Made by a program: the position numbers and the translations under genes. Of a stretch of 64,000 bases of DNA, positions 1 to 64,000 are shown piece by piece (within the stretch, counting starts at the first letter, position 1; each line of letters starts with the position of its first letter). Source of the stretch: Gillisia mitskevichiae (GTDB lineage Bacteria > Bacteroidota > Bacteroidia > Flavobacteriales > Flavobacteriaceae); the NCBI RefSeq assembly GCF_003634585.1, contig NZ_RBLG01000005.1, positions 62,001 to 126,000 of the forward strand, read 5' to 3'. The notes below the pieces were generated by a model that searched no databases, was not told the origin of the DNA, and saw nothing but the letters and a program-made list of their open reading frames with translations.

Positions 1-172
1 CGGCCAGTTTATCGCTTATGTCCATGAGGTTGGCAACTTCATTTTTAGACATTCGTGACATTTTACGATTGATCTTTATTGCTGTATCCAAAAACTGAGG
101 CTGAGTTCCACGAGTTGTGGGTAGCTTAGTTTCGTAATCTAAACTTTTTGCAGGGGAGAGAACAATTTTCAT
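1..172 (-). CDS. yaaA: YaaA family (UPF0246) peroxide-stress protein, 5' part only
   Basis: The reverse strand encodes an ATG-started N-terminal fragment of 57 complete residues that runs off the left edge. It opens with [15 protein letters not shown] and contains TQPQFLD and, near the cut, LMDISDKLA, all characteristic of the YaaA/DUF328 family. In E. coli YaaA limits intracellular iron and oxidative damage during peroxide stress and is a cytoplasmic DNA-binding fold. The family is usually about 250 residues, so roughly three quarters of the gene lies outside the window. The assignment rests on these motifs alone. Confidence 0.85.
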
Positions 173-354
173 AAAAATTTTATTTTTCAATTCAGGAAAA
201 TAGCTACTTCCTGAAATTACCTTTCAAAAATAACAATCTAATAAGAGGTTTAAACTGCTTAGTATAACTTCTTATCGATTCAAGTATTGAAAGATTTTAT
301 CTTAACACTTGGCAATTTAAAAAATCCAAAAAAATTGGAATTACAGATTTAGCG

Positions 355-446
355 TGAGGGATTGAGGCGTTGTTGAAGCTCTCCCGATCTTTATCGGGAA
401 GCGACCGCCAAAAGCCCGACCCCAATTTTTATTGGGGGCACGCCCT
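355..446. repeat. Intergenic element with two GC-rich hairpins
   Basis: This element lies in the 272-nt gap between yaaA and rluD. It holds two perfect stem-loops: TCCCGAT at 382-388 with ATCGGGA at 393-399, and CCCCAAT at 420-426 with ATTGGGG at 431-437. The short G+C-rich stretch stands out from the A+T-rich surroundings and abuts the rluD stop. It looks like a dispersed, possibly mobile intergenic repeat of the kind common in Flavobacteriaceae. It could also act as a transcript-end structure for rluD, although no T-run follows on the minus strand. Only one full copy is visible in this window. Confidence 0.5.
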
Positions 447-1506
447 AAGAATCCATATAATCCTTCTGATTGATAGAATATTTACGCCATTTCTCTATAC
501 ATTCCTGAATGTCTTGTGGCACTTCCGAGTCGAAACTCATCCATTCCTTGGTCACAGGATGCGTAAATCCAAGTGTTTTAGCATGTAATGCCTGTCTTGG
601 AAGCACTTTAAAACAATTATCTACGAATTGCTTGTATTTAGTAAAGGTGGTTCCTTTTAAGATCTTCTCTCCGCCATAACGCTCATCGTTAAACAAGGTG
701 TGTCCAATATGTTTTAAATGAACCCTGATCTGGTGAGTTCGTCCGGTTTCCAATTTACAGGAAACCAAAGTTACATAGCCAAAACGCTCTAGAACCTTAA
801 AGTGAGTTACCGCAGGTTTCCCTTGTTCTTCTACATCGTCTACATAAACAGTATTCTGCAATCTGTTCTTTGGATGCCTTCCAATATTTCCTTCAATTCT
901 ACCTTCATCTTCCTCAACATTTCCCCAAACTAATGCGATATATTCTCTGGAACTAGTTTTCTTGAAAAATTGCTTAGAAAGATGCGTCATTGCCTCCTCT
1001 GTTTTTGCAATTACCAATAAACCACTGGTGTCTTTATCTATTCTATGCACCAATCCAGGTCTTTCACTACTGTTATTCGGCAAATTATCTATATGAAAAA
1101 TAAGCGCATTTATAAGTGTCCCACTGTAATTTCCATGTCCTGGATGCACAACCATTCCTGCTGGCTTATTGATCACCATAAGAGCATCATCCTCGTAAAC
1201 AATGTCTAGCGGAATATCCTCTGGAGTAAGCAAGAATTCATATGGTGGATGTTCGAACATTACCTGTACTACATCTCCAGGCTTCACTTTGTAGTTGGAT
1301 TTTACCGTTGCGTTATTTACATAGATATTTCCATCTTTTGCTGCCTTTTGAATTTTACTTCTCGTGGCATTCTCTATGTAATTCATTAGGTATTTATCCA
1401 CCCTAAGTGGCTGTTGCCCTTTATCTGCAGTAAATTTATGATGTTCGTAAAGATCGTCGTCTTGGGTATCTTCCAGTTCTGGACCTATTAATTTAGAATT
1501 CGTCAT
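445..1506 (-). CDS. rluD: RluA/RluD family 23S rRNA pseudouridine synthase
   Basis: The product is a 353-residue enzyme converting uridines of helix 69 in 23S rRNA to pseudouridine in the cytoplasm. An S4 RNA-binding domain occupies about residues 30-95 and the catalytic domain follows. The motif HRIDKDTSG carries the catalytic Asp at about residue 157, and GRTHQIRVH lies further on. I chose the ATG at 1506 because it gives a normal N-terminus and overlaps the upstream PASTA gene by only 14 nt. An in-frame ATG at 1557 would add a Met/Ile-rich segment read from inside that gene. It sits in an operon behind the PASTA gene. The exact uridine target within the RluA/C/D group is inferred. Confidence 0.9.
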   Translation of the reverse strand: MTNSKLIGPELEDTQDDDLYEHHKFTADKGQQPLRVDKYLMNYIENATRSKIQKAAKDGNIYVNNATVKSNYKVKPGDVVQVMFEHPPYEFLLTPEDIPLDIVYEDDALMVINKPAGMVVHPGHGNYSGTLINALIFHIDNLPNNSSERPGLVHRIDKDTSGLLVIAKTEEAMTHLSKQFFKKTSSREYIALVWGNVEEDEGRIEGNIGRHPKNRLQNTVYVDDVEEQGKPAVTHFKVLERFGYVTLVSCKLETGRTHQIRVHLKHIGHTLFNDERYGGEKILKGTTFTKYKQFVDNCFKVLPRQALHAKTLGFTHPVTKEWMSFDSEVPQDIQECIEKWRKYSINQKDYMDS

Positions 1507-2125
1507 TGTTGTCATTATCATTATCGATACCACCTTCTTCGATGCTATCATCTTCATTTAAATCGCCATTATATCTACTAGACCCATCTCCTAACACTAA
1601 ATCTATTTTAGCCGTTTTCATAAGTTCGTCTCCTGCTTCCACAAGCTTCCCTTTGTGTCTTAATTCTAAAACTGCATCTTTAGCGATGTCTGGTTTATAA
1701 GTTACAGATCCAATTTCGAAACCTAGAGATCGCAAAGTAGGTTCTACCTGTCTTCTTGTTCTACGTATAAGATCTGGAATCATTACTTTTCCATATCCAG
1801 AAGGATTTAATGTGATATATATTTTTCTATTTTCTTTTACAAATTTCCCTGGTTGCGGTACTTGGTCTATTACAGAGTATTTTGGATAATCTGGGTTATA
1901 ATTTGCTGAATCTAAAATTTCGTATCGAAGATCCAACTCATCTAAAGTAACCTCTACTCTACCCAAAGAAAGTTTTGCGAGATCTGGAACTTTAATGCGT
2001 TCATCTTGATTGGTAGAATGTTCTAACCATTGCATAGTTAAAAAAGCTAGCACCACAAGTGCTGCAATTGCTAAACCTATTTGGATTAAAAAGGTTTTGC
2101 TGAAAATAAATTTAAATAGACTCAT
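1493..2125 (-). CDS. Membrane-anchored PASTA-domain protein
   Basis: The 210-residue protein has one N-terminal membrane helix (about residues 13-32), then at least two PASTA repeats (about 45-108 and 114-180), and a final Asp/Asn/Glu-rich tail. PASTA domains bind peptidoglycan or muropeptides in other bacteria, usually fused to a Ser/Thr kinase or a penicillin-binding protein. Here the domain stands alone, so the protein is probably an inner-membrane protein facing the periplasm. The acidic tail is encoded by sequence that also overlaps the rluD start. Neighbouring ddl suggests a cell-wall context. The domain identification is firm and the role is inferred. Confidence 0.85.
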   Translation of the reverse strand: MSLFKFIFSKTFLIQIGLAIAALVVLAFLTMQWLEHSTNQDERIKVPDLAKLSLGRVEVTLDELDLRYEILDSANYNPDYPKYSVIDQVPQPGKFVKENRKIYITLNPSGYGKVMIPDLIRRTRRQVEPTLRSLGFEIGSVTYKPDIAKDAVLELRHKGKLVEAGDELMKTAKIDLVLGDGSSRYNGDLNEDDSIEEGGIDNDNDNNDEF

Positions 2126-2142
2126 AAATTATTTATAAATGG

Positions 2143-2150
2143 CAAAGATA
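2143..2150 (-). promoter_or_regulatory. -7 promoter box of the PASTA-rluD operon
   Basis: Read on the minus strand this is TATCTTTG, an exact match to the Bacteroidota housekeeping-sigma -7 consensus TAnnTTTG, 17 nt before the PASTA start codon. I see no clear -33 TTG. Confidence 0.65.
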
Positions 2151-2189
2151 TAAAAACGCCGGGGTTTTGGTGGCACCCACTATTAGTCA

Positions 2190-2197
2190 TATTTTTG
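2190..2197 (+). promoter_or_regulatory. -7 promoter box of ddl, with -33 TTG
   Basis: TATTTTTG matches TAnnTTTG exactly. A TTG at 2167-2169 lies 20 nt upstream, inside the spacing range reported for flavobacterial promoters, so this is the best complete promoter in the window. It is divergent from the PASTA-rluD promoter. Confidence 0.75.
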
Positions 2198-2226
2198 TTA
2201 ACGTAAATTAAAGCTGTTTATTTAAT

Positions 2227-3207
2227 ATGAAGAAAAGAATTGCCATTGCCATGGGAGGTTATTCTAGTGAATACCGGATCTCGATTAATAGCGGAAATGT
2301 TGTTTATAAAAATCTAGATCGCTCTATTTATGAGCCTTATAGAGTTCATATCATGCAAAATGAATGGTTTGTAGTGGCAGATGATGATACTCCATATCCA
2401 ATAAACAAGAGCGATTTTACAGTAAAGATCAAGGATAGAAAAATTCAATTTGATTGTGTTTTTAATACTATTCATGGAACTCCAGGTGAAAATGGACTCT
2501 TACAAGCATATTTAGACTTGGTAGGAATCCCACAAACTTCCTGTGGATCTTATCAAGCTGCGCTTACTTTTAACAAACGTGATCTAATAAGTGTTTTAAA
2601 GCCCTATGGAATTAAAACAGCAATCAACTATTTTCTGGACAAAGGAGATGAAGTTGAAGTAGATGAAATTATTGCGAAAGTAGGTTTGCCTTGTTTTGTT
2701 AAGGCAAATAAAGCAGGTAGTAGTTTTGGAGTTAGTAAGGTTAAAGTTGCAGAAGATCTAGAACAAGCTGTGAAAGTAGCTTTAAAGGAAGATGATGAAG
2801 TTATCATTGAATCTTTTTTAGATGGAACTGAAGTTTCTGTGGGGGTAATCATGTATAAAGGAAAGATCCTAGCATTACCAGTAACTGAGATCGTTTCTGA
2901 AAACGAATTCTTTGATTATGAAGCGAAATATCTAGGAAAGTCTCAAGAAATAACGCCGGCAAGAATTTCTAAGGAGCAGACTAAAAAAGTGCAGGATATT
3001 TCTAAATTGATCTACTCGAAATTAAAAATGAAGGGATTTACCCGTTCAGAATTTATCTTTCATAATGATGAACCTCATTTTATTGAAATGAATACTACTC
3101 CTGGACTTAGCGAAGCAAGTATTTTACCTCAGCAAGCTGAAAAAGCAGGAATTAGTTTACCTCAACTTTTTGGTAGTGCTATAGAAGCTGCTCTAAAATC
3201 GCACTAA
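2227..3207 (+). CDS. ddl: D-alanine--D-alanine ligase
   Basis: The 326-residue ATP-grasp enzyme joins two D-alanines for the peptidoglycan stem peptide in the cytoplasm. The N-terminal domain contains the HGTPGENG stretch (about residues 82-89), matching the family's HGxxGEDG loop. The central ATP-grasp region has FVKANKAGSSFGV, and the C-terminal metal/ATP site has FIEMNTTPGLSE. Length and order are normal for Ddl. Its own promoter, divergent from the PASTA gene, and the following coaD give the typical flavobacterial order rluD, PASTA, ddl, coaD. Confidence 0.95.
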   Translation: MKKRIAIAMGGYSSEYRISINSGNVVYKNLDRSIYEPYRVHIMQNEWFVVADDDTPYPINKSDFTVKIKDRKIQFDCVFNTIHGTPGENGLLQAYLDLVGIPQTSCGSYQAALTFNKRDLISVLKPYGIKTAINYFLDKGDEVEVDEIIAKVGLPCFVKANKAGSSFGVSKVKVAEDLEQAVKVALKEDDEVIIESFLDGTEVSVGVIMYKGKILALPVTEIVSENEFFDYEAKYLGKSQEITPARISKEQTKKVQDISKLIYSKLKMKGFTRSEFIFHNDEPHFIEMNTTPGLSEASILPQQAEKAGISLPQLFGSAIEAALKSH

Positions 3208-3229
3208 TTATTAACTTAGGCTAATTAGC

Positions 3230-3237
3230 TATATTTG
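3230..3237 (+). promoter_or_regulatory. -7 promoter box of coaD
   Basis: TATATTTG fits TAnnTTTG exactly and lies 23 nt before the coaD start in a 53-nt gap after ddl. No TTG is seen at the expected -33 distance. Confidence 0.55.
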
Positions 3238-3260
3238 TTAGATATCACAAATTCAACTTC

Positions 3261-3710
3261 ATGAAAAGAGCAGTTTTTCCAGGATCTTTTGATCCTATTA
3301 CCTTAGGACATGTAGATATCTTGGAGCGTGCATTGCCTCTTTTTGATGAGATCATTCTTGCAATTGGAACCAATGCCGATAAAAAGTATATGTTCTCTCT
3401 AGAAGATAGAGTTCGGTTTTTGGAAGAAACTTTTAAAAATGAAGTCAAGATAAAAGTAATGACTTACAAAGGACTCACTGTAGATTTCTGTAAAAAGGAA
3501 AATGCAGCATTTATTCTTAGAGGACTTAGAAATTCTATAGATCTGGAATTCGAAAAAACCATAGGTCAAACCAATTATAAAATGTCTGGTATAGAGACCG
3601 TTTTCTTGATCTCTTCTTCAGGAAAAGGACATATTTCATCTAGTGTAGTGCGAGACGTTCGAAAAAACGGAGGAGACTTTTCTTTTATGGTGCCAGAGGT
3701 TGTTAAATAA
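3261..3710 (+). CDS. coaD: Phosphopantetheine adenylyltransferase
   Basis: The 149-residue enzyme transfers AMP from ATP to 4'-phosphopantetheine, the penultimate step of coenzyme A synthesis. The N-terminus MKRAVFPGSFDPITLGHVD contains the TxGH nucleotidyltransferase motif. The C-terminal region SSSGKGHISSSVVRDV matches the family's ISS(T/S)xxR-type ATP site. The length is slightly below the usual 155-165 residues, with the C-terminus ending cleanly at FMVPEVVK. The start is fixed by the conserved N-terminus. Confidence 0.95.
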   Translation: MKRAVFPGSFDPITLGHVDILERALPLFDEIILAIGTNADKKYMFSLEDRVRFLEETFKNEVKIKVMTYKGLTVDFCKKENAAFILRGLRNSIDLEFEKTIGQTNYKMSGIETVFLISSSGKGHISSSVVRDVRKNGGDFSFMVPEVVK

Positions 3711-3734
3711 AAGAGCCTCTAGGGTAAAACAAAC

Positions 3735-3920
3735 AGTGACATCCCCTGATATTTCTAGACTCCTCCCGATAGTTATCTGGACGAAATGACAAAAATATAA
3801 ATGTCATCCTGTCCCAATATCTATCGGGATTGTCGAAGGATGTTTTGAGATAAACAGACTATTAAAAAAATAGATTTCTTCGTTAAAACAATAACTTCTC
3901 GACTCCGCTCGAAGTGACAC
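3735..3920. repeat. Dispersed intergenic repeat (TGTCAT...CTTCGAGCGGAGTCGAG type)
   Basis: The 227-nt gap between coaD and the TonB receptor gene contains GTGACATCCC, GTCATCCTGTCCC, ATCTATCGGGATTG and CTTCTCGACTCCGCTCGAAG (3895-3914), separated by A+T-rich spacers. Units of this kind (GTCAT...GTCGAAGGAT, and CACTTCGAGCGGAGTCGAGAAG on the other strand) recur in intergenic regions of many Bacteroidota genomes. The CTCCCGAT.../ATCGGGA words also appear in the element at 355-446. I read it as a non-coding repetitive element and see no gene or transposase. Mobility is inferred. Confidence 0.6.
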
Positions 3921-3937
3921 TATAGCTTTATGAATAT

Positions 3938-6232
3938 TTAGAAAATATAATTCAAACCGGCACCCACGAAATAATTACGAGGATTTCCGGGGTAATAATA
4001 TCTTGGAGCTGCTCCACCAAATCCTACGGCATTTGGCAACACACTAGAAGCATATTTCTCGTCTAAAACATTATTAACACCTGCAGAAAAATTAGCATCA
4101 AATTTCTTAAATAATTTAAAATCGTATCGCGCTTTTATATCTAATAGCTGATAATTTTCGGTGCTCAAAGAATTTGCATCATTCAATTGAATTTCTCCCA
4201 CAGCCAATAAATTGGTGTATAGCGAGAACTTTTCTGTATAGTTTAATTCGAATCCTGTATTTAAAGTGCTTTTCGGAATTCCGGGTAGATTATTTCCACT
4301 AAAATCTTGTTCCCTATCCACAAACTCTTCAAATTCAAAATAATTTAAAGCAGCATTAAAATAAGGTTGTATTGTGATTGATGAAGACAAATCAAGATTA
4401 TATCTTATAGTAGTTTCAATTCCATTATGATTGGTTTTCCCAGCATTAATCCCTACATATTGATCTTCAGAAATTCTTTGTGCAACCAATAAATTTTCAA
4501 TTTGGATGGAGTACAGGGCAACTTCAGTATATAGTCTATTATTCAACCAATTTCCTTTAAAACCAATTTCATAATTAATCCCTGTCTCTGGTTTTAGATC
4601 GGTATTAATTTGTCCTTCCGGCGTTAAAGTTTCCTCCACTGTTGGAGTTGAAAATCCATGACTTATGGAAGTATAAATATTCTTCCCCTTATTAATTTCA
4701 TAAGACAATCCCAACCTTGGAGAAAAAACGGTTTTAAATCTATAATCTCCAGACTGATCTATTTCATCCTGAACATATAAATCTTTTAAACTATAACTCG
4801 TTGTGTTTATATTAAAGCCTGTTTCCAAGTTTAGTTTTTCAGAAAGTTCCAAATTAAGCTGACCAAAGAAATTTGCATAACCTCTATCTTGCTCATTATT
4901 GCTAAGACTATTTCCTAATACGCTACCTTGATCTTCAAAATCCTGATATAAATTCTCAAAGGTTTGCATGTTATACCATTCTTTATAATACTCTGCTCCA
5001 AAGCTCAATTCTGAAGCGAGCTCAAAAACATCCATTTTAAGATTGAATTTTGTTCTAGCTCCAGTTGCTACTCGTTCTTCTTTTAAAATATTAAAAGGTC
5101 TTGGCTCGTAAGCATCCCGAAAATTCACAAAGAGACTGGTTAGATTTGTGAGTCTGTTTGAAAAATGATGCAAATAAGAAACTCCAAGCAAACCTCTATC
5201 ATAAGACTCAAATCCTTTGGAACTTCCCCATGTAAAAGCAGCTTTTTCAGGATCGTTTAAATAGTCATTCTCATTAAGTGAGCTCGGGATAAATGCTTTT
5301 AATTTTGTAAAATTTCCCAGAATGGAAAGCTTGTTTCCATTTTCCGTAAAAACGTTCGCATTTATTAATGCTGATTGTTTTTTATAAGAACCATTAGCCC
5401 TGTAGCCATCACTTTTTAAATCGCTAAATGTAGCAAATAAGGAGGTATTCTCAGTTCCATGAGATCCCGAAATCGTTTTTTTATTAGTATTAAAACTTCC
5501 TATTTGTGTAGAAATCCCTGTTTGAGTTTTATCAATTTCGGCGTTCGCTGCAAACATATTAATTACGCCTCCTAATCCAGCTCCATACATACTTGAAGTA
5601 GGGCCTTTAATAATTTCAATTTTCGAGATGGCTTCAGCATCAAAATCATCTATCGTTAATTCTCCTTCTCCAGTCGTTAAAGGGATCCCATTGAAATAAG
5701 CCTGAATTCTATTCGTGCTAAATTGAGATCTTGCACCAATTCCCCGAATGTTTAATTTGGTGGTATTTAACGCTCCCTGATTTACATACACTCCAGGAAC
5801 AGCATTAAAAACTTGAGCAAAGTTGGAGTCATCTTTTTTCTGAAGATCCTCAGAAGTTAAAACGCTAATTGCACCTGGCGTACTTTGTAATGTTTTTGAA
5901 ATAAGCGCCCCAGTTATAACTATTTCTGATAGATTTTCTGTGGAAGGAATGAGTGCAATTGTTAAAACTGAACTAGGATTTGCCTTAATTTGGCTAGTAC
6001 TATAACCTAATGCTGAAATTTCTAAAATGATAGTTTTAGTTGAAGTCTTTATTTCAAAACTCCCTTCTGAATCAGAAAAAACAAAAACCTCAGAACCAGT
6101 TTCAAAAATCTTTACATTTTCAATCGGTTCTGAAGTTTTTGCATCAATAATTTTACCTTTTACAACTTGTGCTGAAATATTCACAGCACTAAATAATAAG
6201 AATACAACAAGAATAAATTTCTTCAAGAGCAA
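3938..6232 (-). CDS. TonB-dependent outer-membrane receptor (possible PQQ or siderophore receptor)
   Basis: The 764-residue protein has a signal peptide (about 1-21), a carboxypeptidase-regulatory-like domain (about 23-100), a TonB plug (about 104-225, with NIRGIGARSQF and GAGLGGVINM) and a beta-barrel ending in a terminal Phe (AGLNYIF). Such receptors import scarce ligands using TonB energy. The plug segment RIQAYFNGIPLTTGEGE recalls receptors of the FecA/YncD type. It follows the PQQ-type sugar dehydrogenase by 5 nt in one operon, so a ligand linked to that enzyme is plausible. No SusD partner is adjacent, which argues against a polysaccharide-uptake locus. The substrate is not proven by sequence. 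Confidence 0.9.
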   Translation of the reverse strand: MLLKKFILVVFLLFSAVNISAQVVKGKIIDAKTSEPIENVKIFETGSEVFVFSDSEGSFEIKTSTKTIILEISALGYSTSQIKANPSSVLTIALIPSTENLSEIVITGALISKTLQSTPGAISVLTSEDLQKKDDSNFAQVFNAVPGVYVNQGALNTTKLNIRGIGARSQFSTNRIQAYFNGIPLTTGEGELTIDDFDAEAISKIEIIKGPTSSMYGAGLGGVINMFAANAEIDKTQTGISTQIGSFNTNKKTISGSHGTENTSLFATFSDLKSDGYRANGSYKKQSALINANVFTENGNKLSILGNFTKLKAFIPSSLNENDYLNDPEKAAFTWGSSKGFESYDRGLLGVSYLHHFSNRLTNLTSLFVNFRDAYEPRPFNILKEERVATGARTKFNLKMDVFELASELSFGAEYYKEWYNMQTFENLYQDFEDQGSVLGNSLSNNEQDRGYANFFGQLNLELSEKLNLETGFNINTTSYSLKDLYVQDEIDQSGDYRFKTVFSPRLGLSYEINKGKNIYTSISHGFSTPTVEETLTPEGQINTDLKPETGINYEIGFKGNWLNNRLYTEVALYSIQIENLLVAQRISEDQYVGINAGKTNHNGIETTIRYNLDLSSSITIQPYFNAALNYFEFEEFVDREQDFSGNNLPGIPKSTLNTGFELNYTEKFSLYTNLLAVGEIQLNDANSLSTENYQLLDIKARYDFKLFKKFDANFSAGVNNVLDEKYASSVLPNAVGFGGAAPRYYYPGNPRNYFVGAGLNYIF

Positions 6233-6237
6233 GTGTT

Positions 6238-7521
6238 TTATTCCGCAGAAATTTTCCAGATCACATTAGAATCGTCATCATTCACTAATAAAGACCCATC
6301 AGGTAATGTAGTTATTCCAACTGGTCTTCCATGCACTTCTCCAGTTTCTTCATTCGCTATAAAGCCAGTTAAGAAATCCTCTGGTGGCTGTGGCTGTCCA
6401 TTTACAAAAGGCACAAAAACAACTTTATATCCAGAAAGCGGATCGCGGTTCCAAGATCCATGTTGACCAACGAAAGCTCCATTTTTATATTTTACGGGAA
6501 AAGAATCATGATTATAGAATGTAAATCCTAAAGATGCAGTATGCGGGCCAACTGGTACATCTGGCATAATAGCTTTCTCAACTAATTCATTATGCGGATT
6601 GTCTTCCCAACGAGGATCTTTTATTTGCCCATAATAAGAATAAGGCCAACCGTACCATCCGCCTTGTTTTACGCTGGTAATATAATCCGGTACTAAATTA
6701 TTACCCAATTTATCTCTTTCATTCACTGCTGTCCACAATTCTCCAGTAACAGGATTCCAATCCATCCCAACCGGGTTTCTAATTCCGCTGGCATATACTT
6801 GCTCTCCAGAACCATCAGGATTGATCTCTAATATCCCTGCTCTTCGAACTTCTTTATCCATACCGTATTCACCCACATTACTAGCAGAACCTACAGAAAT
6901 ATAAATTTTACTACCATCTGCATTTGCAATTAAGTTTCTAGTCCAGTGGTTATTATAACCTCCGGCTGGAAGTTCTACGATCTTTTCACCTTCAGATTTC
7001 AAATTAAGATCTCCTTCTTTATAATTATATCTATATAATCCATCTGTATTAGCGATATAAAAATAGTCTCCTAAAATCAACATCCCAAAAGGTTGATTTA
7101 AGCCTTCCTTAAAAGCTCCTCGGTGCTCAAAAATTCCATCTCCATCTTGATCCCTTAAAATAGTTACTCTGTTCGCACTATTTCTTGTATTAGCTTCAAC
7201 AACAAATACATCTTTATTTGGAGCTACATAGGTCCAACGTGGATGTTCAAATCCATCAGCGAAAATTTCCACCTTAAATCCTTCTGGTGCTATTGGCATT
7301 TCCCCTTCTTTCCAACCCACTACTTTACTAACTTTTTGGATAGATTTAGAATGAAATGGCGCCGGTATCTCTAATTTCCCAACGGCAGTTTCAACTATAT
7401 TAGCAGGACGTTGCGACAATTCTTGCTTCTCTTGCTCATTAAATTCCTTTACTTCCTTCATTTGTGCACAGGAAGTTAAAGTAGCTCCTACAAGCAATAA
7501 GCTAAATGTAATATTTCTCAT
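6238..7521 (-). CDS. PQQ-type sorbosone/glucose dehydrogenase family lipoprotein
   Basis: The 427-residue protein carries a lipoprotein signal ending at Cys18 (ATLTSCAQM) and a six-bladed beta-propeller typical of soluble PQQ sugar dehydrogenases and L-sorbosone dehydrogenases. Diagnostic stretches are EVFADGFEHPRW near the start, DQDGDGIFE, SVGSASNVGE, ASGIRNPVGMDWNP, GQHGSWNR and GFIANEETGEVHGRPVGI. Members oxidise sugars or aldehydes in the periplasm with PQQ as cofactor. I see no pqq biosynthesis genes nearby, so PQQ would have to be imported or made elsewhere. It is the first gene of a two-gene operon with the TonB receptor. The true substrate and cofactor use remain inferred. Confidence 0.85.
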   Translation of the reverse strand: MRNITFSLLLVGATLTSCAQMKEVKEFNEQEKQELSQRPANIVETAVGKLEIPAPFHSKSIQKVSKVVGWKEGEMPIAPEGFKVEIFADGFEHPRWTYVAPNKDVFVVEANTRNSANRVTILRDQDGDGIFEHRGAFKEGLNQPFGMLILGDYFYIANTDGLYRYNYKEGDLNLKSEGEKIVELPAGGYNNHWTRNLIANADGSKIYISVGSASNVGEYGMDKEVRRAGILEINPDGSGEQVYASGIRNPVGMDWNPVTGELWTAVNERDKLGNNLVPDYITSVKQGGWYGWPYSYYGQIKDPRWEDNPHNELVEKAIMPDVPVGPHTASLGFTFYNHDSFPVKYKNGAFVGQHGSWNRDPLSGYKVVFVPFVNGQPQPPEDFLTGFIANEETGEVHGRPVGITTLPDGSLLVNDDDSNVIWKISAE

Positions 7522-7612
7522 AATTTCTCTATTAAAAATTAAAAATAGTCTATAATTTAAATGGATTAAAACATTCTCTAAGCATTAGGTTTACTTTAAC
7601 TACTTTCATAAA

Positions 7613-7672
7613 ATGATACAGGTTATAATAGTTTTGGCTGCCGTTGCAGTTTTAACTAAGTTTATAGCGTAA
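7613..7672 (+). CDS. Possible 19-residue hydrophobic peptide
   Basis: An ATG-to-TAA frame encodes MIQVIIVLAAVAVLTKFIA, a single potential membrane helix, in the 166-nt divergent gap ahead of the M14 peptidase. It ends 15 nt before that start codon. It may be chance in A+T-rich DNA or a small membrane peptide. Nothing except hydrophobicity and placement supports it. Confidence 0.15.
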   Translation: MIQVIIVLAAVAVLTKFIA

Positions 7673-7687
7673 AATGGATTATTTCTT

Positions 7688-9439
7688 ATGAAGAAAATTT
7701 TTATAGCCTCCCTATTAGCTTGTGTTTTTATTTCGTGTGATCTTTCTAAATATAAACTGGATAAAGAATACGACTTTGAAACAGTATTCGAAAAATCTGG
7801 AGGAACGCAAACCCCTGCTTATGCAGAGGTTATAAAATATTACGAAGAATTAGATGATGCTTATACATCTATTCAACTAAAAGAATTTGGAAAAACAGAC
7901 AGTGGGGAACCTTTGCATTTAGCTGTTTTTAGTCCTACTGAAAACTTTAATTTTGATGAAATAAGAGAAAAATACACTATTATTCTTATAAATAATGGCA
8001 TTCATCCAGGAGAAAGTGATGGTATAGATGCTACCATGATGCTTTTTAGGGATTTAGCACAAGATTCTATTACAGTTCCAAAAAACACCATTATCGCCAC
8101 TATTCCAGTCTATAATATTGGAGGAGCACTTAATAGAAATTCTACTTCTAGAGTTAATCAAAATGGCCCAGAAGCATATGGCTTTAGAGGAAATGCTAGA
8201 AATTACGATCTTAATCGTGATTTTATTAAGGCAGACACAAAAAATACAAGAAGTTTTTCTGAGATCTTTCATGAAGTAAAACCAGATATATTTGTAGACA
8301 CCCACGTTAGTAATGGTGCAGATTATCAATATACTCTTACTCACCTTTTCACACAACATAACAAACTTGGTGGAGAATTAGGAGATTATCTTAATGAGAA
8401 AATGATGCCTTCTTTAAAGGCATCCCTGTGGGAAAATGAATGGGATATTACTCCGTATGTTAACGTACACAATCAGGTACCAGACAAAGGATTTACGCAG
8501 TTCATGGATACTCCAAGATATTCTACTGGATATACAGCCTTATGGAATACCTTGGGATTAATGATAGAAACCCATATGCTTAAGCCATATAAAAACCGAG
8601 TTATGGGTACTTATAGAACTTTACGGTCTATAGTAGACATCGCTGAAAGAGATCGAGAAAAAATAAAAGATCTTAGAGCAAGAGCACAAAGAAAATATTT
8701 AACCGAACGCTTTTATCCTGTAAATTTTAAGGTTGATAGCACAAACATTAGTAAACTTCAGTTTAAAGGCTACGAAGGAGCAGAAATAGCCAGTGAAGTT
8801 ACTGGTAGCACAAGGCTGAAATACGATAGAAATAAGCCTTTCAAAAAAGAGGTAGATTATTATAATAATTTTATTTCTGAAGAGCAGATAGAGATCCCAC
8901 GGGCCTATATTATCCCGCAGGGCTGGTGGAATGTTACAGATATTTTAAAGACCAATAATGTGGAAATGACCGCACTTAAGAAAGACACTACCATGCTTGT
9001 GGAGATCTATAATATTGAAGATTACAAAACATCTCCGAATCCTTACGAAGGACATTACCCTCATTACGAAACTAAAATCACCACTACAAAAGATAGTATT
9101 AAGTTTAAAAAAGGAGATCTTTATATTAAAAGTTTTCAAGCTTCTGTACGCTACTTATTGGAAACATTAGAACCAACTGCCCCAGACTCATTTTTTAATT
9201 GGAACTTTTTTGATACTGTTCTTCAGAAGAAAGAGGGGTTTTCGGCATATGTTTTCGAAGATCTAGCCAAAGAAATATTAGATAAGGATCCTGCTTTAAA
9301 TGAAGAGTTTCAGGAAAAGAAAAGATCTGACACCGAGTTTTCTAAGAATTCATCTGCTCAATTAAACTGGTTATATAAAAAATCTGGCCTAATGGAAAAA
9401 GCCTATTTACGATACCCTGTCTTTAGGGTGAGTCGTTAA
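7688..9439 (+). CDS. M14 family zinc carboxypeptidase, lipoprotein
   Basis: The 583-residue protein begins with a lipoprotein signal and lipobox Cys (CVFISCDLS). The M14 zinc site is visible as HPGE (His106 and Glu109) and a third ligand at DTH (His206), with RNYDLNRDF between them matching the family's substrate-carboxylate region. M14 enzymes cleave C-terminal residues from peptides, or act on peptidoglycan peptides. A lipid anchor places it at the outer membrane or periplasmic face, where it probably scavenges peptides. About 300 residues follow the catalytic domain and I cannot assign them. Its 3' end overlaps the convergent NUDIX gene by 33 nt. Confidence 0.88.
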   Translation: MKKIFIASLLACVFISCDLSKYKLDKEYDFETVFEKSGGTQTPAYAEVIKYYEELDDAYTSIQLKEFGKTDSGEPLHLAVFSPTENFNFDEIREKYTIILINNGIHPGESDGIDATMMLFRDLAQDSITVPKNTIIATIPVYNIGGALNRNSTSRVNQNGPEAYGFRGNARNYDLNRDFIKADTKNTRSFSEIFHEVKPDIFVDTHVSNGADYQYTLTHLFTQHNKLGGELGDYLNEKMMPSLKASLWENEWDITPYVNVHNQVPDKGFTQFMDTPRYSTGYTALWNTLGLMIETHMLKPYKNRVMGTYRTLRSIVDIAERDREKIKDLRARAQRKYLTERFYPVNFKVDSTNISKLQFKGYEGAEIASEVTGSTRLKYDRNKPFKKEVDYYNNFISEEQIEIPRAYIIPQGWWNVTDILKTNNVEMTALKKDTTMLVEIYNIEDYKTSPNPYEGHYPHYETKITTTKDSIKFKKGDLYIKSFQASVRYLLETLEPTAPDSFFNWNFFDTVLQKKEGFSAYVFEDLAKEILDKDPALNEEFQEKKRSDTEFSKNSSAQLNWLYKKSGLMEKAYLRYPVFRVSR

Positions 9440-10030
9440 ATATTCTTTCGGAAACAATAATTTAATATTTGCGTAAGATTTGGTAAGTGCTTTTTGAGAT
9501 TTAGAGAAGTTTTTCCATTTAACTTTCTTAATTCCTTCTGCATGTTCTGGAACAAGCTCTCCAGTATATGAAGTTTTCATCTCGTACCAATGCGTCACTT
9601 TCAATCTATATTTATCTTTACGCTTAAAAATATGGTAAGTCTTTCTTAAAAATCTAACAATTTCTAGGTCTTGAACACCAGTCTCCTCCATTACTTCTCT
9701 AATAGCAGATTCTTCTAAACTTTCAGATTTCTCTGTCTTTCCTTTTGGCAAATCCCATCGCTTGTTGCGATAGATAAATAAGATCTCCTTATTATCGTTA
9801 AAAACCATTCCACCTGCTGCAGTTACAACTGGAAGTTTTTTAAGAAGATGCTTAAAAAGTTTATCCTCATTTTTATGATAAAGATTTACATATAATAATT
9901 CTCCATCATTTATTTTTTGGATAATTTGCTTCAGCTTAACCGTTTTAATTGGAAAGGCACTGTAATTTTCACCTATTTCTTTCTTAGTTGATAGAATAAT
10001 AGGGATATCATTTACAAAAACTTTATACAT
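9407..10030 (-). CDS. NUDIX hydrolase
   Basis: The 207-residue protein has the Nudix box G-x5-E-x7-REVMEETG, with GKTEKSESLEESAIREVM leading into it, in its central third. Nudix enzymes hydrolyse nucleoside diphosphate derivatives. An N-terminal extension of about 65 residues precedes the domain, as in flavobacterial homologues I remember. I chose the ATG at 10030 (MYKVFVND). A longer frame from 10126 would run antisense through the first 30 codons of pyrE and starts with an implausible hydrophobic stretch. The start lies only 7 nt from the divergent pyrE start. The substrate is unknown. Confidence 0.88.
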   Translation of the reverse strand: MYKVFVNDIPIILSTKKEIGENYSAFPIKTVKLKQIIQKINDGELLYVNLYHKNEDKLFKHLLKKLPVVTAAGGMVFNDNKEILFIYRNKRWDLPKGKTEKSESLEESAIREVMEETGVQDLEIVRFLRKTYHIFKRKDKYRLKVTHWYEMKTSYTGELVPEHAEGIKKVKWKNFSKSQKALTKSYANIKLLFPKEYLTTHPKDRVS

Positions 10031-10033
10031 TTG
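10026..10033 (+). promoter_or_regulatory. -7 promoter box of pyrE, 4 nt before the start codon
   Basis: TACATTTG matches TAnnTTTG exactly and is followed by only CAGT before the pyrE ATG. The box overlaps the start codon of the divergent NUDIX gene, so the transcript would have almost no leader. Confidence 0.6.
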
Positions 10034-10037
10034 CAGT

Positions 10038-10679
10038 ATGATTTTAAATAAAGAAACAGCAATTAAAACAGCTGAATTGCTGTTGCAAATTAAAGCAATT
10101 AAATTAGAACCACAACAACCTTTCACTTGGGCCAGTGGATGGAAGTCTCCAATCTATTGTGATAATAGAATAATCCTCTCCTACCCAATAATTAGGAATT
10201 ACATAAGAGAACAATTTGCTAAACAAATTGAAGACCTTTATGGGAAACCAGATGTAATAGCTGGAGTAGCTACTGGAGCCATAGGTATTGGCATGTTGGT
10301 TGCAGAGTATATGAGCCTGCCTTTTGTCTATGTTAGACCAGAAGCTAAAGGCCATGGCAGAAAAAACCAGATAGAAGGACATTTAGAGAGTGGACAAAAC
10401 GTAGTGGTTATAGAAGACCTTATTAGTACAGGCGGCAGCAGTATTAATGCCGTGAAAGCACTAAAAGAAGCTAATGTGAACATAAAAGGTTTACTTGCCA
10501 TCTTTACTTATGGGTTTGATATTGCTGAAGAGAATTTTAAAGAAGCAAAAGTAGATTTACATACTTTGGGTAATTACGAGTATTTAATAGAAACTGCTTT
10601 AAGAACAAATTATATAAATGCCGATGAGGCAGAAACATTAAAAACCTGGAGACAAGATCCCAGTAAATGGAACCAATAA
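10038..10679 (+). CDS. pyrE: Orotate phosphoribosyltransferase
   Basis: The 213-residue cytoplasmic enzyme makes orotidine 5'-monophosphate from orotate and PRPP in pyrimidine synthesis. The PRPP-binding signature is VVVIEDLISTGGSS (about residues 121-134). The Lys-rich catalytic loop is RPEAKGHGRKNQIEG, and FTWASGWKSPIYCDNR is the typical N-terminal substrate segment. Length is normal. It is followed after 1 nt by a SRPBCC-fold gene, a gene order common in flavobacteria. The start is supported by the adjacent -7 box and by family alignment from memory. Confidence 0.95.
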   Translation: MILNKETAIKTAELLLQIKAIKLEPQQPFTWASGWKSPIYCDNRIILSYPIIRNYIREQFAKQIEDLYGKPDVIAGVATGAIGIGMLVAEYMSLPFVYVRPEAKGHGRKNQIEGHLESGQNVVVIEDLISTGGSSINAVKALKEANVNIKGLLAIFTYGFDIAEENFKEAKVDLHTLGNYEYLIETALRTNYINADEAETLKTWRQDPSKWNQ

Positions 10680-10680
10680 T

Positions 10681-11070
10681 ATGAATTTAGAAAGTCCAAA
10701 AGTTACTACAAAAAAAAGTCAGCAAGAATTATATAATTTTTTAACTGAAGTAGAGAACTACAAACAATTAATGCCTGAAAGCATCGAAAAATTTGAAGTT
10801 ACTAAACCAAACACCTTCCTTTTTGGTTTAAAAGGAATGCCCGAAATAGAATTAGCTATAAAGGAAACCGTAGAGCCTGAGCTAATTGTTTTAGGATCTA
10901 CATCAGATAAATTCAATTTTTCACTGAATATTATTATTGAACCGAATGGAGAAAATAGTGATGCCCAGTTATTATTTGATGGAAAATTTAATGCGATGAT
11001 GGCTATGATGGTAAAAAGCCCACTTAAAAAGTTTATTACCACACTTAGCGAAAACATGTCTAGCCTTTAA
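10681..11070 (+). CDS. SRPBCC (START-like) fold protein
   Basis: The 129-residue protein opens with SPKVTTKKSQQELYNFLTEVENYKQLMP, the usual first strand and helix of polyketide-cyclase/START-like proteins. It also has the family's PNGENSDAQLLFDGKFN strand region. These proteins bind hydrophobic ligands or serve as chaperones or cyclases, and this one has no assigned ligand. It lies 1 nt after pyrE in the same operon, but a link to pyrimidine synthesis is not evident. It converges on birA with a 4-nt overlap. Confidence 0.75.
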   Translation: MNLESPKVTTKKSQQELYNFLTEVENYKQLMPESIEKFEVTKPNTFLFGLKGMPEIELAIKETVEPELIVLGSTSDKFNFSLNIIIEPNGENSDAQLLFDGKFNAMMAMMVKSPLKKFITTLSENMSSL

Positions 11071-11798
11071 AAAAGCAATTTAAGTTCCTTAAGATCAAAA
11101 GTACGTATAACTTCATCTTCAACTTTTAATCTTAACAAGCCAGACGGGGTAACACCTAAAATAATTCCAGCAAGCATGCTTCCATCTTTTAATTGAAAGG
11201 TGGAAGCTTTTTTTCTTCGGAACAAATTGGCTTCATAATCCTTTAGAACGTCTTTAAAAAATGATTCATTGTTGGCTACGATCATATTTTCCAAGTGTTT
11301 CAATATAACCGATAGGACTTCATCCGTAGAAAAAATGGTACCAGTAAGATTTTTTAAAGAAGCTGCTTTTGGAAGATCCGGAAAATGAACTTGATTTACA
11401 TTTAGCCCAATACCTATAACACTCGCCCTTATACTATTGTTTTGTAAGATGTTTTCAATGAGCACGCCACCTATTTTATAGCCATCTGCCATAATGTCGT
11501 TAGGCCATTTCAACTTTAAATTGTTAATTTTTAATTGCTTTAAAGCCTTTAGAATTTGCAATCCAACGGCTGCACTTATTAAGAATTGATCACCAATTTC
11601 TACACTCGGTTTTGGATAAATTACGCTAAAAGTAAGGTTTTCACCAGCATTAGAAACCCATGTTGCACCCCGTTGACCTCTTCCCGAAGTTTGGTTGCTA
11701 GCAATAATACAAATTGGAGAATCATTTTTATTAGTATTATACCTTTCTCTCGCTAAAGTATTAGTAGACTCGGTGGCATTAACTTTGATAATATGCAT
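11067..11798 (-). CDS. birA: Biotin--[acetyl-CoA-carboxylase] ligase without a DNA-binding domain
   Basis: The 243-residue enzyme activates biotin to biotinyl-AMP and attaches it to the biotin carboxyl carrier protein. The biotin/ATP site SGRGQRG is at about residues 38-44, and KLKWPNDIMADGYKIGGVLIE is the catalytic lysine region (I quote it only as a landmark). The protein begins directly with the catalytic domain (HIIKVNATESTN), so it lacks the winged helix used by E. coli BirA to repress bio genes. It should be a ligase only. It is divergent from rsfS. Confidence 0.92.
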   Translation of the reverse strand: MHIIKVNATESTNTLARERYNTNKNDSPICIIASNQTSGRGQRGATWVSNAGENLTFSVIYPKPSVEIGDQFLISAAVGLQILKALKQLKINNLKLKWPNDIMADGYKIGGVLIENILQNNSIRASVIGIGLNVNQVHFPDLPKAASLKNLTGTIFSTDEVLSVILKHLENMIVANNESFFKDVLKDYEANLFRRKKASTFQLKDGSMLAGIILGVTPSGLLRLKVEDEVIRTFDLKELKLLF

Positions 11799-11866
11799 AT
11801 ATAAATGTAGTTAAGAATGGTGTTAAATGTTTATTGTAACAGACCATTAAAAAGACTAAAAAGTAA

Positions 11867-11874
11867 TAACTTTG
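11867..11874 (+). promoter_or_regulatory. -7 promoter box of rsfS-ftsH
   Basis: TAACTTTG matches TAnnTTTG exactly, 18 nt before the rsfS ATG. A TTG inside the box could be mistaken for a start codon giving seven extra residues. Confidence 0.65.
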
Positions 11875-11892
11875 CGTAAAGAAATAAATTTA

Positions 11893-12264
11893 ATGGCAAA
11901 TAAAGAAACGAACAACGATCAACTTATTGCTCATATCATAAAAGGAATAGAAGAAGTTAAAGGAAACGATATTGATATTCTTGACTTAAGGGAAATTGAA
12001 AACACTGTTTGTGATTATTTCATTATCTGTAATGGTACTTCGAATACTCAGGTAAACGCCATTGTAAGCTCCGTACAAAAAACCGTAAGTAAATCTCTAA
12101 AAGATAAACCTTGGCATATAGAAGGAAGTGATAATGCCGAGTGGATCTTAATGGATTATGTGAATGTTGTAGTTCATGTATTCCAAAAGCATATCAGAGA
12201 ATATTACGATATAGAGAGTTTATGGGGAGATGCAAAAGTGACCTCGATCGAAACTAAGTATTAA
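11893..12264 (+). CDS. rsfS: Ribosome silencing factor RsfS
   Basis: The 123-residue protein of the RsfS/Iojap/DUF143 family binds ribosomal protein uL14 and blocks joining of the ribosomal subunits when nutrients are short. Recognisable parts are DILDLREIENTVCDYFIICNG (a landmark only), WHIEGSDNAEWILMDY and VVHVFQKHIREYYDIESLWGDA. The ATG at 11893 is preferred over the upstream in-frame TTG at 11872, because that TTG sits inside the -7 promoter box. It precedes ftsH by 17 nt, an arrangement I remember from other flavobacteria. Confidence 0.93.
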   Translation: MANKETNNDQLIAHIIKGIEEVKGNDIDILDLREIENTVCDYFIICNGTSNTQVNAIVSSVQKTVSKSLKDKPWHIEGSDNAEWILMDYVNVVVHVFQKHIREYYDIESLWGDAKVTSIETKY

Positions 12265-12281
12265 AAACTAATTAAAGAAGA

Positions 12282-14297
12282 ATGTCGAAGAAACAACCAA
12301 ATAAAAAAATAGAACCTAAAAAACCTAAATTCAGTGCTTATTGGATCTACGGGGCAATTATTATTATTTTTTTAGGTATCAATTTTTTTGGTGGATCAGG
12401 GTTCAATGAACCAGCAAAAACGAATCCAGCAGAGTTTGAAAGCTACTTGAAGGATGGTGATGTTAAAAAGGTAGTAATTGTAAATAGAAATCAGGCTAAA
12501 GTTTATCTAACAGAAGAGGCCAAAGCGAAAGATATTCACAAAAAAACTGGTGATGGCGAATTATTCGCAACCGGTGATTCTCCAGATTATAGTTTTGAAT
12601 TTGGAGATCTTCAGAATTTTGAAAACAAGGTTCAGGAGATAAAATCTGAAAACAATTTAGAGACATTTGTTACTTATAATACAGAATCTAATGTACTTGG
12701 TGAGATCATTTTAACCTTGTTACCCTTTGTTCTTATTATTGGTATATGGATCTTTATAATGCGTAAAATGAGCTCTGGTGGTGGAGGTGGTCCTGGAGGA
12801 CAGATCTTTAACATAGGGAAATCTAAAGCAAAATTATTCGATCAGAATACCGATGTTAAAACCTCATTTAAGGACGTTGCAGGATTAGAAGGTGCTAAAG
12901 AAGAAATTCAGGAAATAGTAGACTTCTTAAAGACTCCAGAAAAATACACCTCTCTTGGTGGTAAGATCCCAAAAGGAGCCCTATTAGTGGGACCTCCAGG
13001 AACAGGTAAAACTTTATTAGCCAAAGCAGTAGCAGGAGAAGCTAAAGTTCCATTTTTCTCATTATCTGGATCAGATTTCGTTGAAATGTTTGTAGGTGTT
13101 GGTGCTTCTAGAGTACGTGATCTATTTAAACAAGCAAAAGAAAAATCTCCTTCTATAATATTTATAGATGAGATCGATGCAATTGGTAGAGCCAGAGGAA
13201 AGAATAATATGTCTGGATCTAACGATGAACGTGAAAATACATTGAATCAGTTATTAACTGAAATGGATGGTTTTGGAACAAACACCAATGTAATTGTTAT
13301 CGCCGCAACCAACCGTGCAGATGTATTAGATAAAGCGTTAATGAGAGCTGGACGTTTCGATAGACAGATATATGTAGATTTACCAGACGTAAGAGAACGT
13401 AAAGAAATATTTGAAGTTCACCTTCGTCCTATTAAGAAAGTAGCAGACGAGTTAGATATAGAGTTTCTTGCTAAGCAAACTCCAGGCTTCTCTGGGGCAG
13501 ATATTGCTAACGTTTGTAATGAAGCAGCTTTAATTGCGGCTAGAAAAGGTAATAAAGCAGTAGGGAAACAAGATTTTCTGGATGCAGTAGATAGAATTGT
13601 AGGGGGTCTTGAGAAGAAAAACAAGATCATTACCCCAGATGAGAAAAGAGCGATCGCTTATCACGAAGCAGGACATGCCACTGCAAGTTGGATGTTGGAG
13701 CATGCAGCTCCTTTAGTTAAAGTTACCATTGTACCTAGAGGACAATCCTTAGGTGCTGCATGGTACTTACCAGAGGAAAGATTGATCGTACACCCAGAGC
13801 AAATGTTAGATGAAATGTGTGCTGCCTTAGGTGGAAGAGCTGCTGAAAAAGTGATCTTCAATAGAATATCTACAGGAGCGTTAAGTGATTTGGAAAAAGT
13901 TACTAAACAAGCCAGAGCAATGGTTACTATTTACGGATTGAATGAAAAAGTAGGTAACCTTACTTTTTATGATTCTTCTGGTCAGAGTGAATATAACTTC
14001 ACTAAGCCATATAGTGAGAAAACAGCTGAACTTATAGATAAAGAAGTTTCAAATTTAATAGAAACTCAGTATCAAAGAGCAATAGCTTTATTAGAAACTA
14101 ATAAAGATAAGTTATCTCAGTTAGCCGACATTTTACTTGAGAAAGAGGTGATCTTTAAAGACGATCTTCAGAAAATATTTGGAAACAGACCGTTCCCTGA
14201 AAAAGAAGAAGTTCCATTGATCGCTAAAAAAGCTGATATTAAGGATACTAGCTCTGAGGATAGTGAGATTGAGGAAGAAACTCCAATAAATAAATAA
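12282..14297 (+). CDS. ftsH: ATP-dependent zinc metalloprotease FtsH
   Basis: The 671-residue membrane-bound AAA+ protease degrades misassembled membrane proteins and short-lived regulators. Two membrane helices (about 20-38 and 142-160) flank a small periplasmic domain. The Walker A motif GPPGTGKT is at residues 237-244, Walker [12 protein letters not shown] follows, and the arginine-finger region [12 protein letters not shown] comes next. The zinc site HEAGH is at residues 461-465. A Gly-rich linker ([10 protein letters not shown]) follows the second helix. It is co-transcribed with rsfS and ends at a long hairpin terminator. In E. coli FtsH controls LpxC and hence lipid balance, which fits the downstream lipid genes, although that link is inference here. 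Confidence 0.97.
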
Positions 14298-14315
14298 TTA
14301 AATTATACTTAGGAA

Positions 14316-14354
14316 AAAATCTTAATTTATCTTAGTGTTAAATTAAGATTTTTT
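14316..14354 (+). terminator. Rho-independent terminator after ftsH
   Basis: A 14-bp stem pairs AAAATCTTAATTTA (14316-14329) with TAAATTAAGATTTT (14339-14352), followed by a T-run. It ends exactly where the -7 box of the next gene begins. Confidence 0.65.
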
Positions 14355-14361
14355 ACCTTTG
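14354..14361 (+). promoter_or_regulatory. -7 promoter box of the LUD-cdsA-psd operon
   Basis: TACCTTTG matches TAnnTTTG exactly, 34 nt before the LUD gene, directly abutting the ftsH terminator. The -33 position would fall inside the terminator stem. Confidence 0.55.
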
Positions 14362-14395
14362 ATTTGAAAGGTACTAAAAACCACGAATTCTCAAT

Positions 14396-15007
14396 ATGAG
14401 TCTATTTAGAAAATTTTTAAATCCTAAATCTAAATCAGACAAAGGTCAAGACGTTCCAGAAAGTTCTGACCGTGGCAAGTATATGCCAGATGTTAAGCTT
14501 CCTACCGACGAGCGTTTTATGCTCAATTTCAAAAATAATGGCGGTAAATTCTTGTATTGCGAGAATGAAGAAGAAGTTACCGATGCCTTCGATAATATTC
14601 TATTAGAAAATGATTGGTACGAACAACCAACTTGTTGCTTCGACACTAATTTAAAAAAGAGGTTCGATAAATTCAATTTAGAATTCAATAAGTCAGGAGA
14701 ATCTGCTTTTTTTCTTTCTACTTGCGAATATTTAATTGCAAATGATGGTTCAATTTTAATTTCTTCTAACCAAATAAAGGAGAAGAGATTTAACGAACTT
14801 CCCCAGAATTTTATAATCTTAGCTTCTACAAGCCAGTTAGTTGATAACATTGGCGAAGGGTTAAGAGGGATAAAATTTAACAATAAAGAGAGAATCCCTT
14901 CTAACATTACAACAATAAAAAGTTTTGAAACTCAGAAAGAAGGTAATTTTATGAGTTATGGAAGTAGCACAAAAAACCTATATTTGCTGCTTCTGGAAGA
15001 TTTATAA
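14396..15007 (+). CDS. LUD-domain (LutC/YkgG-like) protein
   Basis: The 203-residue protein matches the LUD domain found in the lactate-utilisation proteins LutB and LutC. The segments SAFFLSTCEYLIANDGSILISSNQ and LPQNFIILASTSQLVDNIGEGL correspond to the domain's central strands. Neither LutA nor LutB lies nearby. The gene sits between ftsH and cdsA, and starts an operon that continues with cdsA after 3 nt. A role in lactate oxidation is therefore unlikely to be its only one. I can place the fold but not the function. Confidence 0.75.
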   Translation: MSLFRKFLNPKSKSDKGQDVPESSDRGKYMPDVKLPTDERFMLNFKNNGGKFLYCENEEEVTDAFDNILLENDWYEQPTCCFDTNLKKRFDKFNLEFNKSGESAFFLSTCEYLIANDGSILISSNQIKEKRFNELPQNFIILASTSQLVDNIGEGLRGIKFNNKERIPSNITTIKSFETQKEGNFMSYGSSTKNLYLLLLEDL

Positions 15008-15010
15008 AAT

Positions 15011-15814
15011 ATGAGGGAAACTATTATTAGGGCAATTTCTGGATTACTATATGTATCCATTTTAGTAGCGTCAATTCTATCTTCAGAATTGATCTTTATT
15101 GGCCTTTTCTTTCTTATAGGTTTTGTTTGCTTACTAGAACTTGAGAAACTATTAAGATTAAAAAGCTATGCTCTATACGGAGTTCACGCTGTCTTATTCT
15201 TCTTTTTTAGTTATCTAAAATTTAATTCGAACGCCACCTTACTCCTATTAATAATCACCATTTTCGTAAATCTATTCTTAGTTAAGGATTTACTCTTTAT
15301 TAGAAAAATCCCTGTTTTTGAAAAGAAGAAGTACATAATTCTAATTTTTTATTTAATATCATCCATCATATTCCTTACTCTAATACCTACCTATTCTGGA
15401 ACTTTTAATCCAGATTTGATCGTTGGAGTTTTTGTGCTTATTTGGACCAATGATACATTTGCCTACTTAGTAGGGAAGAACTTTGGAAAAACCAAGTTGT
15501 ATGAAAAGATATCACCTAATAAAACTATTGAGGGTTTTCTAGGGGGAATGATATTTAATTGCGTTGCTGGATACTTCTTATTCTATTTTACACGTTATCT
15601 GAATGTAGAATTCTGGTTGGGATTAGCCATTTTATTGAGTATTTTTGGTACTCTTGGAGATCTAATTCAGTCTAAGTTTAAACGTCAGGCTGGAGTAAAA
15701 GATAGTGGAAAGTTAATGCCGGGTCACGGCGGATTATTTGACAGACTGGATAGTATTATATTTTCTAGTCCTTTTGTTTATGCTTATTTATTGATAATAA
15801 ACTATGTTTCATAA
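15011..15814 (+). CDS. cdsA: Phosphatidate cytidylyltransferase
   Basis: The 267-residue polytopic membrane enzyme makes CDP-diacylglycerol from phosphatidic acid and CTP. About seven or eight hydrophobic segments are visible. The family signature is clear near the C-terminus: SKFKRQAGVKDSGKLMPGHG followed by GLFDRLDS, with the two metal-binding Asp residues. An upstream SPNKTIEGFLGG is also conserved. It overlaps psd by 11 nt, which implies co-translation of two phospholipid enzymes. A phosphatidylserine synthase is not in the window. Confidence 0.95.
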   Translation: MRETIIRAISGLLYVSILVASILSSELIFIGLFFLIGFVCLLELEKLLRLKSYALYGVHAVLFFFFSYLKFNSNATLLLLIITIFVNLFLVKDLLFIRKIPVFEKKKYIILIFYLISSIIFLTLIPTYSGTFNPDLIVGVFVLIWTNDTFAYLVGKNFGKTKLYEKISPNKTIEGFLGGMIFNCVAGYFLFYFTRYLNVEFWLGLAILLSIFGTLGDLIQSKFKRQAGVKDSGKLMPGHGGLFDRLDSIIFSSPFVYAYLLIINYVS

Positions 15815-16457
15815 AGAAGGTTATAAGATCATGATTTTTACTACAATTTTATTAATTGTAGTAAATGTATTGTCCTATTTAAATATTAACACCTATTGGG
15901 TTAAATTCTCGATCCTCGCAATTAGCATATTATTTTTCTTATTAATACTTCAGTTTTTTAGAAATCCTAAAAGACCAACCCAATTAAACGATGCGAGAGT
16001 AGTATCGCCAGTGGATGGAAAAGTTGTAGTAATTGAAGAGGTCTTTGAAAAAGAATATTTTAAAGACAAAAGATTGCAGGTGTCTATATTCATGTCTCCT
16101 ATAAATGTACATGTAACACGTCATCCTATTGGTGGGTTAGTAAAATTTAGTAAATACCATCCTGGAAAATTCTTGGTTGCTTGGCATCCAAAATCCAGTG
16201 AAGAAAACGAAAGAACTACGGTTGTTGTTGAAAATAACGTGGCTGGAGAAGTGCTTTACAGGCAAATTGCCGGCGCTTTAGCCAAACGTATTGTGAATTA
16301 TGCCGTAGAAGGTCAAGAAGTGATTCAGGGTAGCGACAGTGGTTTTATTAAATTTGGATCTCGAGTAGATGTTTATTTACCTATAGGGACTAAGATCAAT
16401 GTAAAATTGAATGATAAAGTTAAAGGTGGGGTAAGCGTTATAGCTAATCTAGATTAA
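15804..16457 (+). CDS. psd: Phosphatidylserine decarboxylase, short form
   Basis: The 217-residue proenzyme decarboxylates phosphatidylserine to phosphatidylethanolamine at the inner membrane. Two N-terminal hydrophobic helices are followed by VVSPVDGKVVVIEEV and FMSPINVHVTRHPIGG. The self-cleavage site is the GSR variant (Gly185-Ser186-Arg187, in FGSRVDVYLP), where Ser186 should become the pyruvoyl group. This short class is usual in Bacteroidota. The start overlaps the end of cdsA. Confidence 0.95.
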   Translation: MFHKEGYKIMIFTTILLIVVNVLSYLNINTYWVKFSILAISILFFLLILQFFRNPKRPTQLNDARVVSPVDGKVVVIEEVFEKEYFKDKRLQVSIFMSPINVHVTRHPIGGLVKFSKYHPGKFLVAWHPKSSEENERTTVVVENNVAGEVLYRQIAGALAKRIVNYAVEGQEVIQGSDSGFIKFGSRVDVYLPIGTKINVKLNDKVKGGVSVIANLD

Positions 16458-16467
16458 GATAATAAAA

Positions 16468-16734
16468 ATGGTAGTGTCTTCAGATCAAAAATTTTTAAAG
16501 GCTTACGAAATGGCAAGCAATACTAGTTTGAAATTTCCGCCAGATATCATGCTTCATTTTTATGCCTATTACAAGCGCGCAACCACACTTAATGGTTTCT
16601 ATACAACTAAAGACGATGAGGATGTAAGAAGTGGTTTTAAAGCCAATGCACTTATACAAGTAGAACAACTTTCACAATTAGAAGCAAAAGAAAAATATAT
16701 TGAAATGGTTGAAAAATATATTGGGCAAATATAA
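16468..16734 (+). CDS. Acyl-CoA-binding protein (ACBP)
   Basis: The 88-residue protein matches the four-helix acyl-CoA-binding fold: FPPDIMLHFYAYYKRAT corresponds to the conserved LxLYxLYKQAT segment, and QVEQLSQLEAKEKYIEMV to the final helices. ACBPs carry long-chain acyl-CoA esters in the cytoplasm. They are best known from eukaryotes and occur only in some bacteria. It follows psd by 10 nt as the last gene of the lipid operon, so supply of acyl chains to lipid synthesis is a reasonable inference. The central lysine- and glycine-rich loop is shorter and less conserved than in eukaryotic forms. Confidence 0.82.
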   Translation: MVVSSDQKFLKAYEMASNTSLKFPPDIMLHFYAYYKRATTLNGFYTTKDDEDVRSGFKANALIQVEQLSQLEAKEKYIEMVEKYIGQI

Positions 16735-16772
16735 CTACCTGCCCAATCCATATCTTTTAATTTAACTCACCT

Positions 16773-19403
16773 CTATTCCAATCCAGCTAAACTAGCTTTC
16801 AACATCTGAATTTTCGCCTCTGCATCTGCTTGTTTTGCTTTTTCAATTGCAACAACAGCCTCTGGAGCATTCCCTACAAAACGTTCATTAGATAACTTCT
16901 TTTGAACAGATTTTAAAAACCCTTCAGTATATTTTAATTCTTCTTGAATCTTCCCTTTTTCAGCTTCTACATCTATAGCCCCTTCAATTGGGATAAAATA
17001 TTCATTGGATTTTACTCTATAAGAAAGAGAGCCCTCTACTTGATGATCTACATATTCTAGGGTAGATACATTCCCGAGTTTTTTAATCACCTCATTAAAT
17101 GATGAAGAGGTATTTTCATTATTTAGAATTTGAAGAGAAATTTGATCTTTAAAAGAAATGTTTTTCGATTTTCTAATATTTCTTATTCCAGAAATCACTT
17201 CTGAAGCAAAAGAAAATTCAGAAATAATTTTAGCGTCAACAGCCTTTACTTCCGGCCATTTAGAAATTATTAAAGCCTCCTCTTTAGACCTTGTATCTAA
17301 TTGCTGCCAGATCTCTTCAGAAATAAAAGGAACAAAAGGATGCAAAATCTTTAGGTTATCTTCTAAGATCGCAATCACCTCATTATAAGTTTTTTCATCT
17401 ATAGCTTCACCAAAATTTGGCTTCACCATCTCTAAGAACCAAGAACAGTAATCATCCCAAATTAGTTTATAAGTAGACATTAAGGCATCACTCATTCTAT
17501 ATTTAGAGAAATGATCTTCGATTTCTAATAAGCTTTGTTGGAACTTAGCTTTATACCATTCTATGGCAATTGCTGAAGATCTAGGTTGCTCTATAGTTTT
17601 ATCTACTTCCCAACTTTTTAATAATTTAAACGAATTCCAGATCTTATTAATAAAACCGCTTCCTTGCTTACAAAGGTCTATTTCAAACATTAGATCGTTC
17701 CCTGCTGGAGAGCTAAGCAACATTCCAACTCGAACCCCATCTGCACCATATTCGTTTATAAGCTTTATAGGATCTGGAGAGTTCCCAAGAGATTTAGACA
17801 TTTTTCGTCTTTGCTTATCTCTAACAATTCCTGTTAAATAAACATTTGTAAAAGGTTTCTCTCCTCTATATTCATAACCTGCGATCATCATTCTAGCAAC
17901 CCAAAAGAATAAAATTTCTGGGGCAGTAACTAAATCGTTTGTTGGATAGTAATAATTAATTTCGGGATTATCCGGCTCTAAAATTCCATTAAAAACACTC
18001 ATAGGCCATAACCATGAAGAGAACCAAGTATCTAAAGCATCAGAATCTTGTTTAAGATCTTGGAGGTTAAGCTCAGGATTATTTGTTTGCACTTTTGCTT
18101 TCTCTAGAGCTTCCTCTATATTTTCGGCAATTACAAAATCATTCTTACCACTTCCGTAATAATATGCCGGGATCTGTTGCCCCCACCATAATTGTCTAGA
18201 AATATTCCAATCTCTCACGTTCTCCATCCAATGTCTGTATGTATTTACAAACTTATCTGGCACAAGGTTAACGTCTTTATTTAGAACCGCATCTAAAGCT
18301 GGCTGAGCCAGTTCCTTCATTTTCAAAAACCATTGATCGCTTAGCTTCGGTTCTATTACCGCGCCGGTACGTTCACTGGTTCCTACTTTATTAATATGAG
18401 TTTCAGTTTTTATTAAAACACCTAAACTCTCTAATTCCTTAACTATTTCTTTTCTGGCAACGAATCTATCTTTTCCTTTATAATGAAGTCCAAATTCATT
18501 TAAAGTAGCATCATCATTAAAAATATCTATTACCTCTAAATTATGACGCTCCCCTATTTCTTTATCGTTAATATCGTGGGCAGGAGTTACTTTTAAACAA
18601 CCTGTACCAAATTCAACATCTACATAATCATCTTCAATTATTGGAATAATTCTATTTGCCAATGGCACTATTGCTTTCTTACCTTTTAGGTGACTAAAAC
18701 GCTCATCATTTGGATTAATACAAATTGCAGTGTCTCCTAAAATAGTCTCTGGTCTAGTGGTAGCAATAGTTACAGTCTCCTCACTATTTTCTATTTTATA
18801 AGTAAGGTAGTATAGATTCCCTTGTTTTTCTTGATAAATAACTTCTTCGTCTGAAAGCGTTGTTTTGGCTTCCGGATCCCAATTCACCATTCTATACCCT
18901 CTATAGATTAGGCCTTTTTCATACAGATCTACGAATACTTTAATTACCGATGCCGACATATTGTCGTCCATAGTGAACTTCGTACGTTCCCAATCGCATG
19001 AGGCTCCTAATTTTTTTAATTGTTCGAGTATAATTCCACCATGTTTGTGGGTCCAATCCCAAGCATGTTCCAAAAATTCCTCACGAGAAAGGTCATTTTT
19101 GTTTATACCTTCTTCCTTCAATTTAGCCACCACTTTTGCTTCAGTAGCAATAGATGCGTGATCTGTTCCTGGCACCCAGCAAGCATTGAAACCTTTTAAT
19201 CTGGCTCTTCTAATAAGAACATCTTGAATAGTATTATTCAGCATATGCCCCATGTGCAGCACTCCCGTAACATTAGGTGGAGGAATAACAATAGTATATG
19301 GAGTCCTTTCATCTACTTCTGAATGAAAATAACCTTGCTCCATCCAGTAGTTGTACCATTTATCTTCTACCTTTTGAGAATCGTATTTTTGGGATGCTGA
19401 CAT
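16773..19403 (-). CDS. valS: Valine--tRNA ligase
   Basis: The 876-residue class Ia synthetase charges tRNA-Val. The HIGH-type motif is HMGH in PPNVTGVLHMGHML near residue 45, the KMSKS motif is RRKMSKSLGNSPDP, and between them lies the editing (CP1) domain with ATTRPETILGDTAI. A C-terminal coiled coil (about 815-870) is the usual tRNA-binding arm. I use the ATG at 19403, because the in-frame TTG at 19433 lies inside the -7 promoter box and is not translated in this reading. Confidence 0.97.
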   Translation of the reverse strand: MSASQKYDSQKVEDKWYNYWMEQGYFHSEVDERTPYTIVIPPPNVTGVLHMGHMLNNTIQDVLIRRARLKGFNACWVPGTDHASIATEAKVVAKLKEEGINKNDLSREEFLEHAWDWTHKHGGIILEQLKKLGASCDWERTKFTMDDNMSASVIKVFVDLYEKGLIYRGYRMVNWDPEAKTTLSDEEVIYQEKQGNLYYLTYKIENSEETVTIATTRPETILGDTAICINPNDERFSHLKGKKAIVPLANRIIPIIEDDYVDVEFGTGCLKVTPAHDINDKEIGERHNLEVIDIFNDDATLNEFGLHYKGKDRFVARKEIVKELESLGVLIKTETHINKVGTSERTGAVIEPKLSDQWFLKMKELAQPALDAVLNKDVNLVPDKFVNTYRHWMENVRDWNISRQLWWGQQIPAYYYGSGKNDFVIAENIEEALEKAKVQTNNPELNLQDLKQDSDALDTWFSSWLWPMSVFNGILEPDNPEINYYYPTNDLVTAPEILFFWVARMMIAGYEYRGEKPFTNVYLTGIVRDKQRRKMSKSLGNSPDPIKLINEYGADGVRVGMLLSSPAGNDLMFEIDLCKQGSGFINKIWNSFKLLKSWEVDKTIEQPRSSAIAIEWYKAKFQQSLLEIEDHFSKYRMSDALMSTYKLIWDDYCSWFLEMVKPNFGEAIDEKTYNEVIAILEDNLKILHPFVPFISEEIWQQLDTRSKEEALIISKWPEVKAVDAKIISEFSFASEVISGIRNIRKSKNISFKDQISLQILNNENTSSSFNEVIKKLGNVSTLEYVDHQVEGSLSYRVKSNEYFIPIEGAIDVEAEKGKIQEELKYTEGFLKSVQKKLSNERFVGNAPEAVVAIEKAKQADAEAKIQMLKASLAGLE

Positions 19404-19430
19404 AATTGGTCTAGTTTTTGAAAATATCTG

Positions 19431-19438
19431 CAAAAGTA
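19431..19438 (-). promoter_or_regulatory. -7 promoter box of valS
   Basis: The minus strand reads TACTTTTG, an exact TAnnTTTG match, 27 nt before the valS ATG. Confidence 0.6.
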
Positions 19439-19534
19439 CTTATAAGTTGAAGATTATAAAAGAAGTAGTTTTCCTTATATGTTTTTGAGTTTATTCAAAA
19501 CAACTTACCTTTACTTAATTGAAAATTAAAAAAC

Positions 19535-19924
19535 ATGAAAAAAATCCTTATCATACTTACTTTAATAGTAGCTGGTTTTTCTACTGTGAATGCCCAAAAT
19601 ACTGCCAAATTTGAATTCAAGTCTGAACTTATAGACTATGGAGATATCGAAAAAGGGAGTGATGGCTTAAAAGTATTTCAATTTAAAAATGTGGGCACTG
19701 TGCCTTTAATTATTGAAAATGTTTATTCTAGTTGCGGATGCACTGTTCCTACATGGACCAAAGCTGCAATTGCACCAGGAAAATCTGGAGAGATCCAAGT
19801 GAAATATGATACCAATCGCGTAGGACCAATAAGAAGAACAATAACTATCTATTCTAATGCGGATGAATCTACCAAAGCGGTAAAAATAAAAGGTCGAGTT
19901 TTAGATCCCGATGAAAAATCTTAA
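19535..19924 (+). CDS. Secreted DUF1573 protein
   Basis: The 129-residue protein has a cleavable signal peptide (about 1-20, ending VNAQ) and one DUF1573 domain, an Ig-like fold. Typical features are YGDIEKGSDGLKVFQFKNVGT and NVYSSCGCTVPTW, with the CGC pair that marks the family. Many Bacteroidota encode several copies, thought to act in the periplasm. The molecular role is unknown. A 7-of-8 promoter match (TACCTTTA, 19506-19513) lies upstream and a strong terminator downstream, so it is monocistronic. Confidence 0.85.
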   Translation: MKKILIILTLIVAGFSTVNAQNTAKFEFKSELIDYGDIEKGSDGLKVFQFKNVGTVPLIIENVYSSCGCTVPTWTKAAIAPGKSGEIQVKYDTNRVGPIRRTITIYSNADESTKAVKIKGRVLDPDEKS

Positions 19925-19931
19925 TTACCAA

Positions 19932-19960
19932 AACTCTCGAGAAATCGGGAGTTTTTTTTT
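19932..19960 (+). terminator. Rho-independent terminator after the DUF1573 gene
   Basis: The stem AACTCTCGA (19932-19940) / TCGGGAGTT (19945-19953) with a GAAA loop is followed by nine T residues. It reaches the end of the convergent aspartyl protease gene. Confidence 0.85.
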
Positions 19961-21293
19961 ATAATATTCTTTTTAATTTAAAACGAATATTTAGAATTTC
20001 TCCATTTCTATTGATTTTCAATCTCATGGTTCTCCCCTCTTCAGAACTAAACATTTTATTTATTTCGGAAAGTTCGTATCTATGAGCTGGTTTCCTGTTA
20101 ATAGTTTCAACCAAGTCTCCAATTTTCAAACCTGCCAATGCCGCAGGAGAATTAGGTCTTAATTCAGCAATTACATATTGAGGTGCCAATTTAAATTTCA
20201 CTTTAGAATAGCTTTTGTATACAACCACCCCTTTAAAATCATTTTCAGATTCACTAAATACTGCTGAATCATTATTTTCAAAATCCTTTACCACTGTAAA
20301 TCCTTCATGTGCCAGCACAATCCCGCTCATATCATACTCGAAAGTATCACTGAAGTTCTTGTTAGGCTTTAACCTCAATCGTTTGTTATTATAATCGAAA
20401 GTTGAATAGAATCGTTTTAAAACCTGAGAACCCAAGCTACCGTTACGTGACTCGTAGGTTGTTACCCCTTCAAAATATAAAGTATCTGGAAAGCTTGCAG
20501 TGATCTCCTTTAGTTGGAATTTTCCTAGTTTCAGATTATTAAGTCTAGCACGTTTTCCATATACACTACCACCCATCCCGAATCCCAAAAAATCTTCGAA
20601 ATTTTCAGCCGGGATCTTAATACCAAGATCGGGAGCTTCAAATATCCAAAGCGCATCCCCAGAACCACTATCTATCAACAGATCCATCGGAAGTAGGTCA
20701 TCATTATCTATATTAACCAAAACTTTTATATAGGGTTTATTTTTATGAAATATCAAATCAAAATCATCGCAGCGTTTACATCTATCATAAACATAAGAGT
20801 CTGATTTGTAAGCGGTCAATCTTTCTTTTATATAATCAAATTCTACAACGAAGTCCTTAAAAAAATCATACCCAATTATTCCATGAATAGGTAATCCTAA
20901 TCTATTGGAAAGGCTTATTTGATGATCGTAAACTATATAAACGGTAAAATTAGAGTGAGATGCATTTCCAATACGAACGTTATTTCCAGTAGATTTAATT
21001 GCTGTAATCGCTTCACCTTCCCCCCATCCTCTCAAAGTAATGTCAGACACATTTTTCACATCTAATGAATCCTTATCTTCCAAACTAAATATTATAGAAG
21101 AATCTACTCCGGTATCTAATAAGAAAGTAAGTTCTACTCCATTTATTTCAACCGGAATCACAACCAGATCGTTTACAGATTGAAATGTAAGATCAAATTT
21201 ATTTTTATCGCCATCTATACTAAAAACTCCTTGAGCTATAGATATACTGGAAAAGCATAGAAAAACAATTAATATGTAAATAGGGTAAGCCAT
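19959..21293 (-). CDS. Secreted two-lobed aspartyl protease-like protein with PDZ domain
   Basis: The 444-residue protein has a signal peptide (about 1-20), two retropepsin-type halves and a C-terminal PDZ domain (about 370-440, with IAELRPNSPAALAGLKIGD). The first half has the catalytic triplet DTG (FLLDTGVDSS, about residue 59). The second half has DSG (LLIDSGSGDA, about residue 207). Both aspartates are present, so the protein may be an active single-chain enzyme. Proteins of this type are frequent in Bacteroidota and their substrates are unknown. It is monocistronic by position. Confidence 0.85.
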   Translation of the reverse strand: MAYPIYILIVFLCFSSISIAQGVFSIDGDKNKFDLTFQSVNDLVVIPVEINGVELTFLLDTGVDSSIIFSLEDKDSLDVKNVSDITLRGWGEGEAITAIKSTGNNVRIGNASHSNFTVYIVYDHQISLSNRLGLPIHGIIGYDFFKDFVVEFDYIKERLTAYKSDSYVYDRCKRCDDFDLIFHKNKPYIKVLVNIDNDDLLPMDLLIDSGSGDALWIFEAPDLGIKIPAENFEDFLGFGMGGSVYGKRARLNNLKLGKFQLKEITASFPDTLYFEGVTTYESRNGSLGSQVLKRFYSTFDYNNKRLRLKPNKNFSDTFEYDMSGIVLAHEGFTVVKDFENNDSAVFSESENDFKGVVVYKSYSKVKFKLAPQYVIAELRPNSPAALAGLKIGDLVETINRKPAHRYELSEINKMFSSEEGRTMRLKINRNGEILNIRFKLKRIL

Positions 21294-21397
21294 ATTTTTA
21301 ATTAATTTACGAAAAATATGAGGATAAATGACAATCCTAAAAAATTGAATTCTGCATTATATTTCGCATTTTTGCAATGAAAAAATAAAAAATTGTT

Positions 21398-22588
21398 ATG
21401 CCTAAAATTTCAGTTAAAGGTAATTCTATGCCAGAATCACCAATTAGAAAATTAGTTCCCTTCGCAGAAGCAGCCATTAAAAAAGGTCGAAAGATATACC
21501 AACTAAACATTGGACAACCAGACATTAAAACTCCAAAAGTTGCTTTAGATGCGGTTAGAAATCACACTATTGAAGTGCTTTCATATAGCCATTCTGCTGG
21601 ATTTGAAGGTTACAGAAATAAATTAGCGAACTACTACAAGAATCATGATATCCCTGTAAACGGGGAAGAAATAATAATTACCACAGGTGGGTCTGAAGCA
21701 TTGCTTTTTGCTATGGGAAGTATTGCTGATACGGGTGATGAGATCATTATTCCAGAACCATTTTATGCTAATTATAATGGTTTTGCTACGGCATCAGGAA
21801 TAAATATTGTTCCTGTTGAATCTAAAATTGAAACAAATTTTGCTTTACCTCCTATTGCAGATTTTGAGAAGTTAATCACTTCCAAAACTAAAGCAATTTT
21901 AATTTGTAATCCAGGGAATCCTACAGGATACTTATATACTAAAGAGGAAATAGATCAATTAGCTGAAATCGCAATTAAACATGATATCTTTCTAGTAGCC
22001 GATGAGGTTTACAGAGAATTCGCTTATGATGGTGTAAAGCATCACTCTGTAATGAGTATAGATAAATTGAAAGATCATGCCATAATGATAGATTCAGTTT
22101 CCAAGAGATATAGTATGTGTGGCGCTAGAATTGGTTGTTTAGTTTCCAAGAATAAAGAAGTTATTAGTACTGCAATGAAGTTTGCACAGGCTAGATTAAG
22201 CCCTCCAACATTTGAACAAATTGCTAGTGAGGCAGCTTTAGAAACTCCCCAAAGTTATTTTGATGATGTTATTGAAGAATATACTTCTAGAAGAAATTTA
22301 CTTATTGCTGGACTAGAATCTATTGAAGGCGTAAAGGTTGCTACGCCAAAAGGAGCTTTTTACTGTATTGCAGAATTGCCAATAAAAAATGCAGATGTAT
22401 TCGCAAAATGGTTATTAGAAGAATATCAATTAGATAACGAAACTATCATGGTTGCACCAGCAGCTGGGTTTTATTCTACTCCAAATACTGGTCTTAATCA
22501 AGTAAGGATTGCATATGTTCTTAAAAAGGAAGATCTAGAAAGAGCTATAATAATTTTAAAGAACGCCTTGCAGGAATATAATAAATAA
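21398..22588 (+). CDS. PLP-dependent aminotransferase class I/II
   Basis: The 396-residue enzyme of the aspartate-aminotransferase fold contains NIGQPDIKTP near the N-terminus, CNPGNPTGYLYT in the middle, DEVYREF, and the PLP-lysine segment SVSKRYSMCGARIG. Such enzymes move amino groups between amino and keto acids in the cytoplasm. The exact substrate (aspartate, aromatic or other) cannot be read from these motifs. Its stop and the murB start share one base (TAATG), so the two are translated together. A weak 7-of-8 promoter match (CATTTTTG) lies at 21367-21374. Confidence 0.9.
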   Translation: MPKISVKGNSMPESPIRKLVPFAEAAIKKGRKIYQLNIGQPDIKTPKVALDAVRNHTIEVLSYSHSAGFEGYRNKLANYYKNHDIPVNGEEIIITTGGSEALLFAMGSIADTGDEIIIPEPFYANYNGFATASGINIVPVESKIETNFALPPIADFEKLITSKTKAILICNPGNPTGYLYTKEEIDQLAEIAIKHDIFLVADEVYREFAYDGVKHHSVMSIDKLKDHAIMIDSVSKRYSMCGARIGCLVSKNKEVISTAMKFAQARLSPPTFEQIASEAALETPQSYFDDVIEEYTSRRNLLIAGLESIEGVKVATPKGAFYCIAELPIKNADVFAKWLLEEYQLDNETIMVAPAAGFYSTPNTGLNQVRIAYVLKKEDLERAIIILKNALQEYNK

Positions 22589-23601
22589 TGAAAATTTCTC
22601 AGAATGCTTCTTTAAAAGCCTACAACACCTTTGGTATAGATATCAAGGCGAAAACCTTGATATCTGTTAAAAGTTTAGATGAGCTTATTACTGTTCTTAA
22701 AAATAACTATGCTAAAGATCTATTTATTTTAGGTGGAGGTAGCAATATGTTACTTACTAAAAATATAGAGGAAACAGTAGTTCACATCGATATTAAGGGA
22801 ATTGAGGTTGTAGAGGAAACTGAAGAATTTGTATTTGTAAAATCCAATGCAGGTGAAAACTGGCATGAATTTGTCTTACATACGCTCGATAATAATTGGG
22901 GCGGCTTAGAAAACCTGTCACTTATTCCAGGAAATGTAGGCACTTCCCCAATACAGAATATTGGTGCTTATGGCGTAGAACTTAAGGATCATTTTGTGTC
23001 CTGCAATGCCATTAATATTCAAACCTTAGAGATTGTAAATTTTACTGCTGAAGATTGCGAATTTGATTACAGAAATTCTGTTTTTAAAAATAAGCTGAAG
23101 GGCAAATATATAATCATTAGTGTGATTTTTAGGTTAACCAAAGTCAATCACAAATTGCTTACTAACTATGGCTCTATTAATGAAGCAATAATTGAAATGG
23201 GAATTGCCAAACCTGAGATTAGAGATATTTCTAATGCGGTTATACAAATTAGACAACAAAAGTTACCAAACCCTAAAGAATTGGGAAACAGCGGGAGCTT
23301 TTTCAAAAATCCAGTAATCAAGACTACAGAATTTGACATCTTGAAAAAACAATTTCCAGATATACCAAATTATCAAGTTGGAGAAGATAGCATTAAAATA
23401 CCAGCAGGATGGTTAATAGACCAAGCAGGACTAAAAGGTTATCGTGAGGGAGATGCTGGTGTACATAAAAATCAGGCTTTAGTATTAGTAAATTATGGAA
23501 GAGCTACTGGAGAAGAAATACTGGAGTTATCCCGTAAAGTTCAAAAAGAGATATTGTCGAAATTCAAGATCCATTTAGAACCAGAAGTTAATATTATTTA
23601 A
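22588..23601 (+). CDS. murB: UDP-N-acetylenolpyruvoylglucosamine reductase
   Basis: The 337-residue flavoenzyme reduces the enolpyruvyl group to make UDP-N-acetylmuramate, a cytoplasmic step of peptidoglycan synthesis. It starts NASLKAYNTFGIDIKA and has the FAD-binding segments FILGGGSNMLLT and LIPGNVGTSPIQNIGAYGVE. The proton-donor region is LGNSGSFFKNP and a C-terminal Glu lies in LEPEVNII. Its length fits type I MurB. It overlaps the aminotransferase by one base and ends before a perfect-palindrome terminator. Confidence 0.96.
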   Translation: MKISQNASLKAYNTFGIDIKAKTLISVKSLDELITVLKNNYAKDLFILGGGSNMLLTKNIEETVVHIDIKGIEVVEETEEFVFVKSNAGENWHEFVLHTLDNNWGGLENLSLIPGNVGTSPIQNIGAYGVELKDHFVSCNAINIQTLEIVNFTAEDCEFDYRNSVFKNKLKGKYIIISVIFRLTKVNHKLLTNYGSINEAIIEMGIAKPEIRDISNAVIQIRQQKLPNPKELGNSGSFFKNPVIKTTEFDILKKQFPDIPNYQVGEDSIKIPAGWLIDQAGLKGYREGDAGVHKNQALVLVNYGRATGEEILELSRKVQKEILSKFKIHLEPEVNII

Positions 23602-23604
23602 AAT

Positions 23605-23637
23605 AAAAAAGTCCCGCAATTGCGGGACTTTTATTTA
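23605..23637. terminator. Bidirectional terminator between murB and the fasciclin gene
   Basis: AAGTCCCGCAA (23609-23619) pairs perfectly with TTGCGGGACTT (23620-23630). T-runs occur on both strands, so it can end both convergent transcripts. Confidence 0.88.
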
Positions 23638-23655
23638 ACTAGAAGTTATTTCTAA

Positions 23656-24291
23656 TTATGATTTCTTCATTACAACGGCATCGATAACGTGAACAACTCC
23701 ATTAGAAGCATCTACATCTGCTTGAACGATCGTAGCGGTTTTACCATTTCCATCTTTTAACATGATCTTATCACCTTTCATCATAGCAGTTAATTCGGAT
23801 CCTTCTACAGTTTTAAATGTGTAGGTTCCATTATTATCTTTTATAGCTTTAGCTAAGTCTGCAGAAGTAATTTCACCTGAAACAACATGATATTTCAAAA
23901 CAGTTTGTAAATCAGCCTGATTTTCTTTCATCATTAATTTATCAAGATTCGCTTTTGGAACTTTCGCAAATGCAGCATTAGAAGGTGCAAATACAGTAAA
24001 CGGACCTTCATCTTCTTTCATCATAGTTGCAAGTTCTGCAGATTGAAGTGCACTAACAAGAGTACTTAGATCCTCTGTAGCCATTGCTTTGGCAGCAATA
24101 CTATTAGATTGCATTTCCATCTTTTCTTGCTCCATCTTCATGTTAGCTTCTCTTTCAGCCTCTTTCTCAGCTTCCATTTTTTCCATTTCCATCTTGTCCT
24201 TCTCTTCCTGCTCTTTTTTCTTATTATCCTCACAAGAGGTAAAAGCAAATACAGATAAAACGGCAATTATTAATAAATGTTTAATTTTCAT
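23656..24291 (-). CDS. Fasciclin-domain lipoprotein
   Basis: The 211-residue protein has a lipoprotein signal with Cys20 (VFAFTSCEDN), a 45-residue Glu/Lys/Met-rich helical linker, and one fasciclin (FAS1) domain from about residue 72 to the end. The domain shows the classic TVFAPSNAAFAKVP and YHVVSGEITSADL segments and ends NGVVHVIDAVV. FAS1 domains mediate adhesion and act at the cell surface. The long charged linker probably holds the domain away from the membrane. It stands alone, with a terminator shared with murB. Confidence 0.92.
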   Translation of the reverse strand: MKIKHLLIIAVLSVFAFTSCEDNKKKEQEEKDKMEMEKMEAEKEAEREANMKMEQEKMEMQSNSIAAKAMATEDLSTLVSALQSAELATMMKEDEGPFTVFAPSNAAFAKVPKANLDKLMMKENQADLQTVLKYHVVSGEITSADLAKAIKDNNGTYTFKTVEGSELTAMMKGDKIMLKDGNGKTATIVQADVDASNGVVHVIDAVVMKKS

Positions 24292-24436
24292 AATTTAGTT
24301 TTTTTTGTGTTAATTAATTGATGCAAGTTAGCTCAGATTCCATAATTATTGTACATATAGCAATTAAAGTTTAGTTAAATATTGTAAAGGTTATACTAAT
24401 GTTTTAAATGGTTTTTTTAGGACCTTTTTTTATCCG

Positions 24437-24444
24437 TATTTTTG
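24437..24444 (+). promoter_or_regulatory. -7 promoter box upstream of the small Cys-rich membrane protein
   Basis: TATTTTTG matches TAnnTTTG exactly, 18 nt before the chosen ATG. It contains an in-frame TTG that is not a start in this reading. Confidence 0.62.
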
Positions 24445-24462
24445 CATTATAAATTAATGATT

Positions 24463-24663
24463 ATGGAATTACTTTTAATTACTATAGTATTATTAGGCCT
24501 TGCTTTTGCTGGGATTGCAATAAAAATTTGGGCAAAAAAGGATGGGGAGTTTGCGGGAACATGCGCGAGTCAGAGTCCATTTTTGAATAAAGAAGGAGAA
24601 GCTTGTAGTTTTTGTGGAAAATCTCCCGACGAAATTAAAGATTGTTCAGATTCCAAAAAATAG
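24463..24663 (+). CDS. Small membrane protein with a four-cysteine tail
   Basis: The 66-residue protein has one N-terminal membrane helix (about 1-23) and a short soluble tail with four cysteines (GTCASQ, ACSFCGK, IKDC), suggestive of metal binding or a disulfide knot. I remember similar short proteins in other Flavobacteriaceae, labelled only 'membrane or secreted protein'. An ATG at 24457 would add two residues and cannot be excluded. The glycosyltransferase follows after 12 nt, so the two are probably co-transcribed. The function is unknown. Confidence 0.7.
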   Translation: MELLLITIVLLGLAFAGIAIKIWAKKDGEFAGTCASQSPFLNKEGEACSFCGKSPDEIKDCSDSKK

Positions 24664-24675
24664 GAATTTTAAAAT

Positions 24676-25776
24676 ATGGCAATATTTTTACTCGGATTTT
24701 TCATTCTGATAACCCTAATTAATATCCTATTTTTTATAGGATATTTTAGTTTTGCCTCGGCAAAAGAATCTACATCTACGTCTACCCCTCCAGTCTCAGT
24801 AATAATTTGCGCAAAAAATGAAGCTGAAAATTTAAAAGACTTCATACCATTTATACTAGAACAAACATATCCTAACTTCGAAGTTATCCTCGTTAACGAT
24901 GCTTCAATAGATAACACACTGGAAGTTATGGAACAATTTGAGGCTTTAGATCATCGTTTGCGCTTAGTAAATGTGCAAAACAATGAAGCTTTTTGGGGAA
25001 AAAAGAAATATGCCTTGACTCTAGGCATCAAGAAAGCTAAAAACTCTACTTTACTTTTCACAGATGCAGATTGTAGACCAGAAAGCAAACTCTGGATCTC
25101 TGAAATGGCTTCAAATTTTGAACCTAATAAAACCATTGTGCTTGGTTATGGGGGATATCTGAAAAATAAAGGTTCGTTTCTGAATAAACTCATTCGATAT
25201 GAAACCTTATTAACTGCAATTCAATATTTTTCATTTGCAAAATGGGGTATTCCATATATGGGAGTTGGAAGAAATCTGGCATATACTTCTCAAGAGTTTT
25301 ACAACCAAAACGGGTTTGCAACACATTTACATATAAAGTCTGGCGATGATGATCTATTTGTAAATCAAGCCGGGACACAACATAATACTGCTATTACATT
25401 TAACAAATCTTCTATAACCAGAAGCATTCCGAAAACAAATTTCTCTAATTGGATACTTCAGAAAAGAAGACATATTTCTACAGCGAAGTTTTACAAGAAG
25501 AAACATAAATTTCTACTGGCATCTTTTTACCTTTCTCAAGTCGGTTTTTGGATTTTGCTTACATCACTTTTGATTTTAAAAATATATTGGCCAATGGTAT
25601 TGGGGATATTCTTATTAAGACTAATCATCCAATATACCGTTTATTATAAGTCTGCTAAAAAATTAGATGAGATGGACCTTTTATGGTTAATTCCATTTTT
25701 GGAAGTATTTTTAATCTTCACACAATTAAGTATCTTTAGCATGAATGTTTTTTCAAAACCAACCAATTGGAAGTAA
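24676..25776 (+). CDS. Membrane glycosyltransferase family 2
   Basis: The 366-residue protein has an N-terminal membrane helix, a GT-A catalytic domain and two or three C-terminal membrane helices (about 275-360). The domain starts VSVIICAKNEAENLKDF. It shows VLVNDASIDNT, the metal-binding FTDADCRP, and a GDDDLFVNQ motif matching the acceptor-site ED/DD segment. Such enzymes add sugars to lipid carriers or polysaccharides at the inner membrane. It overlaps the ECF sigma gene by 10 nt. Donor and acceptor are unknown. Confidence 0.88.
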   Translation: MAIFLLGFFILITLINILFFIGYFSFASAKESTSTSTPPVSVIICAKNEAENLKDFIPFILEQTYPNFEVILVNDASIDNTLEVMEQFEALDHRLRLVNVQNNEAFWGKKKYALTLGIKKAKNSTLLFTDADCRPESKLWISEMASNFEPNKTIVLGYGGYLKNKGSFLNKLIRYETLLTAIQYFSFAKWGIPYMGVGRNLAYTSQEFYNQNGFATHLHIKSGDDDLFVNQAGTQHNTAITFNKSSITRSIPKTNFSNWILQKRRHISTAKFYKKKHKFLLASFYLSQVGFWILLTSLLILKIYWPMVLGIFLLRLIIQYTVYYKSAKKLDEMDLLWLIPFLEVFLIFTQLSIFSMNVFSKPTNWK

Positions 25777-26336
25777 ATAGTGAATCTCTTTTAAAGGAAA
25801 TTGAAAAAGCGAAAAAAGGAGACCAAGCTGCCTATAAATTTTTATTAGACACCTTTTGGCTGGAAGTTTTTAGCTTTCAATTAAAAAGAACTAGAAACGA
25901 AGCAGATGCCGAGGATATTACTATTCAAACATTCTCTAAGGCGTTTGATAAATTAAATAGTTTTAATGACAATTTTGTTTTTAAAACTTGGCTTATTACC
26001 ATTTCCAAGAATATACATATAGACCTTTTAAGAAAAAAGAAAGCCTCTATTAGGGCAAATACTTCAGATTCTGGCATGGAATACGTTCATGATATCATGG
26101 ACGAAACTCCTTCTATGGAGGATATTTTAATAAATGAACAACATCTGGCTCAATTATTAAGTGATATTAAAATGCTAAAACCTCCTTATCAAGAAGTTAT
26201 TAATCTTAGGTATTTTCAGGAAAAATCTTATAAAGAGATCGCATCTCACCTTGATGAACCAATGAGTAATATAAAAGTAAAACTTTTAAGAGCTAAAAAA
26301 TTACTCGCTCAAATAATAGAATCTCGTAAAGCTTAA
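25767..26336 (+). CDS. ECF-type RNA polymerase sigma factor
   Basis: The 189-residue protein has a sigma-2 region (about 25-90, with LKRTRNEADAEDITIQTFSK and FKTWLITISKNIHIDLLR) and a sigma-4 region (about 125-185, with PPYQEVINLRYFQEKSYKEIA). It directs RNA polymerase to alternative promoters. No in-frame ATG occurs near the N-terminus, so the TTG at 25767 is the likely start, inside the end of the glycosyltransferase gene. No anti-sigma gene follows; the next gene is lipA with its own promoter. Its regulator must lie elsewhere or its activity is set by expression. Confidence 0.88.
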   Translation: MEVNSESLLKEIEKAKKGDQAAYKFLLDTFWLEVFSFQLKRTRNEADAEDITIQTFSKAFDKLNSFNDNFVFKTWLITISKNIHIDLLRKKKASIRANTSDSGMEYVHDIMDETPSMEDILINEQHLAQLLSDIKMLKPPYQEVINLRYFQEKSYKEIASHLDEPMSNIKVKLLRAKKLLAQIIESRKA

Positions 26337-26387
26337 TTCTCCCTTTAAGACTATCCTAATCTAGTTACCCAATTCATCATATTATTG

Positions 26388-26395
26388 TATCTTTG
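26388..26395 (+). promoter_or_regulatory. -7 promoter box of lipA-gap
   Basis: TATCTTTG matches TAnnTTTG exactly, 17 nt before the lipA ATG. Confidence 0.62.
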
Positions 26396-26412
26396 GGCCT
26401 TAGATTTTTGAT

Positions 26413-27285
26413 ATGATAACAGAAACTTTAGCTACCCCAAAACGCACTCCGAAGCCAAAATGGTTACGCGTTAAACTTCCAACTGGAAAAAAATATACAG
26501 AACTTAGAGGACTTGTAGACAAGTACGACCTGCATACTATATGTACTTCTGGAAGTTGCCCTAATATGGGAGAATGTTGGAGTGAAGGAACAGCTACGTT
26601 CATGATCTTAGGGAATGTATGCACAAGATCCTGTGGTTTTTGTGGAGTAAAAACTGGAAGACCAGATACTATAGACTGGGACGAACCAGAGAAAGTGGCT
26701 CGATCTATTAAGCTAATGAAAATTAAGCATGCTGTAATTACAAGCGTAGATAGAGACGATATAAAAGATATGGGTTCTATTGTTTGGGCAGAAACTGTTA
26801 AGGCAATACGAAGAATGAATCCAGATACAACTTTGGAAACCCTTATTCCAGATTTTCAAGGAAATGAAAGAAATATAGATAGAATTATTGCAGTAAAACC
26901 TGAAGTGGTTTCACATAATATGGAAACTGTAAAAAGACTCTCAAGAGAAGTTAGAATTCAGGCAAAATACGAGCGCAGTTTACAGGTTCTAAAATATTTG
27001 AAAGATCAAGGTATTGCTAGAACTAAATCTGGAATTATGTTAGGTTTAGGAGAGCAAGAAGATGAAGTTATTCAAACCTTAAAAGATCTTAGAAGTGTTA
27101 ATTTAGATATTGTAACTATAGGACAATACTTGCAACCTAGCAAAAAACACTTACCTGTTAAGCAATTTATCACACCAGATCAATTTAAAAAATACGAGAC
27201 CATAGGATTGGAATTAGGGTTCCGCCATGTTGAAAGTGGCGCTTTAGTAAGATCTTCTTATAAAGCCCAAAAACATTTAACCTAA
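26413..27285 (+). CDS. lipA: Lipoyl synthase
   Basis: The 290-residue radical SAM enzyme inserts two sulfurs into an octanoyl chain bound to lipoyl-dependent enzymes. Both Fe-S clusters are visible. The auxiliary cluster is C-x4-C-x5-C in [12 protein letters not shown], and the SAM cluster is C-x3-C-x2-C in [10 protein letters not shown]-terminal [12 protein letters not shown] carries the family's RSSY motif, which ligates the auxiliary cluster. Length is normal. It is followed by gap after 18 nt. No lipB is present in the window. Confidence 0.97.
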
Positions 27286-27303
27286 TAGGATTCCATTTAA
27301 AAA

Positions 27304-28311
27304 ATGTCACAAAAAATAAAAATTGGAATAAATGGTTTTGGCCGTATTGGCAGAAATTTGTTTAGAATTTTATTGAATCATCCGCAAATAGAAGTTGTCG
27401 CTATCAACGACATTGCTGAGGCACAAACCTTGGTTCATCTTCTTAAGTATGATAGTATTCATGGGCGTTTTCCTGAAGTTATATCTCATAAAGATTCCAA
27501 TCTCCTAATTGACGATAAGTTAATTCCAATTTTACATAAGCAGCATCCAAAGGATATTAACTGGAGCGACTATAATGTAAATATTGTAATTGAGGCTTCG
27601 GGTAAATTTAAAAATCAGGAGGATTTACAATTCCATTTACAAAAAGGTGTAGAAAAAGTGATTCTTTCGGTCCCGCCAGATGATGATACTATTAAAATGG
27701 TAGTATTGGGAGTAAATGAGCATATTTTGGATGGAACCGAGAAAATTATTTCCAATGCATCCTGTACAACAAATAACGCTGCACCAATGTTCGACGTGAT
27801 TCGGAAGAATTTTGGTATAGAACAAGCATATATTTCAACCATCCATTCCTATACTTCAGATCAGAATTTACATGATAAACCACATCGTGATCTAAGAAGA
27901 GCTAGAGCTGCTACCCAGTCTATTATACCTACAACAACAGGAGCCGCTAAAGCACTAACAAAGATCTTTCCTGAATATAAAGAAGTAATAGGTGGATGTG
28001 GGATAAGAGTACCAGTCCCAAATGGGTCTCTAACAGATATGACCATCAATATTTCAACAAATACAACAATAGAGGAAATAAATTCGGTTTTTAAAAATGC
28101 TTCGGAAACCTATTTAAAAGGTATACTTAGTTATACGGAAGAGCCTATTGTTTCAATTGATATCATTGGAGATACTCATTCATGTATTTTCGATGCAGGA
28201 ATGACCTCTGTTATTGGAGGAGGATTAATTAAATTAATTGGTTGGTATGATAATGAAATTGGATACTCAAGTCGCTTGAAAGATTTAATTTTATTCGTCG
28301 ATAAGAATTAA
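27304..28311 (+). CDS. gap: Glyceraldehyde-3-phosphate dehydrogenase
   Basis: The 335-residue enzyme oxidises glyceraldehyde 3-phosphate to 1,3-bisphosphoglycerate with NAD. The Rossmann motif is INGFGRIGRNLFR. Asp36 (AINDIAE) points to NAD rather than NADP. The catalytic cysteine is Cys154 in SNASCTTNN and the partner histidine lies in STIHSYTSDQ. The usual second cysteine (CTTNC) is replaced by Asn158. The window lacks pgk, so it is not a glycolytic operon copy and may be one of two paralogs. It follows lipA closely and precedes a histidine kinase gene. Confidence 0.94.
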   Translation: MSQKIKIGINGFGRIGRNLFRILLNHPQIEVVAINDIAEAQTLVHLLKYDSIHGRFPEVISHKDSNLLIDDKLIPILHKQHPKDINWSDYNVNIVIEASGKFKNQEDLQFHLQKGVEKVILSVPPDDDTIKMVVLGVNEHILDGTEKIISNASCTTNNAAPMFDVIRKNFGIEQAYISTIHSYTSDQNLHDKPHRDLRRARAATQSIIPTTTGAAKALTKIFPEYKEVIGGCGIRVPVPNGSLTDMTINISTNTTIEEINSVFKNASETYLKGILSYTEEPIVSIDIIGDTHSCIFDAGMTSVIGGGLIKLIGWYDNEIGYSSRLKDLILFVDKN

Positions 28312-28348
28312 CTATATTTAACAATATTAAGCACCAGCCTTTGCCCCA

Positions 28349-30586
28349 ATGAGGAACATATTATTTTCTGCTTTTGTTTTATTTAATATTTACACAGCCC
28401 AGGCTTTTCAAGAAAAAGGGGTTGCTGAACCGTCTGATATAGATAAACAGCTAAGACAATTACTTAGCAATGCTGAAATCTCTATAAATGTATTAAATTT
28501 TGAGAAAGCTCACGAACAACTTGATGTTGCATTAAATCTTGCAAAACAAATTGGAAATCAAAAATATATTGCCCTTTCCAGCAGTATACTCTCACAATTA
28601 TATTATATACGCCACGATTATCCCAAAGCGATCACCGAAATGGAGCGTGCCATTGCTATACAAAGAGAATTAGACGATCAACCAGGGCTAGCATATAGTT
28701 ATCTCACTTATGCCAAACTTTTTCATTCAGCTGAATCTCCAGAGCGGGCAATTAAATATTTAAATCTGGCTCAGGATTACTATGAAAAACAAAATGATAC
28801 TGAACTTTTAGGGATTGTGAGCCTAAATAGAGCAATGATTACTATGGGAATAAGTAATTCCGAAGAAAATATTAATCGCGCACTAACATATTTAAATAAG
28901 TCTCAAGAATATTTGAAAGACACTGATAATAAATATGAATTATCTAGACTATATTATTATTTGGCCAGAGCTTATCTATCATTAAATCGTACAAACGAGG
29001 CAGAAACCGAGGCTCTAAACGCTATTAAAATCTCTTATCAATACTCTCTTGGAGGTATGATTATGTATTCTAACAGGCTCCTAAGCCAAATTAAGGAAGC
29101 TCAAAAAGAATATAGTAAATCCCTTGATTATTTAAAAATAAGCAATCGGGTTAGAGATTCCATATTTAATATGAGTAAGGAAGCTTTAGCCGTAGAAGCA
29201 AACACTAGATATGGCGTGGATGCCATGCGAAATAACCTCCAAGATCTTACAGAAAGAAATGCTGCTCAAGAACGTTCCCTAAAAGTTAACAAGCTTACCA
29301 CCATCTTAAGCGTTGCTCTTATCACGATATTATCCTTGCTAACTCTTTCATTATATAAGAACAATAATCTTCGAGCAAGAGCAAATGACTTATTACAAAA
29401 GAAGAATGATGAGTTAACCCTAGCTAAAGAAAATGCCGAAAAGGCATCACTTGCAAAAGCGCAATTCTTATCTACTATAACTCATGAATTAAGGACACCG
29501 CTTTATGCTGTAACAGGTTTAACCCATTTATTATTAGAAGAAAGTCCAACAGATAATCAAAAGGAGCATTTAAATTCTTTAAAATTTTCAGGAGAATATT
29601 TATTATCACTAATAAATAACATTCTGGACCTTAACAAACTTGAAGCGAAAAAAGTAGAAGTATTAGATACTTCATTCGACCTTGAAAAAAGAATTTCTGA
29701 TGTGTTAGTTGCACTTAAAAATTCTGCCGATGATAAGAAAACTAAACTTCACTATTATTTTGATCCTGATATTCCTAAAAAACTAAAAGGAGATCCATTA
29801 AAAATCTCTCAAATCCTTATAAATCTAGTTGGAAACTCTATAAAATTCACAGAAGAAGGTGACATTTGGATTAATGTGAAAAGAGTGAATCAGGTTGGTC
29901 AATCTGTATTCCTGCATTTTGAAATAAAGGATACAGGAGAAGGAATAACCAAGGAAAAACAATCCTCCATTTTCGAGAATTTCACACAAGGTTCAATTCA
30001 AATAAACAGAAAATTTGGAGGAACTGGATTAGGCTTGTCTATTGTAAAAAACTTACTAAACTTAATGAACAGTGAGATCTATTTAGATAGTGAATTTGGA
30101 AAAGGGTCTACCTTTAGCTTCGACTTAAAATTTGAAGCATTCGAGCAAGCGGAAGGTGTAGCTGTGTCTAAATTATCCAAAATTGCTCCTCTGACTAATG
30201 ATATAATGCACAATAAGAAGATCTTGATCGTAGAGGATAATAAGATCAACCAAATGATCACTCGAAAGATCTTAGAAAAGCATAAAGTAATATGCGATGT
30301 GGCAGATAATGGAACCATCGCAGTAGAGAAAGCATCCAACAATTATTTTGACCTTATTCTTATGGACATCCATATGCCAGGAATTAGTGGAATTGAAGCC
30401 ACAATTTTAATTCGTGAATTCGATGAAAAAATTCCGATCGTTGCCTTAACCGCGGTGACCTTGGATGAAAATTTAGATGAATTTTATTTAAACGGATTTA
30501 CCGATATCATCCCGAAACCATACAAAACAGAAGAGTTCTTTAATAAGATCAACTTCCACTTGTCCAAAAGAAGCGTTACAGTATAA
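28349..30586 (+). CDS. TPR-containing hybrid sensor histidine kinase/response regulator
   Basis: The 745-residue protein has a signal peptide, an N-terminal region of about six TPR-like repeats (about 30-270) probably in the periplasm, and one membrane helix (about 318-338). After a short coiled coil come a HisKA domain with phospho-acceptor His379 (ITHELRTPL), a HATPase_c domain (GTGLGLSIVKNL) and a receiver domain with Asp673 (LILMDIHMPG). No DNA-binding domain follows, so output must pass to another protein or end in the receiver. The signal sensed is unknown. It is 37 nt downstream of gap. Confidence 0.92.
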   Translation: MRNILFSAFVLFNIYTAQAFQEKGVAEPSDIDKQLRQLLSNAEISINVLNFEKAHEQLDVALNLAKQIGNQKYIALSSSILSQLYYIRHDYPKAITEMERAIAIQRELDDQPGLAYSYLTYAKLFHSAESPERAIKYLNLAQDYYEKQNDTELLGIVSLNRAMITMGISNSEENINRALTYLNKSQEYLKDTDNKYELSRLYYYLARAYLSLNRTNEAETEALNAIKISYQYSLGGMIMYSNRLLSQIKEAQKEYSKSLDYLKISNRVRDSIFNMSKEALAVEANTRYGVDAMRNNLQDLTERNAAQERSLKVNKLTTILSVALITILSLLTLSLYKNNNLRARANDLLQKKNDELTLAKENAEKASLAKAQFLSTITHELRTPLYAVTGLTHLLLEESPTDNQKEHLNSLKFSGEYLLSLINNILDLNKLEAKKVEVLDTSFDLEKRISDVLVALKNSADDKKTKLHYYFDPDIPKKLKGDPLKISQILINLVGNSIKFTEEGDIWINVKRVNQVGQSVFLHFEIKDTGEGITKEKQSSIFENFTQGSIQINRKFGGTGLGLSIVKNLLNLMNSEIYLDSEFGKGSTFSFDLKFEAFEQAEGVAVSKLSKIAPLTNDIMHNKKILIVEDNKINQMITRKILEKHKVICDVADNGTIAVEKASNNYFDLILMDIHMPGISGIEATILIREFDEKIPIVALTAVTLDENLDEFYLNGFTDIIPKPYKTEEFFNKINFHLSKRSVTV

Positions 30587-30662
30587 CTTTTGGCATGCCC
30601 TTTGAAGTTATCGCTTTAGTAGAAGTATATAAAAGATATATAGTTTGAATTAGCCAAATAGA

Positions 30663-30693
30663 AAAAATGAGATGCATCGTGCATCTCATTTTT
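30663..30693. terminator. Bidirectional terminator between the histidine kinase gene and lpxK
   Basis: AAAAATGAGATGCA (30663-30676) and TGCATCTCATTTTT (30680-30693) pair perfectly over 14 bp around a 3-nt loop. The hairpin includes the lpxK stop codon. Confidence 0.85.
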
Positions 30694-31696
30694 CATTTAA
30701 AACAAAATTTGAAATTCGTTTATTGAATTCTTCAGTATCCCTAACAAACTTCATTTTAATTGGTAGATAGAATAATTTTTCTAATTCTACCTCGCCCTTT
30801 AATCTCATAAAATCCTTTTCTGTAGTAATAACCAGCTTGGATTGTGCTATCTTCTTTATTTCTACTGAAGTAAAATTATGATGATCGGGAAAATTTAAAT
30901 GCTGAAACGAAATACCAGAGTCCTTTAAATATTCCAATAAAGAAACCGGGTTTGCAATTCCCGTTACTAAGCTTATTTCCTTACCAACAAGTTCCTGAAG
31001 ACTAATTTTTTTAAGGCCATTAAAAACATGGTCATTATAACTTATATAACTAAAAAATAATTGCTGATAATTTCTAAGATTTAAAGTACTTCTAATATTT
31101 TCTTGCTCTATTACATTAAGGTTCTTTGGGCATTTGGTAACCACAATTATTTTCGCTCTTCCAGCTCCAGAAATAGGCTCTCTTAAATTACCGGCAGGCA
31201 ACATAAAATCATTTTTATAAAGATCATTATAGCGTGTTAGCAAAATATTTAATCCTGCTTTAACTTTCCTATGTTGAAATGCATCATCTAACAATATAAG
31301 ATCTGGATGATGTTCATTTTCCAATTTAGCTATGCCTATTCTCCTATTCTCATCTACTGCAACTATTGCGCTCTTAAACTTATTTTTAAATTGTAGAGGT
31401 TCATCTCCAACATTTGCGGCCTTTTCTTCAATTGTAACCAATCTATAACCTTGAGTTTTTCTACCATAGCCTCTACTTAATGTTGCCACCTTATTATTTG
31501 GAAGTAAAAATTCTAGTAGAAATTCTATCATTGGTGTTTTCCCTGTACCTCCAACACTAAGATTACCCACGCAAATCACTGGAAAAGAATAAGCTGTAGA
31601 TTTAATAATCCGCATATCATATAGCAAATTTCTAATCGTTATAATTAGACCATAAAGCAAGGCGAAGGGAAAAAGGAATTTTCTTAGGATACTCAT
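30686..31696 (-). CDS. lpxK: Tetraacyldisaccharide 4'-kinase
   Basis: The 336-residue inner-membrane-associated kinase phosphorylates the lipid A precursor at the 4' position. An N-terminal hydrophobic helix anchors it. The P-loop is GNLSVGGTGKTP (about residues 42-53), and the catalytic segment DDAFQHRKVKAGLNI matches the family's DDGxQH motif. Length fits. It is divergent from the Nif3-family gene with only 45 nt between starts. A near-match -7 box (TACTTTCG on the minus strand, 31702-31709) is present. Confidence 0.95.
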   Translation of the reverse strand: MSILRKFLFPFALLYGLIITIRNLLYDMRIIKSTAYSFPVICVGNLSVGGTGKTPMIEFLLEFLLPNNKVATLSRGYGRKTQGYRLVTIEEKAANVGDEPLQFKNKFKSAIVAVDENRRIGIAKLENEHHPDLILLDDAFQHRKVKAGLNILLTRYNDLYKNDFMLPAGNLREPISGAGRAKIIVVTKCPKNLNVIEQENIRSTLNLRNYQQLFFSYISYNDHVFNGLKKISLQELVGKEISLVTGIANPVSLLEYLKDSGISFQHLNFPDHHNFTSVEIKKIAQSKLVITTEKDFMRLKGEVELEKLFYLPIKMKFVRDTEEFNKRISNFVLNEK

Positions 31697-31716
31697 CTTA
31701 GCGAAAGTATAATATT

Positions 31717-31724
31717 TATATTTG
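31717..31724 (+). promoter_or_regulatory. -7 promoter box of the Nif3-family gene
   Basis: TATATTTG matches TAnnTTTG exactly, 17 nt before the ATG at 31742, in a 45-nt divergent gap. Confidence 0.6.
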
Positions 31725-31741
31725 AATTAAAATAGTAGAAC

Positions 31742-32836
31742 ATGATTATTGCAGATGTTATAAAACACTTAGAAGATTTTGCTCCAATTGCCACTGCAGA
31801 GGATTTCGATAATGTTGGATTATTGGTTGGGAATGCTACAACAGCTTTAAAAGGTGTATTAGTAACTCATGATACTTTAGAAGAAGTTGTAGAAGAAGCA
31901 ATATCCAAAAACTGCAATTTAATAGTTAGCTTTCATCCCATTATTTTTTCTGGTCTTAAAAAGCTGAATGGCAAAAACTATGTAGAACGAGCCGTAATTA
32001 AAGCTATTAAAAATGACATTGCTATTTACGCTATTCATACCGCTCTAGATAATCACAATCTAGGAGTAAATAAAATTATGTGCGATAAGCTTGGACTTGA
32101 AGACACGAAAATATTGATTCCAAAAAAGGGAGTTCTTAAAAGACTTACTACTTATATACCTAAGGAACAAGCAGATGAATTAAGAAAAAAATTGTTCGAA
32201 GCAGGCGCGGGAGCTATTGGAAATTACGATGAATGTAGCTTTAGTATTCCAGGCACCGGAAGCTATAAACCTAATTTAAATTCTAATCCTACCATCGGGA
32301 AAAAGGGTGAAATTCATTATGAAGAAGAAATTCAGATTGGGGTAATATTTCCAAAACATTTGGAAAGCAAGATCTTAAAAGCACTTTTCAAAAACCACCC
32401 TTATGAAGAGGTGGCTTATGAGGTGATCACTTTAGACAACTCACATCAACAAATGGGATCGGGAATGATTGGGGAGCTTCCTGAAGCGATGAATGAGGTT
32501 GAATTTCTATCTCTCGTAAAGAAAACATTTAAAGCAGATGGAATTAGACACTCCCAATTATTAGATAAAAAAGTAAAGAAAGTAGCCGTGTTAGGTGGAA
32601 GCGGAAGTTTTGCTATTGATGCTGCAAAAAGTGCGGGCGCAGACTTCTATATAACTGCAGATCTTAAGTATCACGATTACTATAAACCTGAACAAAAACT
32701 GGTAGTTGCAGACATTGGTCACTATGAAAGTGAACGATACACAAAAAACCTATTACATGTGTATCTTAGTAAAAAAATTAGTAATTTTGCAATTATTTTA
32801 GCGAATACAAAAACGAATCCTATCAAGTATTATTAA
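31742..32836 (+). CDS. Nif3-like dinuclear metal centre protein
   Basis: The 364-residue protein belongs to the Nif3/YqfO/GTP cyclohydrolase I type 2 family. Metal-binding stretches are FDNVGLLVG near the start, NLIVSFHPIIFSGLKK, AIHTALDNHNLGVN, and near the C-terminus DIGHYESERY. The central inserted domain (about 125-230) makes it the long form, with a PII-like insert. These proteins form hexameric rings with two metal ions per subunit. The biochemical role is not settled. It precedes the next gene by 2 nt in an operon. Confidence 0.92.
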   Translation: MIIADVIKHLEDFAPIATAEDFDNVGLLVGNATTALKGVLVTHDTLEEVVEEAISKNCNLIVSFHPIIFSGLKKLNGKNYVERAVIKAIKNDIAIYAIHTALDNHNLGVNKIMCDKLGLEDTKILIPKKGVLKRLTTYIPKEQADELRKKLFEAGAGAIGNYDECSFSIPGTGSYKPNLNSNPTIGKKGEIHYEEEIQIGVIFPKHLESKILKALFKNHPYEEVAYEVITLDNSHQQMGSGMIGELPEAMNEVEFLSLVKKTFKADGIRHSQLLDKKVKKVAVLGGSGSFAIDAAKSAGADFYITADLKYHDYYKPEQKLVVADIGHYESERYTKNLLHVYLSKKISNFAIILANTKTNPIKYY

Positions 32837-32838
32837 AT

Positions 32839-33618
32839 ATGGCAAAGAAAACCGAGGTTACTGTAGAAGAGAAGTTAAGAGCATTGTACGATCTTCAGTT
32901 AATTGACTCTAGAATAGATGAAATTAGAAATGTACGAGGTGAACTTCCTTTAGAGGTAGAAGATTTAGAAGATGAAGTAGCCGGATTAAATACACGTATA
33001 CAAAAGCATGATACAGATCTAGAAGTTATTGATAACGATATCAAAACCAAAAAGATCCTTATTGAAGACGCTAAGGCATCTATCAAAAAATATGCTGAAC
33101 AACAGAAAAACGTTCGTAATAACCGTGAATTCAATGCACTTAGTAAGGAAGTAGAATTTCAAGAACTTGAAATAGAACTTGCAGAAAAGCACATTAAGGA
33201 ATATAGAGCTTCTATCGAGCAGAAAAAAGAAGTTATTGGACAAACCAAAGAGAAATTGGAAGATCGCCAAAAACACTTAGTGCACAAAAAAGGAGAATTA
33301 GATGAAATTTTAGCTGAAACTCAGAAAGAGGAAGATATGCTAACTAAAAAATCTAATGATTTCGAAACTCAAATTGAAGAAAGACTAATCACAGCTTACA
33401 AGAGAATTAGAAATAATGTAAAAAATGGTCTGGCTGTAGTCCCTGTAGAAAGAGGAGCTTCTGGTGGATCTTATTTTACTATTCCTCCTCAAGTTATTGT
33501 TGAGATAGCAAGTAGAAGAAAGATCATCACAGATGAGCATAGTGGAAGAATCTTGGTGGATGAAGAATTAGCTAAGGAAGAACAAGAAAAAATGGAAAAA
33601 ATGTTCTCTAAGTTCTAA
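32839..33618 (+). CDS. Coiled-coil protein of the CdsZ/zinc-ribbon family, zinc ligands lost
   Basis: The 259-residue protein is a long antiparallel coiled coil (about 10-185) followed by a compact C-terminal module. The module, GLAVVPVERGASGGSYFTIPP and KIITDEHSGRILVD (landmarks), aligns with the zinc ribbon of the CdsZ/DR0291-type family, where CGGC and CxxCGR bind zinc. Here all four ligand positions are replaced: Ser208, Ser211, Asp232 and Ser235. The fold may persist without metal. It sits 2 nt after the Nif3-family gene, a pairing I remember as conserved in other bacteria. The function is unknown. Confidence 0.88.
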   Translation: MAKKTEVTVEEKLRALYDLQLIDSRIDEIRNVRGELPLEVEDLEDEVAGLNTRIQKHDTDLEVIDNDIKTKKILIEDAKASIKKYAEQQKNVRNNREFNALSKEVEFQELEIELAEKHIKEYRASIEQKKEVIGQTKEKLEDRQKHLVHKKGELDEILAETQKEEDMLTKKSNDFETQIEERLITAYKRIRNNVKNGLAVVPVERGASGGSYFTIPPQVIVEIASRRKIITDEHSGRILVDEELAKEEQEKMEKMFSKF

Positions 33619-33640
33619 GACAGCATTTTCTAAATACTTT

Positions 33641-33688
33641 AAGGGTTTAAAATAATTGCAAACAAGCGATTATTTTAAACCCTTTTTT
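33641..33688 (+). terminator. Rho-independent terminator after the zinc-ribbon-like gene
   Basis: The 16-bp stem AAGGGTTTAAAATAAT (33641-33656) / ATTATTTTAAACCCTT (33669-33684) is followed by a run of T residues. Confidence 0.85.
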
Positions 33689-33772
33689 TATGACATAAAT
33701 TGATTAACACCAATTTCACACAAACTCCTGTTTAATTAAATAACTTTATTAATATTATAAATGCCAAAACCT

Positions 33773-34399
33773 ATGAAAGCACGCATTATTATATTATTAG
33801 TAATTACTGCATTATTTGCTTCCTGTAAAGATTCTAATAACGAATCTGTTTCCGAAGAAAAAATAAATTCTGAAACTAGTACAGAGAGAAATGAGAATGT
33901 AATTGATTATTCAAATTCTGAAGGAATCCCAAATGATTCAGATATTTTAAATTCTAAAAACAACACTCCTGCTTCCAACAAAACCACAAAGGATGAAAAA
34001 TCCTCTACGGGTAATCTAAATTCTGATTTGACAGGTAATTATATAAAAATTGGGGAAGAGATTGATAATTCATGCACCTGTTATTGTGTTAATATAACAT
34101 ATACCGCAAATTCAGAAATGTGCCTCACCCCTTCCAAAGTTTATATTAATACTAGAATGGTTAAATCCACTAACGGGACCATAAATATTTTTTTAGTAAA
34201 TCCTTCTTCTAAAAATACAGATGGTAAAAATATTCCATGGTCAAAATTTGATAAGAACACCCCAATAGCAAAAATTATCTCTAAGGAAAATGGAGAAATA
34301 GAATTAGACTGGTTAGGATTCACTATAAATGGAGACTTAGCCTTAGATTATGCCATTCTTGGCAAAAAAACCCTTGAAGGAAATTATAAAAAGAAATAA
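33773..34399 (+). CDS. Lipoprotein of unknown function with a Cys cluster
   Basis: With the ATG at 33773 the protein has 208 residues and a clean lipoprotein signal (LVITALFASCKDS). An ATG at 33761 would add four residues. After a Ser/Asn-rich linker (about 20-85), a folded region begins with a dense cysteine cluster at Cys101, Cys103, Cys105 and Cys117 (SCTCYCVNITY, SEMCLTP). I do not recognise the family. The msrA lipoprotein gene starts one base after its stop, so the two are co-transcribed and probably act together in the periplasm. Confidence 0.78.
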   Translation: MKARIIILLVITALFASCKDSNNESVSEEKINSETSTERNENVIDYSNSEGIPNDSDILNSKNNTPASNKTTKDEKSSTGNLNSDLTGNYIKIGEEIDNSCTCYCVNITYTANSEMCLTPSKVYINTRMVKSTNGTINIFLVNPSSKNTDGKNIPWSKFDKNTPIAKIISKENGEIELDWLGFTINGDLALDYAILGKKTLEGNYKKK

Positions 34400-34400
34400 T

Positions 34401-35060
34401 ATGAAAACTATTTTAAGCCTCACCTTTTCACTACTATTTTTCTCCTGCGGAAATAGCAGCACAAATACTTCCGCAAAATCTGCAGATTTGAACAAAGACC
34501 CCATTGAAGTTCCTATGCAGGATAATATGGCCAAAGCTTATTTTGCAAGTGGTTGTTTTTGGTGTGTGGAAGCGATTTATGAAAGTGTAAATGGAGTTTC
34601 TGAAGTTTATTCTGGTTATGCAGGAGGCCATACAGAACACCCAACTTACGAAGCTAGTAACACTGGGAAAACAGGACATGCTGAGGCCGTAGAAGTGATC
34701 TATGATCCAGCAGTAGTGAGTTTTGAAACATTAGTACAGGTATATTATGGTTCTCAAAATCCAACACAGGCAAATGGGCAGGGTCCAGATAATGGATCTC
34801 AATATCGCTCTATTATTTTTTATCAAAATTCAGAGCAAAAAGCTATTATAGAAAAAGTGTCTACCGAAGTTGCTAAAGGTTACGAAAAGCCGTTGGCAGC
34901 TGAGATAGTACCATTTCAAAAATTTTGGATGGGAGAAGATTATCATCAGAATTACGAGAGATCGCATCCTGAAAATCCTTACATACAAAATGTATCTATT
35001 CCTAGATTAGAAAAATTCAAAAAGAAATTCCCAGAATTACTAAAAAAGAACGCACACTAA
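34401..35060 (+). CDS. msrA: Peptide-methionine (S)-S-oxide reductase, lipoprotein
   Basis: The 219-residue enzyme reduces methionine-S-sulfoxide in damaged proteins. The active-site motif is GCFWCVE (about residues 52-58), with VSGYAGG-type and GHAEAVEV segments following. An N-terminal lipobox (LLFFSCGNSS) indicates export and anchoring, so it repairs envelope proteins rather than cytoplasmic ones. No additional C-terminal cysteine is present, and FWC supplies the second thiol. I start at 34401, giving a proper signal peptide; an upstream ATG at 34350 would spoil it. Confidence 0.94.
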   Translation: MKTILSLTFSLLFFSCGNSSTNTSAKSADLNKDPIEVPMQDNMAKAYFASGCFWCVEAIYESVNGVSEVYSGYAGGHTEHPTYEASNTGKTGHAEAVEVIYDPAVVSFETLVQVYYGSQNPTQANGQGPDNGSQYRSIIFYQNSEQKAIIEKVSTEVAKGYEKPLAAEIVPFQKFWMGEDYHQNYERSHPENPYIQNVSIPRLEKFKKKFPELLKKNAH

Positions 35061-35080
35061 GAGCGAAGATACTTTAATAA

Positions 35081-35110
35081 AAAAGAGCCCATGAGGGCTC
35101 TTCTGTATTT
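35081..35110. terminator. Terminator between msrA and kmo
   Basis: The stem AAGAGCCC (35083-35090) / GGGCTCTT (35095-35102) with an ATGA loop has A/T-rich flanks on both sides. It lies between the convergent msrA and kmo genes and may serve both. Confidence 0.7.
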
Positions 35111-35148
35111 TATAACTTTCCTAGTTGAAATTTAAAATAAACTTGTTT

Positions 35149-36495
35149 TTAATGAGCCTGAATAAGTTTCAATATTAAGTCTTCAATTTCTTGAGTCTCC
35201 CATTTAGCTTCTATTCCTTCAACATTCATAACCTTATCCATAACATCCCTTTGCTTGTCTCCTATAGCAAGTGCATCGGCATAAGGTTTGTCTGAAAAGG
35301 TGACTCTGGAATATAATGGAATCCACTTTTCAGGATATTTTTGAGCAAAGTGCTTTTCAATTTTTTTCCTAAGTATAAATTGAGAATTCGCAGTCTTGCT
35401 GCTCATCTCTACAAAATTCCTATAGCTTAATTCTGCTATGGCATCTGCATTCGGCTTTCTGATTTCCTGATATTCTTTGAAGATCCTCTCCCAATCGTCT
35501 TCAAACTTCTCTATAAGATCATCTAAGACAGAGATATCTTCAAAACCAGCATTCATACCTTGTCCATAAAATGGCACGATAGCGTGAGCAGAATCACCTA
35601 CTAAGGCCACTTTATCCCAATATGTCCAAGGATAACATTTCATAGTGACCATTGCACTTGTTGGATTTTTAAAGAAATCCCGAGTTAAATTAGAAATATC
35701 AGACTTGATATCCGGGAAATATTTACTGAAGAATTTTTCTGAATCTGCTTCAGTAATAATTTTTTCAAAAGAAACCTCTCCTTCAAAAGGCATAAAGAGG
35801 GTGCACGTAAAACTGCCATCTAAATTTGGCATCGCAATAAGCATAAACTCTCCCCTAGGCCAAATATGAAAGGAAGCATTATCTAATTTATGAGATCCAT
35901 CTTCATTAGCCGGAATAGTTAATTCCTTATAACCAACATCTATAAAATCTTGAGAATAGTTAAATCTACTATTTCGCTGCATTTTATGGCGAACTCTGGA
36001 AAAAGCACCATCGGCTCCAAACACCATATCAAATTGATATTCTTGCCATTCTGCTTTCTCAGATTCACCTGTATAAATTTTAGCCTCAGCAAGGTTAACA
36101 TCCCAAACTTTTTCTTCAAATCTAAATTTAGCACCTGTTTCTTCAGCCAGATCGATCATTTTTCTATTTAGCACCCCTCGAGAAATAGAATAAATAGCTT
36201 CTCCTTCTTTCCCGTATTTCTGAAAATATAAAGGCTTATCATTTACATGTAATGCACGTTTATCTAAAGGCAAGGCTAGTTCACGAATCTCGTCTTCTAT
36301 ACCAACTTTTCGTAAAGCATTCCAGCCTCTATTGGACATTGCAAGATTTATAGATCTTCCAGAAAATTCTACTTTTCTTACATCCGGTCTACGATCAAAA
36401 ACCGTAACCTCGTGACCTCTTTTTCTTAGATAAATAGCAAGTAAAGAACCAACTAATCCTGAGCCAATAATGGCGATATCTTTAGTTTTCTGCAT
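35149..36495 (-). CDS. kmo: Kynurenine 3-monooxygenase
   Basis: The 448-residue FAD enzyme hydroxylates kynurenine to 3-hydroxykynurenine using NADPH and oxygen. The FAD motif is IIGSGLVGSLLAIYLRKRG. FGADGAFSRVR and LVGDSAHAIVPFYGQGMNAG carry the DG and GD flavin-binding signatures of the class A monooxygenases. The latter is typical of Kmo, with the conserved QGMNAGFED. The next pathway enzyme, kynureninase, is encoded 3 kb downstream in window coordinates, on the same strand but not contiguous. Confidence 0.93.
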   Translation of the reverse strand: MQKTKDIAIIGSGLVGSLLAIYLRKRGHEVTVFDRRPDVRKVEFSGRSINLAMSNRGWNALRKVGIEDEIRELALPLDKRALHVNDKPLYFQKYGKEGEAIYSISRGVLNRKMIDLAEETGAKFRFEEKVWDVNLAEAKIYTGESEKAEWQEYQFDMVFGADGAFSRVRHKMQRNSRFNYSQDFIDVGYKELTIPANEDGSHKLDNASFHIWPRGEFMLIAMPNLDGSFTCTLFMPFEGEVSFEKIITEADSEKFFSKYFPDIKSDISNLTRDFFKNPTSAMVTMKCYPWTYWDKVALVGDSAHAIVPFYGQGMNAGFEDISVLDDLIEKFEDDWERIFKEYQEIRKPNADAIAELSYRNFVEMSSKTANSQFILRKKIEKHFAQKYPEKWIPLYSRVTFSDKPYADALAIGDKQRDVMDKVMNVEGIEAKWETQEIEDLILKLIQAH

Positions 36496-36773
36496 TAATT
36501 TTTATAGGTAGATAACTTCTTTATTCTAGAAAGTAATCTAATTTGAAATTAGAAAATTGATGATTCAAAAATACAGATTAATTCCCAATTGATTTTTTAA
36601 ATACTTGTCTCATTTATTATGAGGCTCTCGCTAGAAATTCTGTTTTTAAGTTCCCAAAGTTCATCAATTCATTCAGAAGTCATTAAAATAACGTTAAATA
36701 GTACGCCATTTACAATTTGTTTAACACCTGTTAAAACCTTCAACCTGTAACTTTAATTTTCTAAAATAGAAGC

Positions 36774-37886
36774 ATGAAAGAGAATCAAGCATTATTAGAA
36801 TCTTATAAATTAGAAGACCTTAGCCTTAGAAACAGAGTTGTAATGGCACCAATGACCAGAAATAGAGCAGATAATAGTGATAATGCTCCAACAAGTCTAC
36901 ATGCCGAATATTACAAACAAAGAAGTGGTGCGGGTTTAATAATTACTGAAGGATCCCAGATTTCAGAAAGAGCTGTTGGTTATATTAATACGCCTGGAAT
37001 TTACACAAATGCACAAGTTGAAGGATGGAAGAAAGTGACCACTGCCGTGCATGAAGAAGGCGGAAAGATCTTTATTCAGTTATGGCATTGTGGAAGAATG
37101 TCTCATCCAAAGTTTCATAATGGGGAAAAGCCTTTGGCTCCAAGTGCAGTGAACCCTAATGCACAATCCTTTACCCAAGATGGATTTGAAGACACCGTAG
37201 AGCCTAAAGCTATGTCCTTGGTAGAGATCAAAGAAACTATTCAAGAATTTAAAAAGGCAGCACAGAACGCAAAAGATGCTGGTTTTGATGGGGTTGAGAT
37301 ACATTCTTCTAATGGATATTTAATTCATCAGTTCTTTAATAAAAATTCTAATACCCGAACAGATGAATATGGCGGAAGCATTCAAAATAGGGCCAGGTTC
37401 TTTTTTGAAGTTATAGAGGCTATTAATGAAGTTTGGGATGAAACTAAAATTGGAGTAAGATTAAATCCTTCCTTAAACGATGCGTTTGGGATCAAGGCTA
37501 CAGAAGAAACTATTCCCACTTTCGACTATATAATAGAAAAGCTTAATGCTTATAATCTTGCTTATCTTCATTTATCTGAACCATTTACTGATGTTAGTAA
37601 AATAGATTTCTTGGTTACAGAAATAGCTAGACATTATAGACCTATTTACAAAGGAACATTGATGATTAACTCAGGTTTTGATCAAGAAACAGGAAATCAA
37701 ATCATTAAAGAGGGGAATGCAGATCTCGTTTCTTTTGGGAAATTATTTATTTCCAACCCAGATTTACCAAAGCGATTTGAAAAAAACGCAGATTTAGCCG
37801 AATGGGATGAAGATACTTTCTATACTCCAGGAGCCAAAGGCTATACAGATTATCCAAAATTAAAAGAAGAACCAGTAGGTGAATAA
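36774..37886 (+). CDS. Old Yellow Enzyme family alkene reductase (NADH:flavin oxidoreductase)
   Basis: The 370-residue FMN-binding TIM barrel reduces activated C=C bonds of enones or nitro compounds, using NAD(P)H. Characteristic segments are NRVVMAPMTRNRA, FIQLWHCGRMSHP, and GVEIHSSNGYLIHQFF, with the His/Asn substrate-anchoring pair (HSSN). It is followed by NTRTDEYGGSIQNRARF. It is of the NemA type by pattern. A 7-of-8 promoter match (TAACTTTA, 36748-36755) precedes it. Its position between kmo and kynU is not explained by that pathway and is probably a detox or stress role. Confidence 0.92.
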   Translation: MKENQALLESYKLEDLSLRNRVVMAPMTRNRADNSDNAPTSLHAEYYKQRSGAGLIITEGSQISERAVGYINTPGIYTNAQVEGWKKVTTAVHEEGGKIFIQLWHCGRMSHPKFHNGEKPLAPSAVNPNAQSFTQDGFEDTVEPKAMSLVEIKETIQEFKKAAQNAKDAGFDGVEIHSSNGYLIHQFFNKNSNTRTDEYGGSIQNRARFFFEVIEAINEVWDETKIGVRLNPSLNDAFGIKATEETIPTFDYIIEKLNAYNLAYLHLSEPFTDVSKIDFLVTEIARHYRPIYKGTLMINSGFDQETGNQIIKEGNADLVSFGKLFISNPDLPKRFEKNADLAEWDEDTFYTPGAKGYTDYPKLKEEPVGE

Positions 37887-37922
37887 ACATTTTACTAGCA
37901 CTAATAATCTAAATCATTAAAA

Positions 37923-38168
37923 ATGAAACAAGAAAAAATAGATCAACTAAAAAGCATCTTAAATAAATTAGAGGATATTAAACATAGCCAGGAAAGTGTA
38001 ATTGATAAAATAAATCATGTGATCACAGATCTTTTCCAACATCCTGATAAAAAATTAGAAAAGGCAATGGAAGATGCTCATCAAAAATCGTCTGATAATG
38101 TGGATTCTGTAAGTGAAGTATTAGAAGAACTAGAAATGAGAATTAACAAAGCAGAGAACGAAAGCTAA
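37923..38168 (+). CDS. Small all-helical hypothetical protein
   Basis: The 81-residue protein is rich in Lys, Glu, Asp and Ser and looks almost wholly helical with heptad-like spacing (QLKSILNKLEDIKHSQ, VSEVLEELEMRINKAE). It has no signal peptide, membrane segment or cysteine. It begins 36 nt after the Old Yellow Enzyme gene and may be co-transcribed. I do not recognise a family. The start is the only Met at the N-terminus. Confidence 0.7.
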   Translation: MKQEKIDQLKSILNKLEDIKHSQESVIDKINHVITDLFQHPDKKLEKAMEDAHQKSSDNVDSVSEVLEELEMRINKAENES

Positions 38169-38485
38169 AACAATTAGCCTTGCTCCTACTCAAAAAATTT
38201 AACATTATATAAGTTTGTCTAAATCCCACTAACAGTCTTGGTTTTAAATAATTACAGTGTTAAAAATTAACATATCGCCTCAAATAAAATTTTAGGAAAT
38301 TAGTTAAACACTCGTTAAAATAGCTTAGATTAGTTAGTGATTTACATAAATTCGTATTGAAATCTAATCAGATTATAATTTTAGAGTATGAGTTTATCGG
38401 AGATAATCTAAATAAATTCATAACTAAAACAAATAATCACTAACCATTAATAAGCAACAATATGTTGCAATAAAAAACTAACAAT
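38169..38485. other. Intergenic stretch without a recognised gene
   Basis: This 317-nt A+T-rich gap lies ahead of the 51-residue membrane protein gene. I see no open frame above about 10 codons, no exact TAnnTTTG box near the downstream start and no stable hairpin. The length suggests a regulatory leader or stress-type promoter for the small gene, but nothing specific can be named. Confidence 0.4.
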
Positions 38486-38641
38486 ATGAAAGATTTAATT
38501 TGGCTGATCGTAGTACTATTAATAATTGGATGGCTAATAGGATATTTTGCCTTTCCAGATTTAGGTAGTATCATTCACATCTTAATTGTAATTGCAGTAA
38601 TACTTATTTTATACAAACTTCTAACTGGAAGAAGGTTGTAA
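38486..38641 (+). CDS. Lmo0937-family small membrane protein (DUF5670-like)
   Basis: This 51-residue gene encodes two membrane helices separated by a short loop (GYFAFPDLGSIIH), ending in basic GRRL. The pattern (helix, G/FF-AF, GG/GSIIHILIVIAV, helix, basic end) matches the small lmo0937-type family widespread in Bacteroidota and Firmicutes. These genes often respond to stress, but their function is unknown. A strong terminator follows, so it is monocistronic. Confidence 0.85.
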   Translation: MKDLIWLIVVLLIIGWLIGYFAFPDLGSIIHILIVIAVILILYKLLTGRRL

Positions 38642-38658
38642 TCAACACATAACTTTTT

Positions 38659-38693
38659 AAAAAGCCCTTTGATATTCAAAGGGCTTTTTTTTT
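38659..38693 (+). terminator. Rho-independent terminator after the small membrane protein gene
   Basis: AAAGCCCTTTGA (38661-38672) pairs with TCAAAGGGCTTT (38676-38687) around a 3-nt loop, followed by nine T residues. Confidence 0.92.
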
Positions 38694-38746
38694 GTGCTAT
38701 GTTTTGTTATAATTAGAATTACTACTTTTAATCAAAATTTTGAATT

Positions 38747-39433
38747 ATGAAAAAAATACTCAGCCTATGTCTGCTTCTCACTTTTTTAATTGGGTGTAAG
38801 GACAATCAAAGTAAGTCAGAGGGATTAGAAGCTACTGTTTCTGAAATAAAATCCGAAGAACTACCTATTACAGCACAGATTGCAAATGCAAACGGTATGG
38901 AAAAATTTAATGAGTTGGATGAATTAAATTTCACCTTTAACGTAAAGGTAAATGACACTTTACGTAGCAATAGAGCTTGGAAATGGTTTCCTAAAACTAA
39001 AAAAGTGGAACTTACTGAGAAAGGAGAAACTATAAGCTATACTCAAGGTGATAGTTTAACCGAGAATGCTTTGGCTGCAGATCAAAAATTTATAAATGAT
39101 TCTTATTGGCTGTTATTTCCCTATCAATTAATGTGGAGCGATTTTGAATCTACCTATAATGAGAAAGGAATTTCCCCAATTAGCAATGAGGAAATGAAAA
39201 TGCTTACGGTTAGTTACAAAGGTAAAGGAGGATATTCTCCAGACGATTCTTACCACATATTTTTTGGAGAAGATAATATGATCAAGGAATGGACCTATGT
39301 TTCTTCAACAGGTAGAGAATTAACTACTACTTGGGAAGACTATGAGACCTTTAAAGGTATTCCAATTGCAAAAATGCATAAATCTGCAGATAGCAGTTTT
39401 CAACTATATTTTACAGATATTAAATTCAAATAA
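38747..39433 (+). CDS. Lipoprotein of unknown function
   Basis: The 228-residue protein has a lipoprotein signal with Cys17 (LLTFLIGCKDNQS). The mature part resembles Bacteroidota lipoproteins whose folded core measures an outer-membrane lipoprotein-like (LolA/LppX-type) beta half-barrel, with RSNRAWKWFPKTKKVEL and DSYWLLFPYQLMW as landmarks. That fold suggestion is weak. It is monocistronic and convergent with kynU (10 nt apart). A 7-of-8 promoter match (TACTTTTA, 38723-38730) precedes it. Confidence 0.75.
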   Translation: MKKILSLCLLLTFLIGCKDNQSKSEGLEATVSEIKSEELPITAQIANANGMEKFNELDELNFTFNVKVNDTLRSNRAWKWFPKTKKVELTEKGETISYTQGDSLTENALAADQKFINDSYWLLFPYQLMWSDFESTYNEKGISPISNEEMKMLTVSYKGKGGYSPDDSYHIFFGEDNMIKEWTYVSSTGRELTTTWEDYETFKGIPIAKMHKSADSSFQLYFTDIKFK

Positions 39434-39443
39434 AACATAATTA

Positions 39444-40721
39444 TTAATTCTTAAGAATCCCCTTCTTTAAGATCTGTCCAAAATTATACATGTCTTTGAA
39501 AGAACAGTAAAATGGTGCTGGAGCCAAACGGATAACGTTTGGTTCTCGCCAATCTGTTATCACGCCTTGTTCCATTAAATAGTTAAAAAGTTCTTTCCCC
39601 TCACCGTGAAGGAAAACAGATAATTGAGTACCTCTTTCTTCCTGTTTGGAAGGTGTTATAATTTCAAAACTGGCATCTACCTCCTTATCAATTTCCTGTA
39701 AGATAAATTCAAGATAAGCTACAATTCTATTTCTTTTTTCAATAAGTGCCGGCATTCCTACCTCATCAAACATTTCTAGAGATGCTAAATAAGGGGCCAT
39801 TGCTAAAATTGGAGCATTGCTTATTTGCCAAGCATGTGCATTAGGTTCTGGTTGAAATTCTGGTTCCATTAAAAAACGACGTTCCTTATTATGTCCCCAC
39901 CAGCCTTCTAATCTGGTAATATCTTTTTTACCGTGATATTTTTCATTAATAAAACTGCCAGATGCATTTCCGGGGCCAGAATTCATATATTTATAACTAC
40001 ACCAGGCGGCAAAGTCTACATCCCAGTCATGCAGTTTTAGTTCTATATTACCCGCAGCATGAGCAAGATCCCAACCTACTTTAGCTCCAACAGCATGACC
40101 AGCTTTCGTTATTAATTCCATATCCAAGACTTGTCCCGAATAATAATTAACCCCTCCAATTAAAACCAAAGCACACTCCTCTCCTACTTCCTCAATTTTC
40201 GCAAGTATATCTTCAGTTCTAAAAAAATGCTCCCCTTCGCGCTTCTCTATTTTAACGACCGCATCCTTTTCTGTATACCCATGAAATTTAACTTGAGATG
40301 CGATCATATATTGATCACTGGGAAAAGCTTTTTCTTCGCAGATAATCTTGAAACGTTTTCCTTCAGGTTTATAAAAAGTTGCCATTAATAAATGAAGATT
40401 AACAGTAAGAGTATTCATCACCGTGATTTCACTAGGTTTTCCACCTACAACTTTCCCTAGTTTAGCTGAAAACCGCTCATGGTAATCCCACCAAGGCTTT
40501 TCTGCATAAAAATGCCCTTCTACCGCGAGATTTGCCCAATCTTCCATCACTTCATCCACATATTTCTTGGCAGATCTAGGTTGAAGACCTAAAGAATTTC
40601 CTGTAAAATAGATCACTTGTTTTCCGTTTACCTTCGGGAAAATAAATTCATCTTTATAAGAAGCTAATTTATCTTCATTATCTAATTTCTTAGCAAATTC
40701 TAAGGTATTTTCAAATCTCAT
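39444..40721 (-). CDS. kynU: Kynureninase
   Basis: The 425-residue PLP enzyme cleaves 3-hydroxykynurenine to 3-hydroxyanthranilate and alanine. The N-terminal YFTGNSLGLQPRSA is typical of the family. The PLP site includes GWDLAHAAGN (Asp that pairs with the pyridine nitrogen) and the Schiff-base Lys244 in WCSYKYMNSGPG. C-terminal VITDWREPNVIRLAPAPFY is also conserved. It works directly after Kmo. No 3-hydroxyanthranilate dioxygenase or tryptophan dioxygenase lies in the window, so whether the route feeds NAD synthesis or catabolism cannot be told here. Confidence 0.95.
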   Translation of the reverse strand: MRFENTLEFAKKLDNEDKLASYKDEFIFPKVNGKQVIYFTGNSLGLQPRSAKKYVDEVMEDWANLAVEGHFYAEKPWWDYHERFSAKLGKVVGGKPSEITVMNTLTVNLHLLMATFYKPEGKRFKIICEEKAFPSDQYMIASQVKFHGYTEKDAVVKIEKREGEHFFRTEDILAKIEEVGEECALVLIGGVNYYSGQVLDMELITKAGHAVGAKVGWDLAHAAGNIELKLHDWDVDFAAWCSYKYMNSGPGNASGSFINEKYHGKKDITRLEGWWGHNKERRFLMEPEFQPEPNAHAWQISNAPILAMAPYLASLEMFDEVGMPALIEKRNRIVAYLEFILQEIDKEVDASFEIITPSKQEERGTQLSVFLHGEGKELFNYLMEQGVITDWREPNVIRLAPAPFYCSFKDMYNFGQILKKGILKN

Positions 40722-40821
40722 AGCACTAATTTGACGTAAAAATACTATTAATATTCAGCTACAAAAAGTTCATTTTGAATCAATTCTTAATTAATTGAGG
40801 CAATAGAAAAATAGTTATGTC

Positions 40822-40829
40822 TAAATTTG
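40822..40829 (+). promoter_or_regulatory. -7 promoter box of the O-methyltransferase gene
   Basis: TAAATTTG matches TAnnTTTG exactly, 19 nt before the ATG. A TTG at 40795-40797 lies 24 nt upstream, just outside the usual spacing. Confidence 0.6.
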
Positions 40830-40848
40830 CAAAAAACAAGATACATCC

Positions 40849-41493
40849 ATGCATTTTCTACCTGAAGCAATAGATACATATACTGTTGAGCATACCCAAG
40901 CCGAGCCTGATATTTTGGCCCAATTAACAAGAGAAACCTATCAGAAAATACTTCAGCCCAGAATGCTAAGCGGACATTACCAAGGAAGATTACTTAGCAT
41001 ACTCTCTAAAATTATTAATCCGTCTACTATTTTAGAATTAGGAACCTATACAGGATATTCAGCAATATGTTTAGCAGAGGGTTTAAAGACTAATGGCGAG
41101 TTACACACATTAGATGTAAATGAGGAATTACAATCTATCCAGAATAAATATTTTGAACTTTCAGGATTCAGAAACAAAATTCATCAACACCTTGGTGAGG
41201 CTTTAGAGCTCTTACCAAAATTAGATATGAAATTTGATCTTGTCTTTATGGATGCAGACAAGCCTAATTATCCTGCATATTTCAATCTGATAATAGATAA
41301 AATAAATCCGGGAGGCATTTTACTAACAGATAATGTATTGTGGAGTGGTAAGGTTGTAGAACACGTTAAGAAAGATGACGAGTCTACAAAAGCACTTTTA
41401 GAATATAATAACATGGTGGCAACAGATGATAGACTTGAAACCATACTATTACCTATAAGAGATGGATTAAGTTTAAGCCGAAAAAGAGCTTAG
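40849..41493 (+). CDS. Class I SAM-dependent O-methyltransferase (COMT/CaOMT-like)
   Basis: The 214-residue cytoplasmic enzyme has the SAM site ILELGTYTGYSAICLAEGL, the acidic LHTLDVNEEL, and FDLVFMDADKPNYPAYF with the metal-binding Asp. NPGGILLTDNVLWSGKV with the DN pair follows. This pattern is that of metal-dependent catechol/caffeoyl-CoA O-methyltransferases. The natural substrate is unknown. It overlaps the end of the convergent PAP2 gene by 4 nt. Confidence 0.93.
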   Translation: MHFLPEAIDTYTVEHTQAEPDILAQLTRETYQKILQPRMLSGHYQGRLLSILSKIINPSTILELGTYTGYSAICLAEGLKTNGELHTLDVNEELQSIQNKYFELSGFRNKIHQHLGEALELLPKLDMKFDLVFMDADKPNYPAYFNLIIDKINPGGILLTDNVLWSGKVVEHVKKDDESTKALLEYNNMVATDDRLETILLPIRDGLSLSRKRA

Positions 41494-42047
41494 TAGAATC
41501 TTTTACCTGCTAAAAGATATAATTTATAGAACCCATAACCAAAAAGAAAACCTACTATAGCTCCTACAATAAGATCTAGCGGATAATGAACACCTACATA
41601 TACTCGGCTTAATACAAAAGTGATGGGCCAGATATAAAATATGTAGATCCATTTATACTTTTCTCGCAAACTTAAAACAACAAAAGTTGTAACCACAAAT
41701 GAGGAAGAAGCATGTCCTGAGAAAAAACTATAGTTAGTTGGGGATTGTAAAATCCTAATAATATCCAAAAGTTCAGGATCATTGTTAGGTCTTAGTCGTG
41801 CAGCAATTCCTTTTACAAAATTAGTGAATGCTAAAGTGGTAAGAAATGCTGATAATAGAAATGCAGAATTAAATAGCGCTTTCTTTTTATGGAAAGCTAT
41901 AAAAAAGAGCACAAAAAAAAGAAGGTAAAGCGGGATCCAATGTTTAATATTCGTTACGAAGATCCAAAAGTTATCGTACTCCTCTATTCCAAGGCTGTTT
42001 AAATAAACAAACAGTTCCCTGTCCCATTTATCTAATTGGTCTAGCAT
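41490..42047 (-). CDS. PAP2-family membrane phosphatase
   Basis: The 185-residue polytopic membrane protein carries the three PAP2 motifs: KGIAARLRP (K-x6-RP), SFFSGHASSS (SGH with the catalytic His) and RVYVGVHYPLD (R-x5-H). Such enzymes dephosphorylate undecaprenyl diphosphate, phosphatidylglycerophosphate or lipid A. The start shares one base with the tatA stop, so translation is coupled. Which lipid it uses is not determined by the motifs. Confidence 0.92.
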   Translation of the reverse strand: MLDQLDKWDRELFVYLNSLGIEEYDNFWIFVTNIKHWIPLYLLFFVLFFIAFHKKKALFNSAFLLSAFLTTLAFTNFVKGIAARLRPNNDPELLDIIRILQSPTNYSFFSGHASSSFVVTTFVVLSLREKYKWIYIFYIWPITFVLSRVYVGVHYPLDLIVGAIVGFLFGYGFYKLYLLAGKRFY

Positions 42048-42328
42048 TAAAACCTTCGTTTTATAGACCCTGTAATTTCATCGATATCCTCTTTCACCTT
42101 GCTAATTTCATTTCGCACATCATTGGAGATATCTTTATTAATCCCCTGCTTTTCTGCACTTTTAGTGATCTCACTTTTAATGTCGTTAGAAGCATTTTTT
42201 AAAGTACGCATACCTTTACCTAGACCTCTAGCGATGTCTGGTATTTTATCGGCACCAAAAACCATGATTAATATAAATATTATAAAACCAATTTCGGCAC
42301 CACTAATAAATAATGGAAGTGTTATCAT
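42047..42328 (-). CDS. tatA: Sec-independent translocase protein TatA/E
   Basis: The 93-residue protein has the standard TatA layout: a short N-terminus (ITLPLFISGAEIGF), one membrane helix, the FGADKIPDIARGLGKGMR hinge and amphipathic helix, and a charged C-terminal tail. TatA assembles the pore for folded proteins carrying twin-arginine signals. tatC is not in the window. I use the ATG at 42328; an in-frame GTG at 42346 lies upstream of the -7 box and cannot be in the main transcript. Confidence 0.93.
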   Translation of the reverse strand: MITLPLFISGAEIGFIIFILIMVFGADKIPDIARGLGKGMRTLKNASNDIKSEITKSAEKQGINKDISNDVRNEISKVKEDIDEITGSIKRRF

Positions 42329-42333
42329 AGCAA

Positions 42334-42341
42334 CAAAGATA
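42334..42341 (-). promoter_or_regulatory. -7 promoter box of tatA, 5 nt before the start codon
   Basis: The minus strand reads TATCTTTG, an exact TAnnTTTG match, with only 5 nt (TTGCT) before the ATG. The transcript would be leaderless or nearly so. Confidence 0.6.
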
Positions 42342-42355
42342 ATCACAATATATAT

Positions 42356-42388
42356 TAAAAAAAGAAGCCGACTCGTTAAAGTCGGCTT
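42356..42388 (-). terminator. Rho-independent terminator of the M1 peptidase gene
   Basis: On the minus strand AAGCCGAC and GTCGGCTT (42365-42372 and 42381-42388) form an 8-bp stem with an 8-nt loop, followed by a T-run. Confidence 0.85.
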
Positions 42389-42407
42389 AATTTATTTTTC
42401 TGAAAGA

Positions 42408-44720
42408 TTACTCTCCAGTTTCTTTCTTGAACTGCTCAAATTTGCTCTCTTTAGCTTCTTGAGGCCAGCTGTTGTTATCTAAATTAACATCTGCAGTTTC
42501 CATATTAGGATCTACAACTACTTTAGTGATTTCCTTATCACTTGCTATCGCTTTACTAACTTCAGAATCGTTCTTTCTCCAAACTTGCACCGGGTAAGTT
42601 ACGTTTTTAGTGGTTCCATCTGCATAGGTGAATTCAACTATTAAAGGCATTACCAAGCCACCAGGCTTATTAAAAGTGATCTCATAGAAATATTTAGGAG
42701 ACTTCATTTTTGCACGCTCTTCAGCAGAAAAATTATCCATCAAATATGCTTGTAATTTTGGAGCATTCTCTAAAACGCTCTTAGATTTCATGTCTTCAGA
42801 AAATTCTTCACTTCCCTCTTCTACAACATATACAAAATCCATACTTTCTGGATCTGTTACTCCATAACGTTCCAACATTGCTAATCCATCTTTGGTAGCT
42901 TTATCTGTTACAAAGTATTTCTTCACATCTTTAACTCCTATATCTACATAGTCTGTACCATAGAACCATCCTCTCCAAAACCAATCTAGATCTACACCAG
43001 AAGCGTCTTCCATAGTTCTAAAGAAATCCTCTGGAGTTGGGTGTTTAAACATCCAACGTTGTGCATAGGTTTTAAAAGAAAAGTCAAAAAGTTCGTGTCC
43101 CATAACAGTTTCTCTCAAAATATTAAGAGCTGTTGCGGGCTTTCCATATGCGTTATTTCCTAATTGGAATACATTTTCTGGATTAGACATAATAGGCGCA
43201 ATATACTTTTGATCTCCTTTCATATAAGGAACAATCTTGCTTGGAATACCTCTTCTAGATGGATAAGCAGTTTCAGGTGAAATTGCTGCAGGATATTCTT
43301 TTCCAAAATCTTGTTCAGCTAAATATTGCATAAAAGTATCTAAACCTTCATCCATCCATCCCCACTGGCGCTCATCTGAGTTCACGATCATTGGAAAAAA
43401 GTTGTGTCCAACTTCGTGAATAATAACACTGATCATTCCAAACTTAACTCTTTCACTATAGCTACCATCTTCTTCTGGGCGGCCATAATTCCAACAGATC
43501 ATTGGATATTCCATCCCTTGATTTTTAGCATGGATAGATATTGCTTTGTGGTAAGGATACTGAAAAGTATGCTTAGAATAAGAAGTTAAAGTAGTTGCTA
43601 CTGCTCTTGTAGAATACTCTTCCCATAAAGGATTTCCTTCTTTAGGATACATAGAAACAGCCATTACATCTTTTCCCATAACATCCACGTTCATCATGTC
43701 TACTACAAATTTTCTTGAAGTAGAGAATGCAAAATCTCTAACCATAGTAGCCTTAAGCTTCCATGTTTTCTTTTTGTCTGAAAATTGTTTTTCAGCAGCT
43801 TCAGCTTCAGCCTGAGTAACAATAATTACTGGCTTATCATAAGATTTTTTAGCTTGCTCATACCTTTTCATCATGTCTTTGGTATAAACATCTTTTCTAT
43901 TCTGAATTTCTCCAGTTCCATCTAATATGTGATCTGCAGGAACAGTTATATTCACTTCATAGTTACCAAATGGAAGTGCGAACTCTCCATTCCCCCAGAA
44001 TTGCATATTTTGCCATCCTTCAACATCATTGTAAACTGCCATTCTTGGAAAGAATTGAGCAATTACATAAACATTGTTTCCATCCTTCGGAAAGTGCTCA
44101 TATCCAGATCTTGCTCTATCTGTTACGTGATTATTTACATTATACCACCATTTAATAGAAAAAGAAGTGCTTTCTCCGGCCTTTAACGGCTGTGGTAAAT
44201 CTACTCTCATCATGGTAAAATTGATAGTATGAGCAAGTGCTTTCCCATCTTTAGTTACAGATTCAATATTAAAACCACCATCAAAAGGTTCGTCTAAAAA
44301 TTGACTTGCAAAAGTTCCAGGTTGATTAACTGCAGATATACCACTACCGTTCTTCTCTAATGCTACAGAGTTCTTGGTACGGATATTCTGATCTAACTGC
44401 ACCCATAAATATTCTAAATCGTCTGGGGAATTATTATGATAAGTAATTGTTTCTACACCTGTAAGCTTCTGAGTTTTGTCATCTAACTCAATATCCATTT
44501 TATAGTCTGCTTGATTTTGGTAATAAGCAGAACCTGGCGCTCCTGAAGCAGTTCTATATTGATTAGGAGTTGAAAACTCCTCGTAAAGTTGTCTAAATTG
44601 ATTTTGATTTGTGTGGCCCATTTCCTTTACTTCTTCCTTAGGAGTCTCAGTTTCCTGAGCATACATTCCAGTAGAAAGAACTACGAAAAATACCAACATG
44701 GCAGATTTAAATTTTCTCAT
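42408..44720 (-). CDS. Secreted M1-family metallopeptidase
   Basis: The 770-residue protein has a signal peptide (about 1-21, MYAQ end), an N-terminal beta-domain starting about residue 60, and a catalytic domain with HEVGH-x18-E (IIHEVGHNFFPMI, then WMDEGLDTF), the full M1 zinc site. The exopeptidase GAMEN motif is replaced by GMEYPM, common in bacterial relatives. The C-terminal portion is helical, with an extra domain after about 620. It probably cleaves peptides in the periplasm or outside the cell. Terminator downstream and no close upstream gene suggest a single-gene unit. Confidence 0.92.
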   Translation of the reverse strand: MRKFKSAMLVFFVVLSTGMYAQETETPKEEVKEMGHTNQNQFRQLYEEFSTPNQYRTASGAPGSAYYQNQADYKMDIELDDKTQKLTGVETITYHNNSPDDLEYLWVQLDQNIRTKNSVALEKNGSGISAVNQPGTFASQFLDEPFDGGFNIESVTKDGKALAHTINFTMMRVDLPQPLKAGESTSFSIKWWYNVNNHVTDRARSGYEHFPKDGNNVYVIAQFFPRMAVYNDVEGWQNMQFWGNGEFALPFGNYEVNITVPADHILDGTGEIQNRKDVYTKDMMKRYEQAKKSYDKPVIIVTQAEAEAAEKQFSDKKKTWKLKATMVRDFAFSTSRKFVVDMMNVDVMGKDVMAVSMYPKEGNPLWEEYSTRAVATTLTSYSKHTFQYPYHKAISIHAKNQGMEYPMICWNYGRPEEDGSYSERVKFGMISVIIHEVGHNFFPMIVNSDERQWGWMDEGLDTFMQYLAEQDFGKEYPAAISPETAYPSRRGIPSKIVPYMKGDQKYIAPIMSNPENVFQLGNNAYGKPATALNILRETVMGHELFDFSFKTYAQRWMFKHPTPEDFFRTMEDASGVDLDWFWRGWFYGTDYVDIGVKDVKKYFVTDKATKDGLAMLERYGVTDPESMDFVYVVEEGSEEFSEDMKSKSVLENAPKLQAYLMDNFSAEERAKMKSPKYFYEITFNKPGGLVMPLIVEFTYADGTTKNVTYPVQVWRKNDSEVSKAIASDKEITKVVVDPNMETADVNLDNNSWPQEAKESKFEQFKKETGE

Positions 44721-44785
44721 TTGTTCTTTGTTGATTTTTAATGTTGCTAAAATTAAGTATTAAATAAAGCTGTACAATCAATTGG

Positions 44786-45286
44786 TTAAAATTTTAACAA
44801 ATCTTCTTGTTTCGCTTTGGTAAAGATTAAACTTTTAGTGATTTCTTTATAGGTAACATGCACCAGATTCTTTTGTTCTATAAACATATCTGTTAGTAAT
44901 GCATTTTTTACCTCGATGCTCTTAAACGACGTGACTTTTGGGACTTCTAAATATAGTAATACCATATCATCCTCATATTCCTTTCCCAGATAATTTACCT
45001 CCACGTTTTTTCCATCTAATTGAATTTCAATTTTCTTTTTCAGATATGTTTTAATATAATTAGCAGCTTCAGGACTTTCATTGCTTTTGCCTAAACGCAT
45101 AGTTGAGTCATATCTAGTTTGAAGAAGGTCTTCCAAATCATCTATAAATACCCGGGAAATAATTTGAAGACTTTGCGTTTTCTCATTGTATTCAATTTCG
45201 GTAACACTCACATAAAATTTATGCGCTACAGAAAAAGACATTAACATAAAACCACAAATTAGGGGTAATAAAAATTTGATTCTCAT
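44786..45286 (-). CDS. DUF6702 family periplasmic protein
   Basis: The 166-residue protein has a signal peptide (about 1-21) and then HKFYVSVTEIEYNEKTQSLQ, the hallmark start of the DUF6702 group that often accompanies secreted M1 metallopeptidases in Bacteroidota. The segment RVFIDDLEDLLQTRY is also conserved. It lies directly upstream of the M1 gene on the same strand, 65 nt away, so they may be co-transcribed. The function is unknown; a helper role for the peptidase is inference from the pairing. Confidence 0.8.
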   Translation of the reverse strand: MRIKFLLPLICGFMLMSFSVAHKFYVSVTEIEYNEKTQSLQIISRVFIDDLEDLLQTRYDSTMRLGKSNESPEAANYIKTYLKKKIEIQLDGKNVEVNYLGKEYEDDMVLLYLEVPKVTSFKSIEVKNALLTDMFIEQKNLVHVTYKEITKSLIFTKAKQEDLLKF

Positions 45287-45478
45287 AAAATATTAAAAAT
45301 TAAAGGAACTAATTAAAGTCGCTTAATAAGCATATATGTATACCAAAAGCAATAAATGTTCCAAAATGAGGAGTTGTTTTTTAAATAAATTTTAAAAACA
45401 ACTGATAATAAGCAGTTTAAGAAAAATAGTATATAAGCGAATTGAGAAAATTGGCAAGGCTGTCCTAATTGAAAATCA

Positions 45479-46306
45479 CTAATCCAGTCCTAGTTTTCTT
45501 TTATTATACGTTTTACTTTGTTCTAACAAAAACTCGATCAAGGAAAGCTGATTTTTCGATTTCACCAAGATCACTCCCAAACCATTATCATTGGCAAAAT
45601 AAATAAAATCATCTATAAAATCCTTTTTAATCGCTAGGGTTACGGTAAAGAATTTTTCGTCAAAAAGCTCACGTAAATGCGCTATTACATCACTATTGTT
45701 TTTATATTTATTAAAATCTAGTTTTATCTCAGGTGGTTTTGGATCTGGAAGTATAGGGCTAAGTAATAATCCAATAATTCCTAATACATCACCACCAGGA
45801 AGACCTGGTCGCTGGCCTAAAGCTAGATTTAAAGGAGCCTTTTGAGGATCGTTTATGTCCGATTCGAAAATCATGTTGTTTATATCCCCAATAGAGAAAT
45901 TTACCGGCAAATCCCGCACAATTGGAATTTGGGCGATATCTGTATTTATATTTCCAGTAAGAGTTATATTACTAATATTTACTTCAGCAAGAACATTTAG
46001 ATCTTCTTCTAATTCAATATTTAAAACCCCCGTTTTGATCATTTCTGAAGTAATTCGTATCGTTACATTCTTATATTGAATGGAGGAAAATAAAAGTTCA
46101 TCATTTTCTCTTACCAAAATCTGATAAGATCCAGAATCTGAATTCACAGTTCCAGTTTGTTGGGTAGAATTTATAATATGAATGGAAGCTTCTTCCAAAA
46201 AAGGTGCGGAAACAATTCCGCGAAGCTGAGTGTTTTCTTGACCGAATGAAGGGGAAACCGTAAATAATAGTAGGGTAATTACTTTTAGATAAGTTTCTTT
46301 TCTCAT
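45479..46306 (-). CDS. Carboxypeptidase-like regulatory-domain protein, paralog B
   Basis: The 275-residue secreted protein has a signal peptide (about 1-22) and an N-terminal carboxypeptidase-regulatory-like beta-sandwich (about 26-105: LRGIVSAPFLEEASIHIINSTQ, TGTVNSDSGSYQILV). A unique C-terminal half follows, with LALGQRPGLPGGDVLG and a helical end (LVKSKNQLSLIEFLLEQSK). It is a close paralog of the upstream gene and lies 19 nt after it. No barrel or catalytic residues are visible. It may sit at the outer membrane; the function is unknown. Confidence 0.8.
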   Translation of the reverse strand: MRKETYLKVITLLLFTVSPSFGQENTQLRGIVSAPFLEEASIHIINSTQQTGTVNSDSGSYQILVRENDELLFSSIQYKNVTIRITSEMIKTGVLNIELEEDLNVLAEVNISNITLTGNINTDIAQIPIVRDLPVNFSIGDINNMIFESDINDPQKAPLNLALGQRPGLPGGDVLGIIGLLLSPILPDPKPPEIKLDFNKYKNNSDVIAHLRELFDEKFFTVTLAIKKDFIDDFIYFANDNGLGVILVKSKNQLSLIEFLLEQSKTYNKRKLGLD

Positions 46307-46325
46307 ATTAATATTTAGATGCTAA

Positions 46326-47138
46326 TTAATTTTTGTTCAATTGCTTTTTATATTTTTTACTCTGTTCCATTAAAAAATCAATAAGATCTAATTCATTTCC
46401 CTTTCTTAACATTTCCTCATCGAGGCCATTTCTGTCTGCATATAAAATAAAATCTGGGATGTTATCTAGATCGATATTAAAATTGTCTTTAAAAAACCTA
46501 TCGTTATATAATTGTCTTAATTCAACATCAATTTCTTTGTAAGAATTAGAATATGGATTGGAAATATCATTTTTCTTATTAGATATTAATAAAACTTTGA
46601 AAAGATTAACAAAATTGATGCCATTTACCAATTTTGTTTGATTAAATGCCAAAGCTTGATTTTTAGGAGCTTTTCCAAAATTTGCCACATTTTCTACATT
46701 TGCATATTCTCCATCAGGAATCCCTATTTTAATATTAACTGGCATTTGGATCACTTCTAACTCCTCTACATCTGCATTTAAATTTCCAGTAAGATCGTAA
46801 GGAGAAACTAACACTTCTGGAAGTCTATTTACAAGTTCATTTACATAGATATTTAATTTTTTGCTTTCCAAAACTCTCTTATCTATAACAATAAGAAATT
46901 CCTGAAATTGAACAGCAAACACTTTTATACTATCGTTTTCAGCTACATCAATTAGAAATTCCCCATTAGAATTGGAAATCGTTCCTTCCTGAGAATTCAA
47001 ATTAAAAATACTTATTCCTTGAGGATCTTCTCCTACTGGAACTTCAATAGTGCCACTTATCTTTATTCTATCATTGGTCTGGGCATAGCTAAAATGCACA
47101 ATAAGAAACGCAACTAATAGGTAGGTAAGCTTTTTCAT
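46326..47138 (-). CDS. Carboxypeptidase-like regulatory-domain protein, paralog A
   Basis: The 270-residue secreted protein has a signal peptide (about 1-19, YAQ end), the same beta-sandwich (about 24-100: QEGTISNSNGEFLIDV) and the same C-terminal domain as paralog B, including LDLIDFLMEQSKKYK. The shared middle (TGNLNADVEELEVIQMPVNIKIG) shows a tandem duplication. The pair is transcribed together, followed by the DUF6702 and M1 genes after a 192-nt gap. The function is unknown. Confidence 0.8.
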   Translation of the reverse strand: MKKLTYLLVAFLIVHFSYAQTNDRIKISGTIEVPVGEDPQGISIFNLNSQEGTISNSNGEFLIDVAENDSIKVFAVQFQEFLIVIDKRVLESKKLNIYVNELVNRLPEVLVSPYDLTGNLNADVEELEVIQMPVNIKIGIPDGEYANVENVANFGKAPKNQALAFNQTKLVNGINFVNLFKVLLISNKKNDISNPYSNSYKEIDVELRQLYNDRFFKDNFNIDLDNIPDFILYADRNGLDEEMLRKGNELDLIDFLMEQSKKYKKQLNKN

Positions 47139-47244
47139 AGAAATGTTTTGTTTAAAGAAACAATTTAAGATGAAATAAATATAACAAGCTTTACTTAAAC
47201 TTTGGTTAAAGCTTCACAATACTTAAATTTACAAAAATTCGTGA

Positions 47245-47952
47245 ATGAAAAATGCCATACTAGCAAGTACTTCTACCTTGCACGGACAACAATATCTTTC
47301 TTATCTACTACCAGAAATAGCGAAGTTATTTAAAGGTTGTAGCGAAATAATTTTTATTCCCTTTGCAAGACCCGGAGGGATCACCCATGAAGAATACACC
47401 TCTTTAGCGAAAAAAGCTTTGCAATCTATATCTATAAATGTAAAGGGATTACACGAATTTGAAGATAAAGAGCAAGCTCTAAAAGAAGCTCAGGGCCTAT
47501 TTACAGGTGGAGGTAATACTTTTTTATTGGTAGATAAATTACATCGGAATAATTTAATGATGCCATTAAGAGAACAAATATTAAAAGGAACTCCTTATTT
47601 AGGAAGCAGTGCAGGAACTAATATTGGTGGTCTCACCATGCAAACCACCAATGACATGCCTATAATATATCCGCCTAGTTTTAAAACCTTAGGTATTGTT
47701 CCCTTCAATATAAATCCTCACTATCTAGATCCAGACCTCCATTCCAAACACAAAGGTGAAACTCGTGAAACTAGAATTAAAGAATTTCACACATTAAATA
47801 CGCAACCTGTTGTTGGACTTAGAGAAGGAAGTTGGTTAGAAATTAAAGATAACGACATTACTTTAAGAGGAACTCTCTCTGCAAGGATCTTTACAGTTGG
47901 AAAAGAGCCAATAGAACTAGCCTCTAACACCAAGCTTACCTCAATTATTTAA
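47245..47952 (+). CDS. pepE: Dipeptidase E (aspartyl dipeptidase)
   Basis: The 235-residue S51-family peptidase hydrolyses dipeptides with N-terminal aspartate. The nucleophile elbow is YLGSSAGTNI (Ser at about residue 121) and the FTGGGNTFLL segment shapes the oxyanion hole. NINPHYLDPD carries the conserved His. It is cytoplasmic and starts a two-gene unit with glsA 1 nt later. Both enzymes release acidic amino acids or ammonia, so the pair fits use of Asp/Glu-rich peptides. A 7-of-8 promoter match (TAAATTTA, 47224-47231) precedes it. Confidence 0.93.
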   Translation: MKNAILASTSTLHGQQYLSYLLPEIAKLFKGCSEIIFIPFARPGGITHEEYTSLAKKALQSISINVKGLHEFEDKEQALKEAQGLFTGGGNTFLLVDKLHRNNLMMPLREQILKGTPYLGSSAGTNIGGLTMQTTNDMPIIYPPSFKTLGIVPFNINPHYLDPDLHSKHKGETRETRIKEFHTLNTQPVVGLREGSWLEIKDNDITLRGTLSARIFTVGKEPIELASNTKLTSII

Positions 47953-47953
47953 G

Positions 47954-48868
47954 ATGGATTATCAAAAAATACTAAATACCATTCATGAAGATATAAGCTA
48001 CCACAATGCTATTGGTAAGGTGGCGGCATATATCCCTGAATTAGCTAAAGTAGATCCAAAAAAATTCGGGATGCATCTATATTGTAGAGATTCTGAGCAT
48101 TATTCATTTGGAGATAGCCAAGAGAAATTTTCTATACAGAGTATTTCGAAGGTTTTCACTCTAACTATGGCAATGCAGATCTTAGGAGAGTCTTTATGGG
48201 AGCGTGTAGATGTAGAACCCTCTGGAGATCCATTTAATTCATTAACACAGTTAGAATATGAACAAGGTGTACCTAGAAACCCTTTTATTAATGCGGGAGC
48301 ACTAGTAATAGCAGATATTTTGGTGTCTAATTTAGAAGATCCAAAAAAAGATCTTTTAGAATTTGTAAGGAAACTTACAGGTAATAATGAAATAAATTAC
48401 GATCTAAAAGTTGCAGAATCTGAAAAGTCTACCGGATATAGAAATTACGGATTAGTAAATTATATGAAGGCTTTAGGAAACATAAAAAATGATGTAGAAC
48501 CTATCTTAGATTTTTATTTCCATCAATGTTCACTAGCGATGTCTTGTGAAGAGCTTGCAAAAGCATTTATGATCTTTGCAAACGAAGGAAAATTATTAGA
48601 TACCGAAGAAAAGATCATTTCTAAGAAACGCGTTAAACGTATAAATGCTTTAATGCAAACATGTGGGTTTTATGATGAAGCAGGAGAATTTAGTTTTGAA
48701 GTTGGCTTACCTGGAAAAAGTGGCGTTGGAGGAGGCATAGTTGCTATTCATCCTTCTCAATATTCTGTTGCCGTATGGAGTCCTCTTTTAAACCCGAAAG
48801 GAAATTCTGAATTAGGAATGGCAGCATTAGAAAAACTTACTACTCTTACTGGATTTTCTATTTTTTAA
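47954..48868 (+). CDS. glsA: Glutaminase
   Basis: The 304-residue enzyme hydrolyses glutamine to glutamate and ammonia. It has the beta-lactamase-like fold with the catalytic SxxK in FSIQSISKVFTL. Further landmarks are VPRNPFINAGALV, EKSTGYRNYGLVNYMK and the C-terminal GLPGKSGVGGGIVA. Length is normal for bacterial glutaminase. It is co-transcribed with pepE and ends at a hairpin just before the tRNA gene. Confidence 0.95.
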   Translation: MDYQKILNTIHEDISYHNAIGKVAAYIPELAKVDPKKFGMHLYCRDSEHYSFGDSQEKFSIQSISKVFTLTMAMQILGESLWERVDVEPSGDPFNSLTQLEYEQGVPRNPFINAGALVIADILVSNLEDPKKDLLEFVRKLTGNNEINYDLKVAESEKSTGYRNYGLVNYMKALGNIKNDVEPILDFYFHQCSLAMSCEELAKAFMIFANEGKLLDTEEKIISKKRVKRINALMQTCGFYDEAGEFSFEVGLPGKSGVGGGIVAIHPSQYSVAVWSPLLNPKGNSELGMAALEKLTTLTGFSIF

Positions 48869-48896
48869 AGGCTTCAAAATAAGTATTATACAAAAG

Positions 48897-48927
48897 AAAA
48901 AACCTCCCTATAATAGGAAGGTTTTTT
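48897..48927 (+). terminator. Rho-independent terminator after glsA
   Basis: AAAACCTCCCTAT and ATAGGAAGGTTTTTT form a stem with one internal C-A mismatch and a T-run. It also has A/T symmetry that could end the minus-strand tRNA transcript. Confidence 0.78.
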
Positions 48928-48929
48928 GA

Positions 48930-49001
48930 GCGAAAGACCGGGTTCGAACCGGCGACATTCAGCTTGGAAGGCTGACGCTCTACCAACTGAGCTACTTTCG
49001 C
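48930..49001 (-). tRNA. tRNA-Gly (anticodon UCC)
   Basis: The 72-nt minus-strand cloverleaf has acceptor arms GCGAAAG and CTTTCGC, a D-arm with GCTC/GAGC, an anticodon stem TCAGC/GCTGA around loop CTTCCAA (anticodon TCC), and a T-arm GCCGG-TTCGAAC-CCGGT. The stems pair, with one G-T wobble in the T stem. The terminal CCA is not encoded. It reads GGA and, by wobble, GGG codons. Confidence 0.96.
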
Positions 49002-49048
49002 AAGACGGTACAAATATAATCCTTAAACTTTTCAACTTCCAAAAAAAA

Positions 49049-49474
49049 TTACAGCTTTTTTAAAAAATGATATCCCTTAATTACATAGTCTAAATTCATA
49101 TAAAATTTATGAGACTTAAAGTTCTGAACGTAAGAGTTTAACTCCTGCATCTCACATCCTTTCCCTCTTGCATATTCAAAGATATATTCAAATATTTCTC
49201 TACCAAAACCTCTATTTTGGTATTTAGGTTTCACAAAAACGTGATCTGCTTCGCAAGATTTACCTGCATAATGACGAGTCATGAACCAAAGTCCAAAAGT
49301 ACCTATAACTTCTTCATTTAAATAAATAGCAAAGCATTCATAATTCTGCTCGAACATTTCATTCATTCTGGATTTCAATAATGATTCTTCTGTTTGATAT
49401 TCAGACAATTCCATTATTAACGGAATAACCAAATCCATATCTTTCTTTAAAATCTTGTTAATTGATAATTCCAT
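49049..49474 (-). CDS. GNAT family N-acetyltransferase
   Basis: The 141-residue protein shows the GNAT motif A region DHVFVKPKYQNRGFGREIFEYI, with the acetyl-CoA loop QNRGFG, followed by NSYVQNFKSHKFYMNLDYV. The ATG at 49474 gives MELSINKILKKD, a normal domain start. An alternative ATG at 49501 would add nine residues but overlaps the near-match -7 box TAATTTCG just upstream. It is divergent from the clpP paralog. The substrate is unknown. Confidence 0.82.
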   Translation of the reverse strand: MELSINKILKKDMDLVIPLIMELSEYQTEESLLKSRMNEMFEQNYECFAIYLNEEVIGTFGLWFMTRHYAGKSCEADHVFVKPKYQNRGFGREIFEYIFEYARGKGCEMQELNSYVQNFKSHKFYMNLDYVIKGYHFLKKL

Positions 49475-49538
49475 CCTACGGTTTTCTGCGAAATTAGTCA
49501 TAATTTTAGCTTCAATTAAAAAATAGAATAAAACACTC

Positions 49539-50090
49539 ATGAAAAATAAACCTGGAAAAATCCAAGACCTCATAGACGAAAAATTCATAGAGCAACGAAA
49601 AATATTTATGTGGGGACAAGTAGATGGCAAATCTGCTAAGCACGTGATAGATAGATTACTTTATTTGGATGCAATTTCAGATAAAGAAATTCAATTGTTC
49701 ATTAATAGTCCTGGAGGATTTGTTACCGATGGATTTGCAGTTTACGATACTATGAAATCGCTTAGAAGTCCTATTTCTACAATTTGTAGTGGATTAGCAG
49801 CCTCTATGGGATCAATTCTCCTTTCTGGAGGTACTAAAGGAAGAAGATTCATTCAGCCACTTGCAAAAGTGATGATCCACCAACCAAGTGGTGGAGCACG
49901 TGGCCAAGCTTCTAATATTGAGATCCAAGCTGCAGAAATTTTAAAAATAAAAGACATCAGCGCCAAGATCCTTTCAGAAAATTGTGGTCAGAAAATCGAA
50001 AAAGTACTTAAAGATTTCAACCGTGATTACTGGATGGATGCAGATGAATCTATTGCTTACGGTATTGTAGATGGCGTATTTAAACCCTAA
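49539..50090 (+). CDS. ClpP-family serine protease, short paralog
   Basis: The 183-residue protein has the complete ClpP catalytic triad: Ser89 (GLAASMGS), His114 (MIHQPSGG) and Asp163 (NRDYWMD). It lacks the usual flexible N-terminal loop and has the sequence FINSPGGFVTDGFAVYDTM. No clpX or trigger factor gene is near, so it is probably a second ClpP rather than the main housekeeping copy. Neighbouring GNAT genes on both sides give no clear pathway. Whether it pairs with a Clp ATPase is unknown. Confidence 0.88.
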   Translation: MKNKPGKIQDLIDEKFIEQRKIFMWGQVDGKSAKHVIDRLLYLDAISDKEIQLFINSPGGFVTDGFAVYDTMKSLRSPISTICSGLAASMGSILLSGGTKGRRFIQPLAKVMIHQPSGGARGQASNIEIQAAEILKIKDISAKILSENCGQKIEKVLKDFNRDYWMDADESIAYGIVDGVFKP

Positions 50091-50095
50091 ATAAT

Positions 50096-50386
50096 ATGAG
50101 TCAGGAAATAAAACACAAAGAGAACGATACTAGAGGTATGTTCTATATGGAGGATGACAAAGGAATAACTTCTGAACTCACTTACTCAAAGCAAGATAAT
50201 GGTGTTTTAGTAATAGATCATACTGAAACAAGATCTGAATTGGAAGGAAAGGGTTTAGCATCTATGCTATTACAAAGAAGTGTAGAATATGCTAGAGAGA
50301 AAAATTATAAAATTGATCCTCTATGTCCTTTTGCTGAAGTTAAATTTGATGAAATAAAAGAATACAGAGACGTTTTAGCTAGTTAA
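50096..50386 (+). CDS. Small NATD1/YjdJ-type GNAT N-acetyltransferase
   Basis: The 96-residue protein matches the minimal GNAT domain of the YjdJ/NATD1 type: FYMEDDKGITSELTYSK, VLVIDHTETRSELEGKGLASMLLQ with the acetyl-CoA loop EGKGLA, and KIDPLCPFAEVKF, which carries the family's conserved CPF. It begins 5 nt after clpP and may be co-transcribed with it. The substrate is unknown. Confidence 0.85.
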   Translation: MSQEIKHKENDTRGMFYMEDDKGITSELTYSKQDNGVLVIDHTETRSELEGKGLASMLLQRSVEYAREKNYKIDPLCPFAEVKFDEIKEYRDVLAS

Positions 50387-50395
50387 ATCTTTAAC

Positions 50396-50869
50396 ATGAG
50401 CGCTACCTTCACTATCCGATTAATTTCTGCTAGCGCCACCTATTCGTTGAGAAATGAAGTTTTGAGACCGGGGAGACCTGCAACAGAATGTAAATTCCCA
50501 GGCGATGATTCCAAAGGAACATTTCATTTAGGGATTTTTAAGAATGATATAATAATTGGGGTTGCTAGTTTTATGAAAAACAGCAACCCTTTTTTTGAAC
50601 CCATATCTCAATTTCAACTTAGAGGAATGGCGGTTTTAAGCAAACATAAAGGTTTGGGAATAGGAAGTTTACTTTTAAAAGAAGGAGAATCTAAAATAAA
50701 ACAAGAAAATCAAGATCCATTTTTATGGTTTAATGCTCGAGTTACTGCCATAGATTTTTATAAAAAACATGGCTACGAGAGTTTTGGGAATAAATTTGAA
50801 GTACCAGGTGTTTGTGAGCATATTGTAATGTTCAAACACTTTAAAAGCAAGAAAAAATTAGAAGTATGA
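50396..50869 (+). CDS. GNAT family N-acetyltransferase
   Basis: The 157-residue protein has the GNAT acetyl-CoA loop GLGIGSLLLKE (after MAVLSKHKG) and the C-terminal FYKKHGYESFGNKFEVPGVCEHI. The N-terminus (TFTIRLISASATYSLRNEVLRPGRP) matches a family common in Bacteroidota. It lies 9 nt after the small GNAT gene and overlaps the L,D-transpeptidase gene by 4 nt, so these four genes read as one unit. The substrate is unknown. Confidence 0.82.
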   Translation: MSATFTIRLISASATYSLRNEVLRPGRPATECKFPGDDSKGTFHLGIFKNDIIIGVASFMKNSNPFFEPISQFQLRGMAVLSKHKGLGIGSLLLKEGESKIKQENQDPFLWFNARVTAIDFYKKHGYESFGNKFEVPGVCEHIVMFKHFKSKKKLEV

Positions 50870-52524
50870 TTTTATTAAAACTCCTAAATCAGTTTTCTGT
50901 AAAAGTTACACTTATTGCGGTACTCACTTTGCTTTTAATGTTTAGCTGTAAAAACAACAATGAAGATACTTCGGAAATAGATCCAATACAGGAAATATCT
51001 GAAAACACTCCACTCGGGACTAAAAAATCTATTTCAAAAATTCTCTCCAACCCTCTAGCAGAAGAATTATTTTTAAGCGACTCTGTTAAGAAATTTTATG
51101 CTGAAAGAGAAAACTCCTCTGCATGGAGTAATAATGAAATGCGAAAAGATTTTATTGAAATTCTTAAAAACGCTGAAGTTGAAGGTCTATATTTTGCAGA
51201 TTATCATGGTAAGGAAATTGAAAATATTGAGTCCAGTTTAAACTCTCAAAATAATGATGAAAAAAGTAGGTATGACATTTTGCTTACAGATGCCTACTTT
51301 CAATTCGGTAGCCACTTACTAAATGGTAAAACCGATCCACAAAAAATTCATGAGATCTTCGATATCCCAAAAAATCGGGAAAATCTTAGTCTTCTTCTTA
51401 AAAACGCATTGGCTCAAAATAATTTAGATCTTGCATTTAATAAGCTAAGGCCTAATCATCCGGTATATAACCAACTCATCACCTCTTTAAAGGTTTATAA
51501 AGAAAAGATGTTGGATTCTGATAAATTCCAGGAAATTGATGGCGGAGAAATGATAAAACCTGGAATGCAAGATGTTAGATTACCAAAAATAAAGTTTAGA
51601 CTCATGGCGCTAGGATATCTAAAAGATATAGATACTTTTAGTAATGATCATTCCCGGCCAGTCCAAGATGCAATTAAACAATTGCAACTAGAGAATGGAC
51701 TGTTATCTGATGGTATTATTGGAAACAGCACCATTAAATTATTAAATATTGATTATAAAGACAGATACAACCAAATTCTAGCCAATCTTGAACGTTGGCG
51801 ATGGTATCCTAGAGACCTTGGAGATCATTATATCTTAGTAAATATTGCTAACTATCACTTGGATGTTGTTAAGAACGACGAGCTTGTGAGAAGCCATAAA
51901 ACAATGGTGGGTACAGATATTAGAAAAACCCCAATCTTTTCAGAAGAAATAAAATATATTGTTTTTAATCCCAATTGGACGATCCCTCCAACCATAAAGA
52001 CAAAGGATGTGATTCCGGGAGCGAGAAAAGATCCAAATTATCTTAACCGAAAAAAGATAGACGTCTATAGTTCCAATGGTGTAAAGCTGGATCCAAGTGA
52101 AGTAGATTGGAATAGTAATAAAGTAAAATCCTATACTTATAGACAAAAACCTGGAAGCTCGAACCCGTTGGGCAAAGTAAAAATTATTTACCCAAACAAA
52201 CACTTGATCTATTTACACGATACGCCTTCTAAATCTCTTTTTTCACGGAATTCCAGAGCGCAAAGTTCTGGCTGTATTAGAGTAGAACATGTAATGGAAC
52301 TTGCTGAATATTTATTGAGCGATCAGCCAACCTATAAAACAGAAAAAATTAATGAAATTCTAGAAACTGGAAAGCTGACAGAAGTTAGGGTGCAACAACG
52401 AGTGAAGGTGCATCATTTATACTGGACAGCATGGTTAGAAAATGAAAAACCGAGGTTTACAGAAGACATTTATAATTACGACGAAAAGATTATAAAGGAA
52501 CTAAATAAGGTTTCTAAGCCTTGA
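50866..52524 (+). CDS. L,D-transpeptidase (YcbB/LdtD-like) lipoprotein
   Basis: The 552-residue protein has an N-terminal lipoprotein-type signal (LLLMFSCKNNNE), a long periplasmic N-terminal region, a peptidoglycan-binding-like domain (about 230-300: QDAIKQLQLENGLLSDGIIGNSTIKLL), and a YkuD catalytic domain (about 320-480). The catalytic Cys470 is in SSGCIRVEH, with the preceding HDTPSKSLF. It forms 3-3 cross-links or attaches proteins to peptidoglycan. Its 3' end overlaps the convergent second L,D-transpeptidase by 11 nt. Confidence 0.92.
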   Translation: MILLKLLNQFSVKVTLIAVLTLLLMFSCKNNNEDTSEIDPIQEISENTPLGTKKSISKILSNPLAEELFLSDSVKKFYAERENSSAWSNNEMRKDFIEILKNAEVEGLYFADYHGKEIENIESSLNSQNNDEKSRYDILLTDAYFQFGSHLLNGKTDPQKIHEIFDIPKNRENLSLLLKNALAQNNLDLAFNKLRPNHPVYNQLITSLKVYKEKMLDSDKFQEIDGGEMIKPGMQDVRLPKIKFRLMALGYLKDIDTFSNDHSRPVQDAIKQLQLENGLLSDGIIGNSTIKLLNIDYKDRYNQILANLERWRWYPRDLGDHYILVNIANYHLDVVKNDELVRSHKTMVGTDIRKTPIFSEEIKYIVFNPNWTIPPTIKTKDVIPGARKDPNYLNRKKIDVYSSNGVKLDPSEVDWNSNKVKSYTYRQKPGSSNPLGKVKIIYPNKHLIYLHDTPSKSLFSRNSRAQSSGCIRVEHVMELAEYLLSDQPTYKTEKINEILETGKLTEVRVQQRVKVHHLYWTAWLENEKPRFTEDIYNYDEKIIKELNKVSKP

Positions 52525-53251
52525 TCATTTCAGAATCATTTAAATAAGTTTTATCTGCAGAGTGAATATAGATGACCGACTTATTTTTTATAACATCTAT
52601 AATATCATTATTAAGTGCGGTAGGTAACGCAGGACAACCATAACTTCTTCCCAGTCTTCCCAATTTATTAGCAAAGGAAGGATTTGCATAACTAGCACCG
52701 TGAACTACAACATAACGCTCTCTAGCTTTAGAGTTAAACTGTTTTTCCATTCCATCTATAAACATGGAGTAACCGTTCTTACCATAGTAAGTTTCTCCAG
52801 TTACATAAAAACCTAACGAACTTTGTAAAGAATTCACTTTATTAGAAAACTTTGTAGCAAATTCGCTTCCCGTATTCTTACCATGAGCTACAACCGTATG
52901 GAATAAAACTTTGTTATTAGCCATATCTAAAACCCACATTCTTTTTTTTGTAGAGGAAAGGGTAAAATCTATAATTGTAAGAATGTTTTTATCAAATGCA
53001 TTTTGTTCGGATAATTTATAGTAACCAATCATTCCATTCTTAAAACTGTCCAAATCTGGAACACTTGCATTATTATCTACAAATTCAGTATATACCTTAT
53101 TAATTTCTTCTTCAAAAGTTAAGTTTATTTTGACCGTTTCTTTTAATGCAACTGGATTTTCCGTGATGTTAGTTGCATCAAGCGTTTCGGTGGTGGTAAA
53201 AGCAAAAGAAAAAGTAAGGAAAGTAAGTACGGTTAGAAATTTATACGACAT
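52514..53251 (-). CDS. Murein L,D-transpeptidase, YkuD_2 family, secreted
   Basis: The 245-residue protein has a signal peptide (about 1-20) and a catalytic domain of the second L,D-transpeptidase type: MWVLDMANNKVLFHTVVAHGK, then VVVHGASYANPSFA with His184, and GRSYGCPALP with catalytic Cys206. This family has many members in Bacteroidota. It should act on peptidoglycan in the periplasm. It lies tail to tail with the unrelated YcbB-like enzyme, so the two may share a transcription end. Confidence 0.9.
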   Translation of the reverse strand: MSYKFLTVLTFLTFSFAFTTTETLDATNITENPVALKETVKINLTFEEEINKVYTEFVDNNASVPDLDSFKNGMIGYYKLSEQNAFDKNILTIIDFTLSSTKKRMWVLDMANNKVLFHTVVAHGKNTGSEFATKFSNKVNSLQSSLGFYVTGETYYGKNGYSMFIDGMEKQFNSKARERYVVVHGASYANPSFANKLGRLGRSYGCPALPTALNNDIIDVIKNKSVIYIHSADKTYLNDSEMIKA

Positions 53252-53667
53252 AAAGAAATTAAAATTATTGAGAATTGTTAATATTTTCCAAACATTATGC
53301 CAACTTACAAAAATAAAATCAGAACAAGTCTTTTACCGTGTTTTATTTACTCTTTAGCGATAAAAACATTTAATTGACTTGTATTCAAATAATTAAATTT
53401 TACTTTATTGGACACAATAGATATGATAACGACTACTACCCAGTTTTATTTTATGAAATCTTAAAAAAAATTAAGAAAATTTAACGGTTAAAATTTTAAG
53501 GTTTTATAATTTCTTATTTCAAAATGATCTCAGGACTATATACCTTAAACTTTTCATTTTTGATGATCTAAAAAATTTAATTAAAGTTTGATTTTAATAA
53601 AATATTAATAGGACTATTTTAACAAGCCTACTTATAGTTTATATCTTTACACCCTTACAAGTAACCT
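53252..53667. other. 416-nt intergenic stretch without a gene
   Basis: This very A+T-rich divergent gap between the YkuD_2 gene and gpmI holds no open frame beyond about 20 codons that looks coding. A 7-of-8 -7 box (TATCTTTA, 53642-53649) lies 18 nt before gpmI. No stable hairpin or repeat was seen. A long promoter/leader region is the best reading. Confidence 0.4.
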
Positions 53668-55185
53668 ATGAACAAGAAAGTACTTCTTATGATTTTGGAT
53701 GGCTGGGGAATCACTCAGGATCCTAAAGTTTCTGCAATTTCCAAAGCCAACACTCCTTTTATAGACAGTCTATTTAAAAATTATCCAAATGCACAACTTC
53801 TTACTCACGGAATGAATGTAGGATTACCAGATGGACAAATGGGTAACAGCGAGGTTGGACATATGAACTTAGGTGCGGGAAGAATTGTTTATCAAGATCT
53901 TGCAAAGATAAATTTGGCTGTTCAAAACAACAGCCTAATAAGTGAGCCCGTATTAGAACAAGCCTTTGATTATGCAGTTAAGCACAATAAACCTATTCAT
54001 TTTATGGGTTTAGTAAGTGATGGTGGCGTACATTCTCATATCAATCATTTAAAAGGTTTATTAAGCGCTGCTGAAGAGTTTGGGGTGAAAGAGAAATACG
54101 TTCATGCATTTACAGATGGTCGTGATGTAGATCCAAAGTCTGGCGTGAATTTTATTGCTGAAATTGAAGAACATTTAAAGAAAACGAATAGCAAATTAGC
54201 TTCAGTTATAGGAAGATATTTTGCTATGGATAGAGATAAGCGCTGGGAACGAGTTAAGAAAGCATATGATCTTATTGTATCTGGAATAGGCCATAAAACC
54301 ACCAATGCTGTTGAAGCAATTTCAGAAAGCTATAACAATGGTATTACAGATGAGTTTATAGAGCCAATAGTACTTACTAATGAAGCTGGGCAGCCAGTTG
54401 CAACTTTAAAAGATGATGAAGTTGTAATTTTCTTCAACTTTAGAACAGATAGAGGACGACAATTGACACAGGTGCTAACTCAGGAAGATATGCCACAGTT
54501 TTCTATGAAGAAAATGCCTTTGTATTATGTTACTTTGACTAAATATGATGATAGTTTTACCAATATAAATATTGTCTTCAAAAAAGAGAATATCAAGACC
54601 ACGTTAGGGGAAGTATTGGAATATATGGGGAAAACTCAAATTAGAATCGCCGAAACAGAGAAATATCCTCACGTTACCTTTTTCTTTTCAGGCGGAAGAG
54701 AAAAACCATTTAAGGGCGAAACACGAATAATGTGCAATTCTCCAAAGGTTGCCACCTATGATCTGCAGCCCGAAATGAGTGCTTATGAAATTAGAGATAA
54801 AATTATTCCAGAGCTAAAATCTAGAAAAACAGATTTTATATGTCTTAATTTTGCTAATCCAGATATGGTAGGCCATACCGGGGTTATGGAAGCGGCTGTA
54901 AAAGCTTGTGAAGTGGTAGATGAGTGTGCACAAAAAGTAGTAGAAACAGCTATAGATAATGATTATAGCATTTTGTTAATTGCAGATCATGGTAACTGTG
55001 AAGTAATGATGAATGCAGATGGGTCACCAAACACTTCCCATACCATCAATCCAGTGCCTGTAATATTAGTAGATAAAGATATAAAATCCATAAAAAATGG
55101 TAATTTAGGAGATATAGCTCCGACTATTCTTAAGTTAATGGGAATTACCAAACCAGAATTAATGACCCAAGAACCTTTAATTTAA
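53668..55185 (+). CDS. gpmI: 2,3-bisphosphoglycerate-independent phosphoglycerate mutase
   Basis: The 505-residue dimanganese enzyme interconverts 3- and 2-phosphoglycerate in glycolysis. The nucleophile Ser61 lies in MGNSEVGHMNLGAGR. VHAFTDGRDVDPKSG, RYFAMDRDKRWER and the metal-binding LLIADHGNCEVM with NTSHTINPVP follow in the right order. Length is normal. The small thioredoxin-like lipoprotein gene begins 15 nt later, so the two may be co-transcribed. Confidence 0.96.
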   Translation: MNKKVLLMILDGWGITQDPKVSAISKANTPFIDSLFKNYPNAQLLTHGMNVGLPDGQMGNSEVGHMNLGAGRIVYQDLAKINLAVQNNSLISEPVLEQAFDYAVKHNKPIHFMGLVSDGGVHSHINHLKGLLSAAEEFGVKEKYVHAFTDGRDVDPKSGVNFIAEIEEHLKKTNSKLASVIGRYFAMDRDKRWERVKKAYDLIVSGIGHKTTNAVEAISESYNNGITDEFIEPIVLTNEAGQPVATLKDDEVVIFFNFRTDRGRQLTQVLTQEDMPQFSMKKMPLYYVTLTKYDDSFTNINIVFKKENIKTTLGEVLEYMGKTQIRIAETEKYPHVTFFFSGGREKPFKGETRIMCNSPKVATYDLQPEMSAYEIRDKIIPELKSRKTDFICLNFANPDMVGHTGVMEAAVKACEVVDECAQKVVETAIDNDYSILLIADHGNCEVMMNADGSPNTSHTINPVPVILVDKDIKSIKNGNLGDIAPTILKLMGITKPELMTQEPLI

Positions 55186-55200
55186 TACAAGTAGAATAAT

Positions 55201-55797
55201 ATGAAAATTAGTTTATACCTTTTAGCATTCGCATTTTTGGCAAGTTGTGGTAACGCAAGTAAAACAACAAATACTACCGAATCTACTACAACATCGGCTT
55301 CAACTAATAGTTCACCCGAGGTAGCTGTAGAAGTAGAAACTAAATCTAATATGCAACAAGGAATGTTAGTAGGAGAATTTAATAAAGCAGATCTAGAACA
55401 AGAAGCGTTTTCTAAATGGTTCAATGATGGATATAATGAATTTAATCCTTCCCCTGAAGCCATGGCTACGATAAAAAAGAATATTTCAGACTATGAGATA
55501 GTTGCCTTTATGGGAACTTGGTGTCCAGATAGCAGAAGGGAGACTCCAAAGGTATTCAAGATCTTAGAAGAAGCTGGTTATGATATGTCTAAACTTACTT
55601 TTTATGGAGTAAATAGACAAAAGACAACTACAGATAATATTGAAAAAGAATTTGAATTAAATAGAGTTCCAACTGTGATCTTTTTAAAAGATGGAAAAGA
55701 AGTAAATCGTTTTGTAGAATATCCAAGAGAATCTATAGAAGAAGATTTTGCTAAAATTGTTTCTGGAGAAGAGTACAAGAACTCCTATGCCAACTAA
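55201..55797 (+). CDS. Thioredoxin-fold lipoprotein with a single active-site cysteine
   Basis: The 198-residue protein has a lipoprotein signal (FAFLASCGNAS), a Thr/Ser-rich linker, and a thioredoxin-like domain (about 90-190). The active-site region is GTWCPDSRRETP, so the usual CxxC is reduced to CxxS, with only the nucleophilic cysteine. The cis-proline segment RVPTVIFLKDGKEV is intact. Such monothiol forms may reduce mixed disulfides or act as chaperones in the periplasm. It follows gpmI by 15 nt. Confidence 0.85.
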   Translation: MKISLYLLAFAFLASCGNASKTTNTTESTTTSASTNSSPEVAVEVETKSNMQQGMLVGEFNKADLEQEAFSKWFNDGYNEFNPSPEAMATIKKNISDYEIVAFMGTWCPDSRRETPKVFKILEEAGYDMSKLTFYGVNRQKTTTDNIEKEFELNRVPTVIFLKDGKEVNRFVEYPRESIEEDFAKIVSGEEYKNSYAN

Positions 55798-55852
55798 TAA
55801 ATAGAAGAATATCCCTACAATATTGTGAATTTTATTAACGCATTTTTCTTAG

Positions 55853-55860
55853 TAATTTTG
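55853..55860 (+). promoter_or_regulatory. -7 promoter box of the HAD-map operon, 4 nt before the start codon
   Basis: TAATTTTG matches TAnnTTTG exactly, followed by CAGC and the ATG at 55865. It implies a leaderless or near-leaderless transcript. Confidence 0.6.
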
Positions 55861-55864
55861 CAGC

Positions 55865-56296
55865 ATGTATAGTACCAAAACCATTGCTGTAGATTTTGAT
55901 GGAACTATAGTAGAAAATAGGTACCCGGAAATTGGTAAACCTATCCTTTTTGCAATAGAAACATTACTCCACCTACAGAAAGATGGGCATTTATTGATCC
56001 TGTGGACCTATAGGTCTGGTAAAGAATTACGCGAAGCTGTGAAATTCTGCAATCAAAAAGGGATCGATTTTTATGCTGTAAATAAAAGTTACCCCGAAGA
56101 GATATACGACGAGTCGCTGAGTAGAAAAATTCAGGCAGACATTTTTATTGATGATAGAAATATTGGCGGACTTCGCGGTTGGGGTGAAATTTATCATGAA
56201 TTATCCTCCTCCCCAGAGAAAGCAAAGTTTACAAATAAGAAGAAAAAAGAAATATCAGGTAAGCGAATCCTGAATTTTATTAAATCGAAATTATGA
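55865..56296 (+). CDS. HAD-superfamily hydrolase, BT0820-like
   Basis: The 143-residue protein has HAD motif I as AVDFDGTIVE (nucleophile Asp in DFDGT), a TYRS-type motif II (LWTYRSGKE), and the final acidic motif DIFIDDRNIGG. The short length and the order match the BT_0820-type cap-less HAD group. It overlaps map by 4 nt (ATGA). It may dephosphorylate a small metabolite; the substrate is unknown. Confidence 0.85.
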   Translation: MYSTKTIAVDFDGTIVENRYPEIGKPILFAIETLLHLQKDGHLLILWTYRSGKELREAVKFCNQKGIDFYAVNKSYPEEIYDESLSRKIQADIFIDDRNIGGLRGWGEIYHELSSSPEKAKFTNKKKKEISGKRILNFIKSKL

Positions 56297-57108
56297 TTAT
56301 ATCCAAAAGCAAAGAGGAAATTGAATTAATGCGTGAGAGTGCTTTGGTTGTTTCTAGGACATTAGGAATGTTAGCTTCAGAAATAAAACCCGGGATCACC
56401 ACATTAAAATTAGACAAATTAGCTGAAGAGTATATTAGAGAACAGAATGCCATACCTGGATTCTTAGGTTTGTATGACTTTCCAAATACGTTATGCATGA
56501 GCCCTAATGCACAAGTGGTTCATGGAATTCCTAATAATAATCCTTTAGTTGAAGGTGATATTATTTCTATTGATTGTGGAGCCATAAAAAATGGATTTTA
56601 TGGAGATCATGCTTATACTTTTCCTATTGGCGAGGTTGCAGAGGAAACCAAAAAATTATTACAAGTTACAAAAGAATCACTTTACGAAGGCATCAACGAA
56701 TTTAGAGCTGGCAAACGAGTTGGTGACGTTGGGTACGCTATTCAAAAATATTGCGAAGATCATGGTTACGGGGTAGTTAGAGAGCTTGTAGGTCATGGTT
56801 TAGGTAAAACCATGCACGAGGATCCAGAAATGCCGAATTACGGCAAAAGAGGGCGCGGGAAAAAATTTATTGAAGGAATGGTTGTAGCTATAGAGCCTAT
56901 GATCAATCTTGGAACAAAAAATATCAATCAGCTTAATGATGGCTGGACAATTCTAACTGCAGATAATAAACCTAGTGCGCATTTTGAACATAATGTAGCA
57001 TTGGTAGATGGAAAGCCAGAATTGCTTTCTACCTTTAAATATATCTACGAAGCATTAGGAATTACAAGTAACGAAGAAGACAAATTTAGATCTAAAGTTT
57101 ATGGTTAA
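56293..57108 (+). CDS. map: Type I methionine aminopeptidase
   Basis: The 271-residue metalloenzyme removes the initiator methionine from nascent proteins. Metal ligands are visible in order: Asp in ISIDCGAIKNGFYGDHAYTF (two Asp), His in ELVGHGLGKTMHEDP, Glu in VVAIEPMINLG, and the final Glu in HFEHNVALV. It sits inside an overlapping operon, with the HAD gene before it (4-nt overlap) and the NUMOD4-like gene after it (8-nt overlap). It is not in the ribosomal protein operon, so this may be a second Map copy. Confidence 0.95.
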   Translation: MIISKSKEEIELMRESALVVSRTLGMLASEIKPGITTLKLDKLAEEYIREQNAIPGFLGLYDFPNTLCMSPNAQVVHGIPNNNPLVEGDIISIDCGAIKNGFYGDHAYTFPIGEVAEETKKLLQVTKESLYEGINEFRAGKRVGDVGYAIQKYCEDHGYGVVRELVGHGLGKTMHEDPEMPNYGKRGRGKKFIEGMVVAIEPMINLGTKNINQLNDGWTILTADNKPSAHFEHNVALVDGKPELLSTFKYIYEALGITSNEEDKFRSKVYG

Positions 57109-57664
57109 GAATTTCCGACAAGAGCAATGGGTAACCTACCACGATGAATCATGGCAGGATAGATTTGTGTATAAAATCTCCAACCATGGAAGAGTAATAA
57201 GTTTCGTTAAAAACCCAGAAGGCGAACTTATAAAAGGTGGTAGAACTGCAGGCTATTTATCTTTTGTAGTGAATCTAAAAAATGGAAAAAAGAAGAATTA
57301 TTATTTCCATAGAATCATCGCCGAGTGTTTTCTTGAAAAGAAAGAAGATGATCTTTTTGTGATCCATAAAAATTATAAGAAACAAGAAAACCAAGTTTCA
57401 AACTTAGCATGGACCAATAAAGAAGAATGGACAAAACATCAGTTTGGGAATCCTAATGTAAAGGAGAACAAAATGAAGCGTAAGCTAAGACAAGTAACCT
57501 CCTATTCTAAATTAAGCTACTCGCAGGCAGTAATTTTAAAAAAGAAATTATTAGATCCAAATAGAAAAACTAGAATACGCATATTAGCTAAGCAATTTGG
57601 AGTTTCTGAAATGCAGCTATACAGAATAAAATCTGGTGAGAACTGGGGTGATATTGAGGTATGA
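57101..57664 (+). CDS. NUMOD4/HNH-like protein with C-terminal helix-turn-helix
   Basis: The 187-residue protein begins with a NUMOD4-like segment (VYKISNHGRVISF, residues about 25-37). An HNH_3-like region follows (YYFHRIIAECFLEK to VSNLAW), where the usual VNHxDGNKxNN core reads VIHKNYKKQENQ. The third part is a basic helix-turn-helix (SYSQAVILKKKLL, RILAKQFGVSEMQLYRIKSG). NUMOD4-HNH proteins are homing endonucleases, but here the gene is fixed between map and a methyltransferase by 8-nt and 4-nt overlaps and the catalytic centre is altered. A DNA-binding regulator or a domesticated nuclease is likely. Confidence 0.75.
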   Translation: MVKNFRQEQWVTYHDESWQDRFVYKISNHGRVISFVKNPEGELIKGGRTAGYLSFVVNLKNGKKKNYYFHRIIAECFLEKKEDDLFVIHKNYKKQENQVSNLAWTNKEEWTKHQFGNPNVKENKMKRKLRQVTSYSKLSYSQAVILKKKLLDPNRKTRIRILAKQFGVSEMQLYRIKSGENWGDIEV

Positions 57665-58428
57665 TCCAAAAGGCATTTAAATTTTTTCTGAATAAAATTC
57701 CACGTCCGTTATTAATTAGAGCCAGTTATTTAATTAGACCGGTGATAGCATTAGGTTTGAGAGGCTCAAAATATACAGATCCTATAGACGGGAAATCCTT
57801 TCGTAAGTTTTTACCTTATGGGTACGAGCAACAACGGGAAAATGTACTTTCTCCCTCTACCCTCTCCCTAGAACGTCATCGATTACTGTGGCTATATTTA
57901 AAAAATGAAACGGGGCTTTTCACTGAAAAAATTAAGCTTTTACATTTCGCTCCGGAACAGGCTTTTTATAAGCGCTTCCAAAAAATGGAAAATCTAAAGT
58001 ATACAACTACAGACCTTAATTCCCCCTTAGCAGATGTAAAAGCTGATATTTGCAATTTACCTTTTAAAGATAACTCTTTCAATTTTATACTTTGTAATCA
58101 TGTTTTGGAGCATATTCCAGATGATACAAAGGCAATGAAAGAACTTTATAGAGTTTTGTCACCGGGTGGGATCGCAATTCTACAGATTCCTCAAGAATTA
58201 AACAGAGCTACCACCTTTGAAGATAATTCTATCACCTCCAAAAAGGAAAGAGCAAGGATCTTTGGGCAATATGATCATGTTCGGGTTTATGGGAGAGATT
58301 ATTTTGATAAGCTAAGAAGTATAGGTTTTAAGGTGAAAGAAGTGGATTATACAAATATGTTGACTCCTTCAGAAATTGACTCATATAGGCTAGCTCCAGG
58401 AGAGGTCATTCCAGTTTGCTCAAAGTAA
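57661..58428 (+). CDS. Class I SAM-dependent methyltransferase
   Basis: The 255-residue protein has a methyltransferase_11-type core: a modified motif I in KLLHFAPEQAFYKRF, KYTTTDLNSPLADVKADI with the acidic residue, and NFILCNHVLEHIPDDTKAMKELYRVLSPGG. The glycine-rich motif I is unusual (HFAPE rather than DxGxG), a trait seen in a Bacteroidota-specific group. It starts in the stop of the NUMOD4-like gene (ATGA), so it is the last gene of the HAD-map operon. The methyl acceptor is unknown. Confidence 0.87.
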   Translation: MIQKAFKFFLNKIPRPLLIRASYLIRPVIALGLRGSKYTDPIDGKSFRKFLPYGYEQQRENVLSPSTLSLERHRLLWLYLKNETGLFTEKIKLLHFAPEQAFYKRFQKMENLKYTTTDLNSPLADVKADICNLPFKDNSFNFILCNHVLEHIPDDTKAMKELYRVLSPGGIAILQIPQELNRATTFEDNSITSKKERARIFGQYDHVRVYGRDYFDKLRSIGFKVKEVDYTNMLTPSEIDSYRLAPGEVIPVCSK

Positions 58429-58432
58429 GAAC

Positions 58433-59464
58433 TTATTCGGTTCTCAGAACTTTTTTAAATCCGGGAGTGCTAAAGACTTTTACTTCTTCATCTTCAGCAT
58501 AAATAAAATAAACATCCACATCTTTGATTTTAGATAACATTTCTTGAGAACGCTCCAGCCCCAAAGCCATAAATGCTGTTGCATAACCATCTGCTAATGC
58601 ACAATTTTTAGCCAGTACAGAAGCGCTTAATAAATTACTCTTTTCAGACCTTCCTGTTATAGGATTTATAGTATGAACATACCGTTGACCGTTCAAGGAA
58701 TCTAATCTAAATTTTCTGTAATTTCCAGAAGTTGCCATTCCCCTATCTTTTAGATATAATGTAGCTTCAAATTCCCGCTCCCCTTCTTTTTGTAATGGAT
58801 CGTCTATAGCTACCACCCAAGGTTCTTCAGAATCCATATTAGAACCTTTTGCCACGAGCTCTCCTCCTACTTCTACTAAATAATTAGCTACCTTTTTAGA
58901 ATTCAAATATTCAGCGATCACATCTACTGTAAAGCCCTTCGCTATTGCATTAAAATCTAAATATATTCCGGGAAGATCCTTAACAATTCTATTTTCAGAA
59001 GTAAGCTTAAGCTTATTGAGACCGACATATTGTAACAAAGAGTCTATTATACGGGTATTTAAGCTGTCCTTTCTACTCTCCGGACCAAAACCATAAGCAT
59101 TTACCAAATTGCCAACTGTGGGATCAAAAAAGCCATTACTCTCCAAGTAAATTTTTTCTGAAGCTTTAAAAACTTTTTTGAAGTTATTATCTATTACAAT
59201 GGAAGTGTCTCCAGTATTGATCTTAGAGATATCTGAATCCGGTTGGTAGGTACTCATAGACCTATTAATCACTTCAAAAATAGAATCCAATCCTTTTTCT
59301 ATTGGAAGTTCTGTATCATGAAAAAATTTCACTTGATAGGTTGTTCCTAAAGCTTCACCTGTAAAAACTTGAGCCTTCTGGTTCTTAGCACAGCTAGTAA
59401 TTAGAAATCCAAATGAAAAGGTGACTAGTACTATTTTGAATTTAAATCTCTTGTAGACCTTCAT
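58433..59464 (-). CDS. apbE: FAD:protein FMN transferase, lipoprotein
   Basis: The 343-residue ApbE enzyme attaches FMN covalently to threonines of target flavoproteins in the periplasm. The lipobox is LITSCAKNQ (Cys25). Landmarks are ALGTTYQVKFFH, IYLDFNAIAKGFTVDVIA and NYLVEVGGELVAKG, plus VHTINPITGRS. Its natural targets are NqrB and NqrC, encoded just upstream in the same direction. It overlaps the 119-residue gene by 23 nt. Confidence 0.95.
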   Translation of the reverse strand: MKVYKRFKFKIVLVTFSFGFLITSCAKNQKAQVFTGEALGTTYQVKFFHDTELPIEKGLDSIFEVINRSMSTYQPDSDISKINTGDTSIVIDNNFKKVFKASEKIYLESNGFFDPTVGNLVNAYGFGPESRKDSLNTRIIDSLLQYVGLNKLKLTSENRIVKDLPGIYLDFNAIAKGFTVDVIAEYLNSKKVANYLVEVGGELVAKGSNMDSEEPWVVAIDDPLQKEGEREFEATLYLKDRGMATSGNYRKFRLDSLNGQRYVHTINPITGRSEKSNLLSASVLAKNCALADGYATAFMALGLERSQEMLSKIKDVDVYFIYAEDEEVKVFSTPGFKKVLRTE

Positions 59465-59801
59465 AATTTACGGTGTAAGCTTCAACTTTTAATACAGGTT
59501 GATCATAATCTTCAGAATTTGCAAGGCCAACTCCCGCATAATAAGTTTTCGCGTTGAATTTTAATGCGTGCTCCTTAATGACTTTCAATAACTGGGGATC
59601 ATAATATTTAGGATCCACAGGATATGGGATAGCACGAACGATAACAAAATTCAATTTCGTGTCCTTTAAAGCAACAAATTGAGGATTTCGTTTTAATTGG
59701 CTATTCACACCAAGAAACTCGTATCCATTATCTTCCAATTCCTTGCCTACAATATTCATAGCAAGATTATGTAATTCCTGATCTGATAATTTCTCTTTCA
59801 T
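59442..59801 (-). CDS. Unnamed 119-residue protein between nqrF and apbE
   Basis: The 119-residue soluble protein has mixed alpha/beta character, no signal peptide, no cysteine and no membrane segment. Landmarks are ELEDNGYEFLGVNSQLKRNP, FVALKDTKLNFVIVRAIPYP and AKTYYAGVGLANSEDYDQP. Homologues in flavobacteria are sometimes labelled as an NQR subunit F, but nothing in it resembles NqrF. The ATG at 59801 is chosen because the TTG three codons upstream lies in a -7 box. It has its own promoter and overlaps apbE by 23 nt. A role in flavin attachment or NQR assembly is an inference from position. Confidence 0.75.
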   Translation of the reverse strand: MKEKLSDQELHNLAMNIVGKELEDNGYEFLGVNSQLKRNPQFVALKDTKLNFVIVRAIPYPVDPKYYDPQLLKVIKEHALKFNAKTYYAGVGLANSEDYDQPVLKVEAYTVNYEGLQEI

Positions 59802-59807
59802 ACTTTT

Positions 59808-59815
59808 CAAAAATA
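59808..59815 (-). promoter_or_regulatory. -7 promoter box of the small gene-apbE unit
   Basis: The minus strand reads TATTTTTG, an exact TAnnTTTG match, 6 nt before the ATG at 59801. It lies downstream of the nqr terminator, so apbE has its own promoter. Confidence 0.62.
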
Positions 59816-59835
59816 CGATTATTGCTAAACAGCTA

Positions 59836-59873
59836 ATAAAAAAAAGACCGACTATTTACATAGGTCGGTCTTT
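59836..59873 (-). terminator. Rho-independent terminator of the nqr operon
   Basis: On the minus strand AAAGACCGAC and GTCGGTCTTT form a 10-bp stem with an 11-nt loop followed by a T-run. It lies 25 nt after the nqrF stop. Confidence 0.88.
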
Positions 59874-59897
59874 ATTATATTAAATCTTGATCATGGT

Positions 59898-61187
59898 TTA
59901 CCCACCAAAATCATCGAATCTTACATTTTCTGGAGGTACACCTAGATCCTCGGTCATTTTTTCTACGGCCTTATTCATTAAAGGAGGTCCACAGAAATAA
60001 TATTCGATATCTTCAGGCGTATCATGGTATTGCAAATAATTGTCTATTACCACTTGGTGAATAAATCCTACAAATCCATCTCCTTCTCCTTCAATTCCAT
60101 CCTTTACTTTCCAATTATCTTCTTCCATTGGTTCAGATAAAGCTAAGTAAAATTTAAAGTTCGGGAAATCTCTTTCTAGAGCTCTAAAGTGCTCTGTGTA
60201 GAATAATTCTCTTTTAGATCGTCCTCCATACCAGTAACTAACTTTTCTTCCTGTTTGAAGGGTTCTGAATAAATGATACAAGTGAGAACGCATTGGTGCC
60301 ATACCAGCTCCACCACCTACATATAGCATTTCTGAATCACTTTCATTAATAAAGAATTCTCCATAAGGTCCAGAGATAACAACTTTATCACCTTCTTTTC
60401 TTGAGAAAATATAAGAAGAAGCAATTCCAGGATTTACATCCATCCACCCATTCTTAGCTCTATCGAAAGGAGGTGTAGCTACACGAACATTAAGCATGAT
60501 CTCACGACCTTCAGCAGGATAAGAAGCCATGGAGTAAGCACGTTCTACCGTTTCAGTATTTTTCATCTGTAAAGGCCAAAGCTTAAACTTATCCCATTCA
60601 TCTTTAAACTTATCCGGCTCTCCAGGGTGTTCATCTGGATGGGCAGTTATATCCATATCTTCAAATTTCACCTCACATTGAGGTATTTCAATTTGAATAT
60701 ATCCACCTGCTTTATAATCCATTACTTCAGGAATTTCTACTACGAATTCCTTAATAAACGACGCTACATTGTAATTACGAACTACGGTAGCCTCCCATTT
60801 TTTAATACCAAATACCTCCTCAGGAATCTGGATCTTCATGTCTTCTTTTACCTTAACTTGGCAACCAAGTCTCCATCCTTGAGCGATCTCTTTTCTTGTG
60901 AAATGAGGTTCTTCTGTTGGTAAAATAGTTCCACCTCCATCTGTAACTATACATTTACATTGGATACAAGTTCCACCACCACCACAAGCAGATGGTAAGA
61001 ATAATTTGTTCTCACCAAGGGTAGAAAGTAAAGTTCCACCAGATCCTACTTGAAGATCTTTTTCTCCATTCACACTAATAGTAACTGGTCCAGAAGGCAC
61101 CAATTTTGCTTTAGCGCCCAGTAATATGGAAACTAATAAGAGTATAAGTACTAAAAATACAATTACACTTGCTATAATAACTGTCAT
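59898..61187 (-). CDS. nqrF: Na+-translocating NADH-quinone reductase subunit F
   Basis: The 429-residue protein is the NADH-oxidising entry of the sodium pump. It has an N-terminal membrane helix (about 3-24), a 2Fe-2S domain with [10 protein letters not shown] and the later cysteine in RLGCQVKV, the FAD site RAYSMASYP, and the NADH site [12 protein letters not shown], ending [11 protein letters not shown] and the aromatic-rich FDDFGG tail. All expected parts are present. It is the last gene of the nqr operon, 15 nt after nqrE, and is followed by a terminator. Confidence 0.97.
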
Positions 61188-61202
61188 TGTTGTGTCTTTT
61201 TA

Positions 61203-61817
61203 TTATAATTCAATTCCCATAAAACTCATAAAACCAATTGCCATTAACCCTGTAATAATAAAGGTTATCCCTAATCCCTTTAAAGGACCAGGAACATTGG
61301 AATAAGCAATCTTTTCTCTAATGGCGGCAATAGCAAGAATTGCTAAAAACCATCCAATACCACTTCCTAATCCATAAGTAATAGCTTCAGATACCGCTGT
61401 AAAACTTTTTTGTTGCATAAATAAAGATCCACCTAAAATAGCACAGTTCACTGCGATAAGTGGTAAAAAGATCCCTAATGCGCCATATAAAGCTGGAGCA
61501 AATTTTTCTACTACCATTTCCACCAATTGTACCATTGAAGCAATTACCGCAATAAACATGATGAAACTTAGGAAACTAAGATCTACGCTAGCATACTCAG
61601 GATTTAACCACTGTAATGCTCCCGGTCTTAGTAAATATTGATCTAACAAAAAGTTGATTGGAACTGTAATGGCAAGTACAAATATTACTGCCGCACCTAA
61701 ACCAACTGCTGTTTTTACTGTTTTTGACACTGCTAAGTAGGAACACATTCCTAAAAAGTAGGCAAAAATCATATTTTCTATGAAAATACTTCTAACAAAT
61801 AAATTTATATAATCCAT
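61203..61817 (-). CDS. nqrE: Na+-translocating NADH-quinone reductase subunit E
   Basis: The 204-residue membrane subunit has six predicted helices and the family landmarks [19 protein letters not shown], with a cysteine in helix 1, and [13 protein letters not shown] with the paired cysteine. These two cysteines hold the membrane iron centre between NqrD and NqrE. It has the opposite membrane orientation to its homologue NqrD. It lies 20 nt after nqrD. Confidence 0.96.
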
Positions 61818-61837
61818 TTTATAGTGCTTTAACGCTG

Positions 61838-62584
61838 TTAGTTTTGTTCTATTAATTTACGGTTTCTTGAACGTTGTACCCATATAATGATACCAACCAC
61901 AATTAGTGCCATTGGAGATAATAACATTAATCCGTTATTCTCATATCCATAAGCATACAATCCAGTAGATTCTGCTGCAACTGCTGCTTTATGTCCTAAT
62001 ACTTCAAAACCAAATAATTTACCAGATCCTAGAAGTTCTCTAAAAAAGGCTACTATTATTAAAATTACTCCGTATCCAGCTGCATTTCCAATTCCATCAA
62101 GGAAAGATTTATAAACTCCGTTCCCTAAAGCAAAAGCTTCCAAACGTCCCATTACAATACAGTTTGTAATAATAAGACCAACGAATACAGAAAGTTGCTT
62201 ACTTACATCGTAGGCATATGCTTTTAAGATTTGATCTACCAAAATTACCAAAGATGCTACAATTACCAATTGAACGATAATTCTAATTCTATTTGGGATC
62301 AAGTTTCTTATTAATGAAACGATCATGTTAGAGAATGCTAATACTGCTGTAACAGCTAAAGCCATTACAATTGCAGGTTCTAACTGAACCGTAATTGCTA
62401 ATGCCGAACAAATACCCAAAACCTGTACCGTAATTGGGTTGTTGTCATTTAACGGATCGCTTAATAACTTTCGATTATTCTTCGATAAGAAATGCTCTCT
62501 TTCTTCAGAATTAGAAAGAAATAAAATCATTTCTTTTTTCTTTGCTTCCTTTGCTTCAGAAGCTATTTTAGTATCTATAGCCAT
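61838..62584 (-). CDS. nqrD: Na+-translocating NADH-quinone reductase subunit D
   Basis: The 248-residue membrane subunit has the NqrD core: [19 protein letters not shown] with one iron-site cysteine, and [19 protein letters not shown] with the other. An N-terminal extension of about 40 residues, rich in Lys and Glu ([18 protein letters not shown]), precedes the usual start. That makes it longer than the typical 210 residues. The extension is fairly common in Bacteroidota as far as I remember. It follows nqrC by 2 nt. Confidence 0.95.
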
Positions 62585-62586
62585 AA

Positions 62587-63330
62587 TTACTGAATTGCTA
62601 CTTTAATATCCTTTTGCTTTTTGAAATATGGTAGATAATGTTGTAATCTTTCAGAGATCATATCTGAAACTCCATTTCCAGTAATTGTAGCACCAGAAAT
62701 TGCATCTACTTTATTATCCTCTTTATTAGAAGGTCCAACATTTCCTTTTACAACAGAAACGCCTATTAGATTCCCACTTCCATCGAATATCTTCTCGTCT
62801 GCAAAACGTTCTCTAAACCAAGTTTGAGTAATCTCTGCACCTAATCCAGGAGTTTCTCCTTTGTGATCGAAAACGGCTCCTTTAATTGTATTTACATCAT
62901 CCTTTAAAGAGACATATCCCCAGATAGCATCCCAAAGACCTTTTCCTCTAAGTGGAATAATATAATATTTAGCACCATCTATATTTGCAATGTATAATGG
63001 GTATACTTGCTCATTTCCTGGTTTCTTCAACTCTCTTGCAAGATCCACGGTAAAAGCATCAGCTTTTTCATCTACACTACCGTCTTCTTTTAAAGCAACA
63101 GTTTCTGTAATGCACTTGTCATACAATCCTTCAGCTTCGCTTCTTTCAGTCTCTATCCCAACAGTAGCCAAGATATTTTGCATTTTTTCCTGACGTACAT
63201 TTTCATTTTGTATTGGCTGAAGTGTTGTTGCTGTAAAAGCTAATACACTTGCTACCACTACCACCATTATAATGGCAAACATAAATGTATAGCCGTTGGT
63301 GTTCGTTTTATTTACTGGTATTTCTTCCAT
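62587..63330 (-). CDS. nqrC: Na+-translocating NADH-quinone reductase subunit C
   Basis: The 247-residue subunit has one N-terminal membrane helix (about 14-34) and a periplasmic FMN domain. The covalent FMN site is Thr215 in [15 protein letters not shown], the ApbE target sequence. Other landmarks are [13 protein letters not shown] and [12 protein letters not shown]. Its FMN passes electrons between the membrane iron centre and NqrB. It follows nqrB by 2 nt. Confidence 0.96.
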
Positions 63331-63332
63331 AA

Positions 63333-64000
63333 CTAAACTGCTGTTTTAATTTGTCCGGAGGCGCTTACCGCTCTTTTTTTACGTCTATTAATGTTTGCTT
63401 GAATTACGTAATGGTCTATTGCCGGAGCAAATACATTCATTAATAATATCGCTAACATAATTCCTTCTGGATATGCCGGATTGAATACACGGATCATTAC
63501 TGCAAAGAAACCTATTAAGAATCCATAGATCCATTTTCCTTTTAAGGTTTGTGCTGCAGAAACAGGATCTGTTGCCATAAACACAATTCCAAAAGATAAT
63601 CCACCAATGATTAAGTGTTGATACCAAGGGAAATTTGTTAAGGCATTACCTTCTATTCCCATGTTTGGTAAGGCATTGAAAATTAATGCCATTACAGAGG
63701 CACCAATAAAAGCACTTAATATTATTCTCCAGCTTCCCACCTTTGTTAGCACTAATATAAGCGCTCCCGCTAGGATACAAATAGTAGAAGTTTCTGCGAT
63801 AGAACCAGGGATAAGTCCAGAGAACATATCCAGTGCACTATAAGTAACATTTGGCGCTTCCTTCCCAGCTGCTGCAAGGGTTCCTAAAATAGTTTCACCA
63901 GAAACACCATCTATATTCGATGCTTCACTTACCCAAACCTGATTTCCAGACATGAAAGTTGGATACGCAAAGAATGCAAAGGCACGAGCTGTTAATGCAG
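63333..64000 (-). CDS. nqrB: Na+-translocating NADH-quinone reductase subunit B, 3' part
   Basis: The gene runs off the right edge. The last 222 or so residues are present, starting LTARAFAFFAYPTFMSGNQVW, so the ATG at 63953 is an internal methionine. Landmarks are SGLIPGSIAETSTI, MATDPVSAAQT, RVFNPAYPEGIMLAILLMN and FAPAIDH. The FMN-threonine segment reads DGVSGETILG, where the Vibrio protein has SGAT, so the target Thr is preceded by Glu rather than Ala. NqrB carries the sodium and quinone-coupled steps. Confidence 0.95.
   Translation of the reverse strand, partial: ALTARAFAFFAYPTFMSGNQVWVSEASNIDGVSGETILGTLAAAGKEAPNVTYSALDMFSGLIPGSIAETSTICILAGALILVLTKVGSWRIILSAFIGASVMALIFNALPNMGIEGNALTNFPWYQHLIIGGLSFGIVFMATDPVSAAQTLKGKWIYGFLIGFFAVMIRVFNPAYPEGIMLAILLMNVFAPAIDHYVIQANINRRKKRAVSASGQIKTAV

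Follow-up and report, generated by a model that had tools for sequence, protein, structure and literature searches.

A small protein with a predicted nuclease fold and altered catalytic positions is encoded between nqrF and apbE in Gillisia mitskevichiae and related Flavobacteriaceae

An unnamed gene located between nqrF and apbE in Gillisia mitskevichiae encodes a 119-residue protein that may be, with a probability that we put at about one half, a cytosolic and catalytically dead member of the PD-(D/E)XK fold that belongs to a module for NQR biogenesis in Flavobacteriaceae and is made together with ApbE. NQR, the Na+-translocating NADH:quinone reductase, is a respiratory sodium pump, the assembly of which is known mainly from Vibrio and its close relatives, and a nearly family-wide gene tied to it would point directly to an assembly or control factor that is still missing. 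If true, a dead PD-(D/E)XK fold employed for something other than nucleic acids would represent an uncommon switch of function, and the predicted leaderless start, which is kept among relatives, would make the locus a natural system in which to study leaderless translation, rare in this phylum. The modelled fold, the lost catalytic residues, the distribution, the synteny, and the anatomy of promoter and terminator were computed, and the cytosolic place, the binding of protein and the role in NQR biogenesis are the parts that we infer. A passage-level search of the literature, which shows little, returned no account of the gene.

The locus and its predicted expression signals

All features described here lie on the minus strand of the window, i.e. 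the whole 64,000-nucleotide stretch of DNA that was analysed. The gene nqrF (59898..61187; TIGR01941, 573 bits) is preceded upstream by nqrE, nqrD, nqrC and part of nqrB and is the last gene before a predicted intrinsic terminator (59836..59873), which separates it from the small gene (59442..59801). The latter comprises 119 codons with an ATG start, encodes an acidic protein and, according to the ORF coordinates, overlaps by 23 nt (59442..59464) with apbE (58433..59464), which encodes an FAD:protein FMN transferase (PF02424, E 1.2e-75) whose N-terminus is, by eye, of the lipoprotein type with the lipobox LITSC. The coordinates given in a preliminary description for the terminator, the -7 box, the 119-codon gene and the overlap proved exact to the base.

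Positions 59885-59825 fold with -18.7 kcal/mol, whereas shuffles average -5.93 (z = -5.4) and 0/200 of them are as low. The hairpin at 59873-59836 carries a U run; its stem has a bulge, and it is absent from the list of a generic terminator scan. Downstream of it, the predicted -7 promoter box TATTTTTG (59808..59815), an exact match to TAnnTTTG, ends six bases ahead of the ATG at 59801. A TTTG at -33 is not clear by eye upstream of the small gene, and this element is described as weak in F. johnsoniae in excerpts of a published mapping (PMC6847099), which also place the TAnnTTTG box at -12 to -5 relative to the RNA start. By this spacing, the RNA of the small gene would start at 59803 or 59802, with a leader of 1–2 nt. 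Leaderless mRNAs are given as 5.5% in F. psychrophilum in an excerpt of another study (PMC9723704). A sigma-70 promoter scan was dropped as evidence because its promoter count equalled that of shuffles.

The frequency of the box was assessed in 464 kb of this genome, where it starts at exactly -12 before 6/369 ORFs compared with a mean of 0.21 in shuffles. A small peak is found at -14 to -11 (10/369 ORFs), whereas boxes are few between -22 and -15 and more frequent between -33 and -23; the small gene is shorter than the length cut-off of this count and hence outside it. Within the window, two exact boxes at -12 were found against 1.54 expected, and the small gene, with its box at -14, is not among the two. 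Homologous loci were compared in a non-random sample of 67, which comprised the best-scoring hits, Flavobacterium, named relatives and divergent loci, and from which four of the 71 distinct hits (distant domains) were left out. The box starts precisely at -12 relative to the ATG in 32/67 loci and at -14 in 4/67 (Gillisia), i.e. in 36/67 altogether, spanning 18 or 19 genera in a hand count from genus codes. The -7 box of the small gene is therefore more than chance, given both the count of 6 against 0.21 and its retention in these 36 loci. Since the published spacing is -12 to -5, the box predicts for all 36 that the ATG is the first RNA base or at most two bases off, i.e. a leaderless mRNA. 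In Gillisia sp. CAL575 (L019:6052-8000), nqrF and the small gene are about 1.9 kb apart and the box TATTTTTG is still kept.

A hairpin that resembles a terminator, with a folding energy of -9 kcal/mol or lower, was found between nqrF and the small gene in 34 of the 37 loci in which the two are adjacent. Within this group, the leaderless position lacks a box in 20/37 loci, and in 16/37 no box occurs within 60 nt. Most of the 20 show a hairpin shortly upstream of the ATG, and their expression must then depend on read-through or on another promoter. The separate transcription unit behind the nqr terminator that had been proposed in the preliminary description is likely, as the terminator and the consensus -7 box are both widely kept.

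Predicted fold and substituted catalytic positions

Up to E 10, neither Pfam nor NCBIfam gave a match for the small protein; PADLOC gave nothing and PDB sequences gave chance-level hits only, and a tblastn search of phages and plasmids gave no match up to E 1. Neither the window protein nor any of five whole or partial relatives matched UPF0102 (PF02021) up to E 10, and a chance-level Pfam hit, IL12 (E 0.21), was recorded for one of four relatives or parts tested. The model of the window protein itself was poor (pLDDT 63.5) and retrieved no fold match. When the Mesonia orthologue (64% identical) was placed first, the better of two tries with the same seven sequences, a model with pLDDT 78.9 and pTM 0.75 was obtained, the elements of which are H6-23, E27-32, E40-45, E48-58, H68-79 and E84-94. 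This model contains the alpha-beta-beta-beta-alpha-beta core common to PD-(D/E)XK proteins, a fold that had been expected before the test from the order of the elements and a UPF0102 pattern.

Foldseek searches with the Mesonia model returned splicing endonucleases and Hjc resolvases as the best solved structures, with a best E of 0.013, and a search of a viral structure library gave no match at E 0.001 or better. Superposition with VIA-align gave Z 10.0 for the splicing-endonuclease chain 2zyz_C (82 aligned, 2.3 Å), Z 9.5 for the Hjc resolvase 1gef (91 aligned, 2.3 Å), Z 8.4 for 2wcw (86 aligned, 2.4 Å) and Z 7.5 for the UPF0102 protein 3fov (82 aligned, 3.0 Å). Fourteen chains reached Z 8 or more, and nearly all of the best 50 have the PD-(D/E)XK fold, as assigned from the structure titles.

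At the sequence level, the link to UPF0102 is weak. The sole hit of E. coli YraN among all loci was the small-gene homologue of genome G107 (E 0.03, in three overlapping loci). A profile comparison of YraN with the small protein scored 30.2 over 57 columns, whereas none of 300 permuted controls exceeded 20.8; the score fell to 27.6 after three distant domains were added. With 20 natural families as controls, the runner-up reached 18.9 from the YraN side and 27.2 from the small-protein side. In the alignment, YraN residues E24, D51 and E64, which we take by fold family to be catalytic, pair with M15, F42 and position 54 (I54) of the small protein. M15 and F42 are invariant (67/67), position 54 holds I, V, L or M in every sequence, and position 56 is mostly R, K or Q, so that the acidic catalytic residues of the PD-(D/E)XK fold (helix-1 Glu, Asp, Glu-x-Lys) are not present. 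As judged from the model, the protein is probably a catalytically dead nuclease-fold protein, and it has probably shifted from binding nucleic acid to binding protein.

With UPF0102/YraN, Hjc and the tRNA-splicing endonuclease subunits, the protein would thus share the order helix, three strands, helix, strand. Unlike them, it has hydrophobic residues in place of the catalytic acids, two of them invariant, an acidic pI (median 6.1, with 53/67 under 6.5, compared with basic YraN in 10/11 sequences), no Pfam hit, and a gene tied to NQR and apbE. An inactivated nuclease-fold domain is described for RecC in an excerpt of a published paper (PMC1185551), and the small protein may resemble it in fold, as a PD-(D/E)XK domain without metal-binding residues and with a non-catalytic job; the RecC domain, unlike the small protein, sits in a DNA-repair complex.

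Cysteines number 0 to 2 per sequence (n=67), and the single common one (55/67) is Ala in the window protein, which has no Cys; an Fe-S role was rejected on this ground. The label "NQR subunit F" was likewise rejected, in agreement with the preliminary description, which had called it wrong: searches of Pfam and NCBIfam up to E 10 hit no 2Fe-2S (Fer2), FAD or NAD domain, and the real nqrF adjoins upstream.

Gene order and co-occurrence with NQR

The apbE start lies within 70 nt of the small gene in 60/64 evaluable loci, with gaps of -47 to +61 nt and the three loci without visible apbE left out, while nqrF is directly upstream in 37/67 distinct loci, many of which were available with 1.5-kb flanks only, so that "not adjacent" does not mean "far away". 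On these counts, the small gene and apbE form a stable pair and nqr is a looser neighbour. Three loci (L022-L024) keep the small gene without any nqr gene close upstream. In genus g3 (L027:10004-11730 and L028:8537-10251), it is found away from apbE and follows, directly or with a 1-base overlap, not nqrF but an ORF that resembles, by eye, a DEAD-box RNA helicase, and in L028 neither apbE nor nqr is found within 20 kb. Genome G413 (L064:432-1872) has two copies of the small gene about 0.7 kb apart, the second of which alone precedes apbE, and genome G312 likewise shows two matches to the profile. A contig from a viral collection (L178:279-536) contains the end of nqrF together with a hairpin, a -12 box and some 70 initial codons of the small gene; beyond these, the frame no longer matches the family, and next comes a repressor-like ORF on the minus strand (1060-1755). 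This is either a phage junction inside the small gene or a chimeric contig.

Presence was searched with a profile built from 17 relatives, which found the small gene in 274/298 Flavobacteriaceae genomes and 173/187 genera, nearly always as a single copy. A phylum-wide sample of 296 genomes gave 17 hits, 15 of them in Flavobacteriaceae; the other two, together with further hits outside the family, all belong to one other family (f17). There, a distant version forms the C-terminal half of proteins of ~260 aa (e.g. L016:1297-2082, also L017 and L018), the N-terminal half being a domain of unassigned kind. A nearby search around these proteins gave no apbE or nqr hit, and two of them run against Pfam gave none.

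Within Flavobacteriaceae, nqrF scores above its curated cut-off in 294/298 genomes, and the small gene is present in 273 of these 294 and in one of the four others. The remaining 21 nqrF-positive genomes do without it, so the small gene is not essential to NQR as such. Most members of Flavobacterium lack NQR, which makes the genus a natural test. An nqrF above the cut-off was found in 17 of 150 Flavobacterium genomes. The family type accounts for 11 of these and a distant type for five; the last genome (G684) was left out of both groups for its partial hit in a 775-aa ORF and a branch length of 10. The small gene is present in 11/11 genomes with family-type nqrF and in 0/139 others (Fisher p 7e-17; this and the other association counts are uncorrected for relatedness). 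In contrast, apbE is no predictor (p 0.21): it is found in 126/150 genomes, 115 of which lack the small gene. The coupling to apbE and not to nqrF that was put forward in the preliminary description therefore holds for position (60/64 vs 37/67), but presence follows family-type NQR, not apbE. Homologues apart from apbE or nqr, which that description had named as evidence against its reading, were found in part: genome G401 has the small gene and apbE adjacent with both nqrF and nqrB missing, and the distant f17 domain occurs with neither apbE nor nqr nearby.

The five distant-type Flavobacterium nqrF genes (L147-L151) form a separate branch of the tree, and in these loci the small gene is absent and apbE follows nqrF directly at -11 to +57 nt; a horizontally gained pump has perhaps replaced the lost family type. 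In nine loci without the small gene that have apbE near nqrF, apbE follows at -11 to +152 nt; seven have gaps of at most 57 nt and no notable fold, and two (L136, L137) have a hairpin. Because apbE follows nqrF closely where the small gene is missing, and the distant types without it branch apart, its insertion between nqrF and apbE is plausible. At least three changes on the nqrF tree explain its presence, or two if starred branches alone count, and gain and loss are indistinguishable from this tree.

Cellular place, candidate role and alternatives

Neither a hydrophobic segment nor a signal peptide was found in the 67 small proteins, for which the highest 19-residue hydropathy is 1.4. The linked ApbEs carry a lipoprotein signal in 53/60 cases under a strict pattern, and the other seven show a hydrophobic stretch followed by Cys. 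Flavin attachment would thus take place outside the cytosol, and a direct part of the small protein in it is unlikely because the protein has no export signal and ApbE acts on the other side. The role in flavin attachment or FMN handling that the preliminary description had favoured accordingly fits the topology badly in its direct form. An ApbE helper that supplies or loads FAD or FMN for flavinylation of NqrB and NqrC would be in keeping with apbE as the closest and most constant neighbour, often overlapping, and with the small gene/apbE pair retained in G401. Besides the mismatch between a predicted lipoprotein and a partner that lacks both export signal and membrane segment, this explanation faces the lack of any flavin-binding family in Pfam and NCBIfam and the 115/126 apbE-bearing Flavobacterium genomes without the small gene, and we regard it as unlikely, albeit the best of the alternatives.

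Somewhat more doubtful is a passenger role, in which a housekeeping protein found throughout the family and unrelated in function shares the apbE transcript by chance. The 21/294 nqrF-positive genomes without the gene, its occurrence in L028 away from apbE and nqr, and the distant copy as a domain of other proteins would all suit such a passenger, but the absence of the gene from all 139 Flavobacterium genomes without family-type NQR is not what one would expect of a free housekeeping gene. Least credible is a nucleic-acid-binding regulator, in which the dead fold would bind RNA or DNA and control how far transcription reads through the nqrF terminator or how strongly nqr and the apbE unit are expressed: the modelled nuclease-type fold, the 20/37 nqrF-adjacent loci without a leaderless-position box, where a hairpin precedes most starts and expression may need read-through, and the helicase-like ORF ahead of the gene in g3 are offset by the mostly acidic protein, unlike 10/11 YraN sequences, and by retention of the gene without nqr close upstream (L022-L024).

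In the NQR-biogenesis reading, which we prefer, one transcription unit would yield the small protein together with the NQR-linked flavin transferase ApbE. The terminator would isolate this unit from the nqr operon, and its own promoter would drive it in roughly half of the loci, producing an mRNA that is leaderless or nearly so. On the cytosolic side, the small protein may bind a protein of the pump or of its assembly path, e.g. NqrF, NqrA or unassembled membrane subunits, and aid maturation or level control by holding or checking a subunit or by setting the amount of pump, while ApbE would attach FMN on the opposite side of the membrane.

As a small accessory gene in an nqr–apbE neighbourhood, nqrM is the nearest functional analogy, and its product (DUF539) has four conserved Cys. 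The small protein differs from NqrM in that it has no membrane segment and at most one well-kept Cys. Identity with NqrM (PF04400) was rejected on the absence of a Pfam hit, the hydropathy maximum of 1.4 and the 0–2 Cys over 67 sequences; a genome-wide scan for NqrM found it in 0/298 genomes, with the controls silent as well. Excerpts of a published study describe NqrM as a membrane-bound maturation protein of Vibrio NQR, encoded beside apbE and acting in insertion of the [2Fe-2S] cluster, and the Vibrio-type accessory genes as co-transcribed with nqr (PMC12174285). The arrangement studied here resembles the Vibrio nqrABCDEF operon with apbE and nqrM in that apbE is downstream of nqrF, but a predicted terminator, and often a promoter of its own, separates the small gene and apbE from nqr. 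We tentatively propose, with less confidence than the reading itself, that Flavobacteriaceae recruited a dead nuclease-fold protein as a dedicated NQR accessory factor of a third kind, besides ApbE and NqrM, and inserted it between nqrF and apbE along with a terminator and, frequently, a leaderless promoter, which would uncouple the provision of maturation factors from that of the pump.

Beyond apbE, the window contains an adjoining predicted methyltransferase gene (57661-58428) and a map-like gene (56293-57108), the latter presumably encoding methionine aminopeptidase. Both stay beside apbE in many relatives, also where nqr is absent (L146).
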